This document shows, in pieces, positions 1 through 64,000 of a DNA stretch of 64,000 bases. The notes under the pieces were generated by a model, which made no database searches, was not told the DNA's origin, and saw only the letters and a list, made by a program, of their open reading frames with translations. How positions within the stretch are numbered: position 1 is the first letter of the stretch; the number at the start of each line of letters is the position of its first letter. The position numbers were made by a program, and so were the translations under genes. This stretch comes from Lactobacillus sp. Sy-1 (GTDB lineage: Bacteria; Bacillota; Bacilli; Lactobacillales; Lactobacillaceae), in the NCBI RefSeq assembly GCF_019303535.1, contig NZ_JACCIU010000002.1:62001-126000 (forward strand), given 5' to 3'.

Positions 1-186
1 CACTAGCAGATTTATTACCAATATTATGCATGAAACATTCTTTAATATTATGCTTGAATAATGATGAAAATATCTATGTTAAATAAAAACATCGCTAATC
101 CATAAATTAATATTCATAATAGCAATTAGGTAATACTAGTGCCTGTACTATAAAATACTAATATTCAAAAACGATTAAAAACCAAA

Positions 187-228
187 AATAGTCTTCGATA
201 AAATAATTAGTAATTATCGAAGACTATT
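187..228 (-). terminator. Rho-independent terminator
   Basis: Two 15-base arms (187-201 and 214-228) are perfectly complementary around a short AT loop. It lies just past the stop of the leftward small secreted protein gene. The rest of positions 1-264 is AT-rich and shows no gene I can support. Confidence 0.7.
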
Positions 229-264
229 CTTGTGTTAATAATATTAAATTATAATCTAAAAATG

Positions 265-708
265 CTACTTTGCATTCAAAGTTTTCGGAACCATTTGAAA
301 AAGATAAAAGTTACCAAGTCCCTTTACGTTAAGCATTTTACCATTCTTCTTAAAAATAAATATTGCCGCCTGAGCAAAAAAATTTGATTTAATGTAGTAA
401 GTACCATTAGTTTCTTTATACTGTGGATTAGAACCTAGCATCGGTCGAAAACTTTTATATTTTTTATTTGATCCATAGTAAAATTCGTTAAAATTTACCG
501 CATCTTTATTAAGGGTAAATCCGGTACGATAGTACTTACCATATTTGACATTATTTTTATCAGCACGATTATGTTTAACTGAGATCCAATTTCCAGAAAA
601 CCCATCTGGGATTCCATCCTTCCATTCATCAGCACTAACAGTAGCTGAAGTTATGCATCCAAAAGCCACGAAAACTAAGGATACCAGTAACAGTTTTCTT
701 AAATTCAT
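265..708 (-). CDS. Small secreted protein, W-x2-G-x-P family
   Basis: Function unknown. The protein is 147 residues with an N-terminal hydrophobic signal peptide (residues 3-20) and a likely cleavage after Val-Ser-Ala. The mature part opens with W-K-D-G-I-P followed by G-N-W-I-S, a pattern shared with the proteins at 6462 and 13080 and more loosely with 9899, so these are paralogues. I start it at the ATG at 708, not an upstream in-frame ATG at 729, because GGAG lies 9 bases before it. A Cys sits near the end of the signal peptide, but the preceding residues do not make a good lipobox. It stands alone, with its own terminator. Confidence 0.75.
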   Translation of the reverse strand: MNLRKLLLVSLVFVAFGCITSATVSADEWKDGIPDGFSGNWISVKHNRADKNNVKYGKYYRTGFTLNKDAVNFNEFYYGSNKKYKSFRPMLGSNPQYKETNGTYYIKSNFFAQAAIFIFKKNGKMLNVKGLGNFYLFQMVPKTLNAK

Positions 709-892
709 CAAAATCACTCCTATGTACAAATAGTATTAAATCATTATTCTAAATTAATTATACCAATTTATTAGTTGCAATCCTATTAATTTTATTTAAT
801 CCCGATAATTCAATCATTTCATTTAACCTTTGTGATTTTTTAATACATCAATTATAATTAGTATATAAAAATTAAATCATAGTTAGAAAGAG

Positions 893-1798
893 ATGATTAC
901 TATTAAAGTTCAAAAATACCTATTAGCTGGTTTAGCTGCCGCAGCGATGGTTAGCATCTACAGTCAAAGTGCGGATGCCAAACGAGTTACATATCAATTT
1001 AAAGGTGGTTACAGCACCTTTTACAATAATTTACCTAAGGGGTCGCAAACGTTTAAGAATGTCCATTCATTTAAAGCCAAAAATCAAAAAGGTGATTACG
1101 TCTTTGTAACTAAAATTCAAAAATATAAAAATGTAAAATATGCAAAAATAGGTGATAATTGGGTTCGCCTTAGTTCATTAACTAAGTACAAGCCAAAGAA
1201 ATCATCAATTAAAAACAGTACCACCACCCCTAAAAAACAAGCAAATTCTAATAAGCAAGCCACTAGTTCCATTAATTGGGAAGACTCTAATAACGTTAAT
1301 AATGCTGTCCAAGCTACGTTTAATTACTTGAACCAATGTAGAACTCAAGCTGGGATCAGCGGGCTGAAAATGAATGATAAGTTACAACAAATTGCTCAAA
1401 AAAGATCAGAACAATTAATCACTAATTTCTCTCACCAAGATAATAATGGCAAAGATGCCGCTGAAGAAGTTGCAAATAGCCTTGGATACAACAATTTATT
1501 TGGCGTGTCTGGCGAAAACATTGCTGAATTTTCTGCGAATAGCGGATCGGTCCAAAGTATTGGTGAGGAAGGAATTAGGTTGTTCCAGTCTGAAGGTCCA
1601 TACAAGAATGATGGTAAAGAACATGGACACTACGTAAATGATATGGCCCCCTTCTACACTGATGTTGGAATCGGGTTTAGTTATGATCCTAAAACTGGTA
1701 ACGGTTTTCTATGTGTAAACTTTGGTGGAATGGACCTTAGTCAATTTGCATCTAATCCAAATATTAAGTTTGTTGATGATGATGGTTCTGATGACTAA
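893..1798 (+). CDS. Secreted CAP-domain (SCP/PR1-like) protein
   Basis: A 301-residue exported protein: signal peptide (about residues 8-29, Ala-Asp-Ala cleavage), a basic N-terminal module, a Lys/Thr/Ser linker and a C-terminal CAP domain from about residue 140. CAP signatures seen are F-S-H-Q-D, G-E-N-I-A-E, G-H-Y-V-N-D-M and D-V-G-I-G-F, giving the usual His/Glu cavity residues. The domain occurs in many bacterial surface proteins, but no activity can be assigned. The ATG at 893 lies inside an extended Shine-Dalgarno match (AGAAAGAGATGAT), with no room between them. The ribosome may really start at the ATT at 902, so the exact N-terminus is uncertain. Confidence 0.85.
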   Translation: MITIKVQKYLLAGLAAAAMVSIYSQSADAKRVTYQFKGGYSTFYNNLPKGSQTFKNVHSFKAKNQKGDYVFVTKIQKYKNVKYAKIGDNWVRLSSLTKYKPKKSSIKNSTTTPKKQANSNKQATSSINWEDSNNVNNAVQATFNYLNQCRTQAGISGLKMNDKLQQIAQKRSEQLITNFSHQDNNGKDAAEEVANSLGYNNLFGVSGENIAEFSANSGSVQSIGEEGIRLFQSEGPYKNDGKEHGHYVNDMAPFYTDVGIGFSYDPKTGNGFLCVNFGGMDLSQFASNPNIKFVDDDGSDD

Positions 1799-1862
1799 TG
1801 GAAATCATTAATATCAAATAAAATATCATTTTTAAATTACACGATCCATGGAGATTATCGAC

Positions 1863-2441
1863 ATGAAAAAATCTATTTTAAAAATGGCCATTATGGCCAC
1901 TCTAGGTATTAGCGGAACCGGAATTGTATCTCAAAGCTTCTCTCCCAACCAATTCGTTGCCCATGCAGACGGACTAGTTGCCTACCTAAGCGAAGAAGAC
2001 AACTATAAAGACGTATATGCAATTGTAAGTGACGACGGTAAGGGAACCGATATTGGGACGCCAAGGAAAGCATTAGCTGATTTAGCAGCTGCTAAGCAAC
2101 GTAATTCAGCTAATCCAAGTCAAAATAACGGTTTTAACATTGATTCTGATGGTAAGGTCTGGTATTCAAATTATCCCTTGGAAGTGGTTCCAGGTGATGT
2201 TCAGCACACTCTTGAAGGATTAGCCAGTCATAACCCTAATGACGATGCTAGTTCAAACACCACTAAAGTAAATTCCAAAACCAATACAAATTTAAATAAA
2301 AGTGCTAAGCTAACCAAGGTCCAAAAAGAGCTTAAAAATGCTAAAAAGATACTTAAGAATGCTAAGACTAAAAATGAAGTTCAAATAGCTAAAACCAAAG
2401 TGCGAACTTTGCAAAAACAAGTTAACTCGCTTAGCAAATAG
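1863..2441 (+). CDS. Secreted protein with C-terminal coiled coil
   Basis: A 192-residue exported protein of unknown function. A signal peptide (residues 1-36, ending Ala-His-Ala) is followed by a globular middle containing D-S-D-G-K-V-W-Y, then an Asn/Ser/Thr linker and a Lys-rich heptad-like helix over the last 45 residues. The helix resembles the one near the N-terminus of the CAP protein at 48458, which may mean a shared wall-association segment (inference). GGAG lies 9 bases before the ATG at 1863, and the earlier in-frame ATG at 1848 contains that site. It lies 64 bases after the CAP gene and before a strong terminator, so the two may be cotranscribed. Confidence 0.8.
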   Translation: MKKSILKMAIMATLGISGTGIVSQSFSPNQFVAHADGLVAYLSEEDNYKDVYAIVSDDGKGTDIGTPRKALADLAAAKQRNSANPSQNNGFNIDSDGKVWYSNYPLEVVPGDVQHTLEGLASHNPNDDASSNTTKVNSKTNTNLNKSAKLTKVQKELKNAKKILKNAKTKNEVQIAKTKVRTLQKQVNSLSK

Positions 2442-2461
2442 AATTCATTAACATACAAACT

Positions 2462-2513
2462 AAAAGCGACTCTCGAACGGTAATCCTAAAATTACCGTTC
2501 GAGAGTCGCTTTT
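2462..2513 (+). terminator. Strong terminator, 23-bp stem
   Basis: Arms 2462-2484 and 2491-2513 are perfectly complementary over 23 bases with a 6-base loop and end in A4/T4, so it can work in both directions. This is unusually long and perfect for a terminator. It closes the 893-2441 unit. Confidence 0.9.
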
Positions 2514-2553
2514 ATCTTCACCAGAAATAAATTCCATCATCACTAAGCTTTTA

Positions 2554-2719
2554 TTACCATAATGACGTTATGAAACTATACCCAATAAAGTTACCGTGGT
2601 TATCATTCTCAATAACGACCCCATAGTAGCAACACACCTGACTGAACGCCACCTTTAAGTGCATCCGGATCTCATAACAAGTTAATCATCGTTCCACTAA
2701 TAATCATTTTTCGGTTCAT
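2554..2719 (-). pseudogene. Decayed secreted-protein remnant, CAP-like tail
   Basis: On the minus strand a good ribosome binding site (GGGGGG) precedes an ATG at 2719 that encodes a signal-peptide-like start (M-N-R-K-M-I-I-S-G-T) stopped after 15 codons. In another frame the sequence continues as F-S-Q-V and then V-V-I-E-N-D-N-H-G-N-F-I-G-Y-S-F-I to a stop at 2554. This resembles the final strand of a CAP domain. I read it as a heavily deleted member of the neighbouring CAP family. The match is short, so the identity is tentative. Confidence 0.4.
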
Positions 2720-2750
2720 CATTAATTCCCCCCATCAAGAATATTATCAA

Positions 2751-3629
2751 CTATTCAAAAAGCATCGTATTATAATACATCCCCTGATAGTAAGTTGTTG
2801 CTGTGGCCATTTGACTAATATTAGTTCCTAAGATATTAGCCCGATGCCCCCAATTCTCCCCAACAGCATCATCATACATATATTCGTTAATCATATTAAT
2901 CGTTGTTGTCACAGGGGTGTCAGTTGATATTCGGGACTGAATATTTTCACGCAAAACATAGTCACTAAAGCCAAATTCCTTTGCTAAGCCATCGACCCGC
3001 CAACTACCATCACTATTATAATGATCAACTCCTAACTGAATATTTTGCTGGTTCCGCGCCTGGGATAGTTGATATAAGTCGTTATTCCAGGTTAGCGGCG
3101 CAATCCCATTGCGATAACGCAAATAGTTTACGTAGTTAAAATCAGAGTTTTCGTTAATCGTATCGGATACATTAGTATTATTTTTATTCGGGTTTTTTTG
3201 TAAGTAAAGGGAGCTACTAATAATCCAATATAGCCTCTTATAGTTATTAAATTTAACCAGGTAATAAACAACATCCCAGTCACTAGCTTTTCGATAAATC
3301 ACAGTCCCCTTGGAACCAAGTTTAATCGTTTGTTTCCCATAACGAGATGATGTTTCACCGGTTGGGAACTTGGTGTATTGCAAACTGGTATTCGAGGCCA
3401 CGTATTTTACCTTGGTCCCTTCAGCATAATTCGAGTTACTAAGGTATAGATTCGGATCGTAATATTTATATCGATCAGTAACGTTGGTATTAAAATCGTT
3501 TAGGACCGTGCTAATCGTTGAAGATGACTGCCCGGCTAGGGGACTAGCAGCATATACAATGGTGGTGCTGAATGTTAATCCGGTAATAATCACCGTAATG
3601 GCTGTGATAAGCCATTTTTTTAGCATCAT
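2751..3629 (-). CDS. Secreted CAP-domain protein
   Basis: A 292-residue exported protein. A signal peptide ends near A-A-S. A middle module with Y-K-Y-Y-D-P-N and D-W-D-V-V-Y-Y resembles an SH3-like wall-binding unit. A C-terminal CAP domain starts near N-Y-L-R-Y-R-N-G and includes R-E-N-I and G-E-N-W-G-H-R. It is a close full-length paralogue of the protein at 3999, which points the opposite way. I chose the ATG at 3629 because GGAG precedes it by 9 bases; the upstream ATG at 3644 overlaps the ribosome binding site. The molecular activity is unknown. Confidence 0.85.
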   Translation of the reverse strand: MMLKKWLITAITVIITGLTFSTTIVYAASPLAGQSSSTISTVLNDFNTNVTDRYKYYDPNLYLSNSNYAEGTKVKYVASNTSLQYTKFPTGETSSRYGKQTIKLGSKGTVIYRKASDWDVVYYLVKFNNYKRLYWIISSSLYLQKNPNKNNTNVSDTINENSDFNYVNYLRYRNGIAPLTWNNDLYQLSQARNQQNIQLGVDHYNSDGSWRVDGLAKEFGFSDYVLRENIQSRISTDTPVTTTINMINEYMYDDAVGENWGHRANILGTNISQMATATTYYQGMYYNTMLFE

Positions 3630-3731
3630 AAACATAATCTCCATTCCTTACCATATTTATTTCTTTGATAATATCCAAAGACTAAAAATAACCCTAAATA
3701 TCAATACACTATGTAACTACACTCCAAAAAT

Positions 3732-3763
3732 AACAAGAAGCCACTTTTAAACATCTTCTTGTT
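3732..3763. repeat. 9-bp inverted repeat between divergent CAP genes
   Basis: AACAAGAAG at 3732-3740 is perfectly inverted at 3755-3763. The 370-base divergent gap also holds a TATAAT box followed by ATTAATC near 3880-3895, probably for the rightward CAP gene. The inverted repeat could be an operator or a weak hairpin. Confidence 0.35.
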
Positions 3764-3998
3764 CAATTATTAAATTAATATTAAGCTTGAATTAAAGGAC
3801 CTGTCAAATTATTCTGTTGATAAAATTCAACTATTTGATAAATTGAATTCCGAACTCAATTTAAGAAAAGTTCAAATTTAGTTATAATTAATCATGAACA
3901 CTTTCGTTTCACTCAAAAATTTATCGTGTACATATTAGTGCTATCTTTAATCATTAACGATGAATTAGCAGTATTCAAAATCTTAAGGAGTAGTTATC

Positions 3999-4892
3999 AT
4001 GAAACTTAAAATAAATCTACTTACATCTATAACAGCAGTTGCTGTCGCATTTACCATTGGCGCAACCACCGTCCATGCCGATAGTCCGCTAGCTTACCAG
4101 GCCCCTAGCACCATTAAGAAGGTGCTATATAACTTTAACGCCAACGTTCCTGACCGTTATAAGTATTACGATCCCAATCAATTTCTTAGTAATGCTGATT
4201 ATCACATTGGGACCAAGGTAATTTATCAATTTGCCAGCTCTTCGCTCCAATTTGCCCAATTTCCCCAGAGTGCGACTGATACTACATCCGGGGTGCAAAA
4301 GTTTCATACCGGTGCAATGGGTAAAATTGTGGATAGAAGGGTAAGTGATTGGGACGCTGTTTACTATCAGGTTAAGTTTAAGGGTAGCAAGCAACCCTAC
4401 TGGGTCATGGCTGCTGACTTGTTATTAACCAAAAATCGGAATGCCAAAAATCGTAACATGACCAGTGCAGTGGATAAAAATTACGATTTCAGCTATATTA
4501 ATTACCTTCGTTATCGAAACGGCTTAAATCCGCTAACTTGGAACGCCCATCTATACACGTTAGCAATGGAACGTAATATTGAAATTTACAATGAAGTCAA
4601 TAAGACTGGTTCAATGACCCACTTTAACCCCGATGGTAGCTTACAAGTTGATACACTGCGGCAACAAAAGGGTTGGGATGACAATATTATTAGTGAAAAC
4701 ATTTCAAATTTAGCTTCAACGGATACCCCAATGACGTCATCCATCAACATAATTAATGAATACATGGATAACGATTCCGTGGGTGAAAATTGGGGACATC
4801 GGAAAAATATTTTGGATCCAAACGTTACCCAAATGGCCACTGCAACCGTTTATCTTGGTGGGAATTACTACAATACGATGCTATTTGAATGA
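3999..4892 (+). CDS. Secreted CAP-domain protein, paralogue of 2751
   Basis: A 297-residue exported protein with a signal peptide ending V-H-A-D, the same middle module as 2751 (D-R-Y-K-Y-Y-D-P-N, then D-W-D-A-V-Y-Y) and a C-terminal CAP domain. The domain carries N-Y-L-R-Y-R-N-G, S-E-N-I, G-E-N-W-G-H-R and a final Y-Y-N-T-M-L-F-E shared with 2751. AAGGAG precedes the ATG at a good distance. The divergent placement of two near-identical full-length copies indicates local inverted duplication. Function is not established. Confidence 0.87.
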   Translation: MKLKINLLTSITAVAVAFTIGATTVHADSPLAYQAPSTIKKVLYNFNANVPDRYKYYDPNQFLSNADYHIGTKVIYQFASSSLQFAQFPQSATDTTSGVQKFHTGAMGKIVDRRVSDWDAVYYQVKFKGSKQPYWVMAADLLLTKNRNAKNRNMTSAVDKNYDFSYINYLRYRNGLNPLTWNAHLYTLAMERNIEIYNEVNKTGSMTHFNPDGSLQVDTLRQQKGWDDNIISENISNLASTDTPMTSSINIINEYMDNDSVGENWGHRKNILDPNVTQMATATVYLGGNYYNTMLFE

Positions 4893-4905
4893 TTAAAATA
4901 ATGCT

Positions 4906-4943
4906 AAAAAGCCCCCAACTTATATTGAAGTTGAGAGCTTTTT
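4906..4943. terminator. Bidirectional terminator
   Basis: A5-GC...CAACTT pairs with AAGTTG...GC-T5 around a 6-base loop. It sits between the converging CAP gene and the dehydrogenase gene and can serve both. Confidence 0.8.
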
Positions 4944-5046
4944 AAATCTTTTCTATTCTATCTGGTCGCTATCCCGATTCGTTTTAAATCCAATAATCGT
5001 TACAAATAATAATGTAGATAGGATTACTACGGGTGGGAATATAAGA

Positions 5047-5988
5047 TTATTTTACCTCATTTACGGCATCTGCAGGTTTATCACCATTTAATACAGCTAA
5101 AACATTGTCTAAGGCTTGATTAGCCATCTTAGTCCAACCTTCAATTGAATGGCCTGCACAGTGAGGAGTCAGGAAAACATTATCTAACTTACGAATAGGA
5201 CTATCCATTGGTAATGGTTCCTTGTCATAAACATCTAAAGCTGCTCCAGCAATTTCTTTATTCTTAATTGCATCAACGAAGGCATCCTGATCAACTAATG
5301 GTCCCCGACCTAAGTTCAACAGATAAGCTGATTTTTTCATCATTTTGAATTCATCCGTTGAGACCGTGTTAATTGTCCCACTTACCGCAGGTAAATGTAA
5401 GGTAACGTAATCACTGTTCTTAAATAGCTCTTCTTTCGAAACAAATTTACCGTAATTAGTATCTTTAGGAGTTCGATTGTAAATTAAAACATTCATTCCT
5501 AAAGCTTGAGCACGTTTGGCGACTTCCTGTCCAATGTGCCCAAAGCCAACTATCCCCAAAGTTTTATCAGTGATTTGAGTACTCATGATAGTTTGCCCAT
5601 AATCACTATCTCCTTCACGCATCTTATTAGAGATGGTATAAGAATGCTTAGATAAAAGCAACATATCAGTAATTACGTTTTCAGCAACTGAAACCGCATT
5701 TCCACCAGGAGTATTAGTTACCCATACATTGTGTTTGGCAGCAACTTGGGTATCAACATTGTCGTAACCAACCCCTTGGCGAGCAATGATTTTTAAATTA
5801 GGCATTTGATCAAACATGGAATTGGGAAATGGTAATTCCATTAAGATTGCTGCATCAACATCACTTGCTTTATCTAAAATTGATTTTTCATCTTCTGATT
5901 TCAAGATAACTGGATCTAACCCATTATCAATAATCCGTTGATGAATAAGATTATCAATCACTGGTGTTAATAAAAGTTTTTTATTCAA
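5047..5988 (-). CDS. D-2-hydroxyacid dehydrogenase (NAD-dependent)
   Basis: A cytosolic oxidoreductase of the D-isomer 2-hydroxyacid dehydrogenase family (SerA, HdhD, GyaR-like), interconverting 2-keto acids and D-2-hydroxy acids. The 313-residue length is normal. The nucleotide-binding motif G-F-G-H-I-G is at 148-153. The expected catalytic residues are present: Arg228 in N-L-G-R-G, Glu257 in Y-D-K-E-P and His276 in L-T-P-H. The start is TTG with AGGGGG 8 bases upstream. The substrate cannot be fixed: phosphoglycerate, glyoxylate or a branched hydroxyacid are all possible. It is monocistronic. Confidence 0.85.
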   Translation of the reverse strand: MNKKLLLTPVIDNLIHQRIIDNGLDPVILKSEDEKSILDKASDVDAAILMELPFPNSMFDQMPNLKIIARQGVGYDNVDTQVAAKHNVWVTNTPGGNAVSVAENVITDMLLLSKHSYTISNKMREGDSDYGQTIMSTQITDKTLGIVGFGHIGQEVAKRAQALGMNVLIYNRTPKDTNYGKFVSKEELFKNSDYVTLHLPAVSGTINTVSTDEFKMMKKSAYLLNLGRGPLVDQDAFVDAIKNKEIAGAALDVYDKEPLPMDSPIRKLDNVFLTPHCAGHSIEGWTKMANQALDNVLAVLNGDKPADAVNEVK

Positions 5989-6461
5989 AATAATTACCCC
6001 CTAATTTTAGTTAACTATATCTAATATATTAGTTCTAAAAACTAAACCATGTCTAATAAAACGATTAGAAGAAGAACATTGCAATTTCAATTCCAGAGGC
6101 ATCTAATTCTATAATTAAATAAGGAATCTATTAATTAGCACCCTTTATTTATGAAAAAAGTAAGAATGATATAGTCACTACTCATTATATAAAACAATTG
6201 TAACTTAACAACAAGGTAAAGCAACCATTAGACTTGACTTGAGAAATATCAGTAGATATGAATTTTGATTATATGGAATGTAGGGATTGAAATTGATTTC
6301 TCCAATAAGTTAGGAGATACAAATTATCGAACCCTGAAGGTTATTAATATATTAGTAATAAATATAATATACACAATATTGCTATAAAAAATTAATCAAA
6401 GTGGTAAAATAAATAAAGATTCAAGTTATTGATATTAGATTAAAATAGGAGCTGATTAAGA
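5989..6461. other. AT-rich intergenic stretch
   Basis: About 470 bases between divergent genes. I see no credible coding frame, hairpin terminator or RNA gene. TTGATATTAGATTAAAATAGGAG just before 6462 gives that gene its ribosome binding site. Confidence 0.5.
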
Positions 6462-6977
6462 ATGAAATTAAGAAACATTGCAATTGCAACAATGGCTAGT
6501 ATCTCTTTATTCACATTAACACCAAGTCTACATAATAGTGCTAACGCTGCGACTTGGCATAAAGGATTACCAAGGGTCCTTTACGGAAATTGGATTAGTG
6601 ATTTTAAAATGGCTAAGGGTACTGGATCAAAGTACATTCGTGTATCCGTCGTAACTAGTAAGCAAGATAATACTTTCATCCCTTTCCAAACCATGTATAA
6701 CAAAGATAAAAAAGAAGTTGAGAAAAATAAAGAAGCTGATTTCAGTGATTATTCTGATCAAAAGTATCAGAAGTTAAATAAAAACACATATTACATTACA
6801 TCTGGTAAGGATAAACGTACATCACCATTGCAAAAATACACAGTAGTAATGCATGGCAAACATCACTTCACCGTTTCAGGAAAACTACTATACAGTAGCA
6901 AATCCATGAAAACTGAGTATCAGGGACAAAGCGTTTCGCTTAACAAAGTTAAACACAGTGAAATCCCAATGGATTAA
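6462..6977 (+). CDS. Small secreted protein, W-x2-G-x-P family
   Basis: Function unknown. The 171-residue protein has a signal peptide (residues 1-29, ending Ala-Asn-Ala-Ala). The mature protein starts T-W-H-K-G-L-P and continues G-N-W-I-S, as in the proteins at 265 and 13080. The rest is rich in Lys, Tyr, Ser and Thr and looks beta-rich. AGGAG precedes the ATG by 10 bases. It is followed by a terminator whose sequence recurs after both decayed integrase copies, so this gene and the integrase fragments seem to have shared recombination history. Confidence 0.78.
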   Translation: MKLRNIAIATMASISLFTLTPSLHNSANAATWHKGLPRVLYGNWISDFKMAKGTGSKYIRVSVVTSKQDNTFIPFQTMYNKDKKEVEKNKEADFSDYSDQKYQKLNKNTYYITSGKDKRTSPLQKYTVVMHGKHHFTVSGKLLYSSKSMKTEYQGQSVSLNKVKHSEIPMD

Positions 6978-7017
6978 TGCGGTTAGGAAAGCATTTTGTA
7001 TAAATTAATACCAATTA

Positions 7018-7057
7018 AAAGATTCACTATCTGAAAAAACAAGTATAGTGGGTCTTT
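7018..7057 (+). terminator. Terminator of a repeated family (copy 1)
   Basis: AAAGATTCACTAT pairs with ATAGTGGGTCTTT. The stem and the following TTTATTTTGTAT-ACTGTTAA recur with small changes at 9621 and 12847, so a block larger than the hairpin has been copied. Confidence 0.75.
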
Positions 7058-7155
7058 ATTTTGTATCACTGTTAATTTGCCCTTTTACATAAAATCCATT
7101 TCAATTGAAAATAAAAAATGATTAGCATAAACTAAGTATGATTGGAGTTATTAAA

Positions 7156-7935
7156 ATGAACAATGAAGATTATTTTGATACTGATTTAGGTCGTTACTAT
7201 TTAGTGAAACGTCCAGGTAATTTGTTGGTTGTATTTTTGAATGGTGAAGATTCTTTTAGTACATACGATGTGTTTAAACCCATTATTGATGTGTTAGATT
7301 CGTCAGTGGGATTCCTTGCAATTGATAAAATTGGTGCTGGACATAGTGATAACCCCCAACACGATTATTCTGCAGTCGATGAGGTTAATTCAATCAATAA
7401 AATGATTAATAACATGAATCCAGAGAAAGTAATCTTTGTTGCACATAGTGCAGGTGGGATTAGAAGTATTTTATTAGCTAATCAAATGGATAATGTGGTT
7501 GGCTTTGTTGGAATTGAGCCAACGACTTTACAGGTAATTTCTGATCCAGAACTACAAAAAGAGTACTTTAAGCATTCACCCAAAGATATGGAAAAATTCA
7601 TTAAAAATCAACTAAATAAGAACTATCCAGCAGACCTAGCTGCTAAGGTAATGAAAACAGCAACTGATAAGGATGAAGAAACTACTGATCAGGATATGGG
7701 AAGAATTCAAAAGTCATTTGAAAATATTGATTGGCAAAAGTTACCAGTACTGCCTAAGAAGGTTGAATCAGTAGTAATTGCTGAAGAATTCAGAAAAAAC
7801 GAATATGCTGATTCTGAATACCACACTAGTAAATACACTTTTGTTGCGCTAGGTTCTAATCACTACATTCAAATTGAAGAACCAATCAAGGTCAGTAAAG
7901 TATTAAACGAATTGGTTGCCAAATTTAAAGCATAA
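7156..7935 (+). CDS. Alpha/beta-hydrolase
   Basis: A 259-residue cytosolic hydrolase of the alpha/beta fold. The nucleophile elbow A-H-S-A-G-G puts the Ser at 98, and the likely catalytic His is 236 in S-N-H-Y-I-Q. L-N-G-E-D-S-F after the first strand replaces the usual H-G oxyanion motif, so substrate and activity are open. The ATG at 7156 is chosen because GGAG lies 8 bases before it; the upstream ATG at 7138 precedes that site. It is a single gene with no informative neighbours. Confidence 0.78.
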   Translation: MNNEDYFDTDLGRYYLVKRPGNLLVVFLNGEDSFSTYDVFKPIIDVLDSSVGFLAIDKIGAGHSDNPQHDYSAVDEVNSINKMINNMNPEKVIFVAHSAGGIRSILLANQMDNVVGFVGIEPTTLQVISDPELQKEYFKHSPKDMEKFIKNQLNKNYPADLAAKVMKTATDKDEETTDQDMGRIQKSFENIDWQKLPVLPKKVESVVIAEEFRKNEYADSEYHTSKYTFVALGSNHYIQIEEPIKVSKVLNELVAKFKA

Positions 7936-7997
7936 AAAGTAGGTCATTTATGATAAAAATGAGTACTCTAAAGACTGTAATTTAATATATTACATTT

Positions 7998-8050
7998 AAT
8001 GGGTGTAAAGTCTCTGGTTCAATCCCGGAAATCTTACGACCCATTTTTTT
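7998..8050 (+). terminator. Hairpin terminator containing a tRNA T-arm-like loop
   Basis: AATGGGT...GTAA pairs with TTAC...GACCCATT, followed by T7. Inside the loop, 8013-8029 forms a perfect 5-bp stem around TTCAATC, which fits the tRNA T-loop consensus (TTCRANY). No intact tRNA is present. It may be a decayed tRNA 3' half or chance. Confidence 0.5.
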
Positions 8051-8090
8051 AATCCGTTGATTACGATTACTATAATAATCTTCATTAAAT

Positions 8091-8144
8091 GTGCTTCTAT
8101 GATAATAATATAGCCCATATTTAGAACATATCCGGTAGGGTGTA
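8091..8144. repeat. 54-bp dispersed repeat (copy A)
   Basis: About 54 bases beginning GTGCTTCTATGATAATAA match 16815-16868 with roughly seven differences. TGCTCCTAT in the family is the reverse complement of the ATAGGAGCA ribosome binding sites used nearby. On the minus strand the block reads as a TATATTATTATC box followed by a ribosome binding site, so it may be a mobile promoter/leader segment. Confidence 0.55.
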
Positions 8145-8216
8145 ATCAATCAGACCAAATTATCTTTCCCCCATAATAATGAAATATGATAAGACTATAT
8201 AAATTAATCCAGTCTA

Positions 8217-8245
8217 TTGACATATAATTATTAAATAGTTATATT
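8217..8245 (+). promoter_or_regulatory. Sigma-A promoter for the 59-aa membrane protein
   Basis: TTGACA (8217-8222) and TATATT (8240-8245) are separated by 17 bases and lie about 50 bases before the TTG start at 8292. Confidence 0.7.
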
Positions 8246-8291
8246 TAACTAACCTTATTTTAAAAATTACTAAGAAATAGGAGAAATAACC

Positions 8292-8471
8292 TTGAAAAGC
8301 AAACTAATGAAAGTCGCTTTATTTTTAACATTAGCAATAATATTTGTATACATCAATTCTACACAAATCATATCAAATGGAATTATATTAAAAGTTATAT
8401 CAGCTATATTACTGATAATTAATGGTGTAATTGTTTTTAAAGCAGCATATAATTATACATTAAAAAAATAG
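8292..8471 (+). CDS. 59-residue two-helix membrane protein
   Basis: A short gene supported by a consensus promoter and by AGGAG 8 bases before the TTG start. The product has a basic start (M-K-S-K-L-M-K), a first membrane helix at about 8-21, a short polar turn (N-S-T-Q) and a second helix at about 30-50, ending Y-T-L-K-K. The function is unknown. Its size and hydrophobicity would also fit a type I toxin or small membrane regulator, but no antisense RNA has been shown. It lies between copies of TGCTCCTAT-type repeats complementary to ATAGGAG sites. Confidence 0.65.
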   Translation: MKSKLMKVALFLTLAIIFVYINSTQIISNGIILKVISAILLIINGVIVFKAAYNYTLKK

Positions 8472-8483
8472 TATGTATTATAA

Positions 8484-8648
8484 GACTGCTCCTATGATAA
8501 TAAGATAGAAGCATTTTTATATTTTGTCCCTTTTAGATGTAATTATTCTAATCATATTAAATCACCGTTAATCCTATACTAAGATAGATAAATAGTATTA
8601 ATTAAAAATTACACAAATTTAGTCCAATTTATTGAAATAGGAGCAGTC
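8484..8648. repeat. 12-bp inverted repeat pair, 141 bases apart
   Basis: GACTGCTCCTAT at 8484-8495 is perfectly inverted as ATAGGAGCAGTC at 8637-8648, and the second arm is followed by CT6. The arms carry an anti-Shine-Dalgarno and a Shine-Dalgarno sequence. The block could be an untranslated-region remnant or the ends of a small non-autonomous element. Confidence 0.4.
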
Positions 8649-8737
8649 CTTTTTTATAACAGTTTATATTCTTTCACTTTTGTTCATGACTTATTCGATC
8701 ATCGCATTTTTCTCAATACCTGCTTAATAATGATTAA

Positions 8738-8932
8738 AATGATGTTGCACTAAAGTTAATTAGCGTGAAAAAAGCAGACTTTAGAGTCATTAAGTTTCTG
8801 ATTTGTAACCATGAAACTCTTGAAGCTAAAACGCTCTTTTGTAGACATCACGATGAACAAGTAAAAAATTATCAAATGAGCAAACTACAAAGACATAAGG
8901 CTAAAAGACCAGTTCGTTGGATGTTTGAATAG
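8738..8932 (+). pseudogene. Remnant reading frame, possibly transposase-derived
   Basis: An open frame of 64 codons without a convincing start or ribosome binding site (a GTG at 8765 is possible). It encodes C-R-H-H-D-E-Q-V-K-N-Y-Q-M-S-K-L-Q-R-H-K-A-K and ends R-P-V-R-W-M-F-E. The R-P-x-R-W-x-F tail resembles the C-terminus of some IS transposases as I remember them. I treat it as a fragment; identity is weak. Confidence 0.3.
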
Positions 8933-8992
8933 GCTGAGCCCTAATTGTTATAATTTCATATTATATATGAGATTTTTTTAACTCATTGTAGA

Positions 8993-9280
8993 TTATAATT
9001 TTTCAATTATTAAGTCTAAGTTTGGTTGACCATTCCAATAGAAGCCATCTGGATAGATATCATCTAAGATTTCCGGTAAGGTTTCTTGAGTGTTGAACCA
9101 AAATTGGAGTCGACTTTGAATGCCATCATAGGTCCACTCTTTTGGTTGTAAAATCGCATGAAACATTACCGGGTTATCAACGTGTTCTAATACTTTAGAA
9201 GCTTTAGTTTTTAAATTAATTTCTAAAGCTAAGATTGGTTCATCACTAATGTTAAAAGTTAAGCGGACATTGTCGTTCAT
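8993..9280 (-). CDS. Conserved hypothetical protein, 95 aa
   Basis: A soluble, acidic 95-residue protein with no signal peptide or membrane segment. The middle reads F-H-A-I-L-Q-P-K-E-W-T-Y-D-G-I and the end is D-G-F-Y-W-N-G-Q-P-N-L-D. AGAAAGGA lies upstream of the ATG. I do not recognise the family. Its base composition is less AT-rich than the flanking repeats, which suggests a maintained gene. It is transcribed towards the remnant frame at 8738. Confidence 0.65.
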   Translation of the reverse strand: MNDNVRLTFNISDEPILALEINLKTKASKVLEHVDNPVMFHAILQPKEWTYDGIQSRLQFWFNTQETLPEILDDIYPDGFYWNGQPNLDLIIEKL

Positions 9281-9350
9281 ATTTTAAAAATCCTTTCTAA
9301 GTTAAAATTGTTGTTATCATCATAAGTTTACTCCTCATCCTAAATCAGAG

Positions 9351-9618
9351 ACAAGAAAACGAAAAAAACACAACGAATCTACCTGAACCCCGTTGCTGAA
9401 GACCTGTAAAAGTATCAGCAGTAGCTCAAGAAAAATTATGTAAAATCTAGATTGCTATTTCCGAATGGTAGTAATGCCGATTAACCAATTATAACGATAA
9501 AATACTATAAGGTCATGATAGAGGTAGGCAATTTGCTAGGAATAAACTACTTATGCATTATTTAGGAATGGAAGAGGCCTCGACATAGAGTGCATTGGAT
9601 AATATCGGCTTTCACTAA
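9351..9618 (+). pseudogene. Degenerate tyrosine-recombinase copy 1
   Basis: The DNA matches the C-terminal half of the intact recombinase at 10893, and even more closely the second decayed copy at 12420. ACAAGAAAACGAAAAAAACA, CTACCTGAACCCCGTTGCTG, AAGGTCATGATAG and the final GAAGAGGCCTCGACA are recognisable. Frameshifts, stops and a deletion remove the H-x-x-R region, so it cannot encode an enzyme. Confidence 0.8.
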
Positions 9619-9620
9619 AT

Positions 9621-9656
9621 AAGATCCACTATCTGAAGATATGATAGTGGATCTTT
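9621..9656 (+). terminator. Terminator of a repeated family (copy 2)
   Basis: AAGATCCACTATC pairs with GATAGTGGATCTT. The hairpin directly follows the stop region of decayed integrase copy 1 and matches those at 7018 and 12847. Confidence 0.8.
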
Positions 9657-9854
9657 AATTTATATAATTGTTAAACTGCTCTGTGAAATAGACCAAAGAT
9701 TGCTCCTATAGTATTGATTGGTACGTAAGATGGTACAACAATGAGAGAATCAGCTTGGTTAAAACTACATAAAATCAATCCAAGTTATTGACATAGGAGC
9801 AATATATTAGTTAATGAGGAGCATTTACTTTAAAAAGCACTTCATTAAGTAAAT

Positions 9855-9883
9855 AAACCCCACCAATTTTTAGTGGGGTTTTT
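9855..9883. terminator. Bidirectional terminator
   Basis: AAACCCCAC pairs with GTGGGGTTT, followed by a T-run. It lies 16 bases past the stop of the leftward gene at 9899 and can end it. Confidence 0.8.
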
Positions 9884-9898
9884 ATCATCAATAGATGA

Positions 9899-10402
9899 CT
9901 AGTATTTAATTTGAGTATTTTTAACGATGCTATTTGATTCCTTATAATACTTCCCTAAGTGTGACCAGCCTACACGATCACTATTATGATCACCACCAAC
10001 GGTATAATCCCAATAAACATTAATAGTCTTATTGTTTAAAAACTTAATCTTATAATAAATGTTAGATGAGTCATCTTTATGAACTGATTTAGTTGTCAAC
10101 TTATAATTTGGATACTTACCAGTATAAGATAGATTATTTGAACTATCGCTACCTACCTTACTCATTTTAATATCAACGTTGTTACTTTTATTGTAAAATA
10201 CAGCATCTTGTTTAGTTTTTAGTTTATTAAAGTACAAAATATTTCTTTGATACTCTGTACTGAGTGGTTGTTTAAAATGCTTTGTCACCCAGGTGCCCTT
10301 CAAAACACTGGGCGTCATTTTTTTCGAAGATGCGTTAACATTAATGGTACTAAAAAGGAACAGCGATGATAATCCCGCTAAAAAGAGGACTGTTTTTTTC
10401 AT
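9899..10402 (-). CDS. Small secreted protein, distant W-x2-G-x-P family member
   Basis: A 167-residue exported protein with signal peptide M-K-K-T-V-L-F-L-A-G and cleavage near V-N-A-S. The mature start reads M-T-P-S-V-L-K-G-T-W-V-T-K-H, matching the P-x4-G-x-W core of the proteins at 265 and 6462 but lacking the leading W-x2-G. The rest is basic and Tyr-rich. GGAG lies 10 bases before the ATG at 10402; the TTG at 10411 is too close to it. The function is unknown. It is probably another diverged copy of the expanded secreted family. Confidence 0.75.
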   Translation of the reverse strand: MKKTVLFLAGLSSLFLFSTINVNASSKKMTPSVLKGTWVTKHFKQPLSTEYQRNILYFNKLKTKQDAVFYNKSNNVDIKMSKVGSDSSNNLSYTGKYPNYKLTTKSVHKDDSSNIYYKIKFLNNKTINVYWDYTVGGDHNSDRVGWSHLGKYYKESNSIVKNTQIKY

Positions 10403-10490
10403 TATGATCAATCTCCATATCTATGTAAATATAGCCTTATGCAACTAAATACAGCCAAATTATAACACTAATTAAATAAAGCGCAAAATG

Positions 10491-10519
10491 TATGCTTTGT
10501 AGCAAAGCATATCTTTTTA
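10491..10519 (+). terminator. Small hairpin followed by T-run
   Basis: TATGCTTTG and CAAAGCATA flank TAG, then ATCTTTTTATT. No rightward gene ends just before it, so it may be a relic. Confidence 0.4.
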
Positions 10520-10665
10520 TTTGCGTTGGAATAGGCTGTCCATTTCATGGTACAATCTTAATACAAACTTTTTTAGTTATATGATTAAAAGCATTTCATT
10601 TCACAAGACAAGAAGAATAGGCATCGCAGGGATTCCGATAGGGATTTAAGACGCTAATGACAACC

Positions 10666-10809
10666 TTAGAACATATCGATTAAAGTAGCGAGCATTGTGG
10701 CCACATATAATTGGCACCGATTCTTCCAATGTGCGCCCTTCATTTTGTAGTAATTGACCATTACGACGGTCAACACTAGCAGCGTTACAAACACAATAAT
10801 ACTTAGCAT
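10666..10809 (-). CDS. 47-residue membrane microprotein
   Basis: A short gene with GGAG 9 bases before its ATG. The product begins M-L-S-I-I-V-F-V and has one clear membrane helix (about residues 3-19), a basic loop (Y-Y-K-M-K-G-A-H-W-K-N-R) and a second weaker helix at 32-46. It faces away from the integrase at 10893, with 83 bases between the starts. The function is unknown. Balanced codon use and an excellent start signal support it as real. Confidence 0.6.
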   Translation of the reverse strand: MLSIIVFVTLLVLTVVMVNYYKMKGAHWKNRCQLYVATMLATLIDMF

Positions 10810-10892
10810 GTTAAATCTCTCCCCTAAATAACTTTAATTGCCGTTATTATACAACGAATACGCTTATTAGCAACCAGAAAGGATGAAACTCC

Positions 10893-11495
10893 ATGAACCT
10901 AGACCACCAAGATCAAGACGTACGACCAATTAAGGATTTAGATGCCCTCGAACAAGTCGAAGATACGCTTTTAAACAACTTCAAGTATGGCGTCCGTAAC
11001 CTGACCATCTTCCAAGTAGGGAAAGCTACCTTACTACGAGCCAACGACGTCCTCAACCTTAAGTACGATGACGTCTTCGATGAAGGCGATGAAGTGAAGC
11101 GTTCAGCCTATATCAAGGACAAGAAGACCAAAAAATCACACCGCATCTACCTTAACCCCGTCGTTGATGATCTTTACAAGTATCAACGCTGGTTAAAGAA
11201 ACACGATGTGCAATCTAGATGGTTATTCCCCAATAGTCGGGACTCTAATAAGCCATTGGCCACTACCCAGTACTATCAGGTTATGCTGAAGGTCGGAGAC
11301 TTACTAGGCATTGGTTATCTCGGCACCCACACCATGCGTAAAACTGGTGCTTATATGGTTTATAAACAGTCTAACTATAACCTAGCGCTAGTTATGAAGC
11401 TATTGAACCATTCTAGTGCAGCAATGACGCTACATTATTTAGGGCTGGAAGAGGCTTCGATGGAGAGTGCGCTGGATAAGATTGAGTTCCATTAA
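10893..11495 (+). CDS. Short tyrosine-type recombinase/integrase
   Basis: A site-specific DNA recombinase of the phage integrase/XerCD superfamily, 200 residues long. It has essentially only the catalytic domain; the usual N-terminal core-binding domain is missing. Visible catalytic residues are Arg49 (L-L-R-A-N-D-V-L), a basic beta-hairpin near K-K-T-K-K-S-H-R, His146 and Arg149 in H-T-M-R, His173 in L-N-H-S-S and Tyr182 in L-H-Y-L-G. AAAGG lies upstream of the ATG. Two broken copies flank it. Its higher GC than the next gene suggests a different origin from the cargo. Such short recombinases are common in lactobacilli. Confidence 0.88.
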   Translation: MNLDHQDQDVRPIKDLDALEQVEDTLLNNFKYGVRNLTIFQVGKATLLRANDVLNLKYDDVFDEGDEVKRSAYIKDKKTKKSHRIYLNPVVDDLYKYQRWLKKHDVQSRWLFPNSRDSNKPLATTQYYQVMLKVGDLLGIGYLGTHTMRKTGAYMVYKQSNYNLALVMKLLNHSSAAMTLHYLGLEEASMESALDKIEFH

Positions 11496-11542
11496 TATAA
11501 GCGTAAAAACAGATTTACGTAATACAAAGGGTGAGTGATTTA

Positions 11543-12364
11543 ATGGTAAGCAATAAATCAAATTGGCTATTAAAATTAGTTGATGAGAAACACTATAATG
11601 ATTTTATTGAAAAAGGTGAAATTTTTTTTGGAGATGTTAAACGTTATCAAGATATAGAAAGAGAGGAGCTTAATAAGGGTATTGGAGATAAAAATGATTC
11701 CCATGTTTCATTTTCTAAACAAGACTTATTAGACATTAATATTAGTTTAGCTGTTAAATACGGAGATAAAGACATTACTCTTCTTAATGATGATATAGCT
11801 GAGTTAGATGGCGAAAGCTTGGGCTATACTCCAAACGCTAGCATCTTTTGTTCAATTAAAATTCTATTAAGCGATTTATTAGAAAAAAAGAAATTTAAAT
11901 CTGATATTAATCAATCTAATCTATTTGATGATAATTATAGGAAAAAGGTTGTATTAATAACTGATAAGAATGAATTACTAAGACGCATTGAAAAATCAGC
12001 TTATGAAAAAGGAGATTTGGACTATAATGACGTTACTTATAAAAAAGACTTACAAAATTATTTAAGACCAAAACTGATTAAGAGCTTTGCTGATAATAAA
12101 TTACTTTCTAAGTTTAATAAAGAGGTTGTATTTTCTAAGGATTTATACTTTAGTAATCAAAGAGAAACCAGATTTGCTATATTCAGAAAAAATGTTAAAA
12201 ATAAAGTTATCTTTAATGTCGTTGATGATAATATGGTCGATGTATCTACTAATCAAAATTACGAAGATATCAAAATTTATGTTGGCAACATTAGCGATAT
12301 AACTGTAACTTTTGATAGTATTGACTCTTTTTTGGAAAGAGTTAAATTAGTTATTCCTAAATAA
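11543..12364 (+). CDS. Uncharacterised cargo protein downstream of integrase
   Basis: A 273-residue soluble protein. I do not know its function. The N-terminal part has the pattern W-L-L-K-L, Y-N-D-F-I-E-K-G-E-I-F-F-G-D-V-K-R-Y, then G-I-G-D-K-N-D-S. A later segment reads Y-F-S-N-Q-R-E-T-R-F-A-I-F. From memory, this layout (a short G-x-I/L-x-F start, G-x-G-D loop and Q-x-E-x-R-F motif) recurs in phage and defence-island proteins without an agreed function. The gene is much more AT-rich than the integrase 47 bases upstream, as expected for foreign cargo. AAAGGGTGAGTGAT forms an extended ribosome binding site before the ATG at 11543. Confidence 0.7.
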   Translation: MVSNKSNWLLKLVDEKHYNDFIEKGEIFFGDVKRYQDIEREELNKGIGDKNDSHVSFSKQDLLDINISLAVKYGDKDITLLNDDIAELDGESLGYTPNASIFCSIKILLSDLLEKKKFKSDINQSNLFDDNYRKKVVLITDKNELLRRIEKSAYEKGDLDYNDVTYKKDLQNYLRPKLIKSFADNKLLSKFNKEVVFSKDLYFSNQRETRFAIFRKNVKNKVIFNVVDDNMVDVSTNQNYEDIKIYVGNISDITVTFDSIDSFLERVKLVIPK

Positions 12365-12384
12365 TTTTAATAATAACTAATTGG

Positions 12385-12418
12385 GAAAGTCACATTATTA
12401 CGGGTCAGAGACTTTCTT
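12385..12418 (+). terminator. Weak terminator after cargo gene
   Basis: GAAAGTC at 12385-12391 pairs with GACTTTC at 12410-12416, followed by TT. The stem is short and the loop long. Confidence 0.45.
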
Positions 12419-12419
12419 A

Positions 12420-12843
12420 ATCTCAAGTATGATTATGTTGCCCTTTTGATGAGGGCGATGAAGTTAAGCAATCAGCGTACATCAAGAACAAGAAAACGAA
12501 AAAACACACCGTATATACCTGAACCCCGTTGCTGAAGACTTATATCAACGGTGGCTCAAGAAGTATGATGTGCAGTCGAGATGGTTATTTCCGAATAGTA
12601 GGGATGCTAATAAACCGATTGCAACAATGCAGTACTACAAGGTCATGATGAAAGTCGGTGATCTATTAGGAATCAATTACCTAGGAACCCATACGATGCG
12701 CAAAAGGTATATAAGTAGTAAAATTATAATCTAGTGTTGGTAATGAAGAGCCTGAATCACTATAGTGCTGCAATGACACTTCATTATCTAGGTCTAGAAG
12801 AGGCCTCAATGGAGAGTGCATTGGATAAGATTGAGTTTCATTA
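12420..12843 (+). pseudogene. Degenerate tyrosine-recombinase copy 2
   Basis: The translation in shifting frames gives N-L-K-Y-D, S-A-Y-I-K-N-K-K-T-K-K, H-R-I-Y-L-N-P-V, S-R-W-L-F-P-N-S-R-D, G-T-H-T-M-R-K, and finally S-M-E-S-A-L-D-K-I-E-F-H and a stop, collinear with the intact enzyme at 10893. Several single-base shifts and a stop after T-M-R-K-R-Y-I-S-S inactivate it. The N-terminal 55 codons are absent. Confidence 0.88.
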
Positions 12844-12846
12844 AAT

Positions 12847-12884
12847 AAAGATCCACTATCATATTTTTCAGATAGTGGATCTTT
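12847..12884 (+). terminator. Terminator of a repeated family (copy 3)
   Basis: AAAGATCCACTATC (12847-12860) is perfectly inverted at 12871-12884 and followed by ATTTTG. It directly follows decayed integrase copy 2. Confidence 0.88.
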
Positions 12885-13013
12885 ATTTTGTATAACTGTT
12901 AATCAGTAAGAGTGAGATAGATAAAACACTGTTTTAATATCTAGGTTAAGACTTTATAAATTTAGTAAAATTAATGAATTATAATTAGCATCAATATTTG
13001 ACCAATCATTACT

Positions 13014-13068
13014 AAAAAAGTCGCTAACGATGGCTACTTCCAAAATTACAACGTCGTCGTTAACGGCT
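13014..13068 (-). terminator. Terminator for the 13080 gene
   Basis: Read leftward, CGTTAACGA and TCGTTAGCG form a stem followed by T6. Confidence 0.55.
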
Positions 13069-13079
13069 TTTGTTTTAAA

Positions 13080-13607
13080 TTATCTTAAAGGGTCGGTTGG
13101 ATAATCATTCCTATTGGGAACTTTGACGAACTTTCCAAAGCTCTTCCAGTGCTTATAACCGGTGAAATCACCCTTCATCTTCATCGTAAAGCCTTTACCG
13201 GATTTCTTTACGATATAGTTCCAATGTAGGCTATCTTTAGAATATTTACCATCTTTCATTTGGTATGTATTTTTACCAATTTGTTTATAAACTAATTTTA
13301 ATAAAACAGCTTCGACAGTTCCCATTTCTGTAGCTTTACCGGATTTTTGGAAGCCAAAGTAAGCGAGTGCAACATTTTGGTCTTTAATTTTAGTGCTAGT
13401 GTAAAGTATATAATGTTTATACCAACCCTTAACAGACCCATTAGGAAATTTTTTAGTGCTCATCCAAGCTTCAGATTTCTTAACAAAACTTGGTAAACCG
13501 GTATGCCAACTGGAAGCACTTGCTGATTGCGTATCGTTTACCGCCAAAACAGATGCTGATAACGATAGCGTTAATGCTGATGCGACTAATACGTGTTTAA
13601 TGTTCAA
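13080..13607 (-). CDS. Small secreted protein, W-x2-G-x-P family
   Basis: A 175-residue exported protein with a signal peptide ending near S-A-S-A-S, then S-W-H-T-G-L-P at the mature start, as in 6462 (W-H-K-G-L-P). The C-terminal half has W-K-S-F-G-K-F-V-K-V-P. I start it at the TTG at 13607, because GGAG directly abuts the ATG at 13616 with no spacer, while the TTG lies 9 bases after GGAG. Function is unknown. The gene stands apart from the CAP operon just upstream and has its own terminator. Confidence 0.72.
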   Translation of the reverse strand: MNIKHVLVASALTLSLSASVLAVNDTQSASASSWHTGLPSFVKKSEAWMSTKKFPNGSVKGWYKHYILYTSTKIKDQNVALAYFGFQKSGKATEMGTVEAVLLKLVYKQIGKNTYQMKDGKYSKDSLHWNYIVKKSGKGFTMKMKGDFTGYKHWKSFGKFVKVPNRNDYPTDPLR

Positions 13608-13727
13608 TGAAAACATCTCCTATATGCGAATTAATTTAAATATAATATCAAATTATCTTAAATGCAAATATTAAAAAGTTAGGTTTAAAGCCTAGTTATA
13701 GTTGGATTGATTTTGCTAATTTAGACT

Positions 13728-13760
13728 AAAAAAGTGCTGACCAGATGTAGGGCAACACTT
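13728..13760 (-). terminator. Terminator of the triple CAP operon
   Basis: Read leftward, AAGTGTTG pairs with CAGCACTT (one G-U pair), then T6. It follows the stop at 13767. Confidence 0.65.
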
Positions 13761-13766
13761 AATTAT

Positions 13767-14687
13767 TTACATGAAGTCTTGAACGAATGCCATATTTTTA
13801 TCACCATCATCGTAGGTTTTATCTCCTAATGAGGCTCCAATACCAATTTTAGTAACACTTGGGTCTACCATATTTTGATAATGTCCACCATGACTTGATT
13901 TTTCGGCGTAATATCCATTATATTCTATTTCGGCCGCATCCGTAGGGCTCATTGATAATCCCCCATAGTGGCATGCGGCATTTTCATTTAATTCGGCGTA
14001 ACTTTGGAATAGTCCATCCTTGACGGCGTTTAAGCCACTTAATTGTTGTCCATTGAAATTATGATGACCGTCAAAAGTGTTCCAATAATTATCAAAGTAA
14101 TACGTATCATCTTTAGCGGTGTCTTGAGCCACTTGGGTTAGCTTATCGTCTTCGGTAACGGGTGCTACACCAACTTCACTACGGGCTTGGTTAACTAATT
14201 CGAGTTCACGGGCTTTGAAAACTGGGAGCCACTGATTCCAATCTGTCATTTGTCCGACTGTGTAGTCAAATCCATTGCGAATATCATCATGTTGCCAATT
14301 AATAGGGGCGACTCCTGAATCGTGTGAGTTTTTGGAATCTTGGTTAGCTTTAGCAATTTGTGCTTTGAGTTTTTGAGATTGCTTTTTGAGCATGGCGTCT
14401 TGACTGGTTGAACCTTTAGCATATTTGAAAGCGGATGCGGTTACATAGCCTTTAACTTGTGTGCTGTAGTAATATTTAGTTCCGTTATACGTAATGGCGT
14501 TACCTTTGGTTAAATGCTTCGACGTTGATTTATTAGTAGCACTAGTTAGTTTGACATGTTTACCAGTTTTCTTGAATTGATAAACCGATATGGTTTTGCT
14601 ACTTGCGTGGGCTGCGGTTTGAGTGGTTGCAACGCCGACACCGAATACGGCCACGGTAGTTGCGAAAGTTAAAATTGATTTCTTCAT
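13767..14687 (-). CDS. Secreted CAP-domain protein (operon gene 3)
   Basis: A 306-residue exported protein. A signal peptide (M-K-K-S-I-L-T-F-A-T, cleavage after A-H-A) leads into an N-terminal module starting V-Y-Q-F-K-K-T-G-K-H that ends at G-Y-V-T-A-S-A-F. A Lys/Gln-rich helix follows, then a CAP domain from about residue 155 with L-V-N-Q-A-R, N-E-N-A-A and G-G-H-Y-Q-N-M. AAGGAG precedes the ATG. It is last in a three-gene leftward operon with 15-20 base gaps; all three share the signal peptide and N-terminal module. The module probably binds the wall (inference). Confidence 0.87.
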   Translation of the reverse strand: MKKSILTFATTVAVFGVGVATTQTAAHASSKTISVYQFKKTGKHVKLTSATNKSTSKHLTKGNAITYNGTKYYYSTQVKGYVTASAFKYAKGSTSQDAMLKKQSQKLKAQIAKANQDSKNSHDSGVAPINWQHDDIRNGFDYTVGQMTDWNQWLPVFKARELELVNQARSEVGVAPVTEDDKLTQVAQDTAKDDTYYFDNYWNTFDGHHNFNGQQLSGLNAVKDGLFQSYAELNENAACHYGGLSMSPTDAAEIEYNGYYAEKSSHGGHYQNMVDPSVTKIGIGASLGDKTYDDGDKNMAFVQDFM

Positions 14688-14702
14688 AATAGCTCCTTAG
14701 TT

Positions 14703-15569
14703 TTAGTTATTGAATTCTTGTGCAATTCCTAGATTACTTGATGGGTCATTTAATTTTTCAACTGTTAAGCCAACTGTCAAATATTTGGTATTTGGACTCA
14801 TCATATTTTGATAGTGTCCTCCAGTAGGGCCTTCTTCAATTGTTTCTTCCAAGAGGTCTTTTGCAGCTTGTTGAGGTGTTTCTAGTTCACTTGAATTTGC
14901 AGGATTTGTTCCAGTATTTTCAGCAATATGATATGAAGCTTCTTCGTATGAAGGGTATACGTTATATTGCGCTGCAAGAATGTCAGAATATGTTTTTCCA
15001 TTTTGGTCGTAATGACCATTATACCAAGATTGATTCCAATACTTTAATTCTTGTTTAGCACGTTCGTTCGCTACTGGCTGCATGGCTGGATTTTCATTTA
15101 ATGCATTTAGTCCATGACTGGTACGATATGCATTGACATCGTTTGTGAATTCAGTAATGAAAGCTTTGGCATAGGCATTGGCATCCGTAATGGTTTCTTT
15201 TTTAGCATTGTAGCCGTCCACGGACACGTCTGGTTTGTTAGTGACTTTACTAAAATGATGTTGAACGGGCTTGTAGTGTTTGTTGACATAAGCTTTAGGT
15301 GCTTTTTCAAAAACTGAGTCGGGTACGTATCCTTTAACCGTTGAGCTGTAGTATACTCTAAAGTTTTTGTATTTAAAACTGTGTCCTTTCTTTAATTTTT
15401 TGGATACTTTTACCAATTTTGCACTAATGTATTTATAATGATTACCCGTTTTCTTAAATTGGTAAACTGCGATTGTTTGGGTGCTAGCATGAGCAGCCGT
15501 TTGAGTAGTAGCAACGCTGGTCCCGAAGAGAGCAACAGCAGTTGCGAAAGTTAAAATTGATTTTTTCAT
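14703..15569 (-). CDS. Secreted CAP-domain protein (operon gene 2)
   Basis: A 288-residue exported protein, nearly identical to its downstream neighbour over the signal peptide. The N-terminal module has V-Y-Q-F-K-K-T-G-N-H and V-Y-Y-S-S-T-V-K-G-Y. The CAP domain includes V-N-A-Y-R-T-S-H-G, A-E-N-T-G and G-G-H-Y-Q-N-M-M-S-P. It resembles 15590 more than 13767 in the CAP part (both have D-A-N-A-Y and E-K-L-N-D-P). AAGGAG lies upstream of the ATG. Tandem duplication followed by divergence is the simplest explanation. Confidence 0.87.
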   Translation of the reverse strand: MKKSILTFATAVALFGTSVATTQTAAHASTQTIAVYQFKKTGNHYKYISAKLVKVSKKLKKGHSFKYKNFRVYYSSTVKGYVPDSVFEKAPKAYVNKHYKPVQHHFSKVTNKPDVSVDGYNAKKETITDANAYAKAFITEFTNDVNAYRTSHGLNALNENPAMQPVANERAKQELKYWNQSWYNGHYDQNGKTYSDILAAQYNVYPSYEEASYHIAENTGTNPANSSELETPQQAAKDLLEETIEEGPTGGHYQNMMSPNTKYLTVGLTVEKLNDPSSNLGIAQEFNN

Positions 15570-15589
15570 AATTGATTAGCTCCTTATTT

Positions 15590-16477
15590 CTAATTGCTGG
15601 TGTATTCTTCGGCGATAGCAATTCTGCTATTGGGGTCATTTAATTTTTCGACACCGACGCCAACACAAAGGGTTGTATAGGCTGTATCCATCATGTTTTG
15701 GTAATGTCCACCGATACCACCTTTATCATTCACTTCACCAACCCACATTAGATATAATAAATCGTGGGCGGCTTCTTTGGGCGCTTCAAGTCCATCCGAA
15801 CCAATTGGGTTCCCAGCACAATTTTCGGCCATAAATGTTGGATTAATACCCGCTTGAGATTCTAATTCAGATGCAATAATGTTTCCATTGGAATCATAAT
15901 GGGTGAAATTAGTTAGTAATTGATTTCCACGTTCGTTGGCAATTGGTTCTAGAGCCGTATTCCAAATTAGTGCGTTAGCACCATGACTAGTACGATAGGC
16001 ATTGACTTCGGCAAGATAATATTGACCGAAGGCTTTACTATATGCATTAGCATCAACAATGGTTTTCTTGTTAACATCAAAGCCATCGACAATTTGATCC
16101 GGTGTTGAAGTTTGCTTTGCGGGCTTGGTTTGTTTAGGGGTATCATCTTTCATAAAGTCATGTAAGGCTTTAATATGTGATTTTTCGGCTTTTGACAGGT
16201 GCTTAGTTTTAAAGAGTTTAAATGCACTAGCTTTGGCATAACCATTAAGTTGACTACTGTAATAATATTTGATGCCTTTATATGTAACGTCTTTGCCCTT
16301 CGTCAGCCGGTGCGTTACCGTCGTGGTGGTCTGACCAGATAAGGTAACGTGATGGCCCGCCTTTTTGAATTGATATACGGTCACCGCTTTGCTGCTGGCT
16401 TGCACACCGCCATTCGTTTCAACTGCTAAGCCCAGTAAGGTGGCCAAAGTGACGGCACAAATAAATGATTTTTTCAT
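15590..16477 (-). CDS. Secreted CAP-domain protein (operon gene 1)
   Basis: A 295-residue exported protein and the first gene of the tandem. A signal peptide is followed by an N-terminal module (V-Y-Q-F-K-K-A-G-H-H to L-N-G-Y-A-K-A-S-A-F), a Lys/Thr linker and a CAP domain with V-N-A-Y-R-T-S-H-G, A-E-N-C-A-G-N-P and G-G-H-Y-Q-N-M-M-D. The Cys after A-E-N is also present in 13767 (A-C-H) but not in 14703. AAGGAG lies before the ATG. The promoter should lie in 16480-16600; I could not pick one with confidence. Confidence 0.87.
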   Translation of the reverse strand: MKKSFICAVTLATLLGLAVETNGGVQASSKAVTVYQFKKAGHHVTLSGQTTTTVTHRLTKGKDVTYKGIKYYYSSQLNGYAKASAFKLFKTKHLSKAEKSHIKALHDFMKDDTPKQTKPAKQTSTPDQIVDGFDVNKKTIVDANAYSKAFGQYYLAEVNAYRTSHGANALIWNTALEPIANERGNQLLTNFTHYDSNGNIIASELESQAGINPTFMAENCAGNPIGSDGLEAPKEAAHDLLYLMWVGEVNDKGGIGGHYQNMMDTAYTTLCVGVGVEKLNDPNSRIAIAEEYTSN

Positions 16478-16650
16478 CTTGATAACTCCTTCGATATGAC
16501 TTTCATATGTATAAATGTTAATATCGTAATCATATCACTGGAATACATCGTAGACAACTAGATCCGTATTAAACATCGTTACGGGTTTTATTATTAAATT
16601 GTGATGAATCAATTGAAATCAAACATCACACGTGAGTGTCAGGAAAGAAG

Positions 16651-16788
16651 ATGGCAAAGAAAAAACCGGAATCAAAGTCGACGTCGATGATTAAGGTTGT
16701 ATTAACGATTACTATTTTTTATTATTTTATAAGAAGCAGGGCTGAAATCTTATTCATTAAATCGTTGGTTAGCATTAAGTATTTCTAA
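16651..16788 (+). CDS. Possible 45-residue membrane peptide
   Basis: An ATG 5 bases after AGGAAAG opens a 45-codon frame: a very basic start (M-A-K-K-K-P-E-S-K-S-T-S) and one hydrophobic stretch (V-V-L-T-I-T-I-F-Y-Y-F-I), then R-S-R. It could be a real small membrane protein or the 5' end of a broken gene. The rest of the 720-base gap holds the 16815 repeat and AT-rich DNA. Confidence 0.3.
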   Translation: MAKKKPESKSTSMIKVVLTITIFYYFIRSRAEILFIKSLVSIKYF

Positions 16789-16814
16789 ATATACCTTTAA
16801 TGATTATTATCAAA

Positions 16815-16868
16815 GTGCTCCTATGATAATAATATAACCCATATTTATAACATGTCCGCTAGAGTGTA
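16815..16868. repeat. 54-bp dispersed repeat (copy B)
   Basis: GTGCTCCTATGATAATAATA and the following 34 bases match 8091-8144 with about seven differences. No gene lies within it. Confidence 0.55.
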
Positions 16869-17200
16869 CCCTATCCTCCAGTTAAAGCTTCAAAATTTAA
16901 TTAACCTAAAACTGTAACAATTAAGTGCAACTTAACTGACATAAAATAGTTTTCTTTTGCCGCACCGCCATAAAACCATGCCAAATAGCGCTAAGGATGA
17001 TAAAATATTCATAGATAACCCCATCTGAAAAAGTGCTAATCAGCCAGCTTTAAAGAGGGATTATCGCATTCCCATGACAATAGAGAGTTAAATTATCATA
17101 AATTTAGAAGCCAAGATAGTAGTCAAATCAACTAATTAATTTTTATTATGCAATAAAACTATGATAAACTGTTTTTATCACAATAATAGGAGTTGATATA

Positions 17201-17974
17201 ATGTCTGATAGCACGCTACATAAATTAGCCCGCCACGGTCGATGGTTTTCAGCCCTCCTGATAATAATCGGGTTAGCCCTAATCGCATTGATTTACATTA
17301 ACGTTAACAGTGGGAATGTAGTTACTTTTAACATCGGTGGTGAAATTGTACTTATAATCTTAAGCTTTTGGGCTGCAATTAAAATCTGGGGAGCCCAAAG
17401 GGTAGCTGCACAACAAGATCATGAGGAATTCCTCAGACAGCAGGCAGCCGAAAAAGCATACATTGATAGTATAAAGCCTGCCAATACGGTGTCATACACT
17501 ACCCTTGATATTGAAAAACAAGACGTAGTTGACTATTTGGGCCAGGGCGACCGCACCGTTAAATACATGTTCATCGATCGCGACCGCGCAGTTACTTTCC
17601 CCGAATCAACTAGCGGTAACAACGTTAAGTACTATTTAACTGAAATTGATTTTACACCTGATATTCAAACCGTAATTAGTGGAAGTACAACCAATTTTGG
17701 TCAAAACTATAACAGCGGCTTAAACAATGGTTTAAATAACACCGGTAACAGCACTTCATTTAACACATTTGGTAACTCTTACAACCGAGGAACCTTTAAT
17801 GGTCAAACCCGAACAGTTGAACATAAAACTAGTGCTTTGATTACACTTGTTACAACTACATTAGACCGTTCATTTAAGATTCAAATCAACGACGTTGAAA
17901 GTGATAAAATCGATTCACTTAAGCATTACTACTTGCTCAATGATTTTGAACTCAAAAAATTTGGTTTAAAATAA
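17201..17974 (+). CDS. Two-helix membrane protein with Asn-rich region
   Basis: A 257-residue protein of unknown function. Two membrane helices (about residues 15-34 and 43-62) are followed by a cytoplasmic-type domain containing an Asn/Gly/Ser-rich loop (G-Q-N-Y-N-S-G-L-N-N-G-L-N-N-T-G). The C-terminal part carries a repeated beta pattern (S-A-L-I-T-L-V-T-T-T-L). AATAGGAG lies 8 bases before the ATG. It is monocistronic and ends at a strong bidirectional terminator. Confidence 0.75.
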   Translation: MSDSTLHKLARHGRWFSALLIIIGLALIALIYINVNSGNVVTFNIGGEIVLIILSFWAAIKIWGAQRVAAQQDHEEFLRQQAAEKAYIDSIKPANTVSYTTLDIEKQDVVDYLGQGDRTVKYMFIDRDRAVTFPESTSGNNVKYYLTEIDFTPDIQTVISGSTTNFGQNYNSGLNNGLNNTGNSTSFNTFGNSYNRGTFNGQTRTVEHKTSALITLVTTTLDRSFKIQINDVESDKIDSLKHYYLLNDFELKKFGLK

Positions 17975-17992
17975 GTTAAATATCTTTTATAG

Positions 17993-18026
17993 AAAAAGCC
18001 TAGTGCATAGTGTACTAGGCTTTTTT
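17993..18026. terminator. Bidirectional terminator
   Basis: AAAAAGCCTAGT pairs perfectly with ACTAGGCTTTTT. It sits between converging genes. Confidence 0.88.
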
Positions 18027-18093
18027 CTATAATCATAATAAGGACTCATGCGTAAACCATAAGTCATTCAGAGCTAGCTTAATGTTCCAATAA

Positions 18094-19218
18094 CTAAAAC
18101 CTATCAATCCTAAACGGCGTTAAATCAAATTCTACATCCCTATTTTGTGCTCGCTTCACAACAATTTCCCCCAACACACTCGCAAACTTAAACCCATGAC
18201 CACTCAACCCAGTAATCACCTGAATGTTGGGTTGTCCCGGCACCCGGTCAATTATGAAATCTTCATCTGGCGATAAATCATAGGTACATGCTGCTCCATG
18301 GTATAACCCGGCAGTTCCACTTAAATGCTCACTGAATAATAAGTCGACATCATGCTCGTCACTATCATATTCTCCATATGGTAAGCGCCCTTCCCGTTGG
18401 TTAATTGGTTGTCCACCGTTATGGTGGCCAATTTTTATCAAACCATCCTTTCCAGGAAAGCCGTAATAAATTTCGCCGGTTTTATCTTCAACTGAAAAGC
18501 AACTAAATCCTGCAGACTCGTTTAGATTGGCATCCTTAACCTTAAACCAACCAAAAACCTTTCGTAATGGTTGAATGGGTAAGTCAGGTAGTAACTCCTT
18601 CACCCAGGTCCCAGCAGTCACCGCAACTTGGTGGGCGAAATAGGTATTGTTGGTTGTCTTTATTTCTACGAGGTTAGTTTCCACCTGTTTAACCGATTGA
18701 ACCTTCGCAGTAAAGTCCTGTGTAACCCCATTTTGCTCCGCTCCAGCTATGTAGGCCCGAATTGCATTTTCAGAAAGTAAGTACCCACTATCCCTTTCAA
18801 AAATCCCCCGATAGTCATCGTCAAAATGCCAATCTGGCCAACGGGCATTAATTTCACTTGCTGTCAAGTGATCAACGGGGAGTTGATATTCAGCAGCCGT
18901 TTTAGCAACGTTAGTAATGAATTCAGTATTTTGAGGACCCACGTTTAAAACTCCAACTTGATGAAAAATGTCTCCCCTACTTTGCGACTGCAATGATTCC
19001 CAAAGTTGTTGTGCCCTTAAAACTAGTGGCAGGTACTTAGCTCCCTCGCCATAAGCATGCCGAATAATTCTAGTTTGACCATGATGTGATCCTTGATCAT
19101 GCGGTGGCCGTGCCAAGTCTAGCTCCAAAACTTTTAATCCGTCTTGACTGGCGTAATAGCCAGCCGCCGATCCTACTGAACCAGTTCCAATAATTGCTAA
19201 ATCGTAAACTTTTCCCAT
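18094..19218 (-). CDS. solA: FAD-dependent amine oxidase, SolA/sarcosine-oxidase family
   Basis: A cytosolic flavoenzyme that would oxidise an N-methyl amino acid (N-methyl-L-tryptophan or sarcosine in the characterised relatives) to the free amino acid, formaldehyde and H2O2. The 374-residue length is typical. The dinucleotide motif G-T-G-S-V-G is at 11-16. C-T-Y-D-L-S-P-D-E-D-F at about 311 aligns with the Cys that binds FAD covalently in this family. G-L-S-G-H-G-F-K-F-A follows. The ATG at 19218 has GGGG 8 bases upstream; the longer frame to 19293 runs into the T-box terminator. A T-box leader controls the gene. Confidence 0.8.
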   Translation of the reverse strand: MGKVYDLAIIGTGSVGSAAGYYASQDGLKVLELDLARPPHDQGSHHGQTRIIRHAYGEGAKYLPLVLRAQQLWESLQSQSRGDIFHQVGVLNVGPQNTEFITNVAKTAAEYQLPVDHLTASEINARWPDWHFDDDYRGIFERDSGYLLSENAIRAYIAGAEQNGVTQDFTAKVQSVKQVETNLVEIKTTNNTYFAHQVAVTAGTWVKELLPDLPIQPLRKVFGWFKVKDANLNESAGFSCFSVEDKTGEIYYGFPGKDGLIKIGHHNGGQPINQREGRLPYGEYDSDEHDVDLLFSEHLSGTAGLYHGAACTYDLSPDEDFIIDRVPGQPNIQVITGLSGHGFKFASVLGEIVVKRAQNRDVEFDLTPFRIDRF

Positions 19219-19246
19219 TTTAACCGCCCCTTTATCAATAATAAGT

Positions 19247-19528
19247 AAAAAAAGCATCCGCCCAATAAAGGACGAATGCTTTCGTGATACCACCTTTGTT
19301 CGCAGTTAAATCTAATTAACTACCTCAAAATTGGGTGCCCACCTAATGATGGTTCCCCTTGCATCAATATCGGATGCAAAACCGTTAGCAGCTAAATATC
19401 GCCACTAATAACTCCAAGCCCATCTTCAAAATCAACTGCGTCATTCCTTTACACCATCCCGGAACTCTCTGTGACGAGTTAGCTTTCTACTCTGCTCTTC
19501 AGTCTTATTTTATTGATTAAATTATTTT
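19247..19528 (-). promoter_or_regulatory. T-box riboswitch leader of solA
   Basis: Read leftward, the leader contains AGAGAG...GGTGTAAAGGAA (Stem I features), then AAAGGTGGTATCACG (T-box antiterminator sequence, 19282-19296) and a terminator, AAGCATTCGTCC with GGGCGGATGCTT then T7 (19247-19282). T-boxes sense uncharged tRNA. The region TTGAAGATGGGC in the specifier side allows ATG or TGG as specifier; I cannot decide. A Trp specifier would fit SolA. Confidence 0.8.
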
Positions 19529-19534
19529 GAGATA

Positions 19535-19563
19535 AATATACATTAACGAATTTAAACTGTCAA
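19535..19563 (-). promoter_or_regulatory. Sigma-A promoter of the solA T-box leader
   Basis: Read leftward, TTGACA (19563-19558), 17 bases, then TATATT (19540-19535). Confidence 0.75.
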
Positions 19564-19667
19564 TCTTCCAATAAATTATTTATAATTAATAATTTATAAA
19601 AGATAATTAATTATTAATTTTCAAAATCAAAATCTTTCAAACACTTCAAAACACTCACAAGATGCTA

Positions 19668-20660
19668 CTAACTAGCCCTTCGCTGCGCCCTTTTGAGATC
19701 ACGCTTATTCTTCGGAAAAAGATACCTAAGTGAGCGCGCACTTTTAAATCCCATATGATGGTATAGCTCCCCACCATTTTTACTAACGGGATGGGCAAGC
19801 TCAACAATGTCAGAAATAATATCATCCCAGTCATAGTCAGAATCAATCTCATCAACCATGTACTTCACACACAGTGTCACCATCGCTAATCCGTTGCTAA
19901 CCATTTTGCACTGCTTACTAGCTTTTTGGTTTCCACTATATTCATACATAATTTCATTTGCATTTCGGAATAACTTTCTGACGTTTGGTTGAGTTTTAAT
20001 TTTAACGTCAACCAAGTTTTGATTATGACAACAAATATTACGTGCTAAATGGACTAACCCCACTACCGATAGTAACGTCTTGTAGTCCAAGTGGTATTCC
20101 TTCGCCAACTTAATGGCGTTTTTCCGAGATAAATTCTTGATAATGAATTCAATATCACCAAACATTAACAAGCTAATCCCAAACCATGCAGAAGGGAGCC
20201 CCTCTTTATTGAGATTGACTTTATTTTTATATTCCGGATTGCTAGATTTCTTCATTGAATGCCGGATTTTCTTTTTAAACAGGAGTTCCTGCTTCTTTAT
20301 AAAATCCTTCCCACTGGCTTTGCTAAACCAGTTTGCAAAATCTAAGTAGCCAAAATCCTTATACTCGTTGGTAAACAAATATGACAACTTTATCTTTAAA
20401 GATAGTTCGATTTTTTCGATTGCTTGTAAAAAATGCATTCGTAAATTCTTATCTAGGTAAAAGCGATTCGCAATGCTTTTTAAGCGAACCCCGTTATACC
20501 TGCCCTTATGTAAAAACGGCAGTGAAAACTCCTTAATCTTATAGTAACCAATTATTTCAAGTTTGGTGGGCTTCTTAAGCTCCTTCGAGTTAATAATCAT
20601 GCCCAATTCTTCCAATTGTTTCATCTGTTGTTTGTAAGTCAGGTTATGAGGGGTCGCCAC
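19668..20660 (-). CDS. Abi-family (AbiD/AbiF-like, Abi_2) HEPN protein
   Basis: A 330-residue protein matching the layout of the Abi_2 abortive-infection family: Y-K-Q-Q-M-K-Q-L near the start, I-G-Y-Y-K-I-K-E-F at 37-45, F-Y-L-D-K-N-L-R near 67-74, I-E-K-I-E at 81-85 and a central W-F-G...M-F-G-D. R-N-I-C-C-H at 207-212 fits the R-x4-H motif of HEPN ribonucleases. Known AbiD/AbiF members protect against phage. Related HEPN proteins act as RNA-cutting toxins, some reported with a non-coding RNA partner. The start is GTG with AGGAGG 8 bases upstream. A hairpin and a micro-frame lie immediately upstream. Confidence 0.8.
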   Translation of the reverse strand: MATPHNLTYKQQMKQLEELGMIINSKELKKPTKLEIIGYYKIKEFSLPFLHKGRYNGVRLKSIANRFYLDKNLRMHFLQAIEKIELSLKIKLSYLFTNEYKDFGYLDFANWFSKASGKDFIKKQELLFKKKIRHSMKKSSNPEYKNKVNLNKEGLPSAWFGISLLMFGDIEFIIKNLSRKNAIKLAKEYHLDYKTLLSVVGLVHLARNICCHNQNLVDVKIKTQPNVRKLFRNANEIMYEYSGNQKASKQCKMVSNGLAMVTLCVKYMVDEIDSDYDWDDIISDIVELAHPVSKNGGELYHHMGFKSARSLRYLFPKNKRDLKRAQRRAS

Positions 20661-20664
20661 AAGA

Positions 20665-20790
20665 TCATCCTCCTAAATAAAAAACCTCAGTATCAAATGC
20701 AGATGCATCTGCCCAATAACTGGGAACCGAGGTATTGTCGTCAACGTCAATTACGTCATATTCAGCTGCATCAAATAAGAATCTTAACAT
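20665..20790 (-). CDS. Possible 41-residue acidic leader/antitoxin frame
   Basis: An open frame directly upstream of the Abi gene, ending 4 bases before its GTG inside the AGGAGG-GTG spacing. The translation has nine acidic and one basic residues (D-A-A-E-Y-D-V-I-D-V-D-D in the middle, ending E-V-F-Y-L-G-G). No clear ribosome binding site precedes the ATG at 20790. Tight coupling to the toxin-like gene would suit a small antitoxin or leader peptide, but chance is possible. Confidence 0.35.
   Translation of the reverse strand: MLRFLFDAAEYDVIDVDDNTSVPSYWADASAFDTEVFYLGG
20678..20735 (-). promoter_or_regulatory. Structured leader/terminator-like hairpin before Abi gene
   Basis: Read leftward, ACCTCGGT pairs with ACTGAGGT (one G-U), enclosing CCCA...TGGG and the 14-bp palindrome GCAGATGCATCTGC, then T6. 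This ends just before AGGAGG. It can act as an attenuator, or as the 3' end of a small RNA partner of the HEPN protein. Confidence 0.55.
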
Positions 20791-20858
20791 ATTAAAATAA
20801 TTTGGAACTAATTTGAAGATTAAAGTCAGCCGGAGCTAGCTTACAAATTAATTATATC

Positions 20859-21614
20859 GTGTTAACAAGTACAACGCTATTCATAACCCGTTTTAATTCT
20901 GGACTAGTCCGTTTGGGACCGGTCAATAATGATAAAGAAATGGCAGCTAAGGCCACCCGATTAGTGCCTACCAACATTATCACTGAAAAAACAACTGGAA
21001 TTGGGAATGGCACCGCTGATCTATCAATTGTAATTGGCGGAATGTTAATGGCACTTGGTTGTTTCATTGGAGTTATGTCAGCGTCGATGATGGTCTTCTC
21101 CCAGTTCGAAGAAGCTCTCAATGCTGGCAGCAGCCGTTTACAAGCATTTGGGATGTATGAATTAACATTCCTTACTATGGCTGTGTTAGGGCCCATCCTT
21201 AGTACAATCTCCTTTAAACTCATCACTGGAATTTCCGTTAGCGTTGCCCTGCAGATGTACCTACAAAGTTTTATTCTAACGTTTGTTTCAGCCCAGTACG
21301 TAAGCATCTTTACCATTTGGCTAGGCCGAATCGGGCTGTTATTTAACCTCCCAATGGCACTGGTTCAGACGCTGGCTTCTGGAGCGATGGTGCCAGCAGA
21401 GCTGCTGCCAATACCATACCACATTTTCGCTTCGATTCTACCAATTCCATTCACATATCAATCTTATATGAGCATTTTTTCAGGAATTAACAAGGCTAAT
21501 ATTATTGGTTACGACGGTCGTTTAATCATAATGGGATTGATTTCTGCCGCCATCGCATATGGAATCGTTAATATCCGCAAATTCCATAAGCATGTCAATG
21601 CGAACGTAAGTTAA
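20859..21614 (+). pseudogene. 3' part of a YhgE/DUF3533-type membrane transport protein
   Basis: The 251-codon frame lacks a ribosome binding site and a proper start. It begins in what reads as an extracytoplasmic segment and continues through about six membrane helices with P-A-E-L-L-P-I-P-Y-H-I-F and P-I-P-F-T-Y-Q-S-Y. This matches the C-terminal membrane domain of YhgE/Pip/DUF3533 ABC-2-like proteins, which normally are far longer with an N-terminal helix and large outer loop. I read it as a 5'-truncated gene. Confidence 0.6.
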
Positions 21615-21628
21615 AATTAAACCGAATC

Positions 21629-21659
21629 AAAAAAAGCTAATCTAACGATTAACTTTTTT
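21629..21659. terminator. Bidirectional terminator
   Basis: A7-GCTAATC pairs with GATTAAC-T6, between converging frames. Confidence 0.7.
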
Positions 21660-21690
21660 CTTTGGATCTATTTATGTAACCATTAAAGCC

Positions 21691-22020
21691 CTAGTTATTG
21701 TGTTGATAAAGCCATTCCTTTTCCGGTTTAATCTTAGCTACATAGCCGTTAACTTCATCTTTTTGTCCCTGGTTAACGTAGTAATCATTTATTAATCGAC
21801 TAACCGTATCAGTCTTAGTTGAGAAGTGACCATCGGCAACCCCCTGTGGACCCGGAACCCACTCTTTATAGGTAACGTTATCCCCGTCTCTCTTATAGTA
21901 AATATAAGAAGTTGGATCACCATTTCCAGTTAGAACGCTAAATCCTTGTACTTGGTTACTGCAATTTTTGTTATTAGCAATGTCATAGTACATCCCACCA
22001 TCAGAAACTAAGTTCTTAAA
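21691..22020 (-). pseudogene. C-terminal fragment of a secreted Lreu_0056-like protein
   Basis: An open frame of 109 codons follows an in-frame TAG with no ribosome binding site. It reads F-K-N-L-V-S-D-G-G-M-Y-Y-D-I-A-N-N, then S-Y-I-Y-Y-K-R and ends E-K-E-W-L-Y-Q-H-N-N. This resembles the C-terminal part of a secreted lactobacillus family I know as Lreu_0056. The signal peptide and N-terminal half are missing, so it is a remnant. Confidence 0.45.
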
Positions 22021-22244
22021 CTAATCGTCTTATTCATATTTTAAATTAGTCGAACACATTGGATGTTATTTTATTAATCGTCCAATCACTCACACCATAA
22101 ATTTTAAGGGTGTAATAGTATCAATGTCAAAAAATAGTTTAAAATAAACCTAAGTAGCTAACACAATATTAATTAGTTAATTCCATTTACACTTCTTAAA
22201 ATAAACTTTGCTATTTTAATCGTGCATTATCAATCTTTATTAGA

Positions 22245-22318
22245 TATAATAAGGTTAGGCATGCGAAAGAGAGAATACATATGCCAAAGAGAGATCCTAA
22301 TTGGGATACTCTTTTTTG
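22245..22318 (+). promoter_or_regulatory. Promoter box and leader hairpin before 22355
   Basis: TATAAT lies at 22245-22250 with a weak -35. A hairpin at 22286-22318 (AGAGAGATCC with GGATACTCT, one bulge, then T6) lies inside the leader, so it could attenuate the secreted-protein gene. The upstream part of the gap (22021-22240) holds nothing I can name. Confidence 0.5.
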
Positions 22319-22355
22319 TTCTCAACTCCAAATAACACCTAGGGGAAATTTATAA
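22281..22355 (+). CDS. 24-codon leader frame overlapping the 22355 gene
   Basis: ATG at 22281 follows GAAAGAGAG. The frame (M-P-K-R-D-P-N-W-D-T-L-F-C to G-N-L) spans the leader hairpin and stops as TAATG, sharing one base with the next start. This geometry suggests translational coupling or attenuation. Expression is unproven. Confidence 0.35.
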   Translation: MPKRDPNWDTLFCSQLQITPRGNL

Positions 22356-22777
22356 TGAAATTAACCAAAAGACTAATGCCAATGCTAATTGCAATCCCGC
22401 TAATGGTTACGCCATTTCTAAGTAGTACAGCTAACGCAAATGCTGCAACCACTAAGACAACGTTTAAAGACTACGTTGTTGTTAACACTAAATTCTATAA
22501 GCAAAATAAGCCATTCACCGCTAAGTCCAGCCACTTAACTAGTTATCAGGCCGCTTTTATGGCTGACGAGCCGGTCGTATCACTTGGCAAGGCCAAAAGC
22601 GTTAAACTAGCCAGCCGTAAGGTAACGGTTGATCAAAAAATAGTTGTTAAAATCAGTTCTGCATCTGTTAACACCCCTTTAAAGAATAAGCAGAAGTACA
22701 AATTAGCTAAACAGACAACGTTCCTTCACGTTAAGAAGGTCGGTTGGGTAAACGCTACAAACCTAACTAAGTCATAA
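22355..22777 (+). CDS. Secreted basic protein with SH3-like tail
   Basis: A 140-residue exported protein. A signal peptide (residues 1-30, cleavage near A-N-A-A) is followed by a basic domain with K-F-Y-K-Q-N-K-P-F, and the last 45 residues resemble a lactobacillus surface/SH3-like strand set (L-H-V-K-K-V-G-W-V-N-A-T-N-L). AGGGG lies 9 bases before the ATG. The function is unknown; a wall-binding role is inferred from the tail. Confidence 0.7.
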   Translation: MKLTKRLMPMLIAIPLMVTPFLSSTANANAATTKTTFKDYVVVNTKFYKQNKPFTAKSSHLTSYQAAFMADEPVVSLGKAKSVKLASRKVTVDQKIVVKISSASVNTPLKNKQKYKLAKQTTFLHVKKVGWVNATNLTKS

Positions 22778-22787
22778 TTCCATTTTG

Positions 22788-22825
22788 CCATCATCGTTAA
22801 AGTTACATAACGGTGATGGTTTTTT
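22788..22825. terminator. Terminator between converging genes
   Basis: CCATCATCGTT pairs with AACGGTGATGG (one mismatch), then T6. Confidence 0.82.
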
Positions 22826-23735
22826 AATGGTTGAATTGGCCACTCTCAACTTCGTTAATAAATTCTACTAAGTGTTGATAGTAAGCTGGTGCGTTATCTA
22901 CCATGTGGCAATGACCAGCATTAGGTGAAGACACAAACTTAGCATTTGGCATACGCTGCGCCATTCGTTTCCCAACCGCAACTGGCATTGTTTCATGTTC
23001 GCCAAAGGTGATTAAAGTGGGGCGTTTAATTTCACTCAAATGACTACCAAAGTGCCAATCCTTTAAAATGCCAGTAATTACAAATTCATTATCCCCTTGA
23101 AAAGCGTTATAGACGTCTTTATTAGTGGTATCAACCAAATGGGCAATTTTAGCTGGTTGGGTCCTCATTACATACCCTTGATTTAATTTTTCAACGAAGT
23201 CCTGGTAGCGTTGGTTATGAAAATCATTTTGCTGTTCACAGGCTTTCATAAACTGGTAGTCGTCATCCGACAGCTCTTGTTTCAAAATGCGATCTAAATT
23301 ATCAGTATAGTCATCAATGTCATCAACCATCGAGGCAATTACAACCCCTTTTAAATGTTCACCAAACTTAGCCGCATACAGTTGAGTTAAAAGTCCACCC
23401 CAGGAGTGACCCATTAAATAAAAATCATCCCATCCTAGCTTTTGCCTAACTTCTTCAACCTCGTTTAAAAAATAATCATAGTTCAAAAACCGACTTGCAA
23501 CCGTCGGGGCTTTAAAGTCCGGCGTTTCTGAATACCATGAACCCAGTTGATCATACATTACCACCTGAGCTTCTAAACCGTATTTCTTCAGCTGTTCGTG
23601 AGCATCCTCCCACACCTCATGATTACTACCAGGACCACCATGCAGCGCTAAAATTTTAACGTTTCCAGAACCTACCTGTCGCGTCCATAAGTGATAGCCA
23701 TTATCTAACTGTAAAAATCTATTTTGTGCTTCCAT
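22824..23735 (-). CDS. pepI: Proline iminopeptidase (alpha/beta-hydrolase S33)
   Basis: A cytosolic exopeptidase that removes N-terminal proline from peptides. The 303-residue length fits. Motifs seen: H-G-G-P-G (oxyanion, 32-36), G-H-S-W-G-G with Ser111, the likely acid Asp/Glu near T-F-G-E-H-E and His275 in A-G-H-C-H-M. H-G-G-P-G plus G-x-S-W-G-G is the family signature; specificity may extend to other N-terminal residues. GGGGAG lies 9 bases before the ATG at 23735, with a second ATG 3 bases upstream. The gene sits behind a leader-peptide attenuator and is divergent from an OppA gene. Confidence 0.85.
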   Translation of the reverse strand: MEAQNRFLQLDNGYHLWTRQVGSGNVKILALHGGPGSNHEVWEDAHEQLKKYGLEAQVVMYDQLGSWYSETPDFKAPTVASRFLNYDYFLNEVEEVRQKLGWDDFYLMGHSWGGLLTQLYAAKFGEHLKGVVIASMVDDIDDYTDNLDRILKQELSDDDYQFMKACEQQNDFHNQRYQDFVEKLNQGYVMRTQPAKIAHLVDTTNKDVYNAFQGDNEFVITGILKDWHFGSHLSEIKRPTLITFGEHETMPVAVGKRMAQRMPNAKFVSSPNAGHCHMVDNAPAYYQHLVEFINEVESGQFNH

Positions 23736-23778
23736 CATAAATTTCTCCCCTTTATAAAAATCATTCAATTAAATAAAC

Positions 23779-23866
23779 AAAAAACGCACGAACCTGAAAC
23801 CAGGCCGTGCGTTTGCTACGAAAAATAGTTACTATGTAGCACGGCCCAACTAGTGATCCGTGCGTT
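23779..23866 (-). promoter_or_regulatory. Four-segment transcription attenuator of pepI
   Basis: Read leftward: segment 1 AACGCACGG (23866-23858), segment 2 GGCCGTGC (23846-23839), segment 3 GCACGGCC (23810-23803), segment 4 CGTGCGTT (23790-23783), then T5-6. Segment 2 pairs perfectly with 3 (antiterminator), 3 with 4 (terminator), and 1 with 2. This is the classic ribosome-mediated attenuation design. Confidence 0.8.
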
Positions 23867-23894
23867 ATTAGTTCAACTGCAGATAAAAATTACC

Positions 23895-24008
23895 CTAGTT
23901 AACACCCAGATCGAAATTTTGAATACTAATAATAATAACCAAAATTTCGATAATGACTGCTACTAGTGCTGAATAATAATTTTGAGTTTTACTATTCGAT
24001 AACTGCAT
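23895..24008 (-). CDS. Leader peptide, branched-chain-rich (37 aa)
   Basis: AAAAGGGG lies 9 bases before the ATG. The peptide reads M-Q-L-S-N-S-K-T-Q-N-Y-Y-S-A-L-V-A-V-I-I, then E-I-L-V-I-I-I-S-I-Q-N-F-D-L-G-V-N. Thirteen of residues 14-37 are Ile, Leu or Val, as in ilv-type leaders. Slow translation of these codons when branched-chain aminoacyl-tRNA is scarce would let the 2:3 antiterminator form and turn on pepI. The peptide probably has no other job. Confidence 0.75.
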   Translation of the reverse strand: MQLSNSKTQNYYSALVAVIIEILVIIISIQNFDLGVN

Positions 24009-24168
24009 AGCTGAAATCCCCTTTTATTAATTTATGATTAGATAATACAACTTTTATAACTAATTTACAATTATTTTTTAATTTTAAAAATTTCAAAGGG
24101 AGCATTTTATTTGGAAATAATATAGTAAACCAAAGTTGAATGATTATAAAGTGATTATAAAATAGGGG

Positions 24169-24198
24169 TTGACATTTAATGAATGATTAAACTAATAT
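24169..24198 (+). promoter_or_regulatory. Sigma-A promoter of oppA (24243)
   Basis: TTGACA at 24169-24174 and TAATAT at 24193-24198 are separated by 18 bases. Confidence 0.65.
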
Positions 24199-24242
24199 TG
24201 GAGGCGTTCAATAATTCTAACGATTTGAAAGGAATGGTTTTT

Positions 24243-25877
24243 ATGAAGTTAAATCAGTTATTAAAGGTTGGTGGAGTTGCCTTTGTTGCTACACTAGGCT
24301 TAGCAGCCTGTAGTTCCAGCAAAAGTTCCACAGAATCATCCAGCACCAAAAATTTAAATTGGCAGGAGCAAACTGAGTTACAAACGTTAGACGTTTCTAA
24401 AGTAACTGACGTTGTAAGTGAAAGGGCTCAAGAAAATGCTAATGAGGGACTATTAACATTAGCAAATGGAAATACTTTAAAGCCTGGGGTTGCAACTAGT
24501 TATAAGGTTTCTAAAGATGGTAAAACCTACACATTTAATCTTCGTAAATCCAAATGGAGTGACGGATCGAAAGTAACCGCAAAGGACTTTGTGTATGGTA
24601 TGCAAAGAACCGTTAATCCTAAAACAGCTTCACAGTATTCATACTTACTAGACCATGTCCAAAACTACGCAGCCGTAACTAAGAAAACCATGCCAGTTTC
24701 ATCATTAGGCGTAAAAGCAGATGGGGACTACAAGTTAGTCGTAACCCTATCAAAGCCACAAAGTTACTTTAAGTACATAGTTTCAATGCCACCGCTGTTC
24801 CCACAATCAGAAAAAGCTGTCCAAAAGTATGGATCATCATTTGGGACTAAGAGTTCAGATCAAGTATATAACGGACCATATAAAGTTACCGGATGGAACG
24901 GTAGTAATGATACCTGGAAGTTAGTTCGAAATAAGGACTACTTCAATAATAAACAGACCAAGTTAGATCAAATTACATTTAGTGTTTCCAAGGATCCGCA
25001 AACGACACTCAATGAATATCAGAGTGGTAAATTTGATGTTGCGACCCTTTCTGGTAAACAACAGGTAAATAATTTCAAGAAATCTCCAGAACTAAATAGC
25101 CTTCCAGAATCATCTAACGTATATCTTCAACTAAATCAAAAGAATCCAGTCCTCAGAAACTTAAACGTTAGAAAAGCCCTTTCGCTAGCATTAGATCGAA
25201 AGGGCCTTACGAACGACGTTCTAGGTGATGGATCATTCACGGCCAATGGATTCGTACCTACTGACTTTGTTAAACATAACGGCAAGGAATTCTCCGATCA
25301 AGCTGCTGAAAACAATAAATTTAATGCCGTTACGTATAATTTAAGTGCGGCTAAAAAATATTGGGCAAAGGGTCTAAAACAACTGGGCAAAAAGAAGGTA
25401 ACGTTAACCCTAGTGGCTGACGACGTTTCAAAAGACACTAAGACAACCGAAGCCCTTCAAAGCAATCTAAGCAAACTGCCTGGATTGAAGGTAAACAATG
25501 AAAATCTACCAGCTAAATCCGCATCTAGCTATGGACAAAGTGGTAAGTTCGACTTGACCCTTAGCTTGTGGATTGCCGATTATCCTGATCCAATTACTTT
25601 CTTACAACTATTAGAGTCCAATAATTCATACAACTACGGGCACTGGGACAATAAACAATATAACCAATACGTAGATGCAGCAGAAGGAAAAGACGCTAAT
25701 GATGCTAATAAACGGTGGAATGATTTAGTTAATGCTGAAAAGACCCTTACCAACAACGTCGGGGTAATTCCGCTATACCAACAAGTTCTTCCACAAGTTC
25801 GCAAGGATAAAGTAAAGGGGTTAGTTTACTCCCCAACCGGACAAGGATTTAACTTTAGATACACTAGTTTAAAGTAA
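24243..25877 (+). CDS. oppA: Peptide ABC transporter substrate-binding lipoprotein
   Basis: An OppA-type (solute-binding family 5) receptor that captures peptides outside the membrane for an Opp permease. The 544-residue length fits. The lipobox L-A-A-C puts the lipid on Cys23. Family motifs include Y-T-F-N-L-R-K-S-K-W-S-D-G, V-T-A-K-D-F-V-Y and N-V-R-K-A-L-S-L-A-L-D. The ATG at 24243 has GAAAGG 10 bases upstream; the longer frame from 24183 has none. No permease genes are adjacent, so it is an orphan receptor like the two others here (55853, 59610). It is divergent from pepI. Confidence 0.9.
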   Translation: MKLNQLLKVGGVAFVATLGLAACSSSKSSTESSSTKNLNWQEQTELQTLDVSKVTDVVSERAQENANEGLLTLANGNTLKPGVATSYKVSKDGKTYTFNLRKSKWSDGSKVTAKDFVYGMQRTVNPKTASQYSYLLDHVQNYAAVTKKTMPVSSLGVKADGDYKLVVTLSKPQSYFKYIVSMPPLFPQSEKAVQKYGSSFGTKSSDQVYNGPYKVTGWNGSNDTWKLVRNKDYFNNKQTKLDQITFSVSKDPQTTLNEYQSGKFDVATLSGKQQVNNFKKSPELNSLPESSNVYLQLNQKNPVLRNLNVRKALSLALDRKGLTNDVLGDGSFTANGFVPTDFVKHNGKEFSDQAAENNKFNAVTYNLSAAKKYWAKGLKQLGKKKVTLTLVADDVSKDTKTTEALQSNLSKLPGLKVNNENLPAKSASSYGQSGKFDLTLSLWIADYPDPITFLQLLESNNSYNYGHWDNKQYNQYVDAAEGKDANDANKRWNDLVNAEKTLTNNVGVIPLYQQVLPQVRKDKVKGLVYSPTGQGFNFRYTSLK

Positions 25878-25893
25878 TCATATAACCATAGTT

Positions 25894-25934
25894 AAAAGGG
25901 GCTCCGTAAATTAATTTTACGGAGCCTCTTTTTA
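25894..25934. terminator. Strong terminator
   Basis: AAAAGGGGCTCCGTAAA pairs with TTTACGGAGCCTCTTTT, one mismatch. Confidence 0.88.
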
Positions 25935-25994
25935 CTTTATAATCAGCAACCAAATTAGCATCATAAAATTCTAAATTGCTAGCTTCTAATTTGG

Positions 25995-26300
25995 TTAATC
26001 ATCACCCATTACCTTATCACTCAAGCAGGTCCGTTTCGCTCTCGCTAAACCGGTTGCTAAATCGTTCCCATGGTACGCAAGTTCTGGGGTTAGTTCTTTA
26101 GGATCATTCGGATTGTTTTTTGAAAATAAAGAAACAAAGAAAACCCGATCCATGATCATAACCTCAATTACCTTATGGTTGCCTTCAATATCAAATGACC
26201 GCAAATTTTTATCTGAATTATCACGTAACGAATGGTCAGCAAACATTTTACCAATTAGACCATCAATATATTCTGGATTACTATAAAATTGATGTTTCAT
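25995..26300 (-). CDS. Conserved hypothetical protein, 101 aa
   Basis: A soluble 101-residue protein, no signal peptide. It includes I-D-G-L-I-G-K-M-F-A-D-H and R-V-F-F-V-S-L-F-S-K-N-N-P. The last residues are D-K-V-M-G-D-D. GGGGG lies 8 bases before the ATG at 26300. I do not recognise the family. It is divergent from the small protein at 26425, with which it may share a control region. Confidence 0.65.
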   Translation of the reverse strand: MKHQFYSNPEYIDGLIGKMFADHSLRDNSDKNLRSFDIEGNHKVIEVMIMDRVFFVSLFSKNNPNDPKELTPELAYHGNDLATGLARAKRTCLSDKVMGDD

Positions 26301-26424
26301 TTTAAATTCCCCCATTTTTATAAATCAGTTAAATTTAATTAATATTATAATTGATTTTATTACAACTTAGGTTTATATTCATACTATAAATAATTATACT
26401 ACATATTTGATTGGAGGCATGCTT

Positions 26425-26646
26425 ATGGCTGAAGACGTACTATTTAATCCTGGTAATGCAATTGCATCAGATTTCGATCCTAGTGAATTGATGCGGACAG
26501 CACAACTCACATCAGATAAGCGCACTACTAATGAAAAGGTAATGATGGTTAAAGATGAAAATGGTAAGCATTTACTATTTGAAATTGGTGACCAGGAAAG
26601 TGACCCTGATAAGGGTAAAAAATATACATTAGAGAAACGAATCTAA
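26425..26646 (+). CDS. Conserved hypothetical protein, 73 aa
   Basis: An acidic, soluble 73-residue protein (M-A-E-D-V-L-F-N-P-G-N start; V-M-M-V-K-D-E-N-G-K-H middle; Y-T-L-E-K-R-I end). GGAGG lies 7 bases before the ATG at 26425. Its function is unknown. It is followed at once by a bidirectional terminator shared with the MarR gene. Confidence 0.62.
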   Translation: MAEDVLFNPGNAIASDFDPSELMRTAQLTSDKRTTNEKVMMVKDENGKHLLFEIGDQESDPDKGKKYTLEKRI

Positions 26647-26650
26647 TATT

Positions 26651-26683
26651 AAAAAAGCTAGTGATTAAGTTCACTAGCTTTTT
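26651..26683. terminator. Bidirectional terminator
   Basis: AAAAAGCTAGTGA pairs perfectly with TCACTAGCTTTTT. It overlaps the last codons of the converging MarR gene. Confidence 0.85.
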
Positions 26684-27102
26684 GTGTCTCCAATAATTGT
26701 TTGAACGACCTTTTCAATTGAAGGAATAATTGGGGAATCAGCCTTAATTCCAGTCTGCGCAAATCGATCCTCCCACCACTTCCGTCTAATTAACTGGGCT
26801 TGGTTCAAAACCTGTTCACCAGTATCAGTAAGGCTAACTTCCAGTGATTTTCCAGGACGTGGTTGCTTCGTTACCCAACCATTATCAACTAATTTTTTAA
26901 TTTGTCTGGCCACCATTCCCTTATCCAATACTAGCTCCCTAGCAATTTGGCTCTGATTAATATTCTGGTGGTCATTAATTGTTAATAAAATACAAGCAGC
27001 TGTCGGATTCAAGTCTAATTTTTCAAACTGACTGCCGGTATCCTTGTAGTATTGACGATGTAAAATTGAAATATCCTGTGCTAAATATCCTAAATCTTTC
27101 AT
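26674..27102 (-). CDS. MarR-family transcriptional regulator
   Basis: A 142-residue winged-helix repressor of the MarR type: N-terminal dimer helix, then a helix-turn-helix I-N-Q-S-Q-I-A-R-E-L-V-L-D-K-G-M-V-A-R-Q and a wing with P-R-P-G-K-S-L-E-V-S-L-T-D-T-G. It is divergent from alsS, and two identical 18-bp palindromes lie between them, so it most likely represses alsS and itself, perhaps in response to an acid or phenolic (inference). The start at 27102 has GGAGG 13 bases upstream, longer than usual. Initiation at an ATT two codons earlier, 7 bases after GGAGG, is an alternative. Confidence 0.83.
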   Translation of the reverse strand: MKDLGYLAQDISILHRQYYKDTGSQFEKLDLNPTAACILLTINDHQNINQSQIARELVLDKGMVARQIKKLVDNGWVTKQPRPGKSLEVSLTDTGEQVLNQAQLIRRKWWEDRFAQTGIKADSPIIPSIEKVVQTIIGDTKS

Positions 27103-27137
27103 AAGAATGCCGGTTCCTCCATAATTATTCTTAAACT

Positions 27138-27155
27138 GTGTTGACAATGCAACAC
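27138..27155. promoter_or_regulatory. MarR operator 1
   Basis: GTGTTGACAATGCAACAC, arms GTGTTG and CAACAC. It overlaps the -35 (TTGACA) of the alsS promoter. Confidence 0.7.
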
Positions 27156-27170
27156 CACGGTGATTATAAT
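27141..27170 (+). promoter_or_regulatory. alsS promoter
   Basis: TTGACA at 27141-27146, 18 bases, TATAAT at 27165-27170. Confidence 0.75.
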
Positions 27171-27186
27171 TAAGTCAACTTAAGCG

Positions 27187-27204
27187 GTGTTGACAATGCA
27201 ACAC
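27187..27204. promoter_or_regulatory. MarR operator 2
   Basis: An exact second copy of the 18-bp site, 49 bases downstream of the first. It lies in the alsS transcript leader, where a bound repressor would block elongation. Confidence 0.7.
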
Positions 27205-27263
27205 CACTAACTTTCAAAAACAAGTATACCATATGTAAATAAGAATGGAATGAGGGATTAGAT

Positions 27264-28937
27264 ATGGGAAAAGAACTAACGGGGTCAAAGGCCCTAATTC
27301 AAAGCATGATTAATCAAGGAATCAAATACGTATTTGGAATTCCAGGTGCTAAGGTCGATCAACTATTTGAAGACTTACAACACAGTGATAATCCAAATGC
27401 ACCACAGTTAATTGTCACTAGACATGAACAAAATGCTGCTTTTATCGCCGCCGGAATTGGTCGATTAACCGGTAAACCAGGGGTTGTGGCTGTTACATCG
27501 GGGCCTGGGGTTTCCAACCTCGCAACGGCTTTAATCACCGCCACTGCAGAAGGCGATCCAGTAATTGCGCTGGGGGGACAAGTTAAAAGAGATGATGTAT
27601 TACGTGCCACCCACCAAAGCATTGACAGCGCTCCATTGCTAAACCAAGCAACCAAGAGTAGTCAAGAAATTGAAGAACCTAATAACATTTCGGAAGCATT
27701 TGCGAATGCTTACATGATCTCTAAATCACCTAAGAACGGGGCTGCGTTCCTATCACTACCACAGGATATTCTAGGGGAAACCGTAGACCGACCCGTAATT
27801 AAGGCGCTTCCAGAAATTACTAACGGAAGTGCTGATCGGACCAGAATTAAACAAATTGCTGAAATGCTAATGAATGCTGAAAATCCGGTCATTTTAGCCG
27901 GGATGCGGGCATCGACTGATGAAGTTAGTGATGCCATTCATAAGCTGTTGAATCGCTTTTCAATTCCAGTGGTGGAAACGTTCCAAGGATCAGGTGTGAT
28001 TTCTAGAGATCTGGAAGGCAACTACTTTGGCCGGGTTGGGTTATTTGATAACCAAATTGGAGATACGGTATTGAAGCAAAGTGACCTCGTATTAGCAATT
28101 GGATACGACCCAATTGAATACGAAGCCCGGAACTGGCATAACGAAGGAACCAGAATTATTAACGTAGATACAATTACTCCAGAAATTACTAACGATTACC
28201 AACCACAAGTAATTGTAAATGCTGATGTGGCGCAAACCCTATACGAATTGGCTGCCTTCATTCCAGAAGATACAACCCTTCCAAAAGCAACTCAAACTAA
28301 GCTAGATCAACTAAAGAAGCACTTTGATGAATCTAACGAAGCCCCTAGTCAAGAGGCAGGTGAAGGATTACACCCACTAGCAATTATCGATGCCCTTCAG
28401 GATTCTGTTAACGACGATACTACAATTACGGTGGACATCGGTAGCCATTACATCTGGATGGCACGGTTCTTTAGAGCCTACAAGCCTCGTCACTTATTAT
28501 TCAGTAATGGGATGCAAACCCTAGGGGTAGCTTTGCCATGGGCAATCGCAGCTGCCTTGACCCGTCCTGATCAACACGTGATTTCCATTTCAGGTGATGG
28601 TGGATTCTTATTCTCTGGACAGGAATTGGAAACCGCCGTTAGACTAAACCTCCCCATCATTCAGATTATTTGGGTTGATGGGTATTATGACATGGTTAAG
28701 TTCCAAGAAGTGGCTAAGTATGGTCATGACGCCGGAGTTAAATTTGGGTACGTAGACAACGTTAAGTATGCTGAAAGCTTTGGGGCTGCTGGTTTCAGAG
28801 CCAAAACGGTTACTGAGTTTAAGGCAGCTCTCCATGAGGCTAAGCAAGTAAGTGGTCCATCAATTATTGAAGTGCCTGTAAATTATAAGGACAATATCAA
28901 ACTCAAGACCCAGTTAATTCCAAATGAATTAAACTAA
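27264..28937 (+). CDS. alsS: Acetolactate synthase, catabolic
   Basis: A thiamine-diphosphate enzyme that joins two pyruvates to acetolactate, the entry to acetoin/diacetyl and pyruvate disposal. The 557-residue length suits the single-subunit catabolic form. Motifs: F-G-I-P-G-A-K near 24-30, the ThDP-activating Glu55 in R-H-E-Q-N-A-A, S-G-P-G-V-S-N, and the G-D-G-G-F-L-F-S cofactor site near 445. No regulatory subunit (ilvH/N) or alsD is adjacent. GAGGGA lies before the ATG. Regulation is through the MarR protein and twin operators. Confidence 0.92.
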   Translation: MGKELTGSKALIQSMINQGIKYVFGIPGAKVDQLFEDLQHSDNPNAPQLIVTRHEQNAAFIAAGIGRLTGKPGVVAVTSGPGVSNLATALITATAEGDPVIALGGQVKRDDVLRATHQSIDSAPLLNQATKSSQEIEEPNNISEAFANAYMISKSPKNGAAFLSLPQDILGETVDRPVIKALPEITNGSADRTRIKQIAEMLMNAENPVILAGMRASTDEVSDAIHKLLNRFSIPVVETFQGSGVISRDLEGNYFGRVGLFDNQIGDTVLKQSDLVLAIGYDPIEYEARNWHNEGTRIINVDTITPEITNDYQPQVIVNADVAQTLYELAAFIPEDTTLPKATQTKLDQLKKHFDESNEAPSQEAGEGLHPLAIIDALQDSVNDDTTITVDIGSHYIWMARFFRAYKPRHLLFSNGMQTLGVALPWAIAAALTRPDQHVISISGDGGFLFSGQELETAVRLNLPIIQIIWVDGYYDMVKFQEVAKYGHDAGVKFGYVDNVKYAESFGAAGFRAKTVTEFKAALHEAKQVSGPSIIEVPVNYKDNIKLKTQLIPNELN

Positions 28938-28982
28938 AAAAGAACCCTAGTGCGAAGATGAAATGTGCACTAGGGTTCTTTT
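28937..28982. terminator. Strong terminator, 16-bp stem
   Basis: AAAAGAACCCTAGTGC pairs perfectly with GCACTAGGGTTCTTTT. It is shared by converging genes. Confidence 0.9.
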
Positions 28983-28983
28983 A

Positions 28984-29673
28984 TTATGGCTTTATTTTAA
29001 AGTTATCAGCTGGGTTAAAGTTATGAATTAATTGGGGCCAAACCCACTTATCAGCATATTTAACCACAATTCCATTAGTAAAGAAGAAATAAATCGTTGC
29101 AAAATTAACTGCATACAACTCACCAGTCAGTAAGCTAGTGATAATAATGACAATTAGCGGAAATGATAGATCCAAAAATTGAGCTTTAATGGCACTGCCG
29201 TTCAAAAATTTGAATCTAAGGATATTACTAGTATCATCATTTGGATGCATAAAAATATTTGCACGCTGGTACATTGATACTGAAATTCCAATCATGGTCA
29301 CTCCCACAATGGAAAACAGTGACCGAACAAAGAAATTGTTATTACCAACTCCTATCGAATCAAACATCTTGATAAAAATTTGAATTCCATAGCTGAAAAA
29401 AACAACGTAAGCAATTTCTTCTAAGAATCGAATGATGTTTAACTTCATTAGTAAAAATTGATTTAAAACCGCGTTAAAAACACCGAATGCAAAGATGAAA
29501 ATGGTTGATTCAACTTTAAATTCATTCCCCAAATTGACTGCTGCCGCGGTCCATAATGCGGATCCAGTATTTGATGCAATTGTTAGACCGTTTCCTAAGG
29601 CATTAATAATCAAACCCAGTAGCAATGCTGTAATTCTAACCTTCATTGAATTTCTAGGTCGTTTATCTTCCAA
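28984..29673 (-). CDS. YczE/YitT-like integral membrane protein
   Basis: A 229-residue protein with about five to six membrane helices. N-A-L-G-N-G-L-T-I-A-S-N-T-G-S-A-L-W-T near the N-terminus is the G-x-x-L-x4-N-x-G-x2-P/L-W pattern of YczE/YyaS/YitT-family membrane proteins; a second member is at 39474. The biochemical role is unknown. The start is TTG with AGGAGG upstream. Confidence 0.7.
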   Translation of the reverse strand: MEDKRPRNSMKVRITALLLGLIINALGNGLTIASNTGSALWTAAAVNLGNEFKVESTIFIFAFGVFNAVLNQFLLMKLNIIRFLEEIAYVVFFSYGIQIFIKMFDSIGVGNNNFFVRSLFSIVGVTMIGISVSMYQRANIFMHPNDDTSNILRFKFLNGSAIKAQFLDLSFPLIVIIITSLLTGELYAVNFATIYFFFTNGIVVKYADKWVWPQLIHNFNPADNFKIKP

Positions 29674-29808
29674 ATAATTCCTCCTGTTCTTAATTTAGCC
29701 AATTATTATATTCACCTATTATTATATATAAATGGTTAGCAAAACGAAAGGTAAAGGATTAAGGATGTAAAAATGATATAATTAAGGTAATCGGTTTTTA
29801 TCTAAGGG

Positions 29809-30573
29809 GTGGTTAGTATCACATTCGGAACAATTGCGTTTTTAATTTTTATTGGAATTATTTCTGGAATCATCAATAGTATTATTGGGATGGCATCACT
29901 AATTTCATATCCGGCATTGGTATCGGTTGGGATTCCACCCGTATTAGCCAATGCCTCTAATACAGTTGCCCTTATCTGTAGTGGGGTTAGCTCGATTTTA
30001 GCATCCCTCAAGGAGCTCAAGGGCCATTTAAGAGAGGTGATCCCAATCACTGCGCTAACCGCAGGTGGTGGTTTAATCGGTTCGCTATTACTCCTAAACA
30101 GTTCAAACGAAGCCTTCTCGAAAATTGTGCCATTTCTAATCTTTTTTGCGGCATGTTCAATTTTAATTCCAAAAAAGGCTAAGGCGGACGGCCAAAAGAC
30201 TAATTCCAAAACCGTTTTATTTTGGGAATACTTAATTCTAGGATTGGTTGGGATTTACGTTGGCTACTTCGGTGCCGGGGCGGGAGTAATTATGATTGCG
30301 GTCCTTTCTAAAATTAGTGACAGTCCCTATCACGTTTATAACGCCACCAGAAATGCAGCAACGCTAGCGGCTAATTTAATTGCTTCGATTATCTTTATTC
30401 TCATTGCCCATGTTTACTGGAGTGCAATCATTCCATTGGGAATTGGATTGTTCATTGGTGGATTTATCGGTCCTTCAATCGTTAGGTTCATTCCGACTAA
30501 GATTATGCGAACCGGAGTTGGAATCTTTGCATTTATGCTATCAATCTACCTATTTGTTAAGGCATTCTTCTAA
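29809..30573 (+). CDS. TauE/SafE-family transporter
   Basis: A 254-residue permease with about eight membrane helices, of the sulfite-exporter TauE/SafE family (export or uptake of sulfur oxoanions or organic acids; substrate not inferable). Characteristic pieces are G-I-I-S-G-I-I-N-S-I-I-G-M-A-S near the start and G-Y-F-G-A-G-A-G-V-I-M-I mid-protein, the two pseudo-repeats. The GTG at 29809 sits inside the sequence AAGGGGTGGT, which is itself the ribosome binding site. The likely start is the ATC at 29818, 8 bases on, so the N-terminus is uncertain by three residues. Confidence 0.82.
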   Translation: MVSITFGTIAFLIFIGIISGIINSIIGMASLISYPALVSVGIPPVLANASNTVALICSGVSSILASLKELKGHLREVIPITALTAGGGLIGSLLLLNSSNEAFSKIVPFLIFFAACSILIPKKAKADGQKTNSKTVLFWEYLILGLVGIYVGYFGAGAGVIMIAVLSKISDSPYHVYNATRNAATLAANLIASIIFILIAHVYWSAIIPLGIGLFIGGFIGPSIVRFIPTKIMRTGVGIFAFMLSIYLFVKAFF

Positions 30574-30653
30574 GGAATTTTTTGAAATTACTTTTCTTTC
30601 ATTTTAAATGCTGTAAAATAGTAATTATTAATCATTTGAAGGAAGTGACTCGA

Positions 30654-30989
30654 TTGGATCATCAATTTATGAAAACTATTTTTGATTTTGTTAATATTCA
30701 ATCATTTTTACTACTAATATTCCTATTTATAAACATCGGATTTCAAGCTAGAAATAAACATGCAGAAGTTCAATCTGATGGATTAAGTAACTTCATTTTA
30801 ATTATCGCGTTATGTGAAAGTTTAAACTTTGCTGGTAACGCTTTGTTGAAAGACTTTTTCCTCGGCAATCGTAATCTTTCAGTTATTCTCGGAATTGCAG
30901 TTATTGTAATTTCATGGATTACAGCCATCTCATTTACAATTTGGAACTACCTTTATCTGCGCAAGTTAAGTAAGCACGTTAGTAAATAA
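30654..30989 (+). CDS. Three-helix membrane protein, 111 aa
   Basis: A small integral membrane protein: helices at about 15-32, 46-62 and 75-98, ending Y-L-R-K-L-S-K-H-V-S-K. AAGGAAGTGA lies before a TTG start at 30654; the longer frame from 30582 has no site and starts within the T-rich gap. The function is unknown. It lies 80 bases after the TauE-type gene and could be cotranscribed. Confidence 0.65.
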   Translation: MDHQFMKTIFDFVNIQSFLLLIFLFINIGFQARNKHAEVQSDGLSNFILIIALCESLNFAGNALLKDFFLGNRNLSVILGIAVIVISWITAISFTIWNYLYLRKLSKHVSK

Positions 30990-31025
30990 AAAGCAATGAT
31001 TTTTTAGTTAAAATCATTGCTTTTT
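30988..31025. terminator. Bidirectional terminator, 16-bp stem
   Basis: AAAAAGCAATGATTTT pairs perfectly with AAAATCATTGCTTTTT. Confidence 0.9.
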
Positions 31026-31032
31026 ATTTTGT

Positions 31033-32226
31033 CTATTCAGTTGCTTCTAAAGCTTCTTTTAAGGCGGTCCCTAGTCGTTTCATTCCAACTTCGATGGTTT
31101 CATCATCAACGTTTGAGAAGTTTAATCTAAAGGTCCCCTTCTTTGGTGTGTTAGGGTAGAATGAATCCCCTGGCACAAAGGCAACGTTATGTTCAACACA
31201 GGTCTTAAATAATTCCATGGTGTCAACATCACCAGGTAATTCCACCCAAATGAACATCCCACCTTCTGGATGACTATGCTTAGCATCAGCTGGAAATTCT
31301 TCCTTGATTGCCTTTAACATTAATTCGAACCGATGGTGGTATAAATCACTAATTTTCTTGATGTGTTCATAGATATCATTTTGTTCAAGGAACTTAGCGA
31401 TAATGTGTTGACTTAAGTTGTCTGAATGTAAATCAGCACTTTGCTTCATAACCACAAAGTTTGATAAAACGTCTACGTTACAGACAATCCAACCTAACCG
31501 CATTCCAGGAGCTAAAATCTTGGAGAATGTACTCATGTAAACCACCCGATCTTGAGTATCAAACTTCTTTAATGGTGGTAAGGTTTCTCCTTCATATCTA
31601 ATTGCTCCATAAGGATCATCTTCCATTACTAATAAATCATACTTATTAGCAAGTTCAACGAATTCTTTTCGGCGATCTAATGACATTGTACGGCCGGTAG
31701 GATTTTGGAAAGTTGGAATGGTATAAACTAACTTAGCTTCTGGATGAGCTTTTAAGGCTTCTTCAAACTTATCCATTCTCATTCCATTTTCATCCATTTC
31801 AACCCCGACGATATTTGCTCCGTAGCTTCGGAACACATCCAAAGTACATAAGTATGTAGGTTCTTCAACGATAACGGTATCACCAGGGTTAATAAACATC
31901 TTTGCTAATAAATCAATGGATTGTTCGGAACCAGTAGTGACTCCGACATGTTCAACGGAAGTGGACACTTCTCGATCAGCCATTAACTTCACAATTTGTT
32001 TTCTTAATACCGTTTCGCCAATTGCGTTACTATATTGTAAGGCGGTCTGACCTTCATTTTCGAAGACGCTGTCAGCCGCCTTCTGCATTTCTGAAACTGG
32101 GAATAACTCAGGTGCAGGTAGTCCACCGGCAAATGAAATAACAGCTGGATTAGCAGCGGCTTCTAGAATTTCACCAACCACGTCGTTATCAGTTTGTGGT
32201 ACTCTCTTTGAATATTCAAATGTCAT
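31033..32226 (-). CDS. PLP-dependent aminotransferase, class I/II
   Basis: A 397-residue fold-type I aminotransferase resembling LysN/2-aminoadipate and aromatic aminotransferases. F-A-G-G-L-P-A-P-E-L-F-P near the start, T-T-G-S-E-Q-S-I-D-L, N-P-T-G-R-T, and the PLP lysine in S-T-F-S-K-I-L-A-P-G-M-R are visible. It would move amino groups between an aromatic, branched or 2-aminoadipate-type amino acid and 2-oxoglutarate; the exact substrate is open. The ATG at 32226 is chosen with GGAG 9 bases upstream. It is a single leftward gene. Confidence 0.85.
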   Translation of the reverse strand: MTFEYSKRVPQTDNDVVGEILEAAANPAVISFAGGLPAPELFPVSEMQKAADSVFENEGQTALQYSNAIGETVLRKQIVKLMADREVSTSVEHVGVTTGSEQSIDLLAKMFINPGDTVIVEEPTYLCTLDVFRSYGANIVGVEMDENGMRMDKFEEALKAHPEAKLVYTIPTFQNPTGRTMSLDRRKEFVELANKYDLLVMEDDPYGAIRYEGETLPPLKKFDTQDRVVYMSTFSKILAPGMRLGWIVCNVDVLSNFVVMKQSADLHSDNLSQHIIAKFLEQNDIYEHIKKISDLYHHRFELMLKAIKEEFPADAKHSHPEGGMFIWVELPGDVDTMELFKTCVEHNVAFVPGDSFYPNTPKKGTFRLNFSNVDDETIEVGMKRLGTALKEALEATE

Positions 32227-32409
32227 ACAAATCAACTCCTCTAATAAATTTTATGGGTATGAGTGTATTATAACAACCTGTTAATTAAATTGCCATATTT
32301 TTTTAATAATTTTGTTGATAAATTTGCTTTCAAATTCTAATTTTCCTGAGTAGAATATAAACTAAGTTAGCAATAACAATAATATAAATTTATAGAAAGG
32401 ATGATTACA

Positions 32410-33156
32410 ATGAATAATAAGCTGTTTAAAACGATTATGGCGACCATTCTGGGTGGAATCTCATATAAAGTTGCTAAATCAAGTATTCAAGTAATGCGTG
32501 GAAATAACGATTTGTACGCTCCGTCTAATAATTTTTATAATCCAAATAGTCGTTTAAATGACAAGCGAATTATTTTTTTAGGATCCTCAATTACATATGG
32601 CTTAACGGCTAAGGGCGACTCATTTGTTGATTACCTAGCCACCGAACATGGTGTTAACGCACAAAAGGAGGCCCTTAGTGGGTCCACAATTGCTGGTAAT
32701 GATCCTAGTTCTTACGTCGAACGTTTAAAGAATAACGTTGTCACTAATCAGGATATTGATGCGCTAGTCTGCCAAATTTCTAATGATCAACAGCGTAATA
32801 AACCCCTTGGTGAAATCAGCAATACCTTTAATATCGATGACTTCGACCCATCAACCACCATTGGAGCGCTCGAATACATAATTTCGTATGCTAATGAACA
32901 CTGGAACTGTCCGGTAGTATTTTTTACTTGCTTAAAAAACGATGACACTGATTATGAATTGTTAAGGAAAATGGTATTTAAGCTTCAACGAAAATGGAAC
33001 TTTGAAATTATTGATCTTTGGAATAATGAATACATCCAAAACTTAAATCAGACCCATCCTGAGTACATGGCAGATAGTAACCACCCCACAAGGGCTGGTT
33101 ATCGTTATTGTTGGACCCCTGTTTTCGTCCGAGAATTAGATCAAATTGTTGATTAA
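32410..33156 (+). CDS. SGNH/GDSL-family hydrolase, membrane-anchored
   Basis: A 248-residue SGNH-fold esterase-like protein. G-S-S-I-T-Y-G is block I with the nucleophile Ser, G-S-T-I-A-G-N-D supplies the oxyanion Gly, and D-S-N-H-P-T-R-A-G-Y is block V with the Asp and His. The N-terminal hydrophobic stretch (I-M-A-T-I-L-G-G-I) could be an export signal or anchor. It may deacylate a wall or membrane glycan or lipid (inference). AGAAAGG lies before the ATG at 32410; the ATG at 32401 falls within the binding site. Confidence 0.8.
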   Translation: MNNKLFKTIMATILGGISYKVAKSSIQVMRGNNDLYAPSNNFYNPNSRLNDKRIIFLGSSITYGLTAKGDSFVDYLATEHGVNAQKEALSGSTIAGNDPSSYVERLKNNVVTNQDIDALVCQISNDQQRNKPLGEISNTFNIDDFDPSTTIGALEYIISYANEHWNCPVVFFTCLKNDDTDYELLRKMVFKLQRKWNFEIIDLWNNEYIQNLNQTHPEYMADSNHPTRAGYRYCWTPVFVRELDQIVD

Positions 33157-33190
33157 ACGGGATTCTTACTATTTGCGAATCCCGTTTTTT
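33155..33190. terminator. Terminator
   Basis: AAACGGGATTC pairs with GAATCCCGTTT, then more T. Confidence 0.87.
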
Positions 33191-33240
33191 ATTATTTAAA
33201 ATTAATTATAAATAATCTATTATAAAAAACTAATTATAAA

Positions 33241-33558
33241 TTATTCTTTCCAACGGTGATGTAACTTTGCTTCACTGTAATCAAGTAAGCTGCTCGGATC
33301 AATATTGTACTTACTGCATATGATTAACAATTGATCTAGCACATCTGCTAGTTCTTCATGGAGATTGTCGTCCTTCTGTTCCGTTGTTTGAGGAGCTTCC
33401 CCAGGATGTTCACGTCCAATTTCCTTTGCGCGAATTGCTCGTGATAATTCACCGGTTTCTTCAATTACAAAATTCATTCTAACTTCGGGAGAAAGATCGT
33501 ACCACCCCCGTTTCTTATAGAATTCAACTAACCACTTTTGATGTTGATTCAAATCCAT
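33241..33558 (-). CDS. MazG-like nucleotide pyrophosphohydrolase
   Basis: A 105-residue all-alpha NTP pyrophosphatase domain. E-E-T-G-E-L-S-R-A-I-R and E-E-L-A-D-V-L-D-Q-L give the E-x2-E and E-x2-D metal-binding pairs of the MazG/MazG-like fold. It would hydrolyse abnormal or excess (d)NTPs to NMP and pyrophosphate; which ones is unknown. GGGGG lies 8 bases before the ATG at 33558. It is a single-domain protein, unlike the two-domain E. coli MazG. Confidence 0.8.
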   Translation of the reverse strand: MDLNQHQKWLVEFYKKRGWYDLSPEVRMNFVIEETGELSRAIRAKEIGREHPGEAPQTTEQKDDNLHEELADVLDQLLIICSKYNIDPSSLLDYSEAKLHHRWKE

Positions 33559-33596
33559 TTTATTTACCCCCATTAATTTTACAAATATCATAACAC

Positions 33597-33634
33597 AAAA
33601 AAGGAATTCACTAACTAAGCTGAATTCCTTTTTC
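33597..33634 (-). terminator. Terminator of the aldehyde dehydrogenase gene
   Basis: AAAAAGGAATTCA pairs perfectly with TGAATTCCTTTTT. Confidence 0.87.
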
Positions 33635-33647
33635 CAAATCTTATGGG

Positions 33648-35024
33648 CTATTTAGTTTGAATTAATTGGTCCCAGGATGGATTATCGAGCGGAAACGCAA
33701 TTTGTCTTTTATTAATTAAGTCATAATCTGTAACATTATGGTCAATCGAGTTTGCACCCCATGATCCAGTCCCAAGGGTTAAGGATGGCGCTAAACCATT
33801 ATTAATCCCACCAATGCCACCAGTTGCACATGGTGTATTAACTAAAATCCGGCACGCCTTCATTGCAAGGCCAAACGCGATTGCAACATCATCACTATTG
33901 GTTCTAATTGCAGCCGTATGCCCCATTCCACCGTATTTTAAAATTGCATCTGCAATTTTGAAAGCATCCGCATGGTTATGGGCCCGGTAAACTGAAACAA
34001 CCGGTGATAGTTTTTCTCCAGATAGTGGGTACTCACGCCCGACACCATCTAACTCTGCAGCTAACACCTTAGTATCCTGTGGAACCTTAATCCCAGCCTG
34101 GTTAGCAATGTTAATCGCACTTTGTCCCGGAATCGGACCATTAACACCACCAGTTTCAGGATTAAACATGGTTGAAGCTAGTGCTGGTTGGTCATCCTTA
34201 CTTACAAAGTAAACTCCAGCATTCATTAGCCGCTTTTTAAACTGATTATAAATGGAATCATCGATTACTAAACTGTTTTCAGTAGCACAAATCATCCCGT
34301 TATCAAATGTTTTCGAGAAAACAATGTCCTTAACTGCCTGATCTTGATCAGCACTGGCTTCAATGTAAAGGGGTCCATTCCCAGGTCCAACCCCTAGTGC
34401 CGGTTTTCCAGTCGAATATGCTGCTTTGACCATTGCAGGACCACCAGTAGCTAACGTACTTGCAATTCCAGGATGGTTAATTAGCTTATTAGTGGCAGCA
34501 ATGCTGGGTTTTTCAATCCATTGAATCGCATTTTTAGGGGCTCCCGCTGCTACTGCTGCGTCCCGTAAAATGCGAGCGGCTTCTGACGAAGACTTCATTG
34601 CTTGGGGATGAAAACTAAAGATAATCGGGTTTCTAGTCTTCATTGCAATGATTGCCTTAAACATGGTAGTCAAAGTCGGGTTGGTTACTGGAGTGATTCC
34701 AGCTAGTACCCCAAGGGGTTCGGCAACGGTGATGGTATGTTTTTGTTCATCCCGATCAATTATACCTACTGTTGAGTGATCCTTAATTTCTGACCAAATC
34801 CGACCAGTTGCAAATAAATTTTTATCCCACTTATCGTTAGCAACCCCACGTTTGGTTTCCTCAAAAGCTTGGATGCCCAGTTTTTGGCTGTTCTTAATAC
34901 CAGCCGCTACCATTGCTTCAACAATTTGATTTACTTTTAACTGGTTAAAAGTGTTCATTTGATCTAGGGCTGTTTGACCATTTTCAACCAATTCGTTAAT
35001 CATTAAATCTACTGAATCAATCAT
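33648..35024 (-). CDS. CoA-acylating aldehyde dehydrogenase, AdhE N-terminal type
   Basis: It would interconvert acetyl-CoA and acetaldehyde with NAD(H). The 458 residues match only the aldehyde dehydrogenase half of bifunctional AdhE; the iron alcohol dehydrogenase half is absent, and no such gene follows. The active-site stretch D-N-G-M-I-C-A-T-E-N-S holds the catalytic Cys as in AdhE. Other motifs are G-V-L-A-G-I-T-P-V-T-N-P and A-L-G-V-G-P-G-N. AAGGAG lies 9 bases before the ATG. A 13-bp-arm palindrome overlaps the probable promoter. EutE/PduP-like enzymes are the alternative. Confidence 0.85.
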   Translation of the reverse strand: MIDSVDLMINELVENGQTALDQMNTFNQLKVNQIVEAMVAAGIKNSQKLGIQAFEETKRGVANDKWDKNLFATGRIWSEIKDHSTVGIIDRDEQKHTITVAEPLGVLAGITPVTNPTLTTMFKAIIAMKTRNPIIFSFHPQAMKSSSEAARILRDAAVAAGAPKNAIQWIEKPSIAATNKLINHPGIASTLATGGPAMVKAAYSTGKPALGVGPGNGPLYIEASADQDQAVKDIVFSKTFDNGMICATENSLVIDDSIYNQFKKRLMNAGVYFVSKDDQPALASTMFNPETGGVNGPIPGQSAINIANQAGIKVPQDTKVLAAELDGVGREYPLSGEKLSPVVSVYRAHNHADAFKIADAILKYGGMGHTAAIRTNSDDVAIAFGLAMKACRILVNTPCATGGIGGINNGLAPSLTLGTGSWGANSIDHNVTDYDLINKRQIAFPLDNPSWDQLIQTK

Positions 35025-35123
35025 TTGCTTTCACTCCTTAATTACTATCCAATATTGTTATTACTTTCACAATTTACCATAAAAAATAACCAGATTCAAT
35101 AATTTAGAACCTGATTATTTTAA

Positions 35124-35153
35124 TTTAAAGTGTTGATAAATCAACACTTTAAA
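35124..35153 (-). promoter_or_regulatory. Operator palindrome upstream of aldehyde dehydrogenase
   Basis: TTTAAAGTGTTGA and its exact inverse flank TAAA. Read leftward it overlaps a TTGATT -35 with an AAAATA box 17 bases on. The form resembles a redox (Rex-like) site but does not match that consensus closely, so the regulator is unknown. Confidence 0.6.
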
Positions 35154-35255
35154 ACGTTTTGTAAAACCATTTATTGGCAGGGGTAATCGTTTGTGATTAA
35201 TTATTCAATGCAACAATTATAAATTATTAAAAATTAAAAATATATAATATATAAT

Positions 35256-35498
35256 TTATTTTTCATCAACATTAAATTTTCCAGAATCAATTGCATATTT
35301 TAACATATCATCAATTACATCAACCATTTTTTTATCGTTCAAGAACGCGATCTTTTTAATTTCACGGTAATAGCTTTCCCGAACTTGAATTGGCTTACTA
35401 GTTTGTTTTTGCCTTGCAAATGGACTTGCGTGTTGTTCATCATCATCTAATTGTGAATTTGCTTGATTCGCTAAGTTATTCAAAAAATCATTACTCAT
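35256..35498 (-). CDS. Small partner of ParA, ribbon-helix-helix-like (parAB-1)
   Basis: An 80-residue protein encoded directly after ParA, overlapping its stop (ATG-AGT-AA). The N-terminal half is polar and flexible. The C-terminal half (P-I-Q-V-R-E-S-Y-Y-R-E-I-K-K-I-A, then M-V-D-V-I-D-D-M-L) has the strand-helix-helix pattern of ribbon-helix-helix centromere-binding proteins. It would bind a parS-type repeat and stimulate ParA. Position and size support this more than sequence. Confidence 0.7.
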   Translation of the reverse strand: MSNDFLNNLANQANSQLDDDEQHASPFARQKQTSKPIQVRESYYREIKKIAFLNDKKMVDVIDDMLKYAIDSGKFNVDEK

Positions 35499-36276
35499 TA
35501 TCAATCGCTCCAATTCTATCTAATTCTTCATCCAGGGTTGCTTGGTACATCTTAAGGGCCCGCTTATCCCAGTAATCATTATCTCTAATTCCTTCGTCTC
35601 CGAAAACCTTAATTCGTTCCTGTTGATAAACATAGTTTTTAAAAACTGCGTCCCCAAATGATTCCTTCGCACTGTTTGAAATTTCATTATCAGTCTTAGC
35701 GTTGTTTTTAACCAGATATAAAACCACCCCTAAAACATTGTACTTAGCATCATAGTCCTCACGAAGTTGGTACATATACTTAGCAGTTTTTAAAATTGAA
35801 GTATACGCCTGCCGTTGAGTTTGCAGCACTAGTGTAATGTCATCACTTGCTAAAATTGCATTGTTGGTAAACGTAGAGAGGGTTGGCGGAACGTCAAATA
35901 AAATAAAGTCATACTTACTCCGAAAGGGTTCAATTAAATTCTTTAGAATTAAAGCCCGATCATGGCGATTATATTTTTCTACCTTTCCTGGCCATGAACT
36001 CAACGCCCAATCAGACGGAATCAAATCCAGATTGTCCGTAATATTGACAATGCTATCTGATAAATCAAACTTCATCAATCCATCATAAAATGAAGTTTTG
36101 GGCCGTTCCTTATTCTTAAACGTCGTGTTTATAATTTCAGTCGCGTTGGCTTGTGGGTCCATATCTATCAACAGCACCTTCTTGCCCATTCGATTTAAAA
36201 GGTATGTATCTAGGACCGTCATTGTCGTCTTCCCTACACCACCCTTAAAGTTAAAATGCAGTAATACCTTTGCCAT
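35491..36276 (-). CDS. parA: ParA-family ATPase (parAB-1)
   Basis: A 261-residue deviant Walker ATPase. K-G-G-V-G-K-T-T is at 11-18, L-I-D-M-D-P-Q-A-N-A and F-I-L-F-D-V-P-P-T follow. It is the short type without a helix-turn-helix domain, as in plasmid type Ib segregation systems and Soj. It positions replicon copies with its small partner. GGAGG lies 7 bases before the third of three consecutive ATGs. A second, different ParA pair lies at 44366. Confidence 0.88.
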   Translation of the reverse strand: MAKVLLHFNFKGGVGKTTMTVLDTYLLNRMGKKVLLIDMDPQANATEIINTTFKNKERPKTSFYDGLMKFDLSDSIVNITDNLDLIPSDWALSSWPGKVEKYNRHDRALILKNLIEPFRSKYDFILFDVPPTLSTFTNNAILASDDITLVLQTQRQAYTSILKTAKYMYQLREDYDAKYNVLGVVLYLVKNNAKTDNEISNSAKESFGDAVFKNYVYQQERIKVFGDEGIRDNDYWDKRALKMYQATLDEELDRIGAIDNE

Positions 36277-36300
36277 CATCATCCCTCCAATTTCAAATTA

Positions 36301-36319
36301 ATTATAAATTATTTATTTT
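36301..36319. repeat. AT-rich 19-mer repeat (copy 1)
   Basis: ATTATAAATTATTTATTTT lies directly upstream of parA-1. Identical 19-mers are at 46873 and 48091; the 13-base core also occurs at 33233 and 35216. Confidence 0.55.
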
Positions 36320-36365
36320 AAATTGTAAATATTTTGTATTTAATAATAAGTTACTAAAAAACTTA

Positions 36366-36405
36366 AAAAAAAAGCCCTAACCAATCTTATCAGTCAGTTA
36401 GGACG
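36366..36405 (-). terminator. Terminator of the nrdDG operon
   Basis: Read leftward, GTCCTAAC pairs with GTTAGGGC, then T8-9. Confidence 0.75.
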
Positions 36406-36432
36406 TTATTGCTATTTATCGTAATTCCTAAT

Positions 36433-37014
36433 CTAATGAATTAAGTGCTCCCATAGGACCACCCGATTCTGTTCTAATGAATCCTGGACCTTTATTATTC
36501 GTTGGTTGGCACTCCCCCGAAATTGAAGCGTTAAGTCCTTTTGTGATTCTAAAAAGCGGCCATCAACTAGGATATCAATTAACGAAAGTAACTTGATTTT
36601 ATCGTATGATTCCTTCATCAACTCATCCCAAGTGTACCCACTCCAAGACCAGATGTCCTTTTGATTGCCGAACTCTTTTCGAACCCGTTTGCAAAGTTGA
36701 ATACATACCTGCGTATTTAAAAATGGTTCTCCACCCAATAACGTTAGTCCCTGAACATAAGGTTGCCGCATATCATCAATAATTTGATCTTCCAACTCCT
36801 GGGTATAGGGTTGTCCAAAATGAAAGTTCTGCGCTGCAACGTTATAACATCCCGGACAATGAAACGGACAACCACTAACGTATAAGCTACAACGCACTCC
36901 TTCTCCATCAACAAAGTTAAATGGTTTATAATCCGCAATGTATTTTAAACTTAGTTTATTAGCGAGCCATTCTTTGGGCATCGGATTGTTTGGCCCTTTC
37001 GTGTTTTGCTGCAT
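36433..37014 (-). CDS. nrdG: Anaerobic ribonucleotide reductase activating protein
   Basis: A radical-SAM enzyme that makes the glycyl radical on NrdD. The 193-residue protein has the C-x3-C-x2-C cluster at Cys49, Cys53 and Cys56 (G-C-P-F-H-C-P-G-C-Y), followed by G-G-E-P-F-L, the second family motif. The start at 37014 lies inside the end of nrdD (56-base overlap) with GGAGG 11 bases upstream. It is translationally coupled to nrdD. Confidence 0.93.
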   Translation of the reverse strand: MQQNTKGPNNPMPKEWLANKLSLKYIADYKPFNFVDGEGVRCSLYVSGCPFHCPGCYNVAAQNFHFGQPYTQELEDQIIDDMRQPYVQGLTLLGGEPFLNTQVCIQLCKRVRKEFGNQKDIWSWSGYTWDELMKESYDKIKLLSLIDILVDGRFLESQKDLTLQFRGSANQRIIKVQDSLEQNRVVLWEHLIH

Positions 37015-39148
37015 TTTTAATCATTCCTCCAGTCATGTTTTTAACCCGTGCTGCGATTTCTCGATGCCTTCCATAAACCATCGGGCGCGCCTGTGGATTT
37101 CCTAGGTACCCACAGGTTCGTTTCACTACGTCGCAGTACTTGGGATCATGGTTGCCACATTTTGGACATACAAAGCCACGGGCGGTTGCATTGAAGTCCC
37201 CTTGAAAGCCACACTTAAAGCACTTATCAATTGAGGTATTAGTCCCCAAATAGCCTACATGATCATAGGCCCAGTCCCAAACTGCTTCCAATGCCTTGGG
37301 ATTTTGCCTTAGGTTAGGATATTCACAATAATGAATGAAACCAGCTGACGCGTAGTGCGGATATTCTTGTTCAAACCGTAATTTTTCAAATGGATTAGGA
37401 TTTTTGCGAACATCGTAATGAAAACTATTGGTGTAATATTCCTTATCTGTAATATCAGCCACTTTGCCAAACTTTTTTATGTCATCCTGACAAAACGTAT
37501 CGGTTAGCGATTCCGCAGGTGTGGAATATAAGCTATAATGATAGCCACTTTGTTTAGACCACTTTTGGCAGAGCTGGTTGAGCCGCTTAACAATCTCAAC
37601 GGTAAATTCATGGGCAACCGGATTTTGTTCCCAGTTAGGCCCGAAGAAGCTAACCCCGACTTCATATAATCCAATGTAACCAACGGAAACGGTTGCTCGT
37701 TCATGATTAAATAGTTCATCAACGCTATCTTCATCGGTCAACCGTTTGCCAAATGCTCCATACTTATATAATAATGGCGCATTCGCTGGTTGAGCCTCCT
37801 TACAGCGTTCAATTCGATACGCCAGTGCTTGATGGACAATGTTCATCTTATCGCTAAAAATCGTCCAAAAACGATCTTGATCACCCTTAGCATATAACGC
37901 AATCCGGGGTAAGTTGACCGTAACAACCCCTAAATTCATTCGACCCGCATTAACTTCATTTCCATCGCGATCCACCCACTTAGGTAAAAACGATCGACAA
38001 CCCATTGGTGCTTTGAAATTACCAGTAATATCTGCTAAGGAATCATAGTTTAAGATGTCTGGATACATCCGCTTAGTTGAACATTCCACAGCTAATTTTT
38101 TAACATCGTAGTTAGGATCCCCTGGGTTTAAATTCAATCCCCGTTTTATGGTAAAGGTAAGCTTAGGAAAAATGGCAGTGCGCTCCTCAACCCCAAGCCC
38201 TTTAATTCTAATTTTAAAAATATCCTTTTGAATTTCCCTTTCAAACCAATTGGTCCCGAGTCCAAAGCTAACCGTTGTAAATGGCGTTTGGCCTTGGGAT
38301 GAATAGAGCGTGTTAATTTCATATTCCAAGGCCTGCATTGCATCGTAGATATCCTTTCGCGTGCGTTCCTTAGCATAATCGGCTTGCTGATCAACTTTCA
38401 CCCATCTTTTAGCTTCATCCAAATGCTTTTGATAGTTTAGCTTAGCAAAAGGAGCCAACACTTCATCAGCCCGATCAAATGAAATTCCACCATACTGAAG
38501 TGATGCTACATTTGCAATGATCTGAGCTACCTGAGCAGTCGCAGTTTGAATCGACTTTGGAGAAGCTACCTTTGCGTTGCCAATCTTAAATCCATTCTTT
38601 AACATGTTTGCAAAATCAACTAGACAGCAATTAGTTTCTGGAGTTGCCGGAGAATAATCTAAATCATGCCAATGAATGTCTCCCCTTAAATGAGCCCTCG
38701 CAACTAACGGTGGTAACATCTTTAGCCCAATCGCCTTGCTGGAACGACCAGCTTGTAAGTCCCGCTGGGTATTAAAAACCTTACTATCCTTGTTAGCATT
38801 TTCGTGGACCACCCTAGCGTCCTTATTAAATAGTTGTTTAATGTTTTTATCTATATCAGTAGCATTAAGCCATCCTTGCAAGTCTCGTTGATAATATTCT
38901 TGATACTGACTTTTGGCATTTGTAAGTTGATTAAAAGACAAAATATTGTTAAATGTTTCACGAATCCTGGTAGTTGTAAGCGTCTTTTGTGGATAAGCAA
39001 CCCTTAATAGTGCATCATAAAGTTGTTTTTGAACCACTTCATTGATTGATAATTGCTCAAATAAGTAATCCAATTTGTATTGAAAAAAGGCCGTTTTTTG
39101 ACCACTTTTCTTAATAATGACAACTGATTCTAACCTTGTAAATTGCAT
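36959..39148 (-). CDS. nrdD: Anaerobic ribonucleoside-triphosphate reductase
   Basis: A glycyl-radical class III reductase that turns NTPs into dNTPs without oxygen. The 729 residues contain an N-terminal ATP-cone (V-V-I-I-K-K-S-G-Q-K-T-A-F) for allosteric control, the catalytic core, the Cys4 zinc site (C-F-K-C-G...C-P-K-C-G) and the radical Gly680 in R-T-C-G-Y. AAGGG lies 10 bases before the ATG at 39148. Two NrdR-box-like sites lie in the promoter. It heads the nrdDG operon. Confidence 0.95.
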   Translation of the reverse strand: MQFTRLESVVIIKKSGQKTAFFQYKLDYLFEQLSINEVVQKQLYDALLRVAYPQKTLTTTRIRETFNNILSFNQLTNAKSQYQEYYQRDLQGWLNATDIDKNIKQLFNKDARVVHENANKDSKVFNTQRDLQAGRSSKAIGLKMLPPLVARAHLRGDIHWHDLDYSPATPETNCCLVDFANMLKNGFKIGNAKVASPKSIQTATAQVAQIIANVASLQYGGISFDRADEVLAPFAKLNYQKHLDEAKRWVKVDQQADYAKERTRKDIYDAMQALEYEINTLYSSQGQTPFTTVSFGLGTNWFEREIQKDIFKIRIKGLGVEERTAIFPKLTFTIKRGLNLNPGDPNYDVKKLAVECSTKRMYPDILNYDSLADITGNFKAPMGCRSFLPKWVDRDGNEVNAGRMNLGVVTVNLPRIALYAKGDQDRFWTIFSDKMNIVHQALAYRIERCKEAQPANAPLLYKYGAFGKRLTDEDSVDELFNHERATVSVGYIGLYEVGVSFFGPNWEQNPVAHEFTVEIVKRLNQLCQKWSKQSGYHYSLYSTPAESLTDTFCQDDIKKFGKVADITDKEYYTNSFHYDVRKNPNPFEKLRFEQEYPHYASAGFIHYCEYPNLRQNPKALEAVWDWAYDHVGYLGTNTSIDKCFKCGFQGDFNATARGFVCPKCGNHDPKYCDVVKRTCGYLGNPQARPMVYGRHREIAARVKNMTGGMIKNAAKHERAKQSDAQRMAR

Positions 39149-39177
39149 TTTTACCATGCCCTTCATTTATAAATAAG

Positions 39178-39223
39178 CTCTATATATAGTACGTTTATAA
39201 CGATAAAACATATATATTGTGTT
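39178..39223 (-). promoter_or_regulatory. Pair of NrdR-box-like sites
   Basis: CTCTATATATAGTACG (39178-39193) and ACATATATATTGTGTT (39208-39223) resemble the acaCwATATaTwGtgt consensus and are centred 30 bp apart, about three helical turns, as is typical for NrdR. The remaining gap to 39425 is AT-rich with no gene seen. Confidence 0.65.
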
Positions 39224-39425
39224 GACAAGGGTGATTTAATTTAAAAATAAAACATAGTTTACAATGTAATCATATTAACCGTTGATAATTCTATCTTCTT
39301 GATTAAATCAAATTTTTAAATTAAATTTTTAAGTCGTAAACAACGTTTAAACTTAGTACATTAAATAATCTCCTAACATTGAATTTTATTTCACAATCAT
39401 TGCGATTTTGTCTCATTTTAAGACT

Positions 39426-39457
39426 AAAAAAGACGAACCCTAATTTAGGATTCGTCT
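39426..39457 (-). terminator. Terminator of the 39474 gene
   Basis: Read leftward, AGACGAATCC pairs with GGGTTCGTCT (one wobble), then T5. Confidence 0.82.
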
Positions 39458-39473
39458 GGTTAATTAAAATAAT

Positions 39474-40445
39474 TTATTTTTCATATTCATCTAACTTAGG
39501 AACTTTAATGTGGCGCTTGTGAGCTTCTTGCTTTAATGCGTTTAGGCGTGATTGTAAGTTCCGCTGTAATTTAACTGATTTTTCAATTGATACTTGGGTT
39601 TTATGGGTTAATTCAATTAATTCTTCATTTGAATAACCAGCTAAGTGTTGTTCAACAAAAGATGTTTGTTGATAAGCATGTAACACCATGCTGTAACCCA
39701 TTTTACCAACCCCAGCAATTCCAGAACTTGCATTCTTAATTGTTGGTTCGGTACTAAAATGATCAATATGGTACACAATTTGTTGACTGAAGTGTTGGTT
39801 CCAATAATTAATTAGTGGTCCTGCGAAAAAGGCAACCACTAGGGTTAAAATTCCAACTGCTCCGTGAGCAAAAAACGCAATTACCATAAATGAAATATCC
39901 TGAATATTTCTAACTAACTGGTATTTAATGTGCAGTCGATTAGAAAAGATTGGTGCAATTGCATCATATGGTGCAGCACCTAATTCCGGGGACATATAGA
40001 TCGATGTTCCTAGAGTAAATAGAATTAATCCAGCGACAACGTCAACGATAACAACATAAATCCCACTCCCGTTTGGAAAAACAAGTCCATACAGGGATGA
40101 AAACCATTGAATTTCATATCCAACTAGCACCATGTTCAAAACCGTACCAATTCCGATTTGCTTTCGATCAAAAATTAATACTAATAAGAACAAGAAGCAA
40201 TTAACCATCAACTGAAAGGAACCTAAGTCCATGTGTAATGAGTTAGAAAAACCAATGTTCATTGCGGTAAATGGATCCATCCCGACATTCGCCTGCTTCA
40301 AAAAAGCGGCTCCCATCGATAAAATCGCAATTCCAACAAATGACATTAATGATTTAAGTATGATATTGATAATTTTATGGTTTCGATGAGGAATGTTGTT
40401 AAAGTCGTCTCCTGAATGTGTGCTGGCAGTATCGACATCTGCCAA
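39474..40445 (-). CDS. YczE/YitT-family membrane protein with C-terminal helix
   Basis: A 323-residue protein: a polar N-terminus, about six membrane helices and a charged C-terminal tail of about 80 residues predicted helical (L-I-E-L-T-H-K-T-Q-V-S-I-E-K). G-A-A-F-L-K-Q-A-N-V-G-M-D-P-F and later Y-M-S-P-E-L-G-A-A-P-Y-D are the repeated G-x-x-P-x-D/F signatures of YczE/YitT-type proteins. The function is unresolved. The start is TTG with AAAGGAG upstream. It is divergent from a sugar-uptake gene across a region with cre-like sites. Confidence 0.75.
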   Translation of the reverse strand: MADVDTASTHSGDDFNNIPHRNHKIINIILKSLMSFVGIAILSMGAAFLKQANVGMDPFTAMNIGFSNSLHMDLGSFQLMVNCFLFLLVLIFDRKQIGIGTVLNMVLVGYEIQWFSSLYGLVFPNGSGIYVVIVDVVAGLILFTLGTSIYMSPELGAAPYDAIAPIFSNRLHIKYQLVRNIQDISFMVIAFFAHGAVGILTLVVAFFAGPLINYWNQHFSQQIVYHIDHFSTEPTIKNASSGIAGVGKMGYSMVLHAYQQTSFVEQHLAGYSNEELIELTHKTQVSIEKSVKLQRNLQSRLNALKQEAHKRHIKVPKLDEYEK

Positions 40446-40510
40446 AAGAATCAGCTCCTTTAAATTATATGTTCAACTATTATTATATACCATTTTCACT
40501 TTTTTTATAA

Positions 40511-40581
40511 AAAAAGCGCTTACAAATAATTTTTTTAATTTTTTAAAAAGCTGTTAAAACGCTTACATGAATGCGTTTTCA
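40511..40581. promoter_or_regulatory. Three cre-like sites (catabolite control)
   Basis: TGAATGCGTTTTCA (40568-40581) matches the CcpA-box consensus TGWAANCGNTNWCA at 13 of 14 positions. On the other strand TGTAAGCGTTTTAA (40567-40554) and TGTAAGCGCTTTTT (40524-40511) match its core. They lie between divergent genes, one of them a sugar-uptake protein. Confidence 0.55.
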
Positions 40582-40706
40582 TTACTATTTCATAGGCAAT
40601 TATAGCTATTTTTAGCGAAAGATATATTTACCTAACTCCCAAAAAGGTATACAATAATACTCATAAAATTAAATTTGGAACGGTTTATCTAAAAGGAGTT
40701 TTAAAA

Positions 40707-41588
40707 ATGAATATTTTAATTGGTTTAGTGCCGGCGGCTCTCTGGGGGCTAATGCCACTAATCGCTGGGAAAACCGGTGGGAAACCAATCAACCAATTGG
40801 TTGGTAATACTTACGGTGCGTTAATCGTTGCGGTTATCATCGCATTGTTTAGACATCCCCAACTATCGTCTAGCGCGTTTATCTGGTGTTTACTTTCTGG
40901 AGCTTGTTGGGCATGTGGCCAACTATCTCAATACTGGTCATTTCCAGAAATTGGGGTTTCCAGAGCAATGCCCATCTCGACTGGGGCTCAATTAGTTGGA
41001 ACCTCAGTTGTTGGGGTATTATTCTTTGGTGAATGGGCAACCGGATTTGATAAATTATTCGGATTTGCCGCTTTGATTCTAATCATTGTAGGAATTTTAT
41101 TTACTACTAAAACCGATAAAATTGACGCTAGTCAAGGTCTTGATCCCGCAGTCCTTAGAAGGGGAACCACCGTTCTTTTACTCGGAACAATTGGATACGT
41201 TGGTTTCTCAGCTCTGCCTCAAATTCCAGTTGTTGACGGATGGAGCGCATTTTTCCCTCAAGCAATCGGAATGGTATTGGCATCAGCAATTATCTCAATC
41301 TTCTATCGTGATAAAAATGAACCACATCCATTAGTTGACAAACGATCATTTGCAAATATTGCAGTTGGGATTGACTTTGGAATTGCTACTGCGGTTTACA
41401 TGTACTCAACTAAGGTGAACGGAATTGCTACTGGATTCACCCTTTCTCAAATGAGTGTAATTGTTTCAACATTAAGTGGGATTTTGCTTCTTGGTGAAAA
41501 GAAGAGCAAAAAGGGGCTTACCTACGTAACCATTGGATTAGTAATCGTCGTAATCGGTGGTGTTATCACTGGATCCCTTGGTAAGTAA
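40707..41588 (+). CDS. Glucose/ribose-type sugar uptake protein (GRP family)
   Basis: A 293-residue, ten-helix permease of the drug/metabolite superfamily, GRP branch (GlcU, RbsU). L-V-P-A-A-L-W-G-L-M-P-L near the start, W-A-C-G-Q-L-S-Q-Y-W and S-R-A-M-P-I-S-T-G-A-Q-L-V-G are signatures I recognise for this group. It would take up glucose or ribose by proton symport. AAAAGGAG lies before the ATG. Nearby cre-like boxes suggest carbon-catabolite control. Confidence 0.83.
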   Translation: MNILIGLVPAALWGLMPLIAGKTGGKPINQLVGNTYGALIVAVIIALFRHPQLSSSAFIWCLLSGACWACGQLSQYWSFPEIGVSRAMPISTGAQLVGTSVVGVLFFGEWATGFDKLFGFAALILIIVGILFTTKTDKIDASQGLDPAVLRRGTTVLLLGTIGYVGFSALPQIPVVDGWSAFFPQAIGMVLASAIISIFYRDKNEPHPLVDKRSFANIAVGIDFGIATAVYMYSTKVNGIATGFTLSQMSVIVSTLSGILLLGEKKSKKGLTYVTIGLVIVVIGGVITGSLGK

Positions 41589-41600
41589 ATATTTAAAACT

Positions 41601-41638
41601 AGAACTATTGAATTAATTTCAGTAGTTCTTTTTTTTTA
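41601..41638 (+). terminator. Terminator
   Basis: AGAACTATTGAA pairs with TTCAGTAGTTCT (one mismatch), then T8. Confidence 0.82.
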
Positions 41639-41700
41639 CTCTTAAGAATCAAAATGTTGTAGTATCATTAAGTAGCAATAGAGAATTGGAGGAATTTAAA

Positions 41701-42477
41701 ATGAAAATTGGTATTTTAGGTGTTGGTAACATGGGTGGTGCAATCCTAAGTGGATTAGTAAACAAAGTGGCAGCTAGCTCAATCTATGCGCTGAATCCAG
41801 TTAATCCACGGGTAGATGCACTAAAAAATGAACTTGGTTTCAATTTATTTAGTGATCCCACTGAATTAAAAAAACAAGAATTAGACGTCGTTATTTCAAC
41901 CGTTCCAGCTCAAATTAACGTTAAGCTATTAAAAAGTCTAAACGGAATTAACAATAATACCGTAATTATTTCAGCAGCTGGCGGAATTAAAATTAGTCAA
42001 GTAAAAGAAGCATTGCCCAACAACCCAATTGTTGCAATTATTCCAAATACTCCCGTTTCAATTAATCACGGAACAATCGCAACTTCATTTGAAAAAGACA
42101 TTAGTGAATCAAGTAAACAATCTGCCTTAAAGGTATTAGAACTATTAGGGGATGTAATTGTCACTAAAGAAGCCAACTTAGGCATTATGGGAACTGTTGG
42201 GGGTTGTGGACCTGCATTTGTAGACATATTTATGGACGCAATGGCAGACGCTGCGGTTGAGGAAGGACTGGATAGAGCCACTGCTTACCAAGTAATTTCC
42301 AGTATGGTGTCAGGTTCTGGTCAATTAGCCTTTCAAACTGGTAAAACTCCTGCAGAGTTAAAAGATCAGGTCACTTCACCAGGTGGAACCACAATTAAAG
42401 GCGTCACCACTTTAGATGAAAATGGCTTTAGAAACGCTGTTGTGAAGGCAATTAAGAGTTCTAATGAAACCATGTAA
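41701..42477 (+). CDS. proC: Pyrroline-5-carboxylate reductase
   Basis: It catalyses the last step of proline synthesis: 1-pyrroline-5-carboxylate plus NAD(P)H to L-proline. The 258-residue length fits. G-V-G-N-M-G-G is at 7-13 (nucleotide binding), I-P-N-T-P-V mid-protein and the C-terminal signature Q-V-T-S-P-G-G-T-T-I-K-G. GGAGG lies 8 bases before the ATG at 41701. No proA/proB neighbours are seen, so the substrate may come from ornithine or peptides. Confidence 0.92.
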   Translation: MKIGILGVGNMGGAILSGLVNKVAASSIYALNPVNPRVDALKNELGFNLFSDPTELKKQELDVVISTVPAQINVKLLKSLNGINNNTVIISAAGGIKISQVKEALPNNPIVAIIPNTPVSINHGTIATSFEKDISESSKQSALKVLELLGDVIVTKEANLGIMGTVGGCGPAFVDIFMDAMADAAVEEGLDRATAYQVISSMVSGSGQLAFQTGKTPAELKDQVTSPGGTTIKGVTTLDENGFRNAVVKAIKSSNETM

Positions 42478-42542
42478 TTTCTAATTAATTATAAAATATA
42501 AATAATATATTTTATATTATTGGCGAATTTAATAATAATCGG

Positions 42543-42583
42543 GGTCAGTTATGGTGGTTAAAACCATAATTGACCTTTTTTTT
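42543..42583 (+). terminator. Terminator of proC
   Basis: GGTCAGTTATGG pairs with CCATAATTGACC (one mismatch), then T8. Confidence 0.85.
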
Positions 42584-42711
42584 GCGTTTTAAGCCATTTT
42601 GGGCTTCTGACGATTAACTTAACGATTATTATTATAAAGTGAAATTAAGCCCCCTTAAATTAACTCAAAATTATCGGAACCAGATTGTTAACAACCGTTC
42701 AATTTGGCTTA

Positions 42712-43650
42712 TTATCTTTTATGAAAATTGCGAATTAACTTTTCCGTTGCTAACCGTTGGGCTTCAGATATTTCTTCAGAATTATCTTGATAGTCCTTCT
42801 CCATCCATTCTGGGATCGGTTGTTCAATTATTTTAAGGTCACTATTTGCAACTGGCGTAATCTTTTCATCTTTTTTAAGCCCAAACGCCTCCGTGAAAAA
42901 TGTTTTTAGAGCGGTCATTAAGTACTTAGCCTGTTCTTCCAACTTGGCTGGGAGGTAACTAAAAATATGCTTTAATTTAACCGCCAATTTGGACCCAAGG
43001 TTAGTATTGTTTTCAAATCGTGTTTTAGGACTTTTAATTAGTCCGTTTATTTTGGCAACGTTTGTCTTAGCATTTAGAATAATCCCCATGATTTGATGTG
43101 CACGGGTTAAATCATTTTTAGTAAAATCAAGAATTTGGTCAACCACCATTTGGTCAACATGTAATTTTCCACAAACTGAATTTTTCCATTTTTCAATTGA
43201 TGAATACCTTTGTGGCTGATGGTCAACTGTATTAACTGTATCAATCTCTGATTGATTTTTTTGATTCTGGTGACTTTGATTAGTTTGCAATTTTTGCGTT
43301 TGTGGGGTTGCAGAATTTGCAGCTACGACTGGCAGATTCTGCTGGTCGGGTTCAGTAAACTTTGGTAAAAACAGTTTGTCAGCTTTACTAAACTGCTTTT
43401 TCTTAGTTACAAAACCTAATTTAACAAGCTTGTTGAAAATTTGACCTACTTTTCTGACGGATACTTTTAGTGAATCTGCCATTTGCTCAAGGGTGTAAAT
43501 TACATAAAAGTCATTTAATTTTGAGTCATAAAACTGCCGACTTGTCCTTGAAGACTTCATCCGATCACACAAAAGGGCGTATGCAACAATTTCGTCATTG
43601 GTCAGATCATGATTCTGAATTAAATCTACGTCTAGCATTATAAATTGCAT
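42712..43650 (-). CDS. repA: RepA_N-type plasmid replication initiator
   Basis: A 312-residue initiator. The N-terminal 120 residues (F-I-M-L-D-V-D-L-I-Q-N, then E-I-V-A-Y-A-L-L-C-D-R-M and a winged-helix with D-S-L-K-V-S-V-R-K-V-G-Q-I-F-N-K-L) match the RepA_N domain of theta-replicating Firmicute plasmids. A Gln/Asn linker is followed by a C-terminal host-specific domain. AGGAGG lies 7 bases before the ATG at 43650. A terminator hairpin in its leader and a rightward antisense transcript imply copy control by attenuation. A diverging parAB lies next door. Confidence 0.88.
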   Translation of the reverse strand: MQFIMLDVDLIQNHDLTNDEIVAYALLCDRMKSSRTSRQFYDSKLNDFYVIYTLEQMADSLKVSVRKVGQIFNKLVKLGFVTKKKQFSKADKLFLPKFTEPDQQNLPVVAANSATPQTQKLQTNQSHQNQKNQSEIDTVNTVDHQPQRYSSIEKWKNSVCGKLHVDQMVVDQILDFTKNDLTRAHQIMGIILNAKTNVAKINGLIKSPKTRFENNTNLGSKLAVKLKHIFSYLPAKLEEQAKYLMTALKTFFTEAFGLKKDEKITPVANSDLKIIEQPIPEWMEKDYQDNSEEISEAQRLATEKLIRNFHKR

Positions 43651-43670
43651 GGCTATTCCTCCTGGAATAG

Positions 43671-43702
43671 AAAAAAGAGAACAAGTTGTCACCCTTGTTC
43701 TC
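43671..43702 (-). promoter_or_regulatory. Attenuator in repA leader
   Basis: Read leftward, GAGAACAAG pairs perfectly with CTTGTTCTC, then T6. It ends a few bases before the repA ribosome binding site, so it stops transcription unless an antiterminator forms. Confidence 0.8.
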
Positions 43703-43747
43703 CTTCTAAAATATGTATTTTAGGTCTAACTAAATAAGCTATTAATA

Positions 43748-43776
43748 TTGCAATGATTATGCCATTACGCTATAAT
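43748..43776 (+). promoter_or_regulatory. Promoter of the counter-transcribed RNA
   Basis: TTGCAA (43748-43753), 17 bases, TATAAT (43771-43776), pointing against repA. Confidence 0.7.
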
Positions 43777-43782
43777 TAAAAC

Positions 43783-43963
43783 ATTCGTTGGAACTTGTTC
43801 CAACCAGTTAGTCTTTGTTTTTTTATAGCTAGTCACATTAGTGACTGCTTTTAATTTAATAGTTTTTTTAATTAGAGTGTTGGGAGAACAAGTAATTTGG
43901 GTACTTGTGATCTATTTACTAGGGTTGCTGCTGCGAACAGTTTCTCTAGAAACACTCTTTTTT
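43783..43963 (+). ncRNA. Counter-transcribed RNA controlling repA
   Basis: An RNA of about 180 bases is expected from the promoter above to the terminator at 43874-43963 (AGAGTGTT with AACACTCT, then T6). It contains hairpins GTTGGAA-CTTG-TTCCAAC and AGTCAC-ATTA-GTGACT. It runs antisense to the repA leader and could pair with it to favour the attenuator, as known for pIP501/pAMbeta1-type ctRNAs. No protein is encoded. Confidence 0.65.
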
Positions 43964-44117
43964 CTATATTCTTTTTTAATAATTAAAACCTAAACGGTCT
44001 AAATATACATTGTTTTTTTATAATTTGTAATTTTGTAACCATACAATTTGGTTGCTTTTTAATTACAAGAAAAGAATAACCGTAATAATAAGAATAGTCA
44101 ATAGCTTATTTTTCTGT

Positions 44118-44288
44118 ATGCTTGCATACATGTATTTATAACTACAATACTATTTGAATGCTTGCATATATTAATACATATATTCGGGTATACAAGAATA
44201 CATGGTTGCTGAAAAATCATTGATATAAGCACATTTAGCAACTTTTTCATTGCATACATTACTACAAGTAGTATATACTACTTGTAGT
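44118..44288. repeat. Iteron/centromere-like repeats upstream of parA-2
   Basis: ATGCTTGCATA occurs at 44118-44128 and 44158-44168, with a related TTGCATACATTACTAC near 44250. A perfect 28-bp palindrome spans 44261-44288 (half: ACTACAAGTAGTAT). Such a cluster before parA is expected for a parS centromere and autoregulation site. Part of it may belong to the origin. Confidence 0.65.
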
Positions 44289-44365
44289 AAATAATATTAA
44301 AATACATTTATACAATAATACGCACTAAAAAATTTTTTAAAACTTTTTTTTGAGGAGCAGACTTT

Positions 44366-45187
44366 ATGGCAAAAACAGTTACTTTTGGTAATTTTAAAGG
44401 TGGCACGGGGAAGACAACAAACAGTTGTATGATTGCATATCACCTATCAAAAAAGGGTTATCGAACCCTAGTTGTGGATTTAGATCCACAGGCTAATGCA
44501 ACCGCACTTTACTTGGCTACTAAGCAAGCACAAACTAAAGAGGTTGTAAAATTTGATACGACTTTAATGACGGCAATTAGTGATAACAATATAGAAAGCA
44601 TCGTTACTAAGATTCGGGACAATTTGTATTTACTCCCTAGTTTTGCTGATTTTACATCCTATCCATTATATTTGGAAAAACTATATCCAGGTGCTGATAA
44701 CCAGTACTTAAGGGCAGTTCATTTTTCAAAACTATTACAACCATTGGAGGATCAGTTCGATTATATTATTATTGATACGCCACCAACTGTGAGTTTATAT
44801 ACCGATTCTGCCTTAATGGCTTCTAGATACGTAATTGTCGTTTTACAAACTCAAGAACGTTCGTACACAGGTGCAGAAGCTTACATTGAATACCTGCAAG
44901 AATTAATTGATAATTATAAAGCTGACTATGATATTTCTGGAATTTTACCAGTACTATTGAAGAAAAAGTCTCAAGTTGATCAATTGATTTTAGATCAAGC
45001 TAAAAAACAATTCGGAAGTGAAAATGTTTTTGAAACAATCGTTAAAAATATGGAACGATTAAAACGATATGATATTATTGGAATTGTTGATCCTGATAAT
45101 CCTTCCCAGAAACATGATATTCATGACCAAAAGGTTCACTATTTATATGATCAAATTACAGATGAGTTTATTAAGCGGGTGAAATAA
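44366..45187 (+). CDS. parA: ParA-family ATPase (parAB-2)
   Basis: A 273-residue deviant Walker ATPase: K-G-G-T-G-K-T-T at 11-18, V-V-D-L-D-P-Q-A-N-A, Y-I-I-I-D-T-P-P-T. It resembles the ParA at 35491 in length and motifs but is clearly a different protein. GAGGAG lies 8 bases before the ATG. Adjacent to repA and a repeat cluster, it is the likely main segregation ATPase of this replicon. Confidence 0.92.
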   Translation: MAKTVTFGNFKGGTGKTTNSCMIAYHLSKKGYRTLVVDLDPQANATALYLATKQAQTKEVVKFDTTLMTAISDNNIESIVTKIRDNLYLLPSFADFTSYPLYLEKLYPGADNQYLRAVHFSKLLQPLEDQFDYIIIDTPPTVSLYTDSALMASRYVIVVLQTQERSYTGAEAYIEYLQELIDNYKADYDISGILPVLLKKKSQVDQLILDQAKKQFGSENVFETIVKNMERLKRYDIIGIVDPDNPSQKHDIHDQKVHYLYDQITDEFIKRVK

Positions 45188-45188
45188 A

Positions 45189-45515
45189 ATGAGTGATTTA
45201 CTAAGAAAGAATTTGGAGAATCAAAGTCGTAACAAAATGCCTAAGAATGTGTTTTCTAGAAATGAATTAGGAAATGATTTTGATAATAAAATTAAAAAAA
45301 TTGAAAAATCACGAAAGCAGCGTGAAAAATCAACTAGCATTAGAGTTTCTGTTGATACTGCAAATCAGTTAAATTCATTAGTCAGTGTTTTGGGGTTAGA
45401 TAGTGTAACCGAATTACTTGGCCAACTATCGGAATCAGCAGTTGAAAACTTGACTGATGAAGAAAAGATTGAGTATAAGACAATGAAGAAAATTTTAGAT
45501 AAAAAACGTAAATAG
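45189..45515 (+). CDS. ParB-like ribbon-helix-helix protein (parAB-2)
   Basis: A 108-residue basic protein starting 2 bases after the parA stop. The N-terminal half is Arg/Lys/Asn-rich. K-S-T-S-I-R-V-S-V-D-T-A-N-Q-L-N-S-L, followed by a second helix, is a ribbon-helix-helix signature for DNA binding. It would bind the upstream palindrome/repeats and partner ParA. The C-terminal tail is charged. Confidence 0.8.
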   Translation: MSDLLRKNLENQSRNKMPKNVFSRNELGNDFDNKIKKIEKSRKQREKSTSIRVSVDTANQLNSLVSVLGLDSVTELLGQLSESAVENLTDEEKIEYKTMKKILDKKRK

Positions 45516-45521
45516 ATTCAA

Positions 45522-45560
45522 TAAATAAGCAGTCATCCAAAATGGAAGACTGCTTATTTA
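45522..45560 (+). terminator. Terminator of parAB-2
   Basis: AATAAGCAGTC pairs perfectly with GACTGCTTATT, with an inner TCC-GGA extension. Confidence 0.85.
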
Positions 45561-45676
45561 TTATTTAAAATTTATTTTTTGTAATTTATTATTATTAACA
45601 TAATTTATTAAATTATATTTTTTTGGTCTAAAATACGGTACAATACTATATATATGAACTAAAAAGGAGCATAAAA

Positions 45677-46816
45677 ATGAAACGCTGGATTAAAATATCA
45701 ATCATTCCAGTTATTCTAGTTCTATTGTTGATTTTTGGAATTGTTTGGCGCATTGACCAAAATAGTGAAGAAAACGATCATGTCAAGAACTACGGAATTA
45801 TTACCGGATTGAATTTAGATGCTGCTCGGACTTACTACAATCCACAAACCATTAAAAAGTTTATTGATACGGTTAGTGAGAATAAGGGCCGTTATCTAAT
45901 GTTACATTTAACTGATGATGAGAATTTTGGAATTGAAAATGAATTTTTAGGACAGACTCTTAAAAATGCAAAGGTTGTTAATGGTGAGTACATCAATAAA
46001 AAAACTAACCGACCGTTTTTATCCAAGGCCCAATTAAAGGAATTAATTGATTATGGTAAAAAGAAGCATGTGTCTGTTTACCCTGAAATTGAATTCCCTG
46101 GTCATAGTAAAGCATTAATTGATTTACTAAGGGCCAAGAAGTATCCACATTTAAATTCAATGCTATCATTTAGTAATGAATTTGATTTTGGTGCTGATGG
46201 AGTTGCAACCTTATATAAAAAAATAATTGCTGAATATATGCCAATCTTACCTAAGAATAGTTATTTTGGAACTGGTGGTGATGAAATTTCTGTTGACGGT
46301 CATGATGATCAGGTTTCAATTCGGCAACTAGATAATAGTATTAATCGTTACCTTAGAAGCCATGGTAAACGGATGATGGTTTGGAATGACAGTATTATGA
46401 AGTCACAAGTTAATAAATATGATAAAAGTATCGTTGTTAACTACTGGAGTCAATCTGCTGCTCGGACTGATCCATCAGATAGAAAATCATTGATGGCAAT
46501 TCAAGCATCCCTTCCTGAAATTAACCGTGCTGGTTTAAAGACATTTAATGATAACCAAGCGATGACCTACATTGTTGCAGATAAGGGCAGCTTAGATAAG
46601 GATGGTTTGAATGATTTCAAGAAACAACTATCTGGATTTAACTCTGGAATGTGGGATGATTTAGATTCAACCCAGCAAGCCCCAAATGGAAATAATATTG
46701 GAAGCTTTGTTTCCATTTGGTCTGATGATGGAAATGGGTACTCTGGAACACAAATTGAAAAGAAGACCCGTCCATGGTTAGTAGCTTACTTTAACCGAGT
46801 AAATGAATTTAATTAG
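45677..46816 (+). CDS. GH20 beta-N-acetylhexosaminidase-like enzyme, membrane-anchored
   Basis: A 379-residue extracellular glycosidase with one N-terminal membrane helix (about 8-24). The TIM-barrel shows G-L-N-L-D-A-A-R, L-H-L-T-D-D-E-N, P-E-I-E-F-P-G-H-S and the catalytic pair Asp202-Glu203 in G-G-D-E. These are the GH20 landmarks. The compact single-domain form is closest in layout to dispersin B, which cuts poly-N-acetylglucosamine; wall glycan or chitobiose are other options. AAAGGAG lies before the ATG. Its own terminator follows. Confidence 0.85.
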   Translation: MKRWIKISIIPVILVLLLIFGIVWRIDQNSEENDHVKNYGIITGLNLDAARTYYNPQTIKKFIDTVSENKGRYLMLHLTDDENFGIENEFLGQTLKNAKVVNGEYINKKTNRPFLSKAQLKELIDYGKKKHVSVYPEIEFPGHSKALIDLLRAKKYPHLNSMLSFSNEFDFGADGVATLYKKIIAEYMPILPKNSYFGTGGDEISVDGHDDQVSIRQLDNSINRYLRSHGKRMMVWNDSIMKSQVNKYDKSIVVNYWSQSAARTDPSDRKSLMAIQASLPEINRAGLKTFNDNQAMTYIVADKGSLDKDGLNDFKKQLSGFNSGMWDDLDSTQQAPNGNNIGSFVSIWSDDGNGYSGTQIEKKTRPWLVAYFNRVNEFN

Positions 46817-46851
46817 AAAAAAGCGAGCCATTTTACATTGGCTCGCTTTTT
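46817..46851 (+). terminator. Terminator
   Basis: AAAAAGCGAGCCA pairs perfectly with TGGCTCGCTTTTT. Confidence 0.9.
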
Positions 46852-46872
46852 ATTTTAAAATATTTATTTTTT

Positions 46873-46891
46873 ATTATAAATTATTTATTTT
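46873..46891. repeat. AT-rich 19-mer repeat (copy 2)
   Basis: The same ATTATAAATTATTTATTTT as at 36301 and 48091, in the gap after the GH20 gene. Confidence 0.55.
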
Positions 46892-46974
46892 TTATAATTA
46901 TCCAGAATATTTCATGTTTTTGATAAATGTCTGTTATAATGGGGTAAATATATTATTGTGAGGGATATAATCTA

Positions 46975-47307
46975 ATGACACTAAGGTATAATACCGCAAT
47001 TGTTCACTTTATTCAGTTTAGTAGAAATAAGCCATTATTTCCCAAGGCTTATAAATTTTTTATTCCTGCTAAGCTAAAATCGTCTTTGTCAATCGGAAGT
47101 GTTGCAATGGTGCAGAACCATCTTCAAGATAAAAAATTTCTATCACCGGTTGTAATTACAGGAAACGTTACCAAAATGAATTCAAAAAAAGAGTTTAAGG
47201 CTTTATCTCAAGATACCGGAGAAACCCTATCAACTTATTTAGAAAAACAATTGAAGCAAACGACCGATGATCTTGAAAAGTATATTAAGGAAGATACAGC
47301 TAAGTAA
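46975..47307 (+). CDS. Conserved hypothetical protein, 110 aa
   Basis: A soluble basic 110-residue protein with no signal peptide. It contains V-H-F-I-Q-F-S-R-N-K-P-L-F-P-K-A-Y-K-F and F-L-S-P-V-V-I-T-G-N-V-T-K. AGGG lies 10 bases before the ATG. I do not recognise it. It is monocistronic, and a new promoter follows at 47344. Confidence 0.62.
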   Translation: MTLRYNTAIVHFIQFSRNKPLFPKAYKFFIPAKLKSSLSIGSVAMVQNHLQDKKFLSPVVITGNVTKMNSKKEFKALSQDTGETLSTYLEKQLKQTTDDLEKYIKEDTAK

Positions 47308-47343
47308 CGATTCGGTTACAAACAAATAAAAATAATTGTGAAT

Positions 47344-47373
47344 TTGTTTTTTAGTCTTTTAAAATGATATAAT
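47344..47373 (+). promoter_or_regulatory. Sigma-A promoter of the 47406 gene
   Basis: TTGTTT (47344-47349), 18 bases, extended -10 TGATATAAT with TATAAT at 47368-47373. Confidence 0.65.
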
Positions 47374-47405
47374 AACGATAGTACTTAATAAAGGGGTTTT
47401 TAATA

Positions 47406-48035
47406 ATGAAAAAACAAGTTTTTGCAACCGTATTAGTTGCTGGAATTTTATCACCATTATTTGCTTTTGGGAATGTAGCTAGCGCTAGTACCAAAGCAAC
47501 TTTGAAGCCAAGCGTTTCATATAATTCAGGAAAAATCAGTTTTAAGGGTTCTGCATCTAAGACTGTTAAGAAAGTTGTTGTTAAGAAGGGGAGTACTAAG
47601 TTTACCTCTGGAAACGTAAAGAACAAGAAGTTTAACCTTTCAAAGGCATTTACTGGCCAAAACAACTTCACGATTTACGGAACTAACAAGGCTGGTAAGA
47701 AGTTAACTAAGTCTTACACCATTAAGAAGGCTCAATACGTAACTGCCACTCCTACTTACTACAGTATCGATCGTTCAAAGCCAGGTAAGGTTGCTGTTAA
47801 GCTTTACTCTAACGGTGAAAAGAACGTTACATTCTACACTAAGTTCAATGGTTACGAATTTGATACTTCTAATGATGCAGCTGGTGGAACTATTACTTAT
47901 AACTACGCAAGTACTGACAGTTATACACTATCTGTTTACGCAAAGGCAAAGAACAAGATGGCAAGTGCTACTGTAAGCTTACCAGAAGTTAAGGATGGCC
48001 AAGGTCAAACAAACCCAGAAATCTTCCCATTCTAA
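47406..48035 (+). CDS. Secreted beta-rich protein, probably highly expressed
   Basis: A 209-residue exported protein with signal peptide M-K-K-Q-V-F-A-T (cleavage after A-S-A-S). It appears to contain two immunoglobulin-like beta domains: S-G-K-I-S-F-K-G-S...N-F-T-I-Y-G-T-N-K-A-G-K and a second with K-V-A-V-K-L-Y-S-N-G-E-K-N. The codons are strongly biased to AAG, AAC, TAC and TTC, like the phosphatase at 49816, suggesting high expression. AAAGGGG lies upstream. The function is unknown. Confidence 0.72.
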   Translation: MKKQVFATVLVAGILSPLFAFGNVASASTKATLKPSVSYNSGKISFKGSASKTVKKVVVKKGSTKFTSGNVKNKKFNLSKAFTGQNNFTIYGTNKAGKKLTKSYTIKKAQYVTATPTYYSIDRSKPGKVAVKLYSNGEKNVTFYTKFNGYEFDTSNDAAGGTITYNYASTDSYTLSVYAKAKNKMASATVSLPEVKDGQGQTNPEIFPF

Positions 48036-48048
48036 TCTAAACTAAATT

Positions 48049-48080
48049 AAAAAGAACAGCTTTCGTAGCTGTTCTTTTTA
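48049..48080. terminator. Bidirectional terminator
   Basis: AAAAAGAACAGCT pairs perfectly with AGCTGTTCTTTTT. Confidence 0.9.
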
Positions 48081-48090
48081 TTTACAATAA

Positions 48091-48109
48091 ATTATAAATT
48101 ATTTATTTT
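48091..48109. repeat. AT-rich 19-mer repeat (copy 3)
   Basis: A third exact copy of ATTATAAATTATTTATTTT, between converging genes. Confidence 0.55.
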
Positions 48110-48122
48110 TAATTACTTATTA

Positions 48123-48398
48123 TTAAATTGGCTTAATTAATAAAAAGAATAGGTTGAAAATGAAACCATTAACAAAGCCCACCTTAGAATCCTTAAAAAC
48201 ACCATTTTTATTATGAAACTGAGCAGCACTAGCAGCTAGAACCATAATTCCGTATGTAACGGTTAGGGAAACAATCCCCCAAAAGTAATCTCCATCAGTT
48301 ACAATCAGGCTAGTGATAATTCCAATAATAATTAGAACGTCAATTCCGCCGACTGCCATGTAAAGAGGGGTTTTAATTTTATTAAACGTTATCTTCAC
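48123..48398 (-). CDS. Three-helix small membrane protein
   Basis: About 90 residues with helices near 11-33, 39-60 and 71-88, and a polar loop A-A-Q-F-H-N-K-N-G-V-F. Function unknown. The GTG at 48398 overlaps AGGAAGTGA, which is the ribosome binding site itself. The likely start is a nearby non-standard codon (ATA at 48392). It converges on the secreted protein at 47406. Confidence 0.6.
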   Translation of the reverse strand: MKITFNKIKTPLYMAVGGIDVLIIIGIITSLIVTDGDYFWGIVSLTVTYGIMVLAASAAQFHNKNGVFKDSKVGFVNGFIFNLFFLLIKPI

Positions 48399-48457
48399 TT
48401 CCTAACTTATCAACCTGATTCATTAACATTATATCATTAAATCAAGAGGTGAATTGA

Positions 48458-49705
48458 ATGCAAAATCAACATCCAAAATTAATTAAACTAACGGTTGTGG
48501 GAATCTCATTAATGGGACTATCCATTGCAGCTCCGTTGCTTGTTGAATCGTTACCGGTTGTTGCAAGTAGTACCGTTAATTCAAATCAGATTAAAAAGAT
48601 TACGGCTAATATTAATAGGAAGCAACTTGAGTTAGCAAAAACCAAGAATCAGGCAGCGCAGCAAAAGTTAAAACAGCAAATTAAACGGTTAAAAAAGCAG
48701 TTAAATAAAGCTAAGGCATTACAAAAGACTATCCCCACTAGCGATGCTAGTGTAACAATAATTAAGCCCACCCCCAGTAGCGCAAGTAGCGCGGCAGCCA
48801 CAGCTAGTAGCTCTCCTGCCAGTAGTTCGACTTCAGCTGCCCCCGAATCTACTGCTAACTATGACCGATTAGCTTATGGATTTAACTTTGTTAGTGGGAA
48901 TGAAGTTTCCCCGCAGACTAACTTTGCCCCGGGCAATCCAGATCAACTTGAAGTTGGGGACGGAGCTTGGTTATTTAGTGATAATAACTTAGCAATCTAT
49001 AAGAACCTTCCAGCTGGTGATCCACCTAATTCAAGTGATGAAATTAGTAGTCCCCAACAATTTAACTTTAAGCTAATGTTGATTAACGCAATTCAAACCA
49101 ACGCTAATGGCATTGAATATGCTCACGTTACCAATGTTTCAGATCCTAATAATAAAATTGAGGTTGGGTGGGTAATTTTGAGTCAACTCAAGCCGGCCAC
49201 TTCAAATGCGAACGCTTTAATTCGCACTGCTGGAGCTAACGGCGTTAGCGATGCAGAAATTAATGATGTTAAACAAGGGGCATTGGATTCTGTAAATGCC
49301 GCTAGGACTAAGGTGGGGTTACCCAAGCTAGTTGAAGATCCCCAATTGAGTACCATTGCTAAGATCAGATCTAATGATATCGTCACCAATTTTAGTCATG
49401 ATGATGCCAATAATAATTCCATTATTGAGCAGGATCTAACTAATTTTGGGTTACTGGGGAATAATCAGAAGTACGACCGTTATGGTGAAAACATTAGTAC
49501 CGATTTAAACGCAAGCGACTTTTCCTACTATATGATTGGGTACCAGTCTAACTATTCAATGACTTATGCTGACGCAGGTCAATCGAACTGGGGACACCGC
49601 GCTAACGTATTAAATGGTGAATTCACTAACATTGGAATTGGGGTAACTTACGATCAAAAGTCAAATCAATTTTATACTGCATATGAATTTACCGGAATGA
49701 ATTAA
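48458..49705 (+). CDS. Secreted CAP-domain protein with coiled coil
   Basis: A 415-residue exported protein. After the signal peptide comes a Lys/Gln coiled coil (about 40-88), a Ser/Ala/Pro linker (about 95-135), a middle module (A-Y-G-F-N-F-V-S-G-N; W-V-I-L-S-Q-L) and a CAP domain from about 275 with V-N-A-A-R-T, N-F-S-H-D-D, G-E-N-I-S-T, W-G-H-R-A-N and G-I-G-V-T-Y. It is the longest CAP protein of the window. Ser/Ala linkers of this kind are often O-glycosylated in lactobacilli. AGAGGTGA lies upstream of the ATG. Function unknown. Confidence 0.87.
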   Translation: MQNQHPKLIKLTVVGISLMGLSIAAPLLVESLPVVASSTVNSNQIKKITANINRKQLELAKTKNQAAQQKLKQQIKRLKKQLNKAKALQKTIPTSDASVTIIKPTPSSASSAAATASSSPASSSTSAAPESTANYDRLAYGFNFVSGNEVSPQTNFAPGNPDQLEVGDGAWLFSDNNLAIYKNLPAGDPPNSSDEISSPQQFNFKLMLINAIQTNANGIEYAHVTNVSDPNNKIEVGWVILSQLKPATSNANALIRTAGANGVSDAEINDVKQGALDSVNAARTKVGLPKLVEDPQLSTIAKIRSNDIVTNFSHDDANNNSIIEQDLTNFGLLGNNQKYDRYGENISTDLNASDFSYYMIGYQSNYSMTYADAGQSNWGHRANVLNGEFTNIGIGVTYDQKSNQFYTAYEFTGMN

Positions 49706-49815
49706 TATTTTTAATCTTTTACATTTTTTTTACACTTTTGATACGTTAAAAACAAAATCTTAAGTTATTATAAATTTGTTAAATAAAATTAAAAATGATG
49801 AGGCGGGATATTTAA

Positions 49816-51603
49816 ATGAAAAAAAGAATCCTTCGTTCCAGCGTCTTAATTGGGTTAACCCTTTTAAGCATTAGCAGTGCTGTAAATGCAAAAGCTGATA
49901 AGACCAGTAAAAATAAAGCATTACTTGAAATTGATGCTGATCATAAATCAGATGCTGGTAGGTACTTCATTCAAGATTACCAAACTAACACCAGTGCAAA
50001 TACGACCCCAGAAACCAATGCTTCAATTGATTTGTTATCACAAATGAATAAGCTTTGGCAACCAGGTTCTGACTGGAACAATGGGAAACGCCTTAACACT
50101 AAGATTTTAGATGAAAACATTGATTTAGCAGATAAGATTGCTAAAACTAGAACTAAGGCTGAAGAAGATCAATCTTGGCTAGATGATAAAAATGATATGG
50201 ATTACTCAGTTCAAGAAGGACTAGGTAACCTTACTGATTACTTCAGAAAAGAAGCAAACATTACCGGTGGTTACACATCAGTTCCATCTGATGCTGAAAC
50301 TAAGGATTACGATACCAACTGGGATAAAGCTGAAGTAACTGGTGACACTAACTCTAGCTTAGGCAACGTTGTTAAACTTGCTGATACTTTGAAAGACGGT
50401 AACTACTCTTCCAGTAGTTCATCCAAGAAGTACTTTAAATATCCTCGACCATTTAGATGGGATGGTACTACCGTTACTAACGCGCAAGATAACGGTGTGA
50501 TTATTCCAACCCTAAAGCTATCAGCTAAGGCTGATCCAGTTAATGACTACGGGTTCCCAAGTGGTCACACTAACAGTTCATACTTAACTGCATACGCACT
50601 TGCATATGCTTATCCACAAAAATTCCAATCACTGTTAACCAGAGCCTCTGAAGTTGGAAACAACCGGATCGTTGCTGGTCGGCATTCACCCCTCGATGTT
50701 ATTGGTGGGCGGGTTCTTGGAACTGCGCTTGCAGCAGCAATCTTGAACGACCCAGCAAATGCCCAGCTAAAGGCAGACGCTTTCAAGCAAGCACAAAGTG
50801 TTTTGAAGGATTCTAAGGGGGATGACAATAGTTATGGTATGGATAATTCAAAGAAAAATTCCACCAAATACAACTACCGTTTAACTTATGGATTTTCAAA
50901 GATTGCTAATTCTAAGCATACCTACGTAGTACCTAAGGGTGCAGAAGTTCTTCTTGAAACCAGATTACCATACCTAAGTGCGACTCAAAGAAGAGCCGTT
51001 CTTGCAACTACTGAATTACCAACTGGCTACCCAATCCTAGATGATGGCGAAGGTTGGGGGCGTTTAAACCTTTACAACGCTGCAAATGGTTATGGTCAAT
51101 TAGTTTCTGACACCACTGTTAAGATGGATGCATCCAAGGGTGGCTTTAATGCCTCTGATACTTGGAGCAACGATATTACCGGGGTTGGAAAACTTACTAA
51201 GACTGGAACTGGTTCACTCCAATTAACTGGAAAGAACACCTACAAGGGTGGCGTTGCAGTTAAGGATGGTTCACTAGTGGCCGCAAGCAATGATGCACTT
51301 GGAACTGGTGACGTTGCAGTTAATGGTGGGAACCTTAAGCTTTCCGCAAAGAAGGTTACTGTGAAGGGCGCCTACAAGCAAAGTAGTAAGGGAACCACAT
51401 CACTTGCTAAGGACGGTCGCTTAGTAGTTAAGAAGGGTGCCACTTTAGGTGGAACCTTGAAACTAGATGGTGGTAAGTTTAAGAGCGGTGACAAGATCAT
51501 GAGTTACACTAGTCACAAGGGTAAGTTCAGTAAAGTAACTGGATTAAGCCACGGGCTTCACATTATTTACAATAACCACGACATTAGTATTGCAAAGAAG
51601 TAG
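49816..51603 (+). CDS. Secreted PAP2 acid phosphatase with autotransporter-like repeats
   Basis: A 595-residue exported enzyme. The signal peptide is followed by a PAP2/class A acid phosphatase domain with all three signature parts: Lys205...Arg-Pro 211-212, P-S-G-H at 248-251 and R284...His290-x3-Asp294. From about 440, V-G-K-L-T-K-T-G-T-G-S-L-Q-L-T-G, N-T-Y-K-G-G and D-G-S-L matches the autotransporter-associated beta-strand repeat known mainly from Gram-negative passengers. It would release phosphate from organic esters at the surface, with the repeat forming a beta-helix stalk (inference). The codon bias suggests high expression. Confidence 0.85.
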   Translation: MKKRILRSSVLIGLTLLSISSAVNAKADKTSKNKALLEIDADHKSDAGRYFIQDYQTNTSANTTPETNASIDLLSQMNKLWQPGSDWNNGKRLNTKILDENIDLADKIAKTRTKAEEDQSWLDDKNDMDYSVQEGLGNLTDYFRKEANITGGYTSVPSDAETKDYDTNWDKAEVTGDTNSSLGNVVKLADTLKDGNYSSSSSSKKYFKYPRPFRWDGTTVTNAQDNGVIIPTLKLSAKADPVNDYGFPSGHTNSSYLTAYALAYAYPQKFQSLLTRASEVGNNRIVAGRHSPLDVIGGRVLGTALAAAILNDPANAQLKADAFKQAQSVLKDSKGDDNSYGMDNSKKNSTKYNYRLTYGFSKIANSKHTYVVPKGAEVLLETRLPYLSATQRRAVLATTELPTGYPILDDGEGWGRLNLYNAANGYGQLVSDTTVKMDASKGGFNASDTWSNDITGVGKLTKTGTGSLQLTGKNTYKGGVAVKDGSLVAASNDALGTGDVAVNGGNLKLSAKKVTVKGAYKQSSKGTTSLAKDGRLVVKKGATLGGTLKLDGGKFKSGDKIMSYTSHKGKFSKVTGLSHGLHIIYNNHDISIAKK

Positions 51604-51633
51604 TAAGAATTAATAATAACGACATCAACTAAT

Positions 51634-51668
51634 AAAGGGACGTTCAAATTGATTTTGAACGTCCCTTT
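51634..51668. terminator. Bidirectional terminator, 15-bp stem
   Basis: AAAGGGACGTTCAAA pairs perfectly with TTTGAACGTCCCTTT. Confidence 0.9.
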
Positions 51669-51671
51669 ATT

Positions 51672-51905
51672 TTAACCAGGAATGCGATCGAAGTTAAATG
51701 TTCTTAATCCTTCTTCGTACCCCTTTAAATATGGCTCACTATGTTTGACCTTAAAAATCCGGTTAACGAGGTCCCGATTTTTGACCCCCGCTTTAAATAA
51801 CATTTGAGTGAGACTAACTTGATTGCCCTTTAAGTTGGCAATTGAGTCATCGATGGCTTGTCGATACCCGTTATTAAAATCGATTTCTAAAAAATTACTA
51901 TCCAA
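51672..51905 (-). CDS. Conserved hypothetical protein, 77 aa
   Basis: A soluble 77-residue protein: N-N-G-Y-R-Q-A-I-D-D-S-I-A-N-L-K-G-N near the start and L-K-G-Y-E-E-G-L-R-T-F-N-F-D at the end. The start is TTG, with AGAGGGGAATTGAT as an extended ribosome binding site. The function is unknown. It converges on the phosphatase gene at the shared terminator. Confidence 0.62.
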   Translation of the reverse strand: MDSNFLEIDFNNGYRQAIDDSIANLKGNQVSLTQMLFKAGVKNRDLVNRIFKVKHSEPYLKGYEEGLRTFNFDRIPG

Positions 51906-52079
51906 AATTAATCAATTCCCCTCTAAAAACATGCTTAATTATTATACCGCTAATTCCACTTTATTTGGTTCCAATTAGTAAATGCGTGAAACAATCTTGT
52001 AACCCTGTTTCACGTTGCCTATTATTATGAATTAGCTTAGAATATAAATAATAAGATGAAGCCAATTTGGAGGGATTAC

Positions 52080-52670
52080 ATGAGAAACGGTTTAAAGGAT
52101 TTAGCTGCTGACAAGCGGTACGATTTTGTTGGAAAGTTCACGAGGCTAGGGTATGCCGAAGCGTACAATGACGAAGCTGGTTATTACTACCAACCCACCA
52201 TTTTATTTCTAGATGTTCATGATGGTCAGGGGAACTTTGTTACTGATCACGTCTGGGTTCATTACACCGAACCATTCATTAAGTTGAATCAACTTGAGGA
52301 GGGTGATTTAGTGGGCTTCAATGCTGAGGTCCATTCCTATAAGAAAGGGGCCGGCATTAATAAGGTAACTGATTACGAACTAGTGGAAATTAAAGATGTG
52401 GTTCGCAAGAATAATAATGATCAATCCCGTCCAAAGGTGCCAAGTGAAAATAAGCCCCTTGTTGGCTACGTAATGGAACGCAATCGGGCCTTCTACGAAA
52501 AGGCACAACGAAACGTAGATGAAGAATACACTCAGGCCTATGATCAATGGCTCCATCCAGATGATTATAGTGATGCTACCTCCTACTCTGATGAAGACGA
52601 AGATGATTCCGGGCTTGATCCGGATTTATTGGCAAAGCTAAAACAATTTTCGGATGATAATTTAAAATAA
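52080..52670 (+). CDS. Hypothetical protein, OB-like N-terminal domain
   Basis: A 196-residue soluble protein. The first 100 residues (F-V-G-K-F-T-R-L-G-Y-A, T-I-L-F-L-D-V-H-D-G-Q-G, D-L-V-G-F-N-A-E-V) read as a five-strand barrel of the OB type, then a charged helix and an acidic tail (Y-S-D-E-D-E-D-D). That layout is seen in some single-strand DNA-binding or plasmid-encoded proteins, but I cannot assign a function. GGAGG lies 6 bases before the ATG at 52080. Confidence 0.65.
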   Translation: MRNGLKDLAADKRYDFVGKFTRLGYAEAYNDEAGYYYQPTILFLDVHDGQGNFVTDHVWVHYTEPFIKLNQLEEGDLVGFNAEVHSYKKGAGINKVTDYELVEIKDVVRKNNNDQSRPKVPSENKPLVGYVMERNRAFYEKAQRNVDEEYTQAYDQWLHPDDYSDATSYSDEDEDDSGLDPDLLAKLKQFSDDNLK

Positions 52671-52685
52671 TTGTGATGATAATAA

Positions 52686-52726
52686 AAAATGAGCCCCTCC
52701 ACTGACTGGAAGGACTCACTTTTTAT
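52686..52726. terminator. Terminator between converging genes
   Basis: AATGAG-CC-TCCA pairs with TGGA-GG-CTCA with internal mismatches, then T5. Confidence 0.7.
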
Positions 52727-53910
52727 TTTGTTTTGGGTTTTTTAACTAGTTGAAAACTAAAGATGATAACCATTAGAATGGCAATTAAAATACTGAATAG
52801 CCCAATTCCTGGTTGTGCTCCAGATACTGGAGAAATTTGGTTTAAAAAGCCCATTACAATTGGTGAAATGGCAGTTCCAACGTTACAGCCAACTAATAAA
52901 ATTGAATTGGCAAGGGCGTTGGAATTTTTAGGAGCGACCGTATCCATTAGGTTAAAAACGTACGTTCCAGCAAGCGGGTATGCACCACCAATAATGACAA
53001 CTCCAATCGTTAGGATAACTAAGTTAGGTGCAAAATTCATAATTGAAAGGCCGATTGTGAATACTAACAGTCCCAATGGGAGAACAAATCGCCGAAAAAT
53101 TTTGAAGAACTGACCGAATAAAAAGCCCATTAACATACTTGCAATCGTAAAAATGGTAATTACGAAACTAGCATCAGTAGCACTCCCTAGTTTACCATTG
53201 ACCACGATGGTGGGGGTCATAACACTAACGGTGGCTAGTCCCATTGTCATCACGGCACAGAAGACCCCGGCCAAGATTACGGCAAAGTTAACCTGCGCGT
53301 GAGTTTGGTTACCATCTTGATCAACCGTTTCAGTGGATTTGATATCTGGAACGACCTTCCAAAAAATTACCAGGATTACTAGAATAAAGAAGTAAGATAA
53401 AAATGATACCTGCCAACTAATGTTGAGTAGTTGGCCCACTAAAATGTTTACAATACATAGCCCGATGGTTTCAAATGAATTCCGATTGCCCAGCATTTGG
53501 GCCTGATCATCGCCACCATAAAAGATATTAATAATCGTAATGGCTAGCGAATTAATTAACCCAATCCCGATTCCAAAGATAATTCTAGAGCCTAAGATGA
53601 ACCAGAGGTTAGGCACAAACGCTGGAACGACTCCTGAGATTCCCATTAGTAGAATTCCTAAACCAATCATTTGTTTGATACCAAACCGCTTTGCCAGCGG
53701 GGCGGACATTAGTAAAACGATAAATGCCGGAATTTGCTGAATGGTTGCGACCATGTTCACCAGTGTTGGTGAATAATCAGAAAATGTTTTTTGCATTGCT
53801 GGAAGGGCGGGCGAAATTGCCGTTCCAGTGGTGATGACTAGTGAAACCGCTAAAATTGAGAAACGGTGGAACCATGTTTTAGCGTTCCAATCATTGTTAT
53901 TGGTAGCCAT
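52723..53910 (-). CDS. MFS transporter, 12 helices
   Basis: A 395-residue major facilitator permease. The motif A-K-R-F-G-I-K-Q-M-I-G follows helix 2 and G-S-R-I-I-F-G-I-G-I-G helix 4. The sequence resembles drug or cyanate/nitrate-type exporters of the DHA1/CP group; the substrate is unknown. GGAG lies 8 bases before the ATG at 53910. It is a single gene with no regulator alongside. Confidence 0.83.
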   Translation of the reverse strand: MATNNNDWNAKTWFHRFSILAVSLVITTGTAISPALPAMQKTFSDYSPTLVNMVATIQQIPAFIVLLMSAPLAKRFGIKQMIGLGILLMGISGVVPAFVPNLWFILGSRIIFGIGIGLINSLAITIINIFYGGDDQAQMLGNRNSFETIGLCIVNILVGQLLNISWQVSFLSYFFILVILVIFWKVVPDIKSTETVDQDGNQTHAQVNFAVILAGVFCAVMTMGLATVSVMTPTIVVNGKLGSATDASFVITIFTIASMLMGFLFGQFFKIFRRFVLPLGLLVFTIGLSIMNFAPNLVILTIGVVIIGGAYPLAGTYVFNLMDTVAPKNSNALANSILLVGCNVGTAISPIVMGFLNQISPVSGAQPGIGLFSILIAILMVIIFSFQLVKKPKTK

Positions 53911-54061
53911 ACTATTCACTCCAATCAGATAAACTTATTTTATATTTTTTATTATAGCACTTTTTTGGCAAAAGAAAACGCTTTCATTTAATCTATCCCA
54001 TTTTCGAATTGCCAGCATGCTATAATAAATTTAAATTTAGTGGTTGGTTGGAGGTGCAATT

Positions 54062-54832
54062 TTGCAGGATACAGAACAGAATCAGATTGCTAATTTCTGT
54101 TGTCGACTGGGGCGGACACTTATTGAAAGTGGTGCTGAAATAAACCGGGTCGAAACAACGGTGGAATTTATTGGTCATAAGGCTGGGTTGCATGATTTAA
54201 GTTGTTATGCCGAATTAGGGGTTATTTTCGTTTACTACCAGGGTGGAATTAAAAATCAGATTATGAAGGTCAAGGGTCATGATTTTAATTTTCAAAAGGT
54301 TGATGAAATCAATAACCTATCCAGGCAGTTTGTTGATAACAAAATCACATATGAATATTTACAGACTGAGTATTCACGGATTAGGGATAAGGTAATTGAC
54401 TTTTCGCTTCGTAAGAAAATTTTTGCGGCTGGATTAGTATCGGTTGCGCCCCTATTATTATTCCATACGAATTGGTTGAACTTAGCATTTTCCTTTTTTG
54501 TGGGAATTTTAGGGTACTTAGCAACTCGCTTTATGACTGGCAAGTTACGAACTCCGTACCTAAACGTTGCAGTTGGTGGATTTGTAATCGGCCTTTTGGC
54601 AATTACCATTCAGTTGTTGGTTAAGGGAACGGATGATGACATGATTATTTTTAGTTCACTAATGCCGATCGTTCCCGGGATTGCCCTTACCAATTCATTT
54701 AGAGAAATTATGGCTAAAAATATCTTATCTGGATTAATTCTGGGGATGGACGCTACGATGGTTGCAGTTTCAATCAGTGGTGGCGTAATTATTGGAAAAC
54801 TATTAATTCAAATTATGATTGGTGGGTTTTAA
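54062..54832 (+). CDS. ThrE-type threonine/serine exporter, large subunit
   Basis: A 256-residue protein of the ThrE/DUF1212 (YjjP-like) type: a soluble N-terminal part (R-L-G-R-T-L-I-E-S-G-A-E-I-N-R-V-E) and five membrane helices (R-T-P-Y-L-N-V-A-V-G-G-F between them). With the next gene it forms a split ThrE exporter of threonine, serine or related amino acids. The start is TTG at 54062 with GGAGG 7 bases upstream. The two genes are 2 bases apart. Confidence 0.85.
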   Translation: MQDTEQNQIANFCCRLGRTLIESGAEINRVETTVEFIGHKAGLHDLSCYAELGVIFVYYQGGIKNQIMKVKGHDFNFQKVDEINNLSRQFVDNKITYEYLQTEYSRIRDKVIDFSLRKKIFAAGLVSVAPLLLFHTNWLNLAFSFFVGILGYLATRFMTGKLRTPYLNVAVGGFVIGLLAITIQLLVKGTDDDMIIFSSLMPIVPGIALTNSFREIMAKNILSGLILGMDATMVAVSISGGVIIGKLLIQIMIGGF

Positions 54833-54834
54833 AA

Positions 54835-55296
54835 ATGGTGATTAGCGTCGAATTTTTGTTTGCATTTTTATCAACGTGGGGGTTTGGTGTAATTACCAAC
54901 GTACCGAAGCGGACCCTAGTTGCATCTGGAATTGTTGGTGCAATGGCTTGGATTGCGTATATTCTAGCAACTAATTTTGGAGCGAACGTAATCGTTTCCA
55001 ACCTGTTACCAGGAATTGTGGTCGGCCTGTTTGCTAATGTTGAATCAATGATTGTAAAAACGCCGGTTAATTTAATTTTTGTACCAGCGGTAATTTCATT
55101 AGTCCCGGGGGCGTTATTCTATAAAAGTATGGAACAAATTACTTTGGGATTAAACCGCCTTGGGATGCAGGGGCTTTTGAAGACGCTTTTGATTGCGATC
55201 TCTTTAGGAATTGGCTTTATTATTGGAGAGGTGATTTTTAAACTTTTGAAACCCCGAATTAGAAAGTTGATTTTATTTACAATAAAAAATAAGTAA
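54835..55296 (+). CDS. ThrE-type threonine/serine exporter, small subunit
   Basis: A 153-residue protein of the ThrE_2/DUF3815 (YjjB-like) type with four to five helices: F-G-V-I-T-N-V-P-K-R, N-L-L-P-G-I-V-V-G and V-I-S-L-V-P-G-A-L-F-Y are typical. It pairs with the upstream large subunit. The ATG follows the previous stop by 2 bases, and the TGGTGGG-type site lies in the previous gene's end. Confidence 0.85.
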   Translation: MVISVEFLFAFLSTWGFGVITNVPKRTLVASGIVGAMAWIAYILATNFGANVIVSNLLPGIVVGLFANVESMIVKTPVNLIFVPAVISLVPGALFYKSMEQITLGLNRLGMQGLLKTLLIAISLGIGFIIGEVIFKLLKPRIRKLILFTIKNK

Positions 55297-55378
55297 TTTA
55301 AAATTAATTATAAATTACATTAGTTTTAGATTAAAATTATCATTTACTTTTAATCAAAAGAATTATATAATAGTAACT

Positions 55379-55535
55379 GGTTAAATAATTAATAACTTAA
55401 ACAATTGAACTCCTTTAATGACTAGTAAATATAATTTCTATTGTTATTACATAATTATTTAATCTAAACAGGTACATCATTAATTTTCCTCGAATAACCC
55501 TGCTATTCATTCTGAATAGCGGGGTTATTATTTTT
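55379..55535 (+). ncRNA. Candidate short RNA or leader with own promoter and terminator
   Basis: TTTACT (55344-55349), 17 bases, TATAAT (55367-55372) is followed about 120 bases later by a terminator whose AATAACCC-GCTATTCA arm is inverted at 55513-55529, ending in T5. Between them the only frame is M-T-S-K-Y-N-F-Y-C-Y-Y-I-I-I, without a ribosome binding site. It could be an independent RNA or the first of two tandem leaders before oppA. Confidence 0.5.
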
Positions 55536-55561
55536 AGATTAAATTTATTTTAAAAAATTAA

Positions 55562-55590
55562 TTGACTTTTAATTTAATTTCAAATAGAAT
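55562..55590 (+). promoter_or_regulatory. Promoter of the Cys-leader/oppA unit
   Basis: TTGACT (55562-55567), 17 bases, TAGAAT (55585-55590). Confidence 0.75.
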
Positions 55591-55632
55591 AACTTTAATC
55601 AATCAAATCGAATGGAAAGGAGTTACCCAATC

Positions 55633-55719
55633 ATGACTAATTTATTCTCATCAATGTGTACATGTTGTCAAACAAACGTTAGCACGAATGTGGTAGCTCT
55701 TTTAAGCTTCGGTCAGTAG
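55633..55719 (+). CDS. Cys-rich leader peptide (28 aa)
   Basis: AAAGGAG lies 10 bases before the ATG. The peptide reads M-T-N-L-F-S-S-M-C-T-C-C-Q-T-N-V, then S-T-N-V-V-A-L-L-S-F-G-Q. Three Cys codons in four (positions 9-12) make a natural stall site when cysteinyl-tRNA is short. A stable hairpin spans the stop codon, and a terminator follows. I infer Cys-responsive attenuation of the peptide-binding protein gene at 55853. Confidence 0.65.
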   Translation: MTNLFSSMCTCCQTNVSTNVVALLSFGQ

Positions 55720-55756
55720 CTGTTTGATAACTAGTATCAATTACTGATCGACATTA

Positions 55757-55814
55757 AAAGGCCGCTCACCCGGGCTAATGTTTTTACATTAGCTTTGGGG
55801 GAGCGGTCTTTTTT
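55757..55814 (+). terminator. Attenuator/terminator before oppA (55853)
   Basis: A long stem (AAAGGCCGCTC, CCC and GCTAATG against CATTAGC, GGG and GAGCGGTCTTT) ends in T6, 38 bases before the ATG. Confidence 0.82.
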
Positions 55815-55852
55815 ATTTTAAATTTGATTAATATAATTTATGAGGTGGAAAC

Positions 55853-57490
55853 ATGAAGAAGTTACTCGCTGTATCAACAATATCAATATTAGCTGGATTA
55901 ACCCTGGCGGCCTGTGGTAATCAAAGCACGAACCAAGAATCAAAGAAGCGCCAAACGCTTAACTTAGCTGCAGCATCACCATTATCAACGATTGATATTT
56001 CAAAATCAACGGGATACGGTTCAACTGGAAACGTATTTGAAAGTTTTTATCGGCTTGGTAAAAACGGAGCGACTGACCCGGCACTGGCAAAGAGTGGCTC
56101 CAGTAGTAAGGATGGGAAAACGTGGACGTTTAAGTTACGGGATGCTAAGTGGAGTGATGGAAGTCCAATTACTGCTGCGGACTTTGTTTACTCATGGCGG
56201 AGAACGGTGAATCCTAAAACTAAGGCCCAGTATGCATATTTATTTAATAGCGTGGTGAATGGGAAGCAGATTAACGAAGGCAAGTTGTCACCAAATAAGC
56301 TTGGAATTAAAGCATTGGACAAACATACGGTACAAATTTCACTGGTTAAACCGGTCGCATACTTCAAAACTTTAATGGCGTACCCACTATTCGGACCGCA
56401 GAGTAAAAAAGTGGTTGATAAGTATGGCGATAAGTACGGAACTAAGTCTCAATACATGGTTTATTCCGGTCCATTTAAAATTATCAATTGGAACGGAACG
56501 GGGAATACCTGGGCTTACGTGAAGAATGACAATTACTATGATAGCAAGGATGTTAAGCTTAAGCGCATTAATTACAATGTGATTCAAAGTCCATCCACTA
56601 GTTTGAACTTATACAATCAGGGGAAGCTAGACATCACTTCGTTGTCGACTGAACAACTTAAGAACTACCAAAAGAGTCCTGATTTAAAGGACTACTCATA
56701 TTCAATGACCACTTATCTTAGATATAACTTTGCCGATTCGAACGCTGAAAACAAAAAGGTGATTAATAATATTAACATCAGAAAGGCAATTTCACTTTCA
56801 ATCGACCGTTCGCTACTTTCTAAGAAGGTGCTTGGCTTTAAGTCAGCCGTGACGACTGGATTTGTTCCCCATGGCCTAGCGAATGATCCCAAAACGGGGC
56901 AGGACTTTGCTGATCAACAATCGGTTGATAACACCCTAAACTATAACCAAAAGTTAGCGAAACAACTATGGGCTAAGGGCTTAAAGGAAGTTGGGACCAA
57001 CAAGGTTTCGTTAACAATCTTGGCAAGTAACGACGATCCTAATAGTGGGGTGGTTACGCAGTACTTGAAGGGACAATTAGAATCAGTATTGAAAGGCTTT
57101 ACGCTGAACATTAGAAGTGTGCCTGGCCAAATTGCTAGCCAACAAAGTCAAAAGGGAGAATTTGACATTAGCCTGGCTGCTTGGGGTGGTGATTTTAAGG
57201 ATCCAATTACGTTCCTTCAAATTCCACAAGCAAATACGCCATACAACTATGGGAAGTACAACAACACTAAGTACGATAATTTAATTGACCGTGCTGAAAA
57301 TAAAGATGCCAATAACCCTGAAAAACGTTGGCAAGATTTGATTGGGGCTAGTATGGAATTGAACCGGGATCAGGGAATTTCACCACTATTCCAAAATGAA
57401 ACCTACTACCTTCAAAAAGCTAGTGTGAAGAACATTATCCATAATACTGCTGGACCACAGTGGAGTTACAAATATACCTATATTAAATAG
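55853..57490 (+). CDS. oppA: Peptide ABC transporter substrate-binding lipoprotein
   Basis: An OppA-family receptor of 545 residues. Lipobox L-A-A-C with Cys21. Motifs: W-T-F-K-L-R-D-A-K-W-S-D-G-S-P, F-V-Y-S-W-R-R-T-V-N-P, N-I-R-K-A-I-S-L-S-I-D-R. It is a paralogue of 24243 and 59610 (same ending pattern N-P-E-K-R-W-Q-D-L). GAGGTGG lies before the ATG. Its Cys-rich leader suggests a role in fetching sulfur-containing peptides or cystine-type compounds (inference). No permease genes are nearby. Confidence 0.9.
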   Translation: MKKLLAVSTISILAGLTLAACGNQSTNQESKKRQTLNLAAASPLSTIDISKSTGYGSTGNVFESFYRLGKNGATDPALAKSGSSSKDGKTWTFKLRDAKWSDGSPITAADFVYSWRRTVNPKTKAQYAYLFNSVVNGKQINEGKLSPNKLGIKALDKHTVQISLVKPVAYFKTLMAYPLFGPQSKKVVDKYGDKYGTKSQYMVYSGPFKIINWNGTGNTWAYVKNDNYYDSKDVKLKRINYNVIQSPSTSLNLYNQGKLDITSLSTEQLKNYQKSPDLKDYSYSMTTYLRYNFADSNAENKKVINNINIRKAISLSIDRSLLSKKVLGFKSAVTTGFVPHGLANDPKTGQDFADQQSVDNTLNYNQKLAKQLWAKGLKEVGTNKVSLTILASNDDPNSGVVTQYLKGQLESVLKGFTLNIRSVPGQIASQQSQKGEFDISLAAWGGDFKDPITFLQIPQANTPYNYGKYNNTKYDNLIDRAENKDANNPEKRWQDLIGASMELNRDQGISPLFQNETYYLQKASVKNIIHNTAGPQWSYKYTYIK

Positions 57491-57493
57491 TAG

Positions 57494-57528
57494 AAAACGG
57501 GTGTCAATCTATTGGCGCCCGTTTTTTT
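57494..57528 (+). terminator. Terminator
   Basis: AAACGGGTG-CAA pairs with TTG-CGCCCGTTT, then T4. Confidence 0.82.
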
Positions 57529-57556
57529 GATGCTTTTATGCCACCATTTTATGAAT

Positions 57557-57576
57557 ACCGTGGCATATGCCACGGT
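57557..57576. promoter_or_regulatory. Perfect 20-bp palindrome, candidate operator
   Basis: ACCGTGGCATATGCCACGGT is fully self-complementary and much more GC-rich than its surroundings. It lies about 80 bases before the multidrug MFS gene, so a TetR-like repressor site is plausible. No such regulator is encoded next to it. Confidence 0.6.
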
Positions 57577-57655
57577 TAGGAAACAATCGACCATTTTATT
57601 TTGGATTGTGGTTTTCTATAATTACTAAAAAGAAATGTTTAATGGGAGGTTTAGG

Positions 57656-59125
57656 ATGAATAAAAGACAGCTGTTATTAACAACGGGGGCGCTATTGGTT
57701 GCTAATTTTATGGGCGGATTAGACGCCACCATTGTTAATACTACGTTACCTGCAATTACTAGTGATTTAAATGGAATTCAATTAATTGGGTGGATCAGTT
57801 CTGCGTTTTTGTTGGGAGTTGCTGTTACTACGGTCCTCTGGGGGCGCTTAGGAGAAATCATTAATAATAAACTGACGTTCCAAATTGCGGTACTATTGTT
57901 TGTTGTTAGTTCATTCATGGCGGGAGTTGCGCCAAACATGATTTTCCTAATCGTTATGCGGGCGTTAATGGGAATTGGCACTGGTGGAATGGTATCAATT
58001 CCGTTTATCATTTATGCACAGATATACCCAGAGCCACGGGAACGGGCGAAAGCAGTGGGGTTGGTTACCGCTTCTTATGCATTCGCCACGGTTTTAGGCC
58101 CCATCTTAGGGGGATTCATTGTGGATCACTTTTCATGGCATTGGATTTTCTTCATTAACGTTCCGATTGGCCTTTTATCAATTGTTATATTGCAATTTGA
58201 ATATCGAATTAATAATTTTGAAAAACCCCAGAGTCGCTTTGACTACCGCGGAGCTGGATTGCTAACCATTACCCTAGTGGTAACTTTATTTGCAAGCAGC
58301 TTGTTATCTATCGATGCCACTTTGACAATCATACTAGTTGGAATTGCAATTATCCTTGGCATTATTTTTTATCAAGTGGAAAAAAGGATTTCAGATGCAT
58401 TGGTGCCCGTGCAACTGCTAAAGAATTGGCCCGTGCAGTCCCAAAATATCATTATGTTTTTGATCAACGGCTACTTTATCGGCTTTAGTGTCTATGCCCC
58501 AATGTGGGCCCAAGGAATCTTGGGGACCGATGCCACTGCGGGTGGGCTAACTCAAATTGCGGGTTCCCTCCTATTAATGGTCGGAACTAGATTGACGGCT
58601 CGATTAATGAAACGGTTGCCTTATCGCACAATTGTGGGACTGGGGACACTCAGTATTTGCTTATCAGCACTAACCATGTTTCTAGCAACGCAGGGCCTCC
58701 CATATGTTTGGTTGTTAATTAGTGGGGCGTTCAATGGTTTTGGCATGGGCCTGTCATTTACACCGATGCAAATTTCCGTCCAAGATGGAGTCCCTAAACG
58801 ACTAATGGGGGTGTCAACAACCTTCGGATTATTAGTGCGAACGCTTGGGGAAACCTTTATGGCCGCTATTTTTGGGACCCTGTTCAGTATGGAAATTGTA
58901 CAGCAAACTGGTCCGGATCACACCCTTACGATGGTTACTAAGTTGACCAACTTTGTAACGGCAAAGAATTTACCAGCTGACCGGATTCCACAACTTAGGA
59001 CGATGCTTTTCAGTGGCTTACATTTAGTAATGTCAGTTGGCTTGGGACTAGCGATTTTTGCACTGGTTTTAAACCTATTTAGACGGCTACCAGCTAATGA
59101 ATTAAAGAAGGATTTAAAAAATTAG
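57656..59125 (+). CDS. DHA2-family MFS drug efflux pump (14 helices)
   Basis: A 489-residue proton-driven exporter of the EmrB/QacA type. The N-terminal L-D-A-T-I-V-N-T-T-L-P-A-I (motif D1), W-G-R-L-G-E-I (motif A), R-A-L-M-G-I-G-T-G-G and G-P-I-L-G-G-F-I (motif C) are present. The substrate is unknown, presumably toxic organics. GGGAGG lies 6 bases before the ATG at 57656. It forms an operon with the SnoaL-like gene 12 bases downstream, and a perfect palindrome lies upstream. Confidence 0.9.
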   Translation: MNKRQLLLTTGALLVANFMGGLDATIVNTTLPAITSDLNGIQLIGWISSAFLLGVAVTTVLWGRLGEIINNKLTFQIAVLLFVVSSFMAGVAPNMIFLIVMRALMGIGTGGMVSIPFIIYAQIYPEPRERAKAVGLVTASYAFATVLGPILGGFIVDHFSWHWIFFINVPIGLLSIVILQFEYRINNFEKPQSRFDYRGAGLLTITLVVTLFASSLLSIDATLTIILVGIAIILGIIFYQVEKRISDALVPVQLLKNWPVQSQNIIMFLINGYFIGFSVYAPMWAQGILGTDATAGGLTQIAGSLLLMVGTRLTARLMKRLPYRTIVGLGTLSICLSALTMFLATQGLPYVWLLISGAFNGFGMGLSFTPMQISVQDGVPKRLMGVSTTFGLLVRTLGETFMAAIFGTLFSMEIVQQTGPDHTLTMVTKLTNFVTAKNLPADRIPQLRTMLFSGLHLVMSVGLGLAIFALVLNLFRRLPANELKKDLKN

Positions 59126-59137
59126 GGGGAAATAATG

Positions 59138-59572
59138 ATGACAATTAACATTCAAGAAATTAGTGACCGGATCGAATTAAAGCAGTTAGTGGACCAATTA
59201 TCTAACTACGCTGATACAAAGGAGAATGAAAAACAGGTTCAACTTTTTACGGAGGCCGGAAAGGTTAATATCATTAATAATGAAGGAAAGGTAACTTTTC
59301 AGTTAAGTGGTCGTGACGAAATATTGAACGCCTTTGCAAAATCAATGGCCGGGTTCAAAAGTGTGTTTCATATGAGTGGGCAACAAACGGTTGAATTTAT
59401 TGATGACCACCATGCGCGTGGAGTTGCATATAATTACGTGGTGCTAACAAAGGAAGAAGCTGACGAATTAATCACGACCCAAGAAGGGGTTCGTTATGAT
59501 GATTACTACGTTAAAGAATCCGATAAGTGGTTAATTGATACCCGTAATTCACATTTTATTTGGCGGAAATAA
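59138..59572 (+). CDS. SnoaL/NTF2-like protein
   Basis: A 144-residue protein of the NTF2/SnoaL-like cone fold: an N-terminal helix (I-E-L-K-Q-L-V-D-Q-L-S-N-Y-A-D), V-H-F-type strands (F-K-S-V-F-H-M-S-G-Q-Q-T-V-E-F), then a final strand W-L-I-D-T-R-N-S-H-F. Family members bind or isomerise small hydrophobic molecules. Here it may act on the efflux pump's substrate. GGGGG lies 8 bases before the second of two adjacent ATGs (59138). Confidence 0.78.
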   Translation: MTINIQEISDRIELKQLVDQLSNYADTKENEKQVQLFTEAGKVNIINNEGKVTFQLSGRDEILNAFAKSMAGFKSVFHMSGQQTVEFIDDHHARGVAYNYVVLTKEEADELITTQEGVRYDDYYVKESDKWLIDTRNSHFIWRK

Positions 59573-59574
59573 CT

Positions 59575-59605
59575 AAAAAAAGGCGCTCACTGAGCGTCTT
59601 TTTTT
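59575..59605. terminator. Bidirectional terminator
   Basis: AAAAAGGCGCTC pairs with GAGCGTCTTTTT (one mismatch) around a 2-base loop. Confidence 0.82.
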
Positions 59606-59609
59606 AATT

Positions 59610-61250
59610 CTATTTTACATATGCCTTAGAGAAGTCCCAACTGGTGCTTCCTGAAGGGTTGTATTCTAGTCCCTTGATGTTGGTCTTCATTACAACTGGG
59701 GATGTGTTTTGGTAGAATGGGATGTTTCCTTGATCGTTTGCGTAAACCTTTTCAGCTTGTACTAAGTCGTTCCAACGTTTGCCTGGGTTATTGGCATCTT
59801 CATTTTCTGACTTATCAAGGTAGCTATCGAACTTACTGTTCTTCCATTTACTAAAGTTTAGCGAACTAGTTGACTTCTTGATGCTTAGTGCAGCGACTGG
59901 ATCTGGGAAGCTTGGATCCCAACCAGTAACACACATGTCGAACTTACCGGAGAAGAGCCGGGCAATTCTTTGTTGACGAGGTAGGTTGACGTTAGTAACC
60001 TTTAATCCTGGTAATTTTTGGAAATTACTTTGTAGGAATTCAGTAGTGGCCTTGGCGCTATCAGTATCATCATATGTCAACGTGAGGTTCAATGACTTCA
60101 TACCGAGTTCCTTTAACCCTTCTTGCCAAAGCTTTTTAGCTTCGTTTAAGTTGTATTCAGTTGCTGATTTAACGTAGGCGGCGTCTGCAAAGTCGGTTCC
60201 CTTGTATGATGCGAGCCCGTTAGCAACAAAGCCCTTAGTTGGGGTGGACCCATCACCCAAGACGTCCTTGACAAATTGTTGTCTATCAACAGCCATTGAT
60301 AGCGCTTTTCTAATCTTAAGGTTTTTAAAGGCAGAAACCTTGGCTTCGTTTAATTCAATGAAGTTAGAGTAAACTGACTTATTTTCGTGATAGCCAGGAT
60401 CCTTTTTAAAGTGTTCAACTTGTTGCTTACCGTTGAGGCTTAATTCATCTAACTTACCAGTTTGATATTCATTTAATCCAGTTTGGTTATCCTTAACAAC
60501 GTGCATGTTTACCCGTTTTAACTTAACTGAAGCGCTGTCCCAGTACTTGTCGTTTTTAACCAGGCTCCAAGTATCGTTAGTTCCGGTCCAACCAGTTGCC
60601 TTGAATGGTCCGTTGTAAACTTGGCTGGCACTATTAGTTCCGTACTTCTTACCGTATTTATTAACGACCTTTTCATTTTGAGGCAGGAATGCAGAAGCGG
60701 TAACTAAGTATTTAAAGTAGCTTTGTGGTTTTGAGAGGTGAACAACTAGGGTGTAGTCATCAGGAGCGGAAACCCCTAGTTTAGATGGAGCCATTTTACC
60801 ACTTTGCACCGCAGCGTAATTTACAACGTGGTCATATAGGTAGGCATCTTGTGATGCTGTCTTGGGATTAACGGTTCTTTGGAATGCAAAGACGAAGTCC
60901 TTAGCGGTAACTGGATCACCGTTACTCCATTTAGAGTGCCGTAGTTTAAATGTATATGTTTTCCCATCGCTGGAAACTTGATAGCTCTTGGCAACTGCAG
61001 GCACAACGCCCTTACCATCTGGGTTCTTAAGTAGCCCTTGATCAACATTGCCTAGTGCAGTGGCACTATTAACATCGATACTTTTAGAAGGGTCTAGGGT
61101 GATTAAGTTTGCATTTTGCATCCAATTAATGGTTTGACTCTTGGCGGTACTACCTGAATTTGATGATTGGCTAGCTGATGATCCACAACCTGCCAATCCA
61201 AACGCAACTAATAGTGTTGCGGCGCCTGCTTCTAGTAATCTTTTTTTCAT
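59610..61250 (-). CDS. oppA: Peptide ABC transporter substrate-binding lipoprotein
   Basis: An OppA-family receptor of 546 residues. Lipobox L-A-G-C with Cys22, then a Ser-rich linker. Motifs: Y-T-F-K-L-R-H-S-K-W-S-N-G, V-T-A-K-D-F-V-F, I-R-K-A-L-S-M-A-V-D-R. It resembles 24243 more than 55853. AGGAGG lies 8 bases before the ATG at 61250. It lies 54 bases downstream of the amidohydrolase gene, so both are probably controlled by the T-box at 62496. Confidence 0.9.
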   Translation of the reverse strand: MKKRLLEAGAATLLVAFGLAGCGSSASQSSNSGSTAKSQTINWMQNANLITLDPSKSIDVNSATALGNVDQGLLKNPDGKGVVPAVAKSYQVSSDGKTYTFKLRHSKWSNGDPVTAKDFVFAFQRTVNPKTASQDAYLYDHVVNYAAVQSGKMAPSKLGVSAPDDYTLVVHLSKPQSYFKYLVTASAFLPQNEKVVNKYGKKYGTNSASQVYNGPFKATGWTGTNDTWSLVKNDKYWDSASVKLKRVNMHVVKDNQTGLNEYQTGKLDELSLNGKQQVEHFKKDPGYHENKSVYSNFIELNEAKVSAFKNLKIRKALSMAVDRQQFVKDVLGDGSTPTKGFVANGLASYKGTDFADAAYVKSATEYNLNEAKKLWQEGLKELGMKSLNLTLTYDDTDSAKATTEFLQSNFQKLPGLKVTNVNLPRQQRIARLFSGKFDMCVTGWDPSFPDPVAALSIKKSTSSLNFSKWKNSKFDSYLDKSENEDANNPGKRWNDLVQAEKVYANDQGNIPFYQNTSPVVMKTNIKGLEYNPSGSTSWDFSKAYVK

Positions 61251-61304
61251 AATCATTTCCTCCTAATATTCCTGATGGCCGTGTTTATAGACGCCCTTGT
61301 TAGT

Positions 61305-62450
61305 TTATTGAACTGCTTTAACATCTTCTAATGGATTTTTATCCAGCACTAGAAAATCTGCGTACTTGCCAGCTGCTAGTGTGCCGTAATCTGTTAACTT
61401 CATTAATTCAGCCGAGTGACGGGATGTTGATAACGCGTCAAAGTTAGTGAAGCCCTCTTTTTCCACCATTAATTCAAATTCTTTAGCGGTTTTGCCGAAA
61501 TCGTTATAAGGAGTTCCAGCATCCGTTCCTAGAGTTACATGAACGCCCTTTGCATATGCATTGTGAACGTTTGCGTATAGGTCATCTAGGGCATCGGTTA
61601 GCTTATTTAGTTCCCACTTTGGGAGGGTATCTTGTCCATAGTGTGCAATACACCAAGCCGATACCAACGTGGGGGTTAAGTATGTATGATTTTTAACCAT
61701 CATTGTGATTTCTTCATCATTGACGTAAAATCCATGTTCAACGGAGTCAACCCCGGCAACCAATGCGTTCATAATTCCAGGATTGCCCTCTGCGTGAGCC
61801 GCAACTACGGCGTGTTTATTGTGTGTTTCTTCAACGGCAACCTTTAGTTCTGCAACGGATAGTTGCGGTTCGTCCATATAATCACCAGGGGACATGACCC
61901 CACCAGTTGCCATTACCTTGGTACATTGGGCACCATTTTTGAAGTTTTCCCGAACCGCTTTTCGCATCTCATCTGGTGAATCCACCGTCTTCCCACCTTC
62001 AGGATAATCACCGTGTCCACCGGTCATTGTCATTGCACGGCCAGCTGCCATTACTTCAGGAACCTTAGTTAGTTTCCCTTCGCGTTGCATTCGAGCTAGG
62101 GTAGTATCAAGTCCATAGGTGCTTCCACATTCCCGAACGTACGTAACGCCTGACTTTAATAGTGCGCGGAGGTTCTCAACGGCCCGCACCGCAGTTTCAG
62201 TTTGATCAGCCTGAGTGGCTCCATCAAAAGCATTGGAATCTAGTGTTACGTGGGTATGGCAGTTAACCATCCCTGGCATCACGTATTTCTGATTTAAATC
62301 TACCTTTGAATCCGCTTGTGGATGTTCATTACCAGTTCCTAATTCGACTAGTTTACCAGTGGCATTATCAACAAGCATCCATGAATCTTTTGTAACCCGA
62401 TTGTCCTTACCGTTAAATAAATGAAAGTTAACAAAGAGTGTTTTACTCAT
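61305..62450 (-). CDS. Amidohydrolase-superfamily enzyme (imidazolonepropionase/prolidase-like)
   Basis: A 381-residue metal-dependent hydrolase. The metal ligands expected for the superfamily are present: H-T-H in V-N-C-H-T-H, K in T-K-V-M-A-T-G, H in A-A-H-A-E-G, H in V-E-H-G-F and D in G-T-D-A-G-T. This pattern is common in Xaa-Pro/Xaa-Arg dipeptidases and imidazolonepropionase-like enzymes. A dipeptidase role would fit the OppA gene in the same operon. The ATG at 62450 has AAAGG 11 bases upstream; the longer frame runs through the T-box and is not real. Confidence 0.82.
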   Translation of the reverse strand: MSKTLFVNFHLFNGKDNRVTKDSWMLVDNATGKLVELGTGNEHPQADSKVDLNQKYVMPGMVNCHTHVTLDSNAFDGATQADQTETAVRAVENLRALLKSGVTYVRECGSTYGLDTTLARMQREGKLTKVPEVMAAGRAMTMTGGHGDYPEGGKTVDSPDEMRKAVRENFKNGAQCTKVMATGGVMSPGDYMDEPQLSVAELKVAVEETHNKHAVVAAHAEGNPGIMNALVAGVDSVEHGFYVNDEEITMMVKNHTYLTPTLVSAWCIAHYGQDTLPKWELNKLTDALDDLYANVHNAYAKGVHVTLGTDAGTPYNDFGKTAKEFELMVEKEGFTNFDALSTSRHSAELMKLTDYGTLAAGKYADFLVLDKNPLEDVKAVQ

Positions 62451-62495
62451 ATTAAACAAAACCTTTCTGAAAAAATATTTTGAATTGTTACAAAC

Positions 62496-62797
62496 AAAAA
62501 AGACGTCCCCTATTTTTAGTAATAAAAATAAAGGACGCCTAATAAGCGCGGTACCACCTCTGTTGAGCCAATTATAAATTGACACCACTCTAACAAACCC
62601 GTTGATTTGCAGATTCTGTAATGGGAATTCCCAGCGCGGGTTACATTGTGTTCACCCGGCAGCTCATAGATGATTTTCATATCCAAAATTAACGATTCCT
62701 TTCACCAAACGAAATCTCTCTGCGGTCTCTTTTGAATACTACTGATTCTAATTAACGCTTTTTAATTTAATTTGTCTTGTTAAATTCAATAATTGAT
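62496..62797 (-). promoter_or_regulatory. T-box riboswitch of the amidohydrolase-oppA operon
   Basis: Read leftward, the leader shows GCAGAGAG...GGTGAAAGGAA (Stem I), CGGGT...ACCCG (middle stem), AGAGGTGGTACCGCG (T-box, 62546-62562) and a terminator (GGCGTCC-TATTTTT with AAAAATA-GGACGTC, then T6, 62496-62539). ATC in TGAAAATCATC is a plausible specifier, which would mean tRNA-Ile; this needs structure-based alignment. Confidence 0.88.
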
Positions 62798-62825
62798 ATT
62801 CTAATCTTTTTTTAATTAATGTCAA
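62798..62825 (-). promoter_or_regulatory. Promoter of the T-box operon
   Basis: Read leftward, TTGACA (62825-62820), 16 bases, TAGAAT (62803-62798). Confidence 0.75.
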
Positions 62826-62997
62826 CACATCATTTACGAAATTTTTAACCTGTAAATGATAAACGCTATCATATCAACGTTTTATAGCCGTTTGAATTTG
62901 AAAAATAAAAACAATCTAAATTTAATGCAATCTTTTTATTATTATTTTATAATAAACGGTAAGTAGATTAAAAAATGATTAAAAGTGAGATGATTTT

Positions 62998-64000
62998 ATG
63001 GACACAACAAAAGTCTATGAGTACGTTCAAAAACATACCGCAGATTTTTTTGATTACATACGGTTTCAAAGTATTTCAGCACAAGATAAGGACATTCAAA
63101 AAACAGCCGACTGGCTGGTTGAACAATTTCAAAAGCTAGGGGCTAAGTTTGCAACGGAATGGAATAATCAAGGAGCCAATCCAGTTGTCTTTGCGTCGTT
63201 TGAAGGAGCTAGTGATAAAACCCTATTGTTTTATAACCATTATGATGTTCAACCCCCTGAACCTTTGGACGAATGGGTTACAAATCCGTTTGAACCCACG
63301 GTAAAGGATGGCAAGGTATTTGCACGCGGCATTTCCGACAATAAGGGTGAGCTGATGTCACGCCTGGTCGCAGTTAAGTATTTTCAAGACCATGGTGGCC
63401 TACCGGTCAACGTTAAATTCTTTGTTGAAGGGGCTGAAGAAGTCGGGAGTCCCCAGATTGAAGATTATGTATTTGCCCATCAGGATGAGTTAAAATCAGA
63501 TGCCTGCATTTGGGAAGGCGGCGGAAAGGATGAGAACGAAACCTTTTTAATTACGTGTGGGTTAAAGGGAATCGTTGACTTCGACCTCCGGGTAACAACG
63601 GCGACGAAGGATACCCATTCATCCCTGGCAGTTTATACGCCAAACGCTGCTTGGCGGTTAATCCAAGCGCTTAGTTCACTCCGCAGCCCTAGCGGTCAAG
63701 TCCTGGTGGATGGTTTTTATGATGATGTAAAACCACTTGATAAAACCACCCAATTCTTTGTTGATCAGATGCAATTTAATCCCAAGGAAGTTGCTAACAG
63801 CTTAGGCTTAAAAAGCAAGTTAATTACCGATGATCCCACTGGAGAATTAGTCAACGGCTCAACAATGACTGTAAATGGTTTTTCATCTGGTTATGAGGGT
63901 GAAGGGATTAAAACAATTATCCCCAAGGAAGCTAGTGCTAAGGTGGATTGTCGTTTGGTTCCAGACCAAGATCCGAAAAAAGTTTTTGAAGCTGTCCAAA
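62998..64000 (+). CDS. M20-family metallopeptidase, partial (3' end beyond window)
   Basis: The first 334 codons of a zinc peptidase of the M20 (ArgE/DapE/PepV/CNDP) family; the gene runs off the window. H-Y-D-V-Q-P-P-E-P with the metal His/Asp, then W-V-T-N-P-F-E-P, G-R-type G-I-S-D-N-K-G-E-L and the catalytic E-G-A-E-E-V-G-S are visible. This form resembles dipeptidases that act on cytosolic dipeptides. The ATG follows GTGAGATGATTTT. It is divergent from the T-box operon and fits the peptide-use theme. Confidence 0.85.
   Translation, partial: MDTTKVYEYVQKHTADFFDYIRFQSISAQDKDIQKTADWLVEQFQKLGAKFATEWNNQGANPVVFASFEGASDKTLLFYNHYDVQPPEPLDEWVTNPFEPTVKDGKVFARGISDNKGELMSRLVAVKYFQDHGGLPVNVKFFVEGAEEVGSPQIEDYVFAHQDELKSDACIWEGGGKDENETFLITCGLKGIVDFDLRVTTATKDTHSSLAVYTPNAAWRLIQALSSLRSPSGQVLVDGFYDDVKPLDKTTQFFVDQMQFNPKEVANSLGLKSKLITDDPTGELVNGSTMTVNGFSSGYEGEGIKTIIPKEASAKVDCRLVPDQDPKKVFEAVQ

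Follow-up and report, generated by a model that had tools for sequence, protein, structure and literature searches.

The window, a stretch of 64,000 nucleotides of the Lactobacillus sp. Sy-1 genome (contig NZ_JACCIU010000002.1, positions 62,001 to 126,000), harbors a gene for an OppA-type peptide-binding lipoprotein, here called oppA. The promoter, the AAAGGAG motif, the 28-codon leader with C-T-C-C, the hairpin at its stop codon, and the long terminator that the sequence-only reading had placed before oppA can all be read from the sequence, and the locus comprises the following features.

55493-55529, + strand: intrinsic terminator that ends the preceding transcription unit (terminator scan: 17 pairs, T tail)
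55562-55590, + strand: sigma-70-type promoter TTGACT-17-TAGAAT (promoter scan, matches 10/12)
55616-55622, + strand: Shine-Dalgarno sequence (SD) AAAGGAG of the leader ORF (sequence, fold, swap test, pair counts)
55616-55627, + strand: strand 1, which includes the SD and has 55692-55703 as its partner (fold, swap test, pair counts)
55633-55719, + strand: leader ORF of 28 codons, MTNLFSSMCTCCQTNVSTNVVALLSFGQ, with ATG at 55633 and stop codon TAG at 55717-55719 (translation; orthologous leaders)
55657-55668, + strand: regulatory codons Cys-Thr-Cys-Cys (TGT ACA TGT TGT), with the Cys codons TGT at 55657-55659 (codon 9), 55663-55665 (codon 11), and 55666-55668 (codon 12) (sequence; Cys cluster in 100/122 orthologues)
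55676-55705, + strand: strand 2, the 3' half of the leader, partner of strand 1 or, as antiterminator, of strand 3 (ribosome-position folds; alignment A2)
55709-55751, + strand: hairpin across the stop codon (fold; 5 pairs changed on both sides in relatives)
55754-55781, + strand: strand 3, which forms the terminator's 5' arm or pairs with strand 2 (folds; pair counts)
55756-55814, + strand: intrinsic terminator (3:4), hairpin 55756-55808 plus T tract to 55814 (fold; 11 two-sided pairs)
55853-57490, + strand: oppA, OppA-type peptide-binding lipoprotein (SBP_bac_5) of 545 amino acids (Pfam PF00496, E 2.6e-79)

The terminator at 55493-55529 insulates the leader element from the upstream transcription unit. 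Since the promoter scan yields 7 calls versus 5.4 in shuffles, the weight of the promoter call rests on its position. The 53-nt terminator hairpin at 55756-55808 (about -36.6 kcal/mol in the fold) has a long and bulged stem and is absent from the list of the simple terminator scan. The leader region folds at -83.7 kcal/mol versus -50.4 kcal/mol for shuffles (z = -8.0). No Rfam match was obtained at the leader element, and the T-box model RF00230 had no match at the gathering score within window positions 50000-60000. Six oppA paralogues, with weaker matches, were found in the same genome.

Orthologues of oppA, searched for at E <= 1e-155, were present in 152 of 398 Lactobacillaceae genomes, and the upstream regions of 122 orthologues were surveyed for SD-preceded short ORFs with at least three Cys in seven residues within 420 nt upstream. 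Such Cys-cluster leaders were detected in 100 of the 122 orthologues, representing 13 of 17 genera, and in 2.3% of Markov-shuffled upstream regions; the identical cluster test for every other residue identified at most 26 of 122. The predicted Cys-cluster leader before oppA is a conserved element, beyond chance. The leader peptides have the Cys run in common and are otherwise dissimilar (CTCC, CCC, CCCC, CCSMC, CCPCC), as seen in the leaders of Apilactobacillus (CCCQTVVSTNVV) and Lentilactobacillus (CCSMCPAQVSADGGFF) and in the Cys runs of Levilactobacillus (AACCECNV), Ligilactobacillus (CCCLVTCC), Lactobacillus (ECCCTRC), and Furfurilactobacillus (FCCCSTC). Conservation of the leader codons, on which the sequence-only reading had made its proposal depend, was found in many genera, the Cys cluster being the sole conserved feature of these unlike leaders. 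A terminator-like hairpin with a median of -28 kcal/mol lies between leader and gene in 95 of the 100 leader-bearing orthologues; no terminator was found with the Cys leaders of L057 and L132.

Among the 22 orthologues without a leader, L087 (CCMMYNMC) and L117 (CC) are near-misses with looser clusters, and the upstream region of L061 ends at a contig edge. Genus g26 (L023, L128-L130) contains the most diverged orthologues, and neither a Cys leader nor a T-box was found there. The oppA paralogues were considered as carriers of the same leader and ruled out, with a Cys cluster in 1 of 19. In the Apilactobacillus kunkeei type (L009, L037, L038, L040-L043), the leader ORF lacks an ATG and probably starts with TTG, and the Cys run is situated just 8 codons in. 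A second short, SD-preceded, Cys-rich ORF lies downstream of the terminator, in the last 120 nt before the oppA start, in L021, L024, L121, and L123-L127 (genus g5) as well as in L010 and L011, with peptides such as MESECSDCRVFPS, MSPGCPCLNKN, and MAKSCCCWMMTKN.

Support for the individual helices came from alignment A2, composed of 12 close sequences from the window and Apilactobacillus-type relatives. In this alignment, 11 pairs of the terminator are changed on both sides, a value that no shuffle attained. The stop hairpin has 5 such pairs, and 12 of 500 shuffles equaled or exceeded its covariation score; the SD helix has 4, with a score that no shuffle matched. The antiterminator helix is 88.6% paired in A2, compared to 31-52% when slid; its covariation did not exceed that of shuffles in A2, as there is almost no variation in the leader strand. 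In a swap test, own partner strands were compared with those of foreign genera. For the SD helix, foreign partners performed at least as well as the own one in a mean fraction of 0.21, and this default 1:2 pairing of the SD with the 3' half of the leader was own-specific in 11 of 13 genera, own-specific meaning that fewer than one in four foreign strands equaled the own partner. Support from this test was weaker for the antiterminator (mean fraction 0.305), which was own-specific in part of the genera. The two-strand antiterminator was not own-specific in genera g5, g25, g37, and g38, where the switch may be built differently. Pairing of the leader with the 3' arm of the terminator was discarded, since foreign partners were equally good (mean fraction 0.495), which is the chance level.

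Folds with simulated ribosomes, computed without kinetics and with an assumed cover of about 11 nt downstream of the A-site codon, suggest how these pairing options could alternate. In the window sequence without a ribosome, 55692-55703 is predicted to pair with its own SD region at 55616-55627, leaving the terminator free. With the ribosome at Cys12 or Cys9, the prefix as far as the terminator loop is predicted to form a long helix (-35.0 and -40.4 kcal/mol), in which the 3' half of the leader pairs with the 5' arm of the terminator and the stop hairpin is enclosed. With the ribosome at the stop codon, the terminator alone remains. When 13 genera were folded in this way, a base of the 5' arm had a mean probability of upstream pairing of 0.60 in the stalled state and 0.23 with the ribosome at the stop codon; the value was 0.39 with no ribosome and 0.42 in the stalled state with the leader segment shuffled. 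The stalled state exceeded the stop-codon state in 13/13 genera (Wilcoxon p = 0.0002) and the shuffled-leader control in 12 genera (p = 0.0005). Since the full-length minimum energy of the window sequence still favors the terminator, the switch must be kinetic.

We consider it likely, with a probability of about 0.86, that the element acts by ribosome-mediated transcription attenuation, with charged tRNA-Cys as the signal sensed and the oligopeptide-binding lipoprotein gene as the target. With ample cysteine, the ribosome would pass C-T-C-C, reach the stop codon, and cover the 3' half of the leader, so that the terminator at 55756-55814 could form and oppA would be silent. With Cys-tRNA in short supply, we infer that the ribosome would stall at codons 9-12; 55676-55705 would then pair with 55754-55781, the stop hairpin would stack between the two strands, and transcription would enter oppA. 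If the leader were not translated, its 3' half would close over its own SD and the terminator would form by default. The geometry of a cysteine-responsive attenuator, recognized at this locus by the sequence-only reading, is supported at the level of sequence by the conservation of the Cys codons, by folds that alternate with ribosome position, and by a second copy before a cystine-type operon.

This second copy emerged from a scan of the genome for further leaders with the DNA pattern SD-ATG-CysCys, which yielded one further in-frame standout, the leader MTSMKMMCCTLINCCTLSNALVMSFSRNYHP, which is followed by a terminator and lies upstream of an ABC operon of three genes. The best NCBIfam matches of the operon's proteins are a cystine SBP, the TcyN ATPase, and a cystine permease, all below equivalog cut-offs. 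For a wider Cys-leader regulon in this genome, just the cystine-type operon stood out, with a pattern that is noisy and misses other spacings. Among 30 loci examined, Cys leaders precede orthologous cystine-type operons in three more genera (MISMVKTCMCRC, MAKVSYQAMLMAQPCCMMC, and MKSCPCSK), and thus leaders before such operons are a minority. In the folds of all four cystine-type leaders, the 5' arm of the terminator is paired upstream more when the ribosome is stalled than when it is at the stop codon.

Liquorilactobacillus (g31) and L099 (g33) possess orthologous oppA genes with a T-box in place of the Cys leader. Two of these T-boxes reach the Rfam gathering score, and the rest were recognized by the T-box motif and the specifier register. 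The specifier, GAAG-ATG-R, lies in a register that also occurs in the metE and metA T-boxes of the window's genome, both genes being named from their N-terminal sequence, and because of this shared register the oppA T-box is putatively methionine-specific. GAT (Asp) as the specifier was dropped, since ATG is what the metE and metA T-boxes show in this register. In the tree, the T-box-bearing oppA genes nest inside the Cys-leader clade, and the orthologue clade is separated from the paralogues with a support of 100/100. The oppA orthologues would thus represent a clean case of sensor replacement. In L134, a T-box with the methionine-type register seems to be followed by the Cys leader MRMCCCCCTDR, about -400 and -95 from oppA, which suggests tandem Met and Cys control. 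A role of OppA related to sulfur amino acids would be the simplest reading.

Cysteine clusters are able to bind metal, and sensing by nascent chains has precedents. The same RNA switch would also serve a nascent Cys-rich peptide that responds to a metal or to the thiol state while in the exit tunnel and causes the ribosome to stall or be released, in which case cysteine supply would not be the signal. We regard this as improbable, because the leaders preserve the number of cysteines and not their geometry (CTCC, CCC, CCCC, CCSMC, CCPCC, CPC), because the controlled genes encode a receptor for peptides and an importer of the cystine type, and because some oppA orthologues use the methionine-type T-box instead. 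Slightly less probable still is a mainly translational or RNA stability-based regulation, in which a stalled ribosome would open the ribosome site of oppA or protect the mRNA and the terminator would be minor. The Cys runs lacking a terminator in L057 and L132, and the second Cys-rich mini-ORFs within 120 nt of oppA in several orthologues, are in keeping with such regulation; the strong terminators between leader and gene in 95/100 orthologues, and the sequestration of the terminator 5' arm in the folds of the stalled state, argue against this alternative. Least probable of all is a small ORF whose product is itself functional, as a secreted or intracellular peptide (a bacteriocin, a pheromone, or a metal chaperone), and that precedes oppA by coincidence: its translation signals and position are conserved and OppA proteins can import peptide pheromones, but outside the Cys run the peptides cannot be aligned between genera, neither their start codons nor their lengths are constant, nucleotide conservation falls in the RNA helices, and inspection by eye shows no signal peptide.

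To our knowledge, regular leader-peptide attenuators are rare and hardly known in Firmicutes. The putative oppA attenuator resembles the trp/his-type attenuators of Proteobacteria in its regulatory codons, its 1:2, 2:3, and 3:4 helices, and the terminator before the gene; it differs from them in that cysteine replaces Trp or His, strand 1 includes the leader's own SD, and the antiterminator encloses a separate, stacked stop hairpin. In bacilli, leader peptides for histidine have been proposed upstream of hisZ/hisS* (Naville and Gautheret 2010, PMC2965389), and these likewise represent regular leader-peptide attenuation in Firmicutes that replaces a T-box, albeit for another amino acid, other genes, and another family. 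T-boxes (RF00230) also convert an amino acid starvation signal into antitermination, and one takes the leader's place before oppA in Liquorilactobacillus; however, they sense the tRNA directly without translation, and none is present at the oppA element of the window.

No description of a Cys leader in lactobacilli was found in the open-access literature, in agreement with the sequence-only reading, which had put forward a cysteine-responsive attenuator before an oligopeptide receptor in lactobacilli as apparently undescribed; Cys leaders as such are known in Actinobacteria. Leaders with Cys codons were predicted there before cys/cbs operons, in mycobacteria without conserved terminators (Seliverstov 2005, PMC1262725), and cysteine-responsive attenuation was reported for the mycobacterial leaders (Canestrari 2020, as described in PMC9031893). 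What the actinobacterial polycysteine leaders and the oppA leader have in common is a short ORF, with Cys codons in succession, upstream of sulfur genes. In contrast to them, the oppA leader has an intrinsic terminator and alternative helices, occurs in a Firmicutes host, and precedes transporter genes; furthermore, the mycobacterial ORFs are leaderless, whereas the oppA leader has an SD and its ATG lies about 42 nt after the -10 box. The proposed mechanism ties in with slow ribosomes at Cys codons, detected by 5'P sequencing in L. plantarum growing in MRS (PMC10234816).

The leader provides a functional clue to an orphan OppA, from which we infer that this receptor might take up Cys-containing peptides, and it could act as a natural cysteine reporter. 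It seems somewhat more plausible than otherwise that Cys leaders govern the peptide receptor together with the cystine-type importer in an undescribed sulfur-amino-acid scavenging regulon of Lactobacillaceae, in which evolution has exchanged the receptor's sensor, a Cys-counting ribosome in some lineages and a Met T-box in others, and has added a second Cys-rich mini-leader in places. The putative Cys-specific leader attenuator, conserved across 13 genera, those of L. brevis and L. salivarius among them, would stand in a genome rich in T-boxes: in the 2.0 Mb of the window's genome, 38 T-box matches were found, 18 of them above the Rfam cut-off. The best of these matches lies in the window itself, at 62528-62764 on the - strand, upstream of an amidohydrolase gene (61305-62588) and an oppA paralogue (59610-61256).
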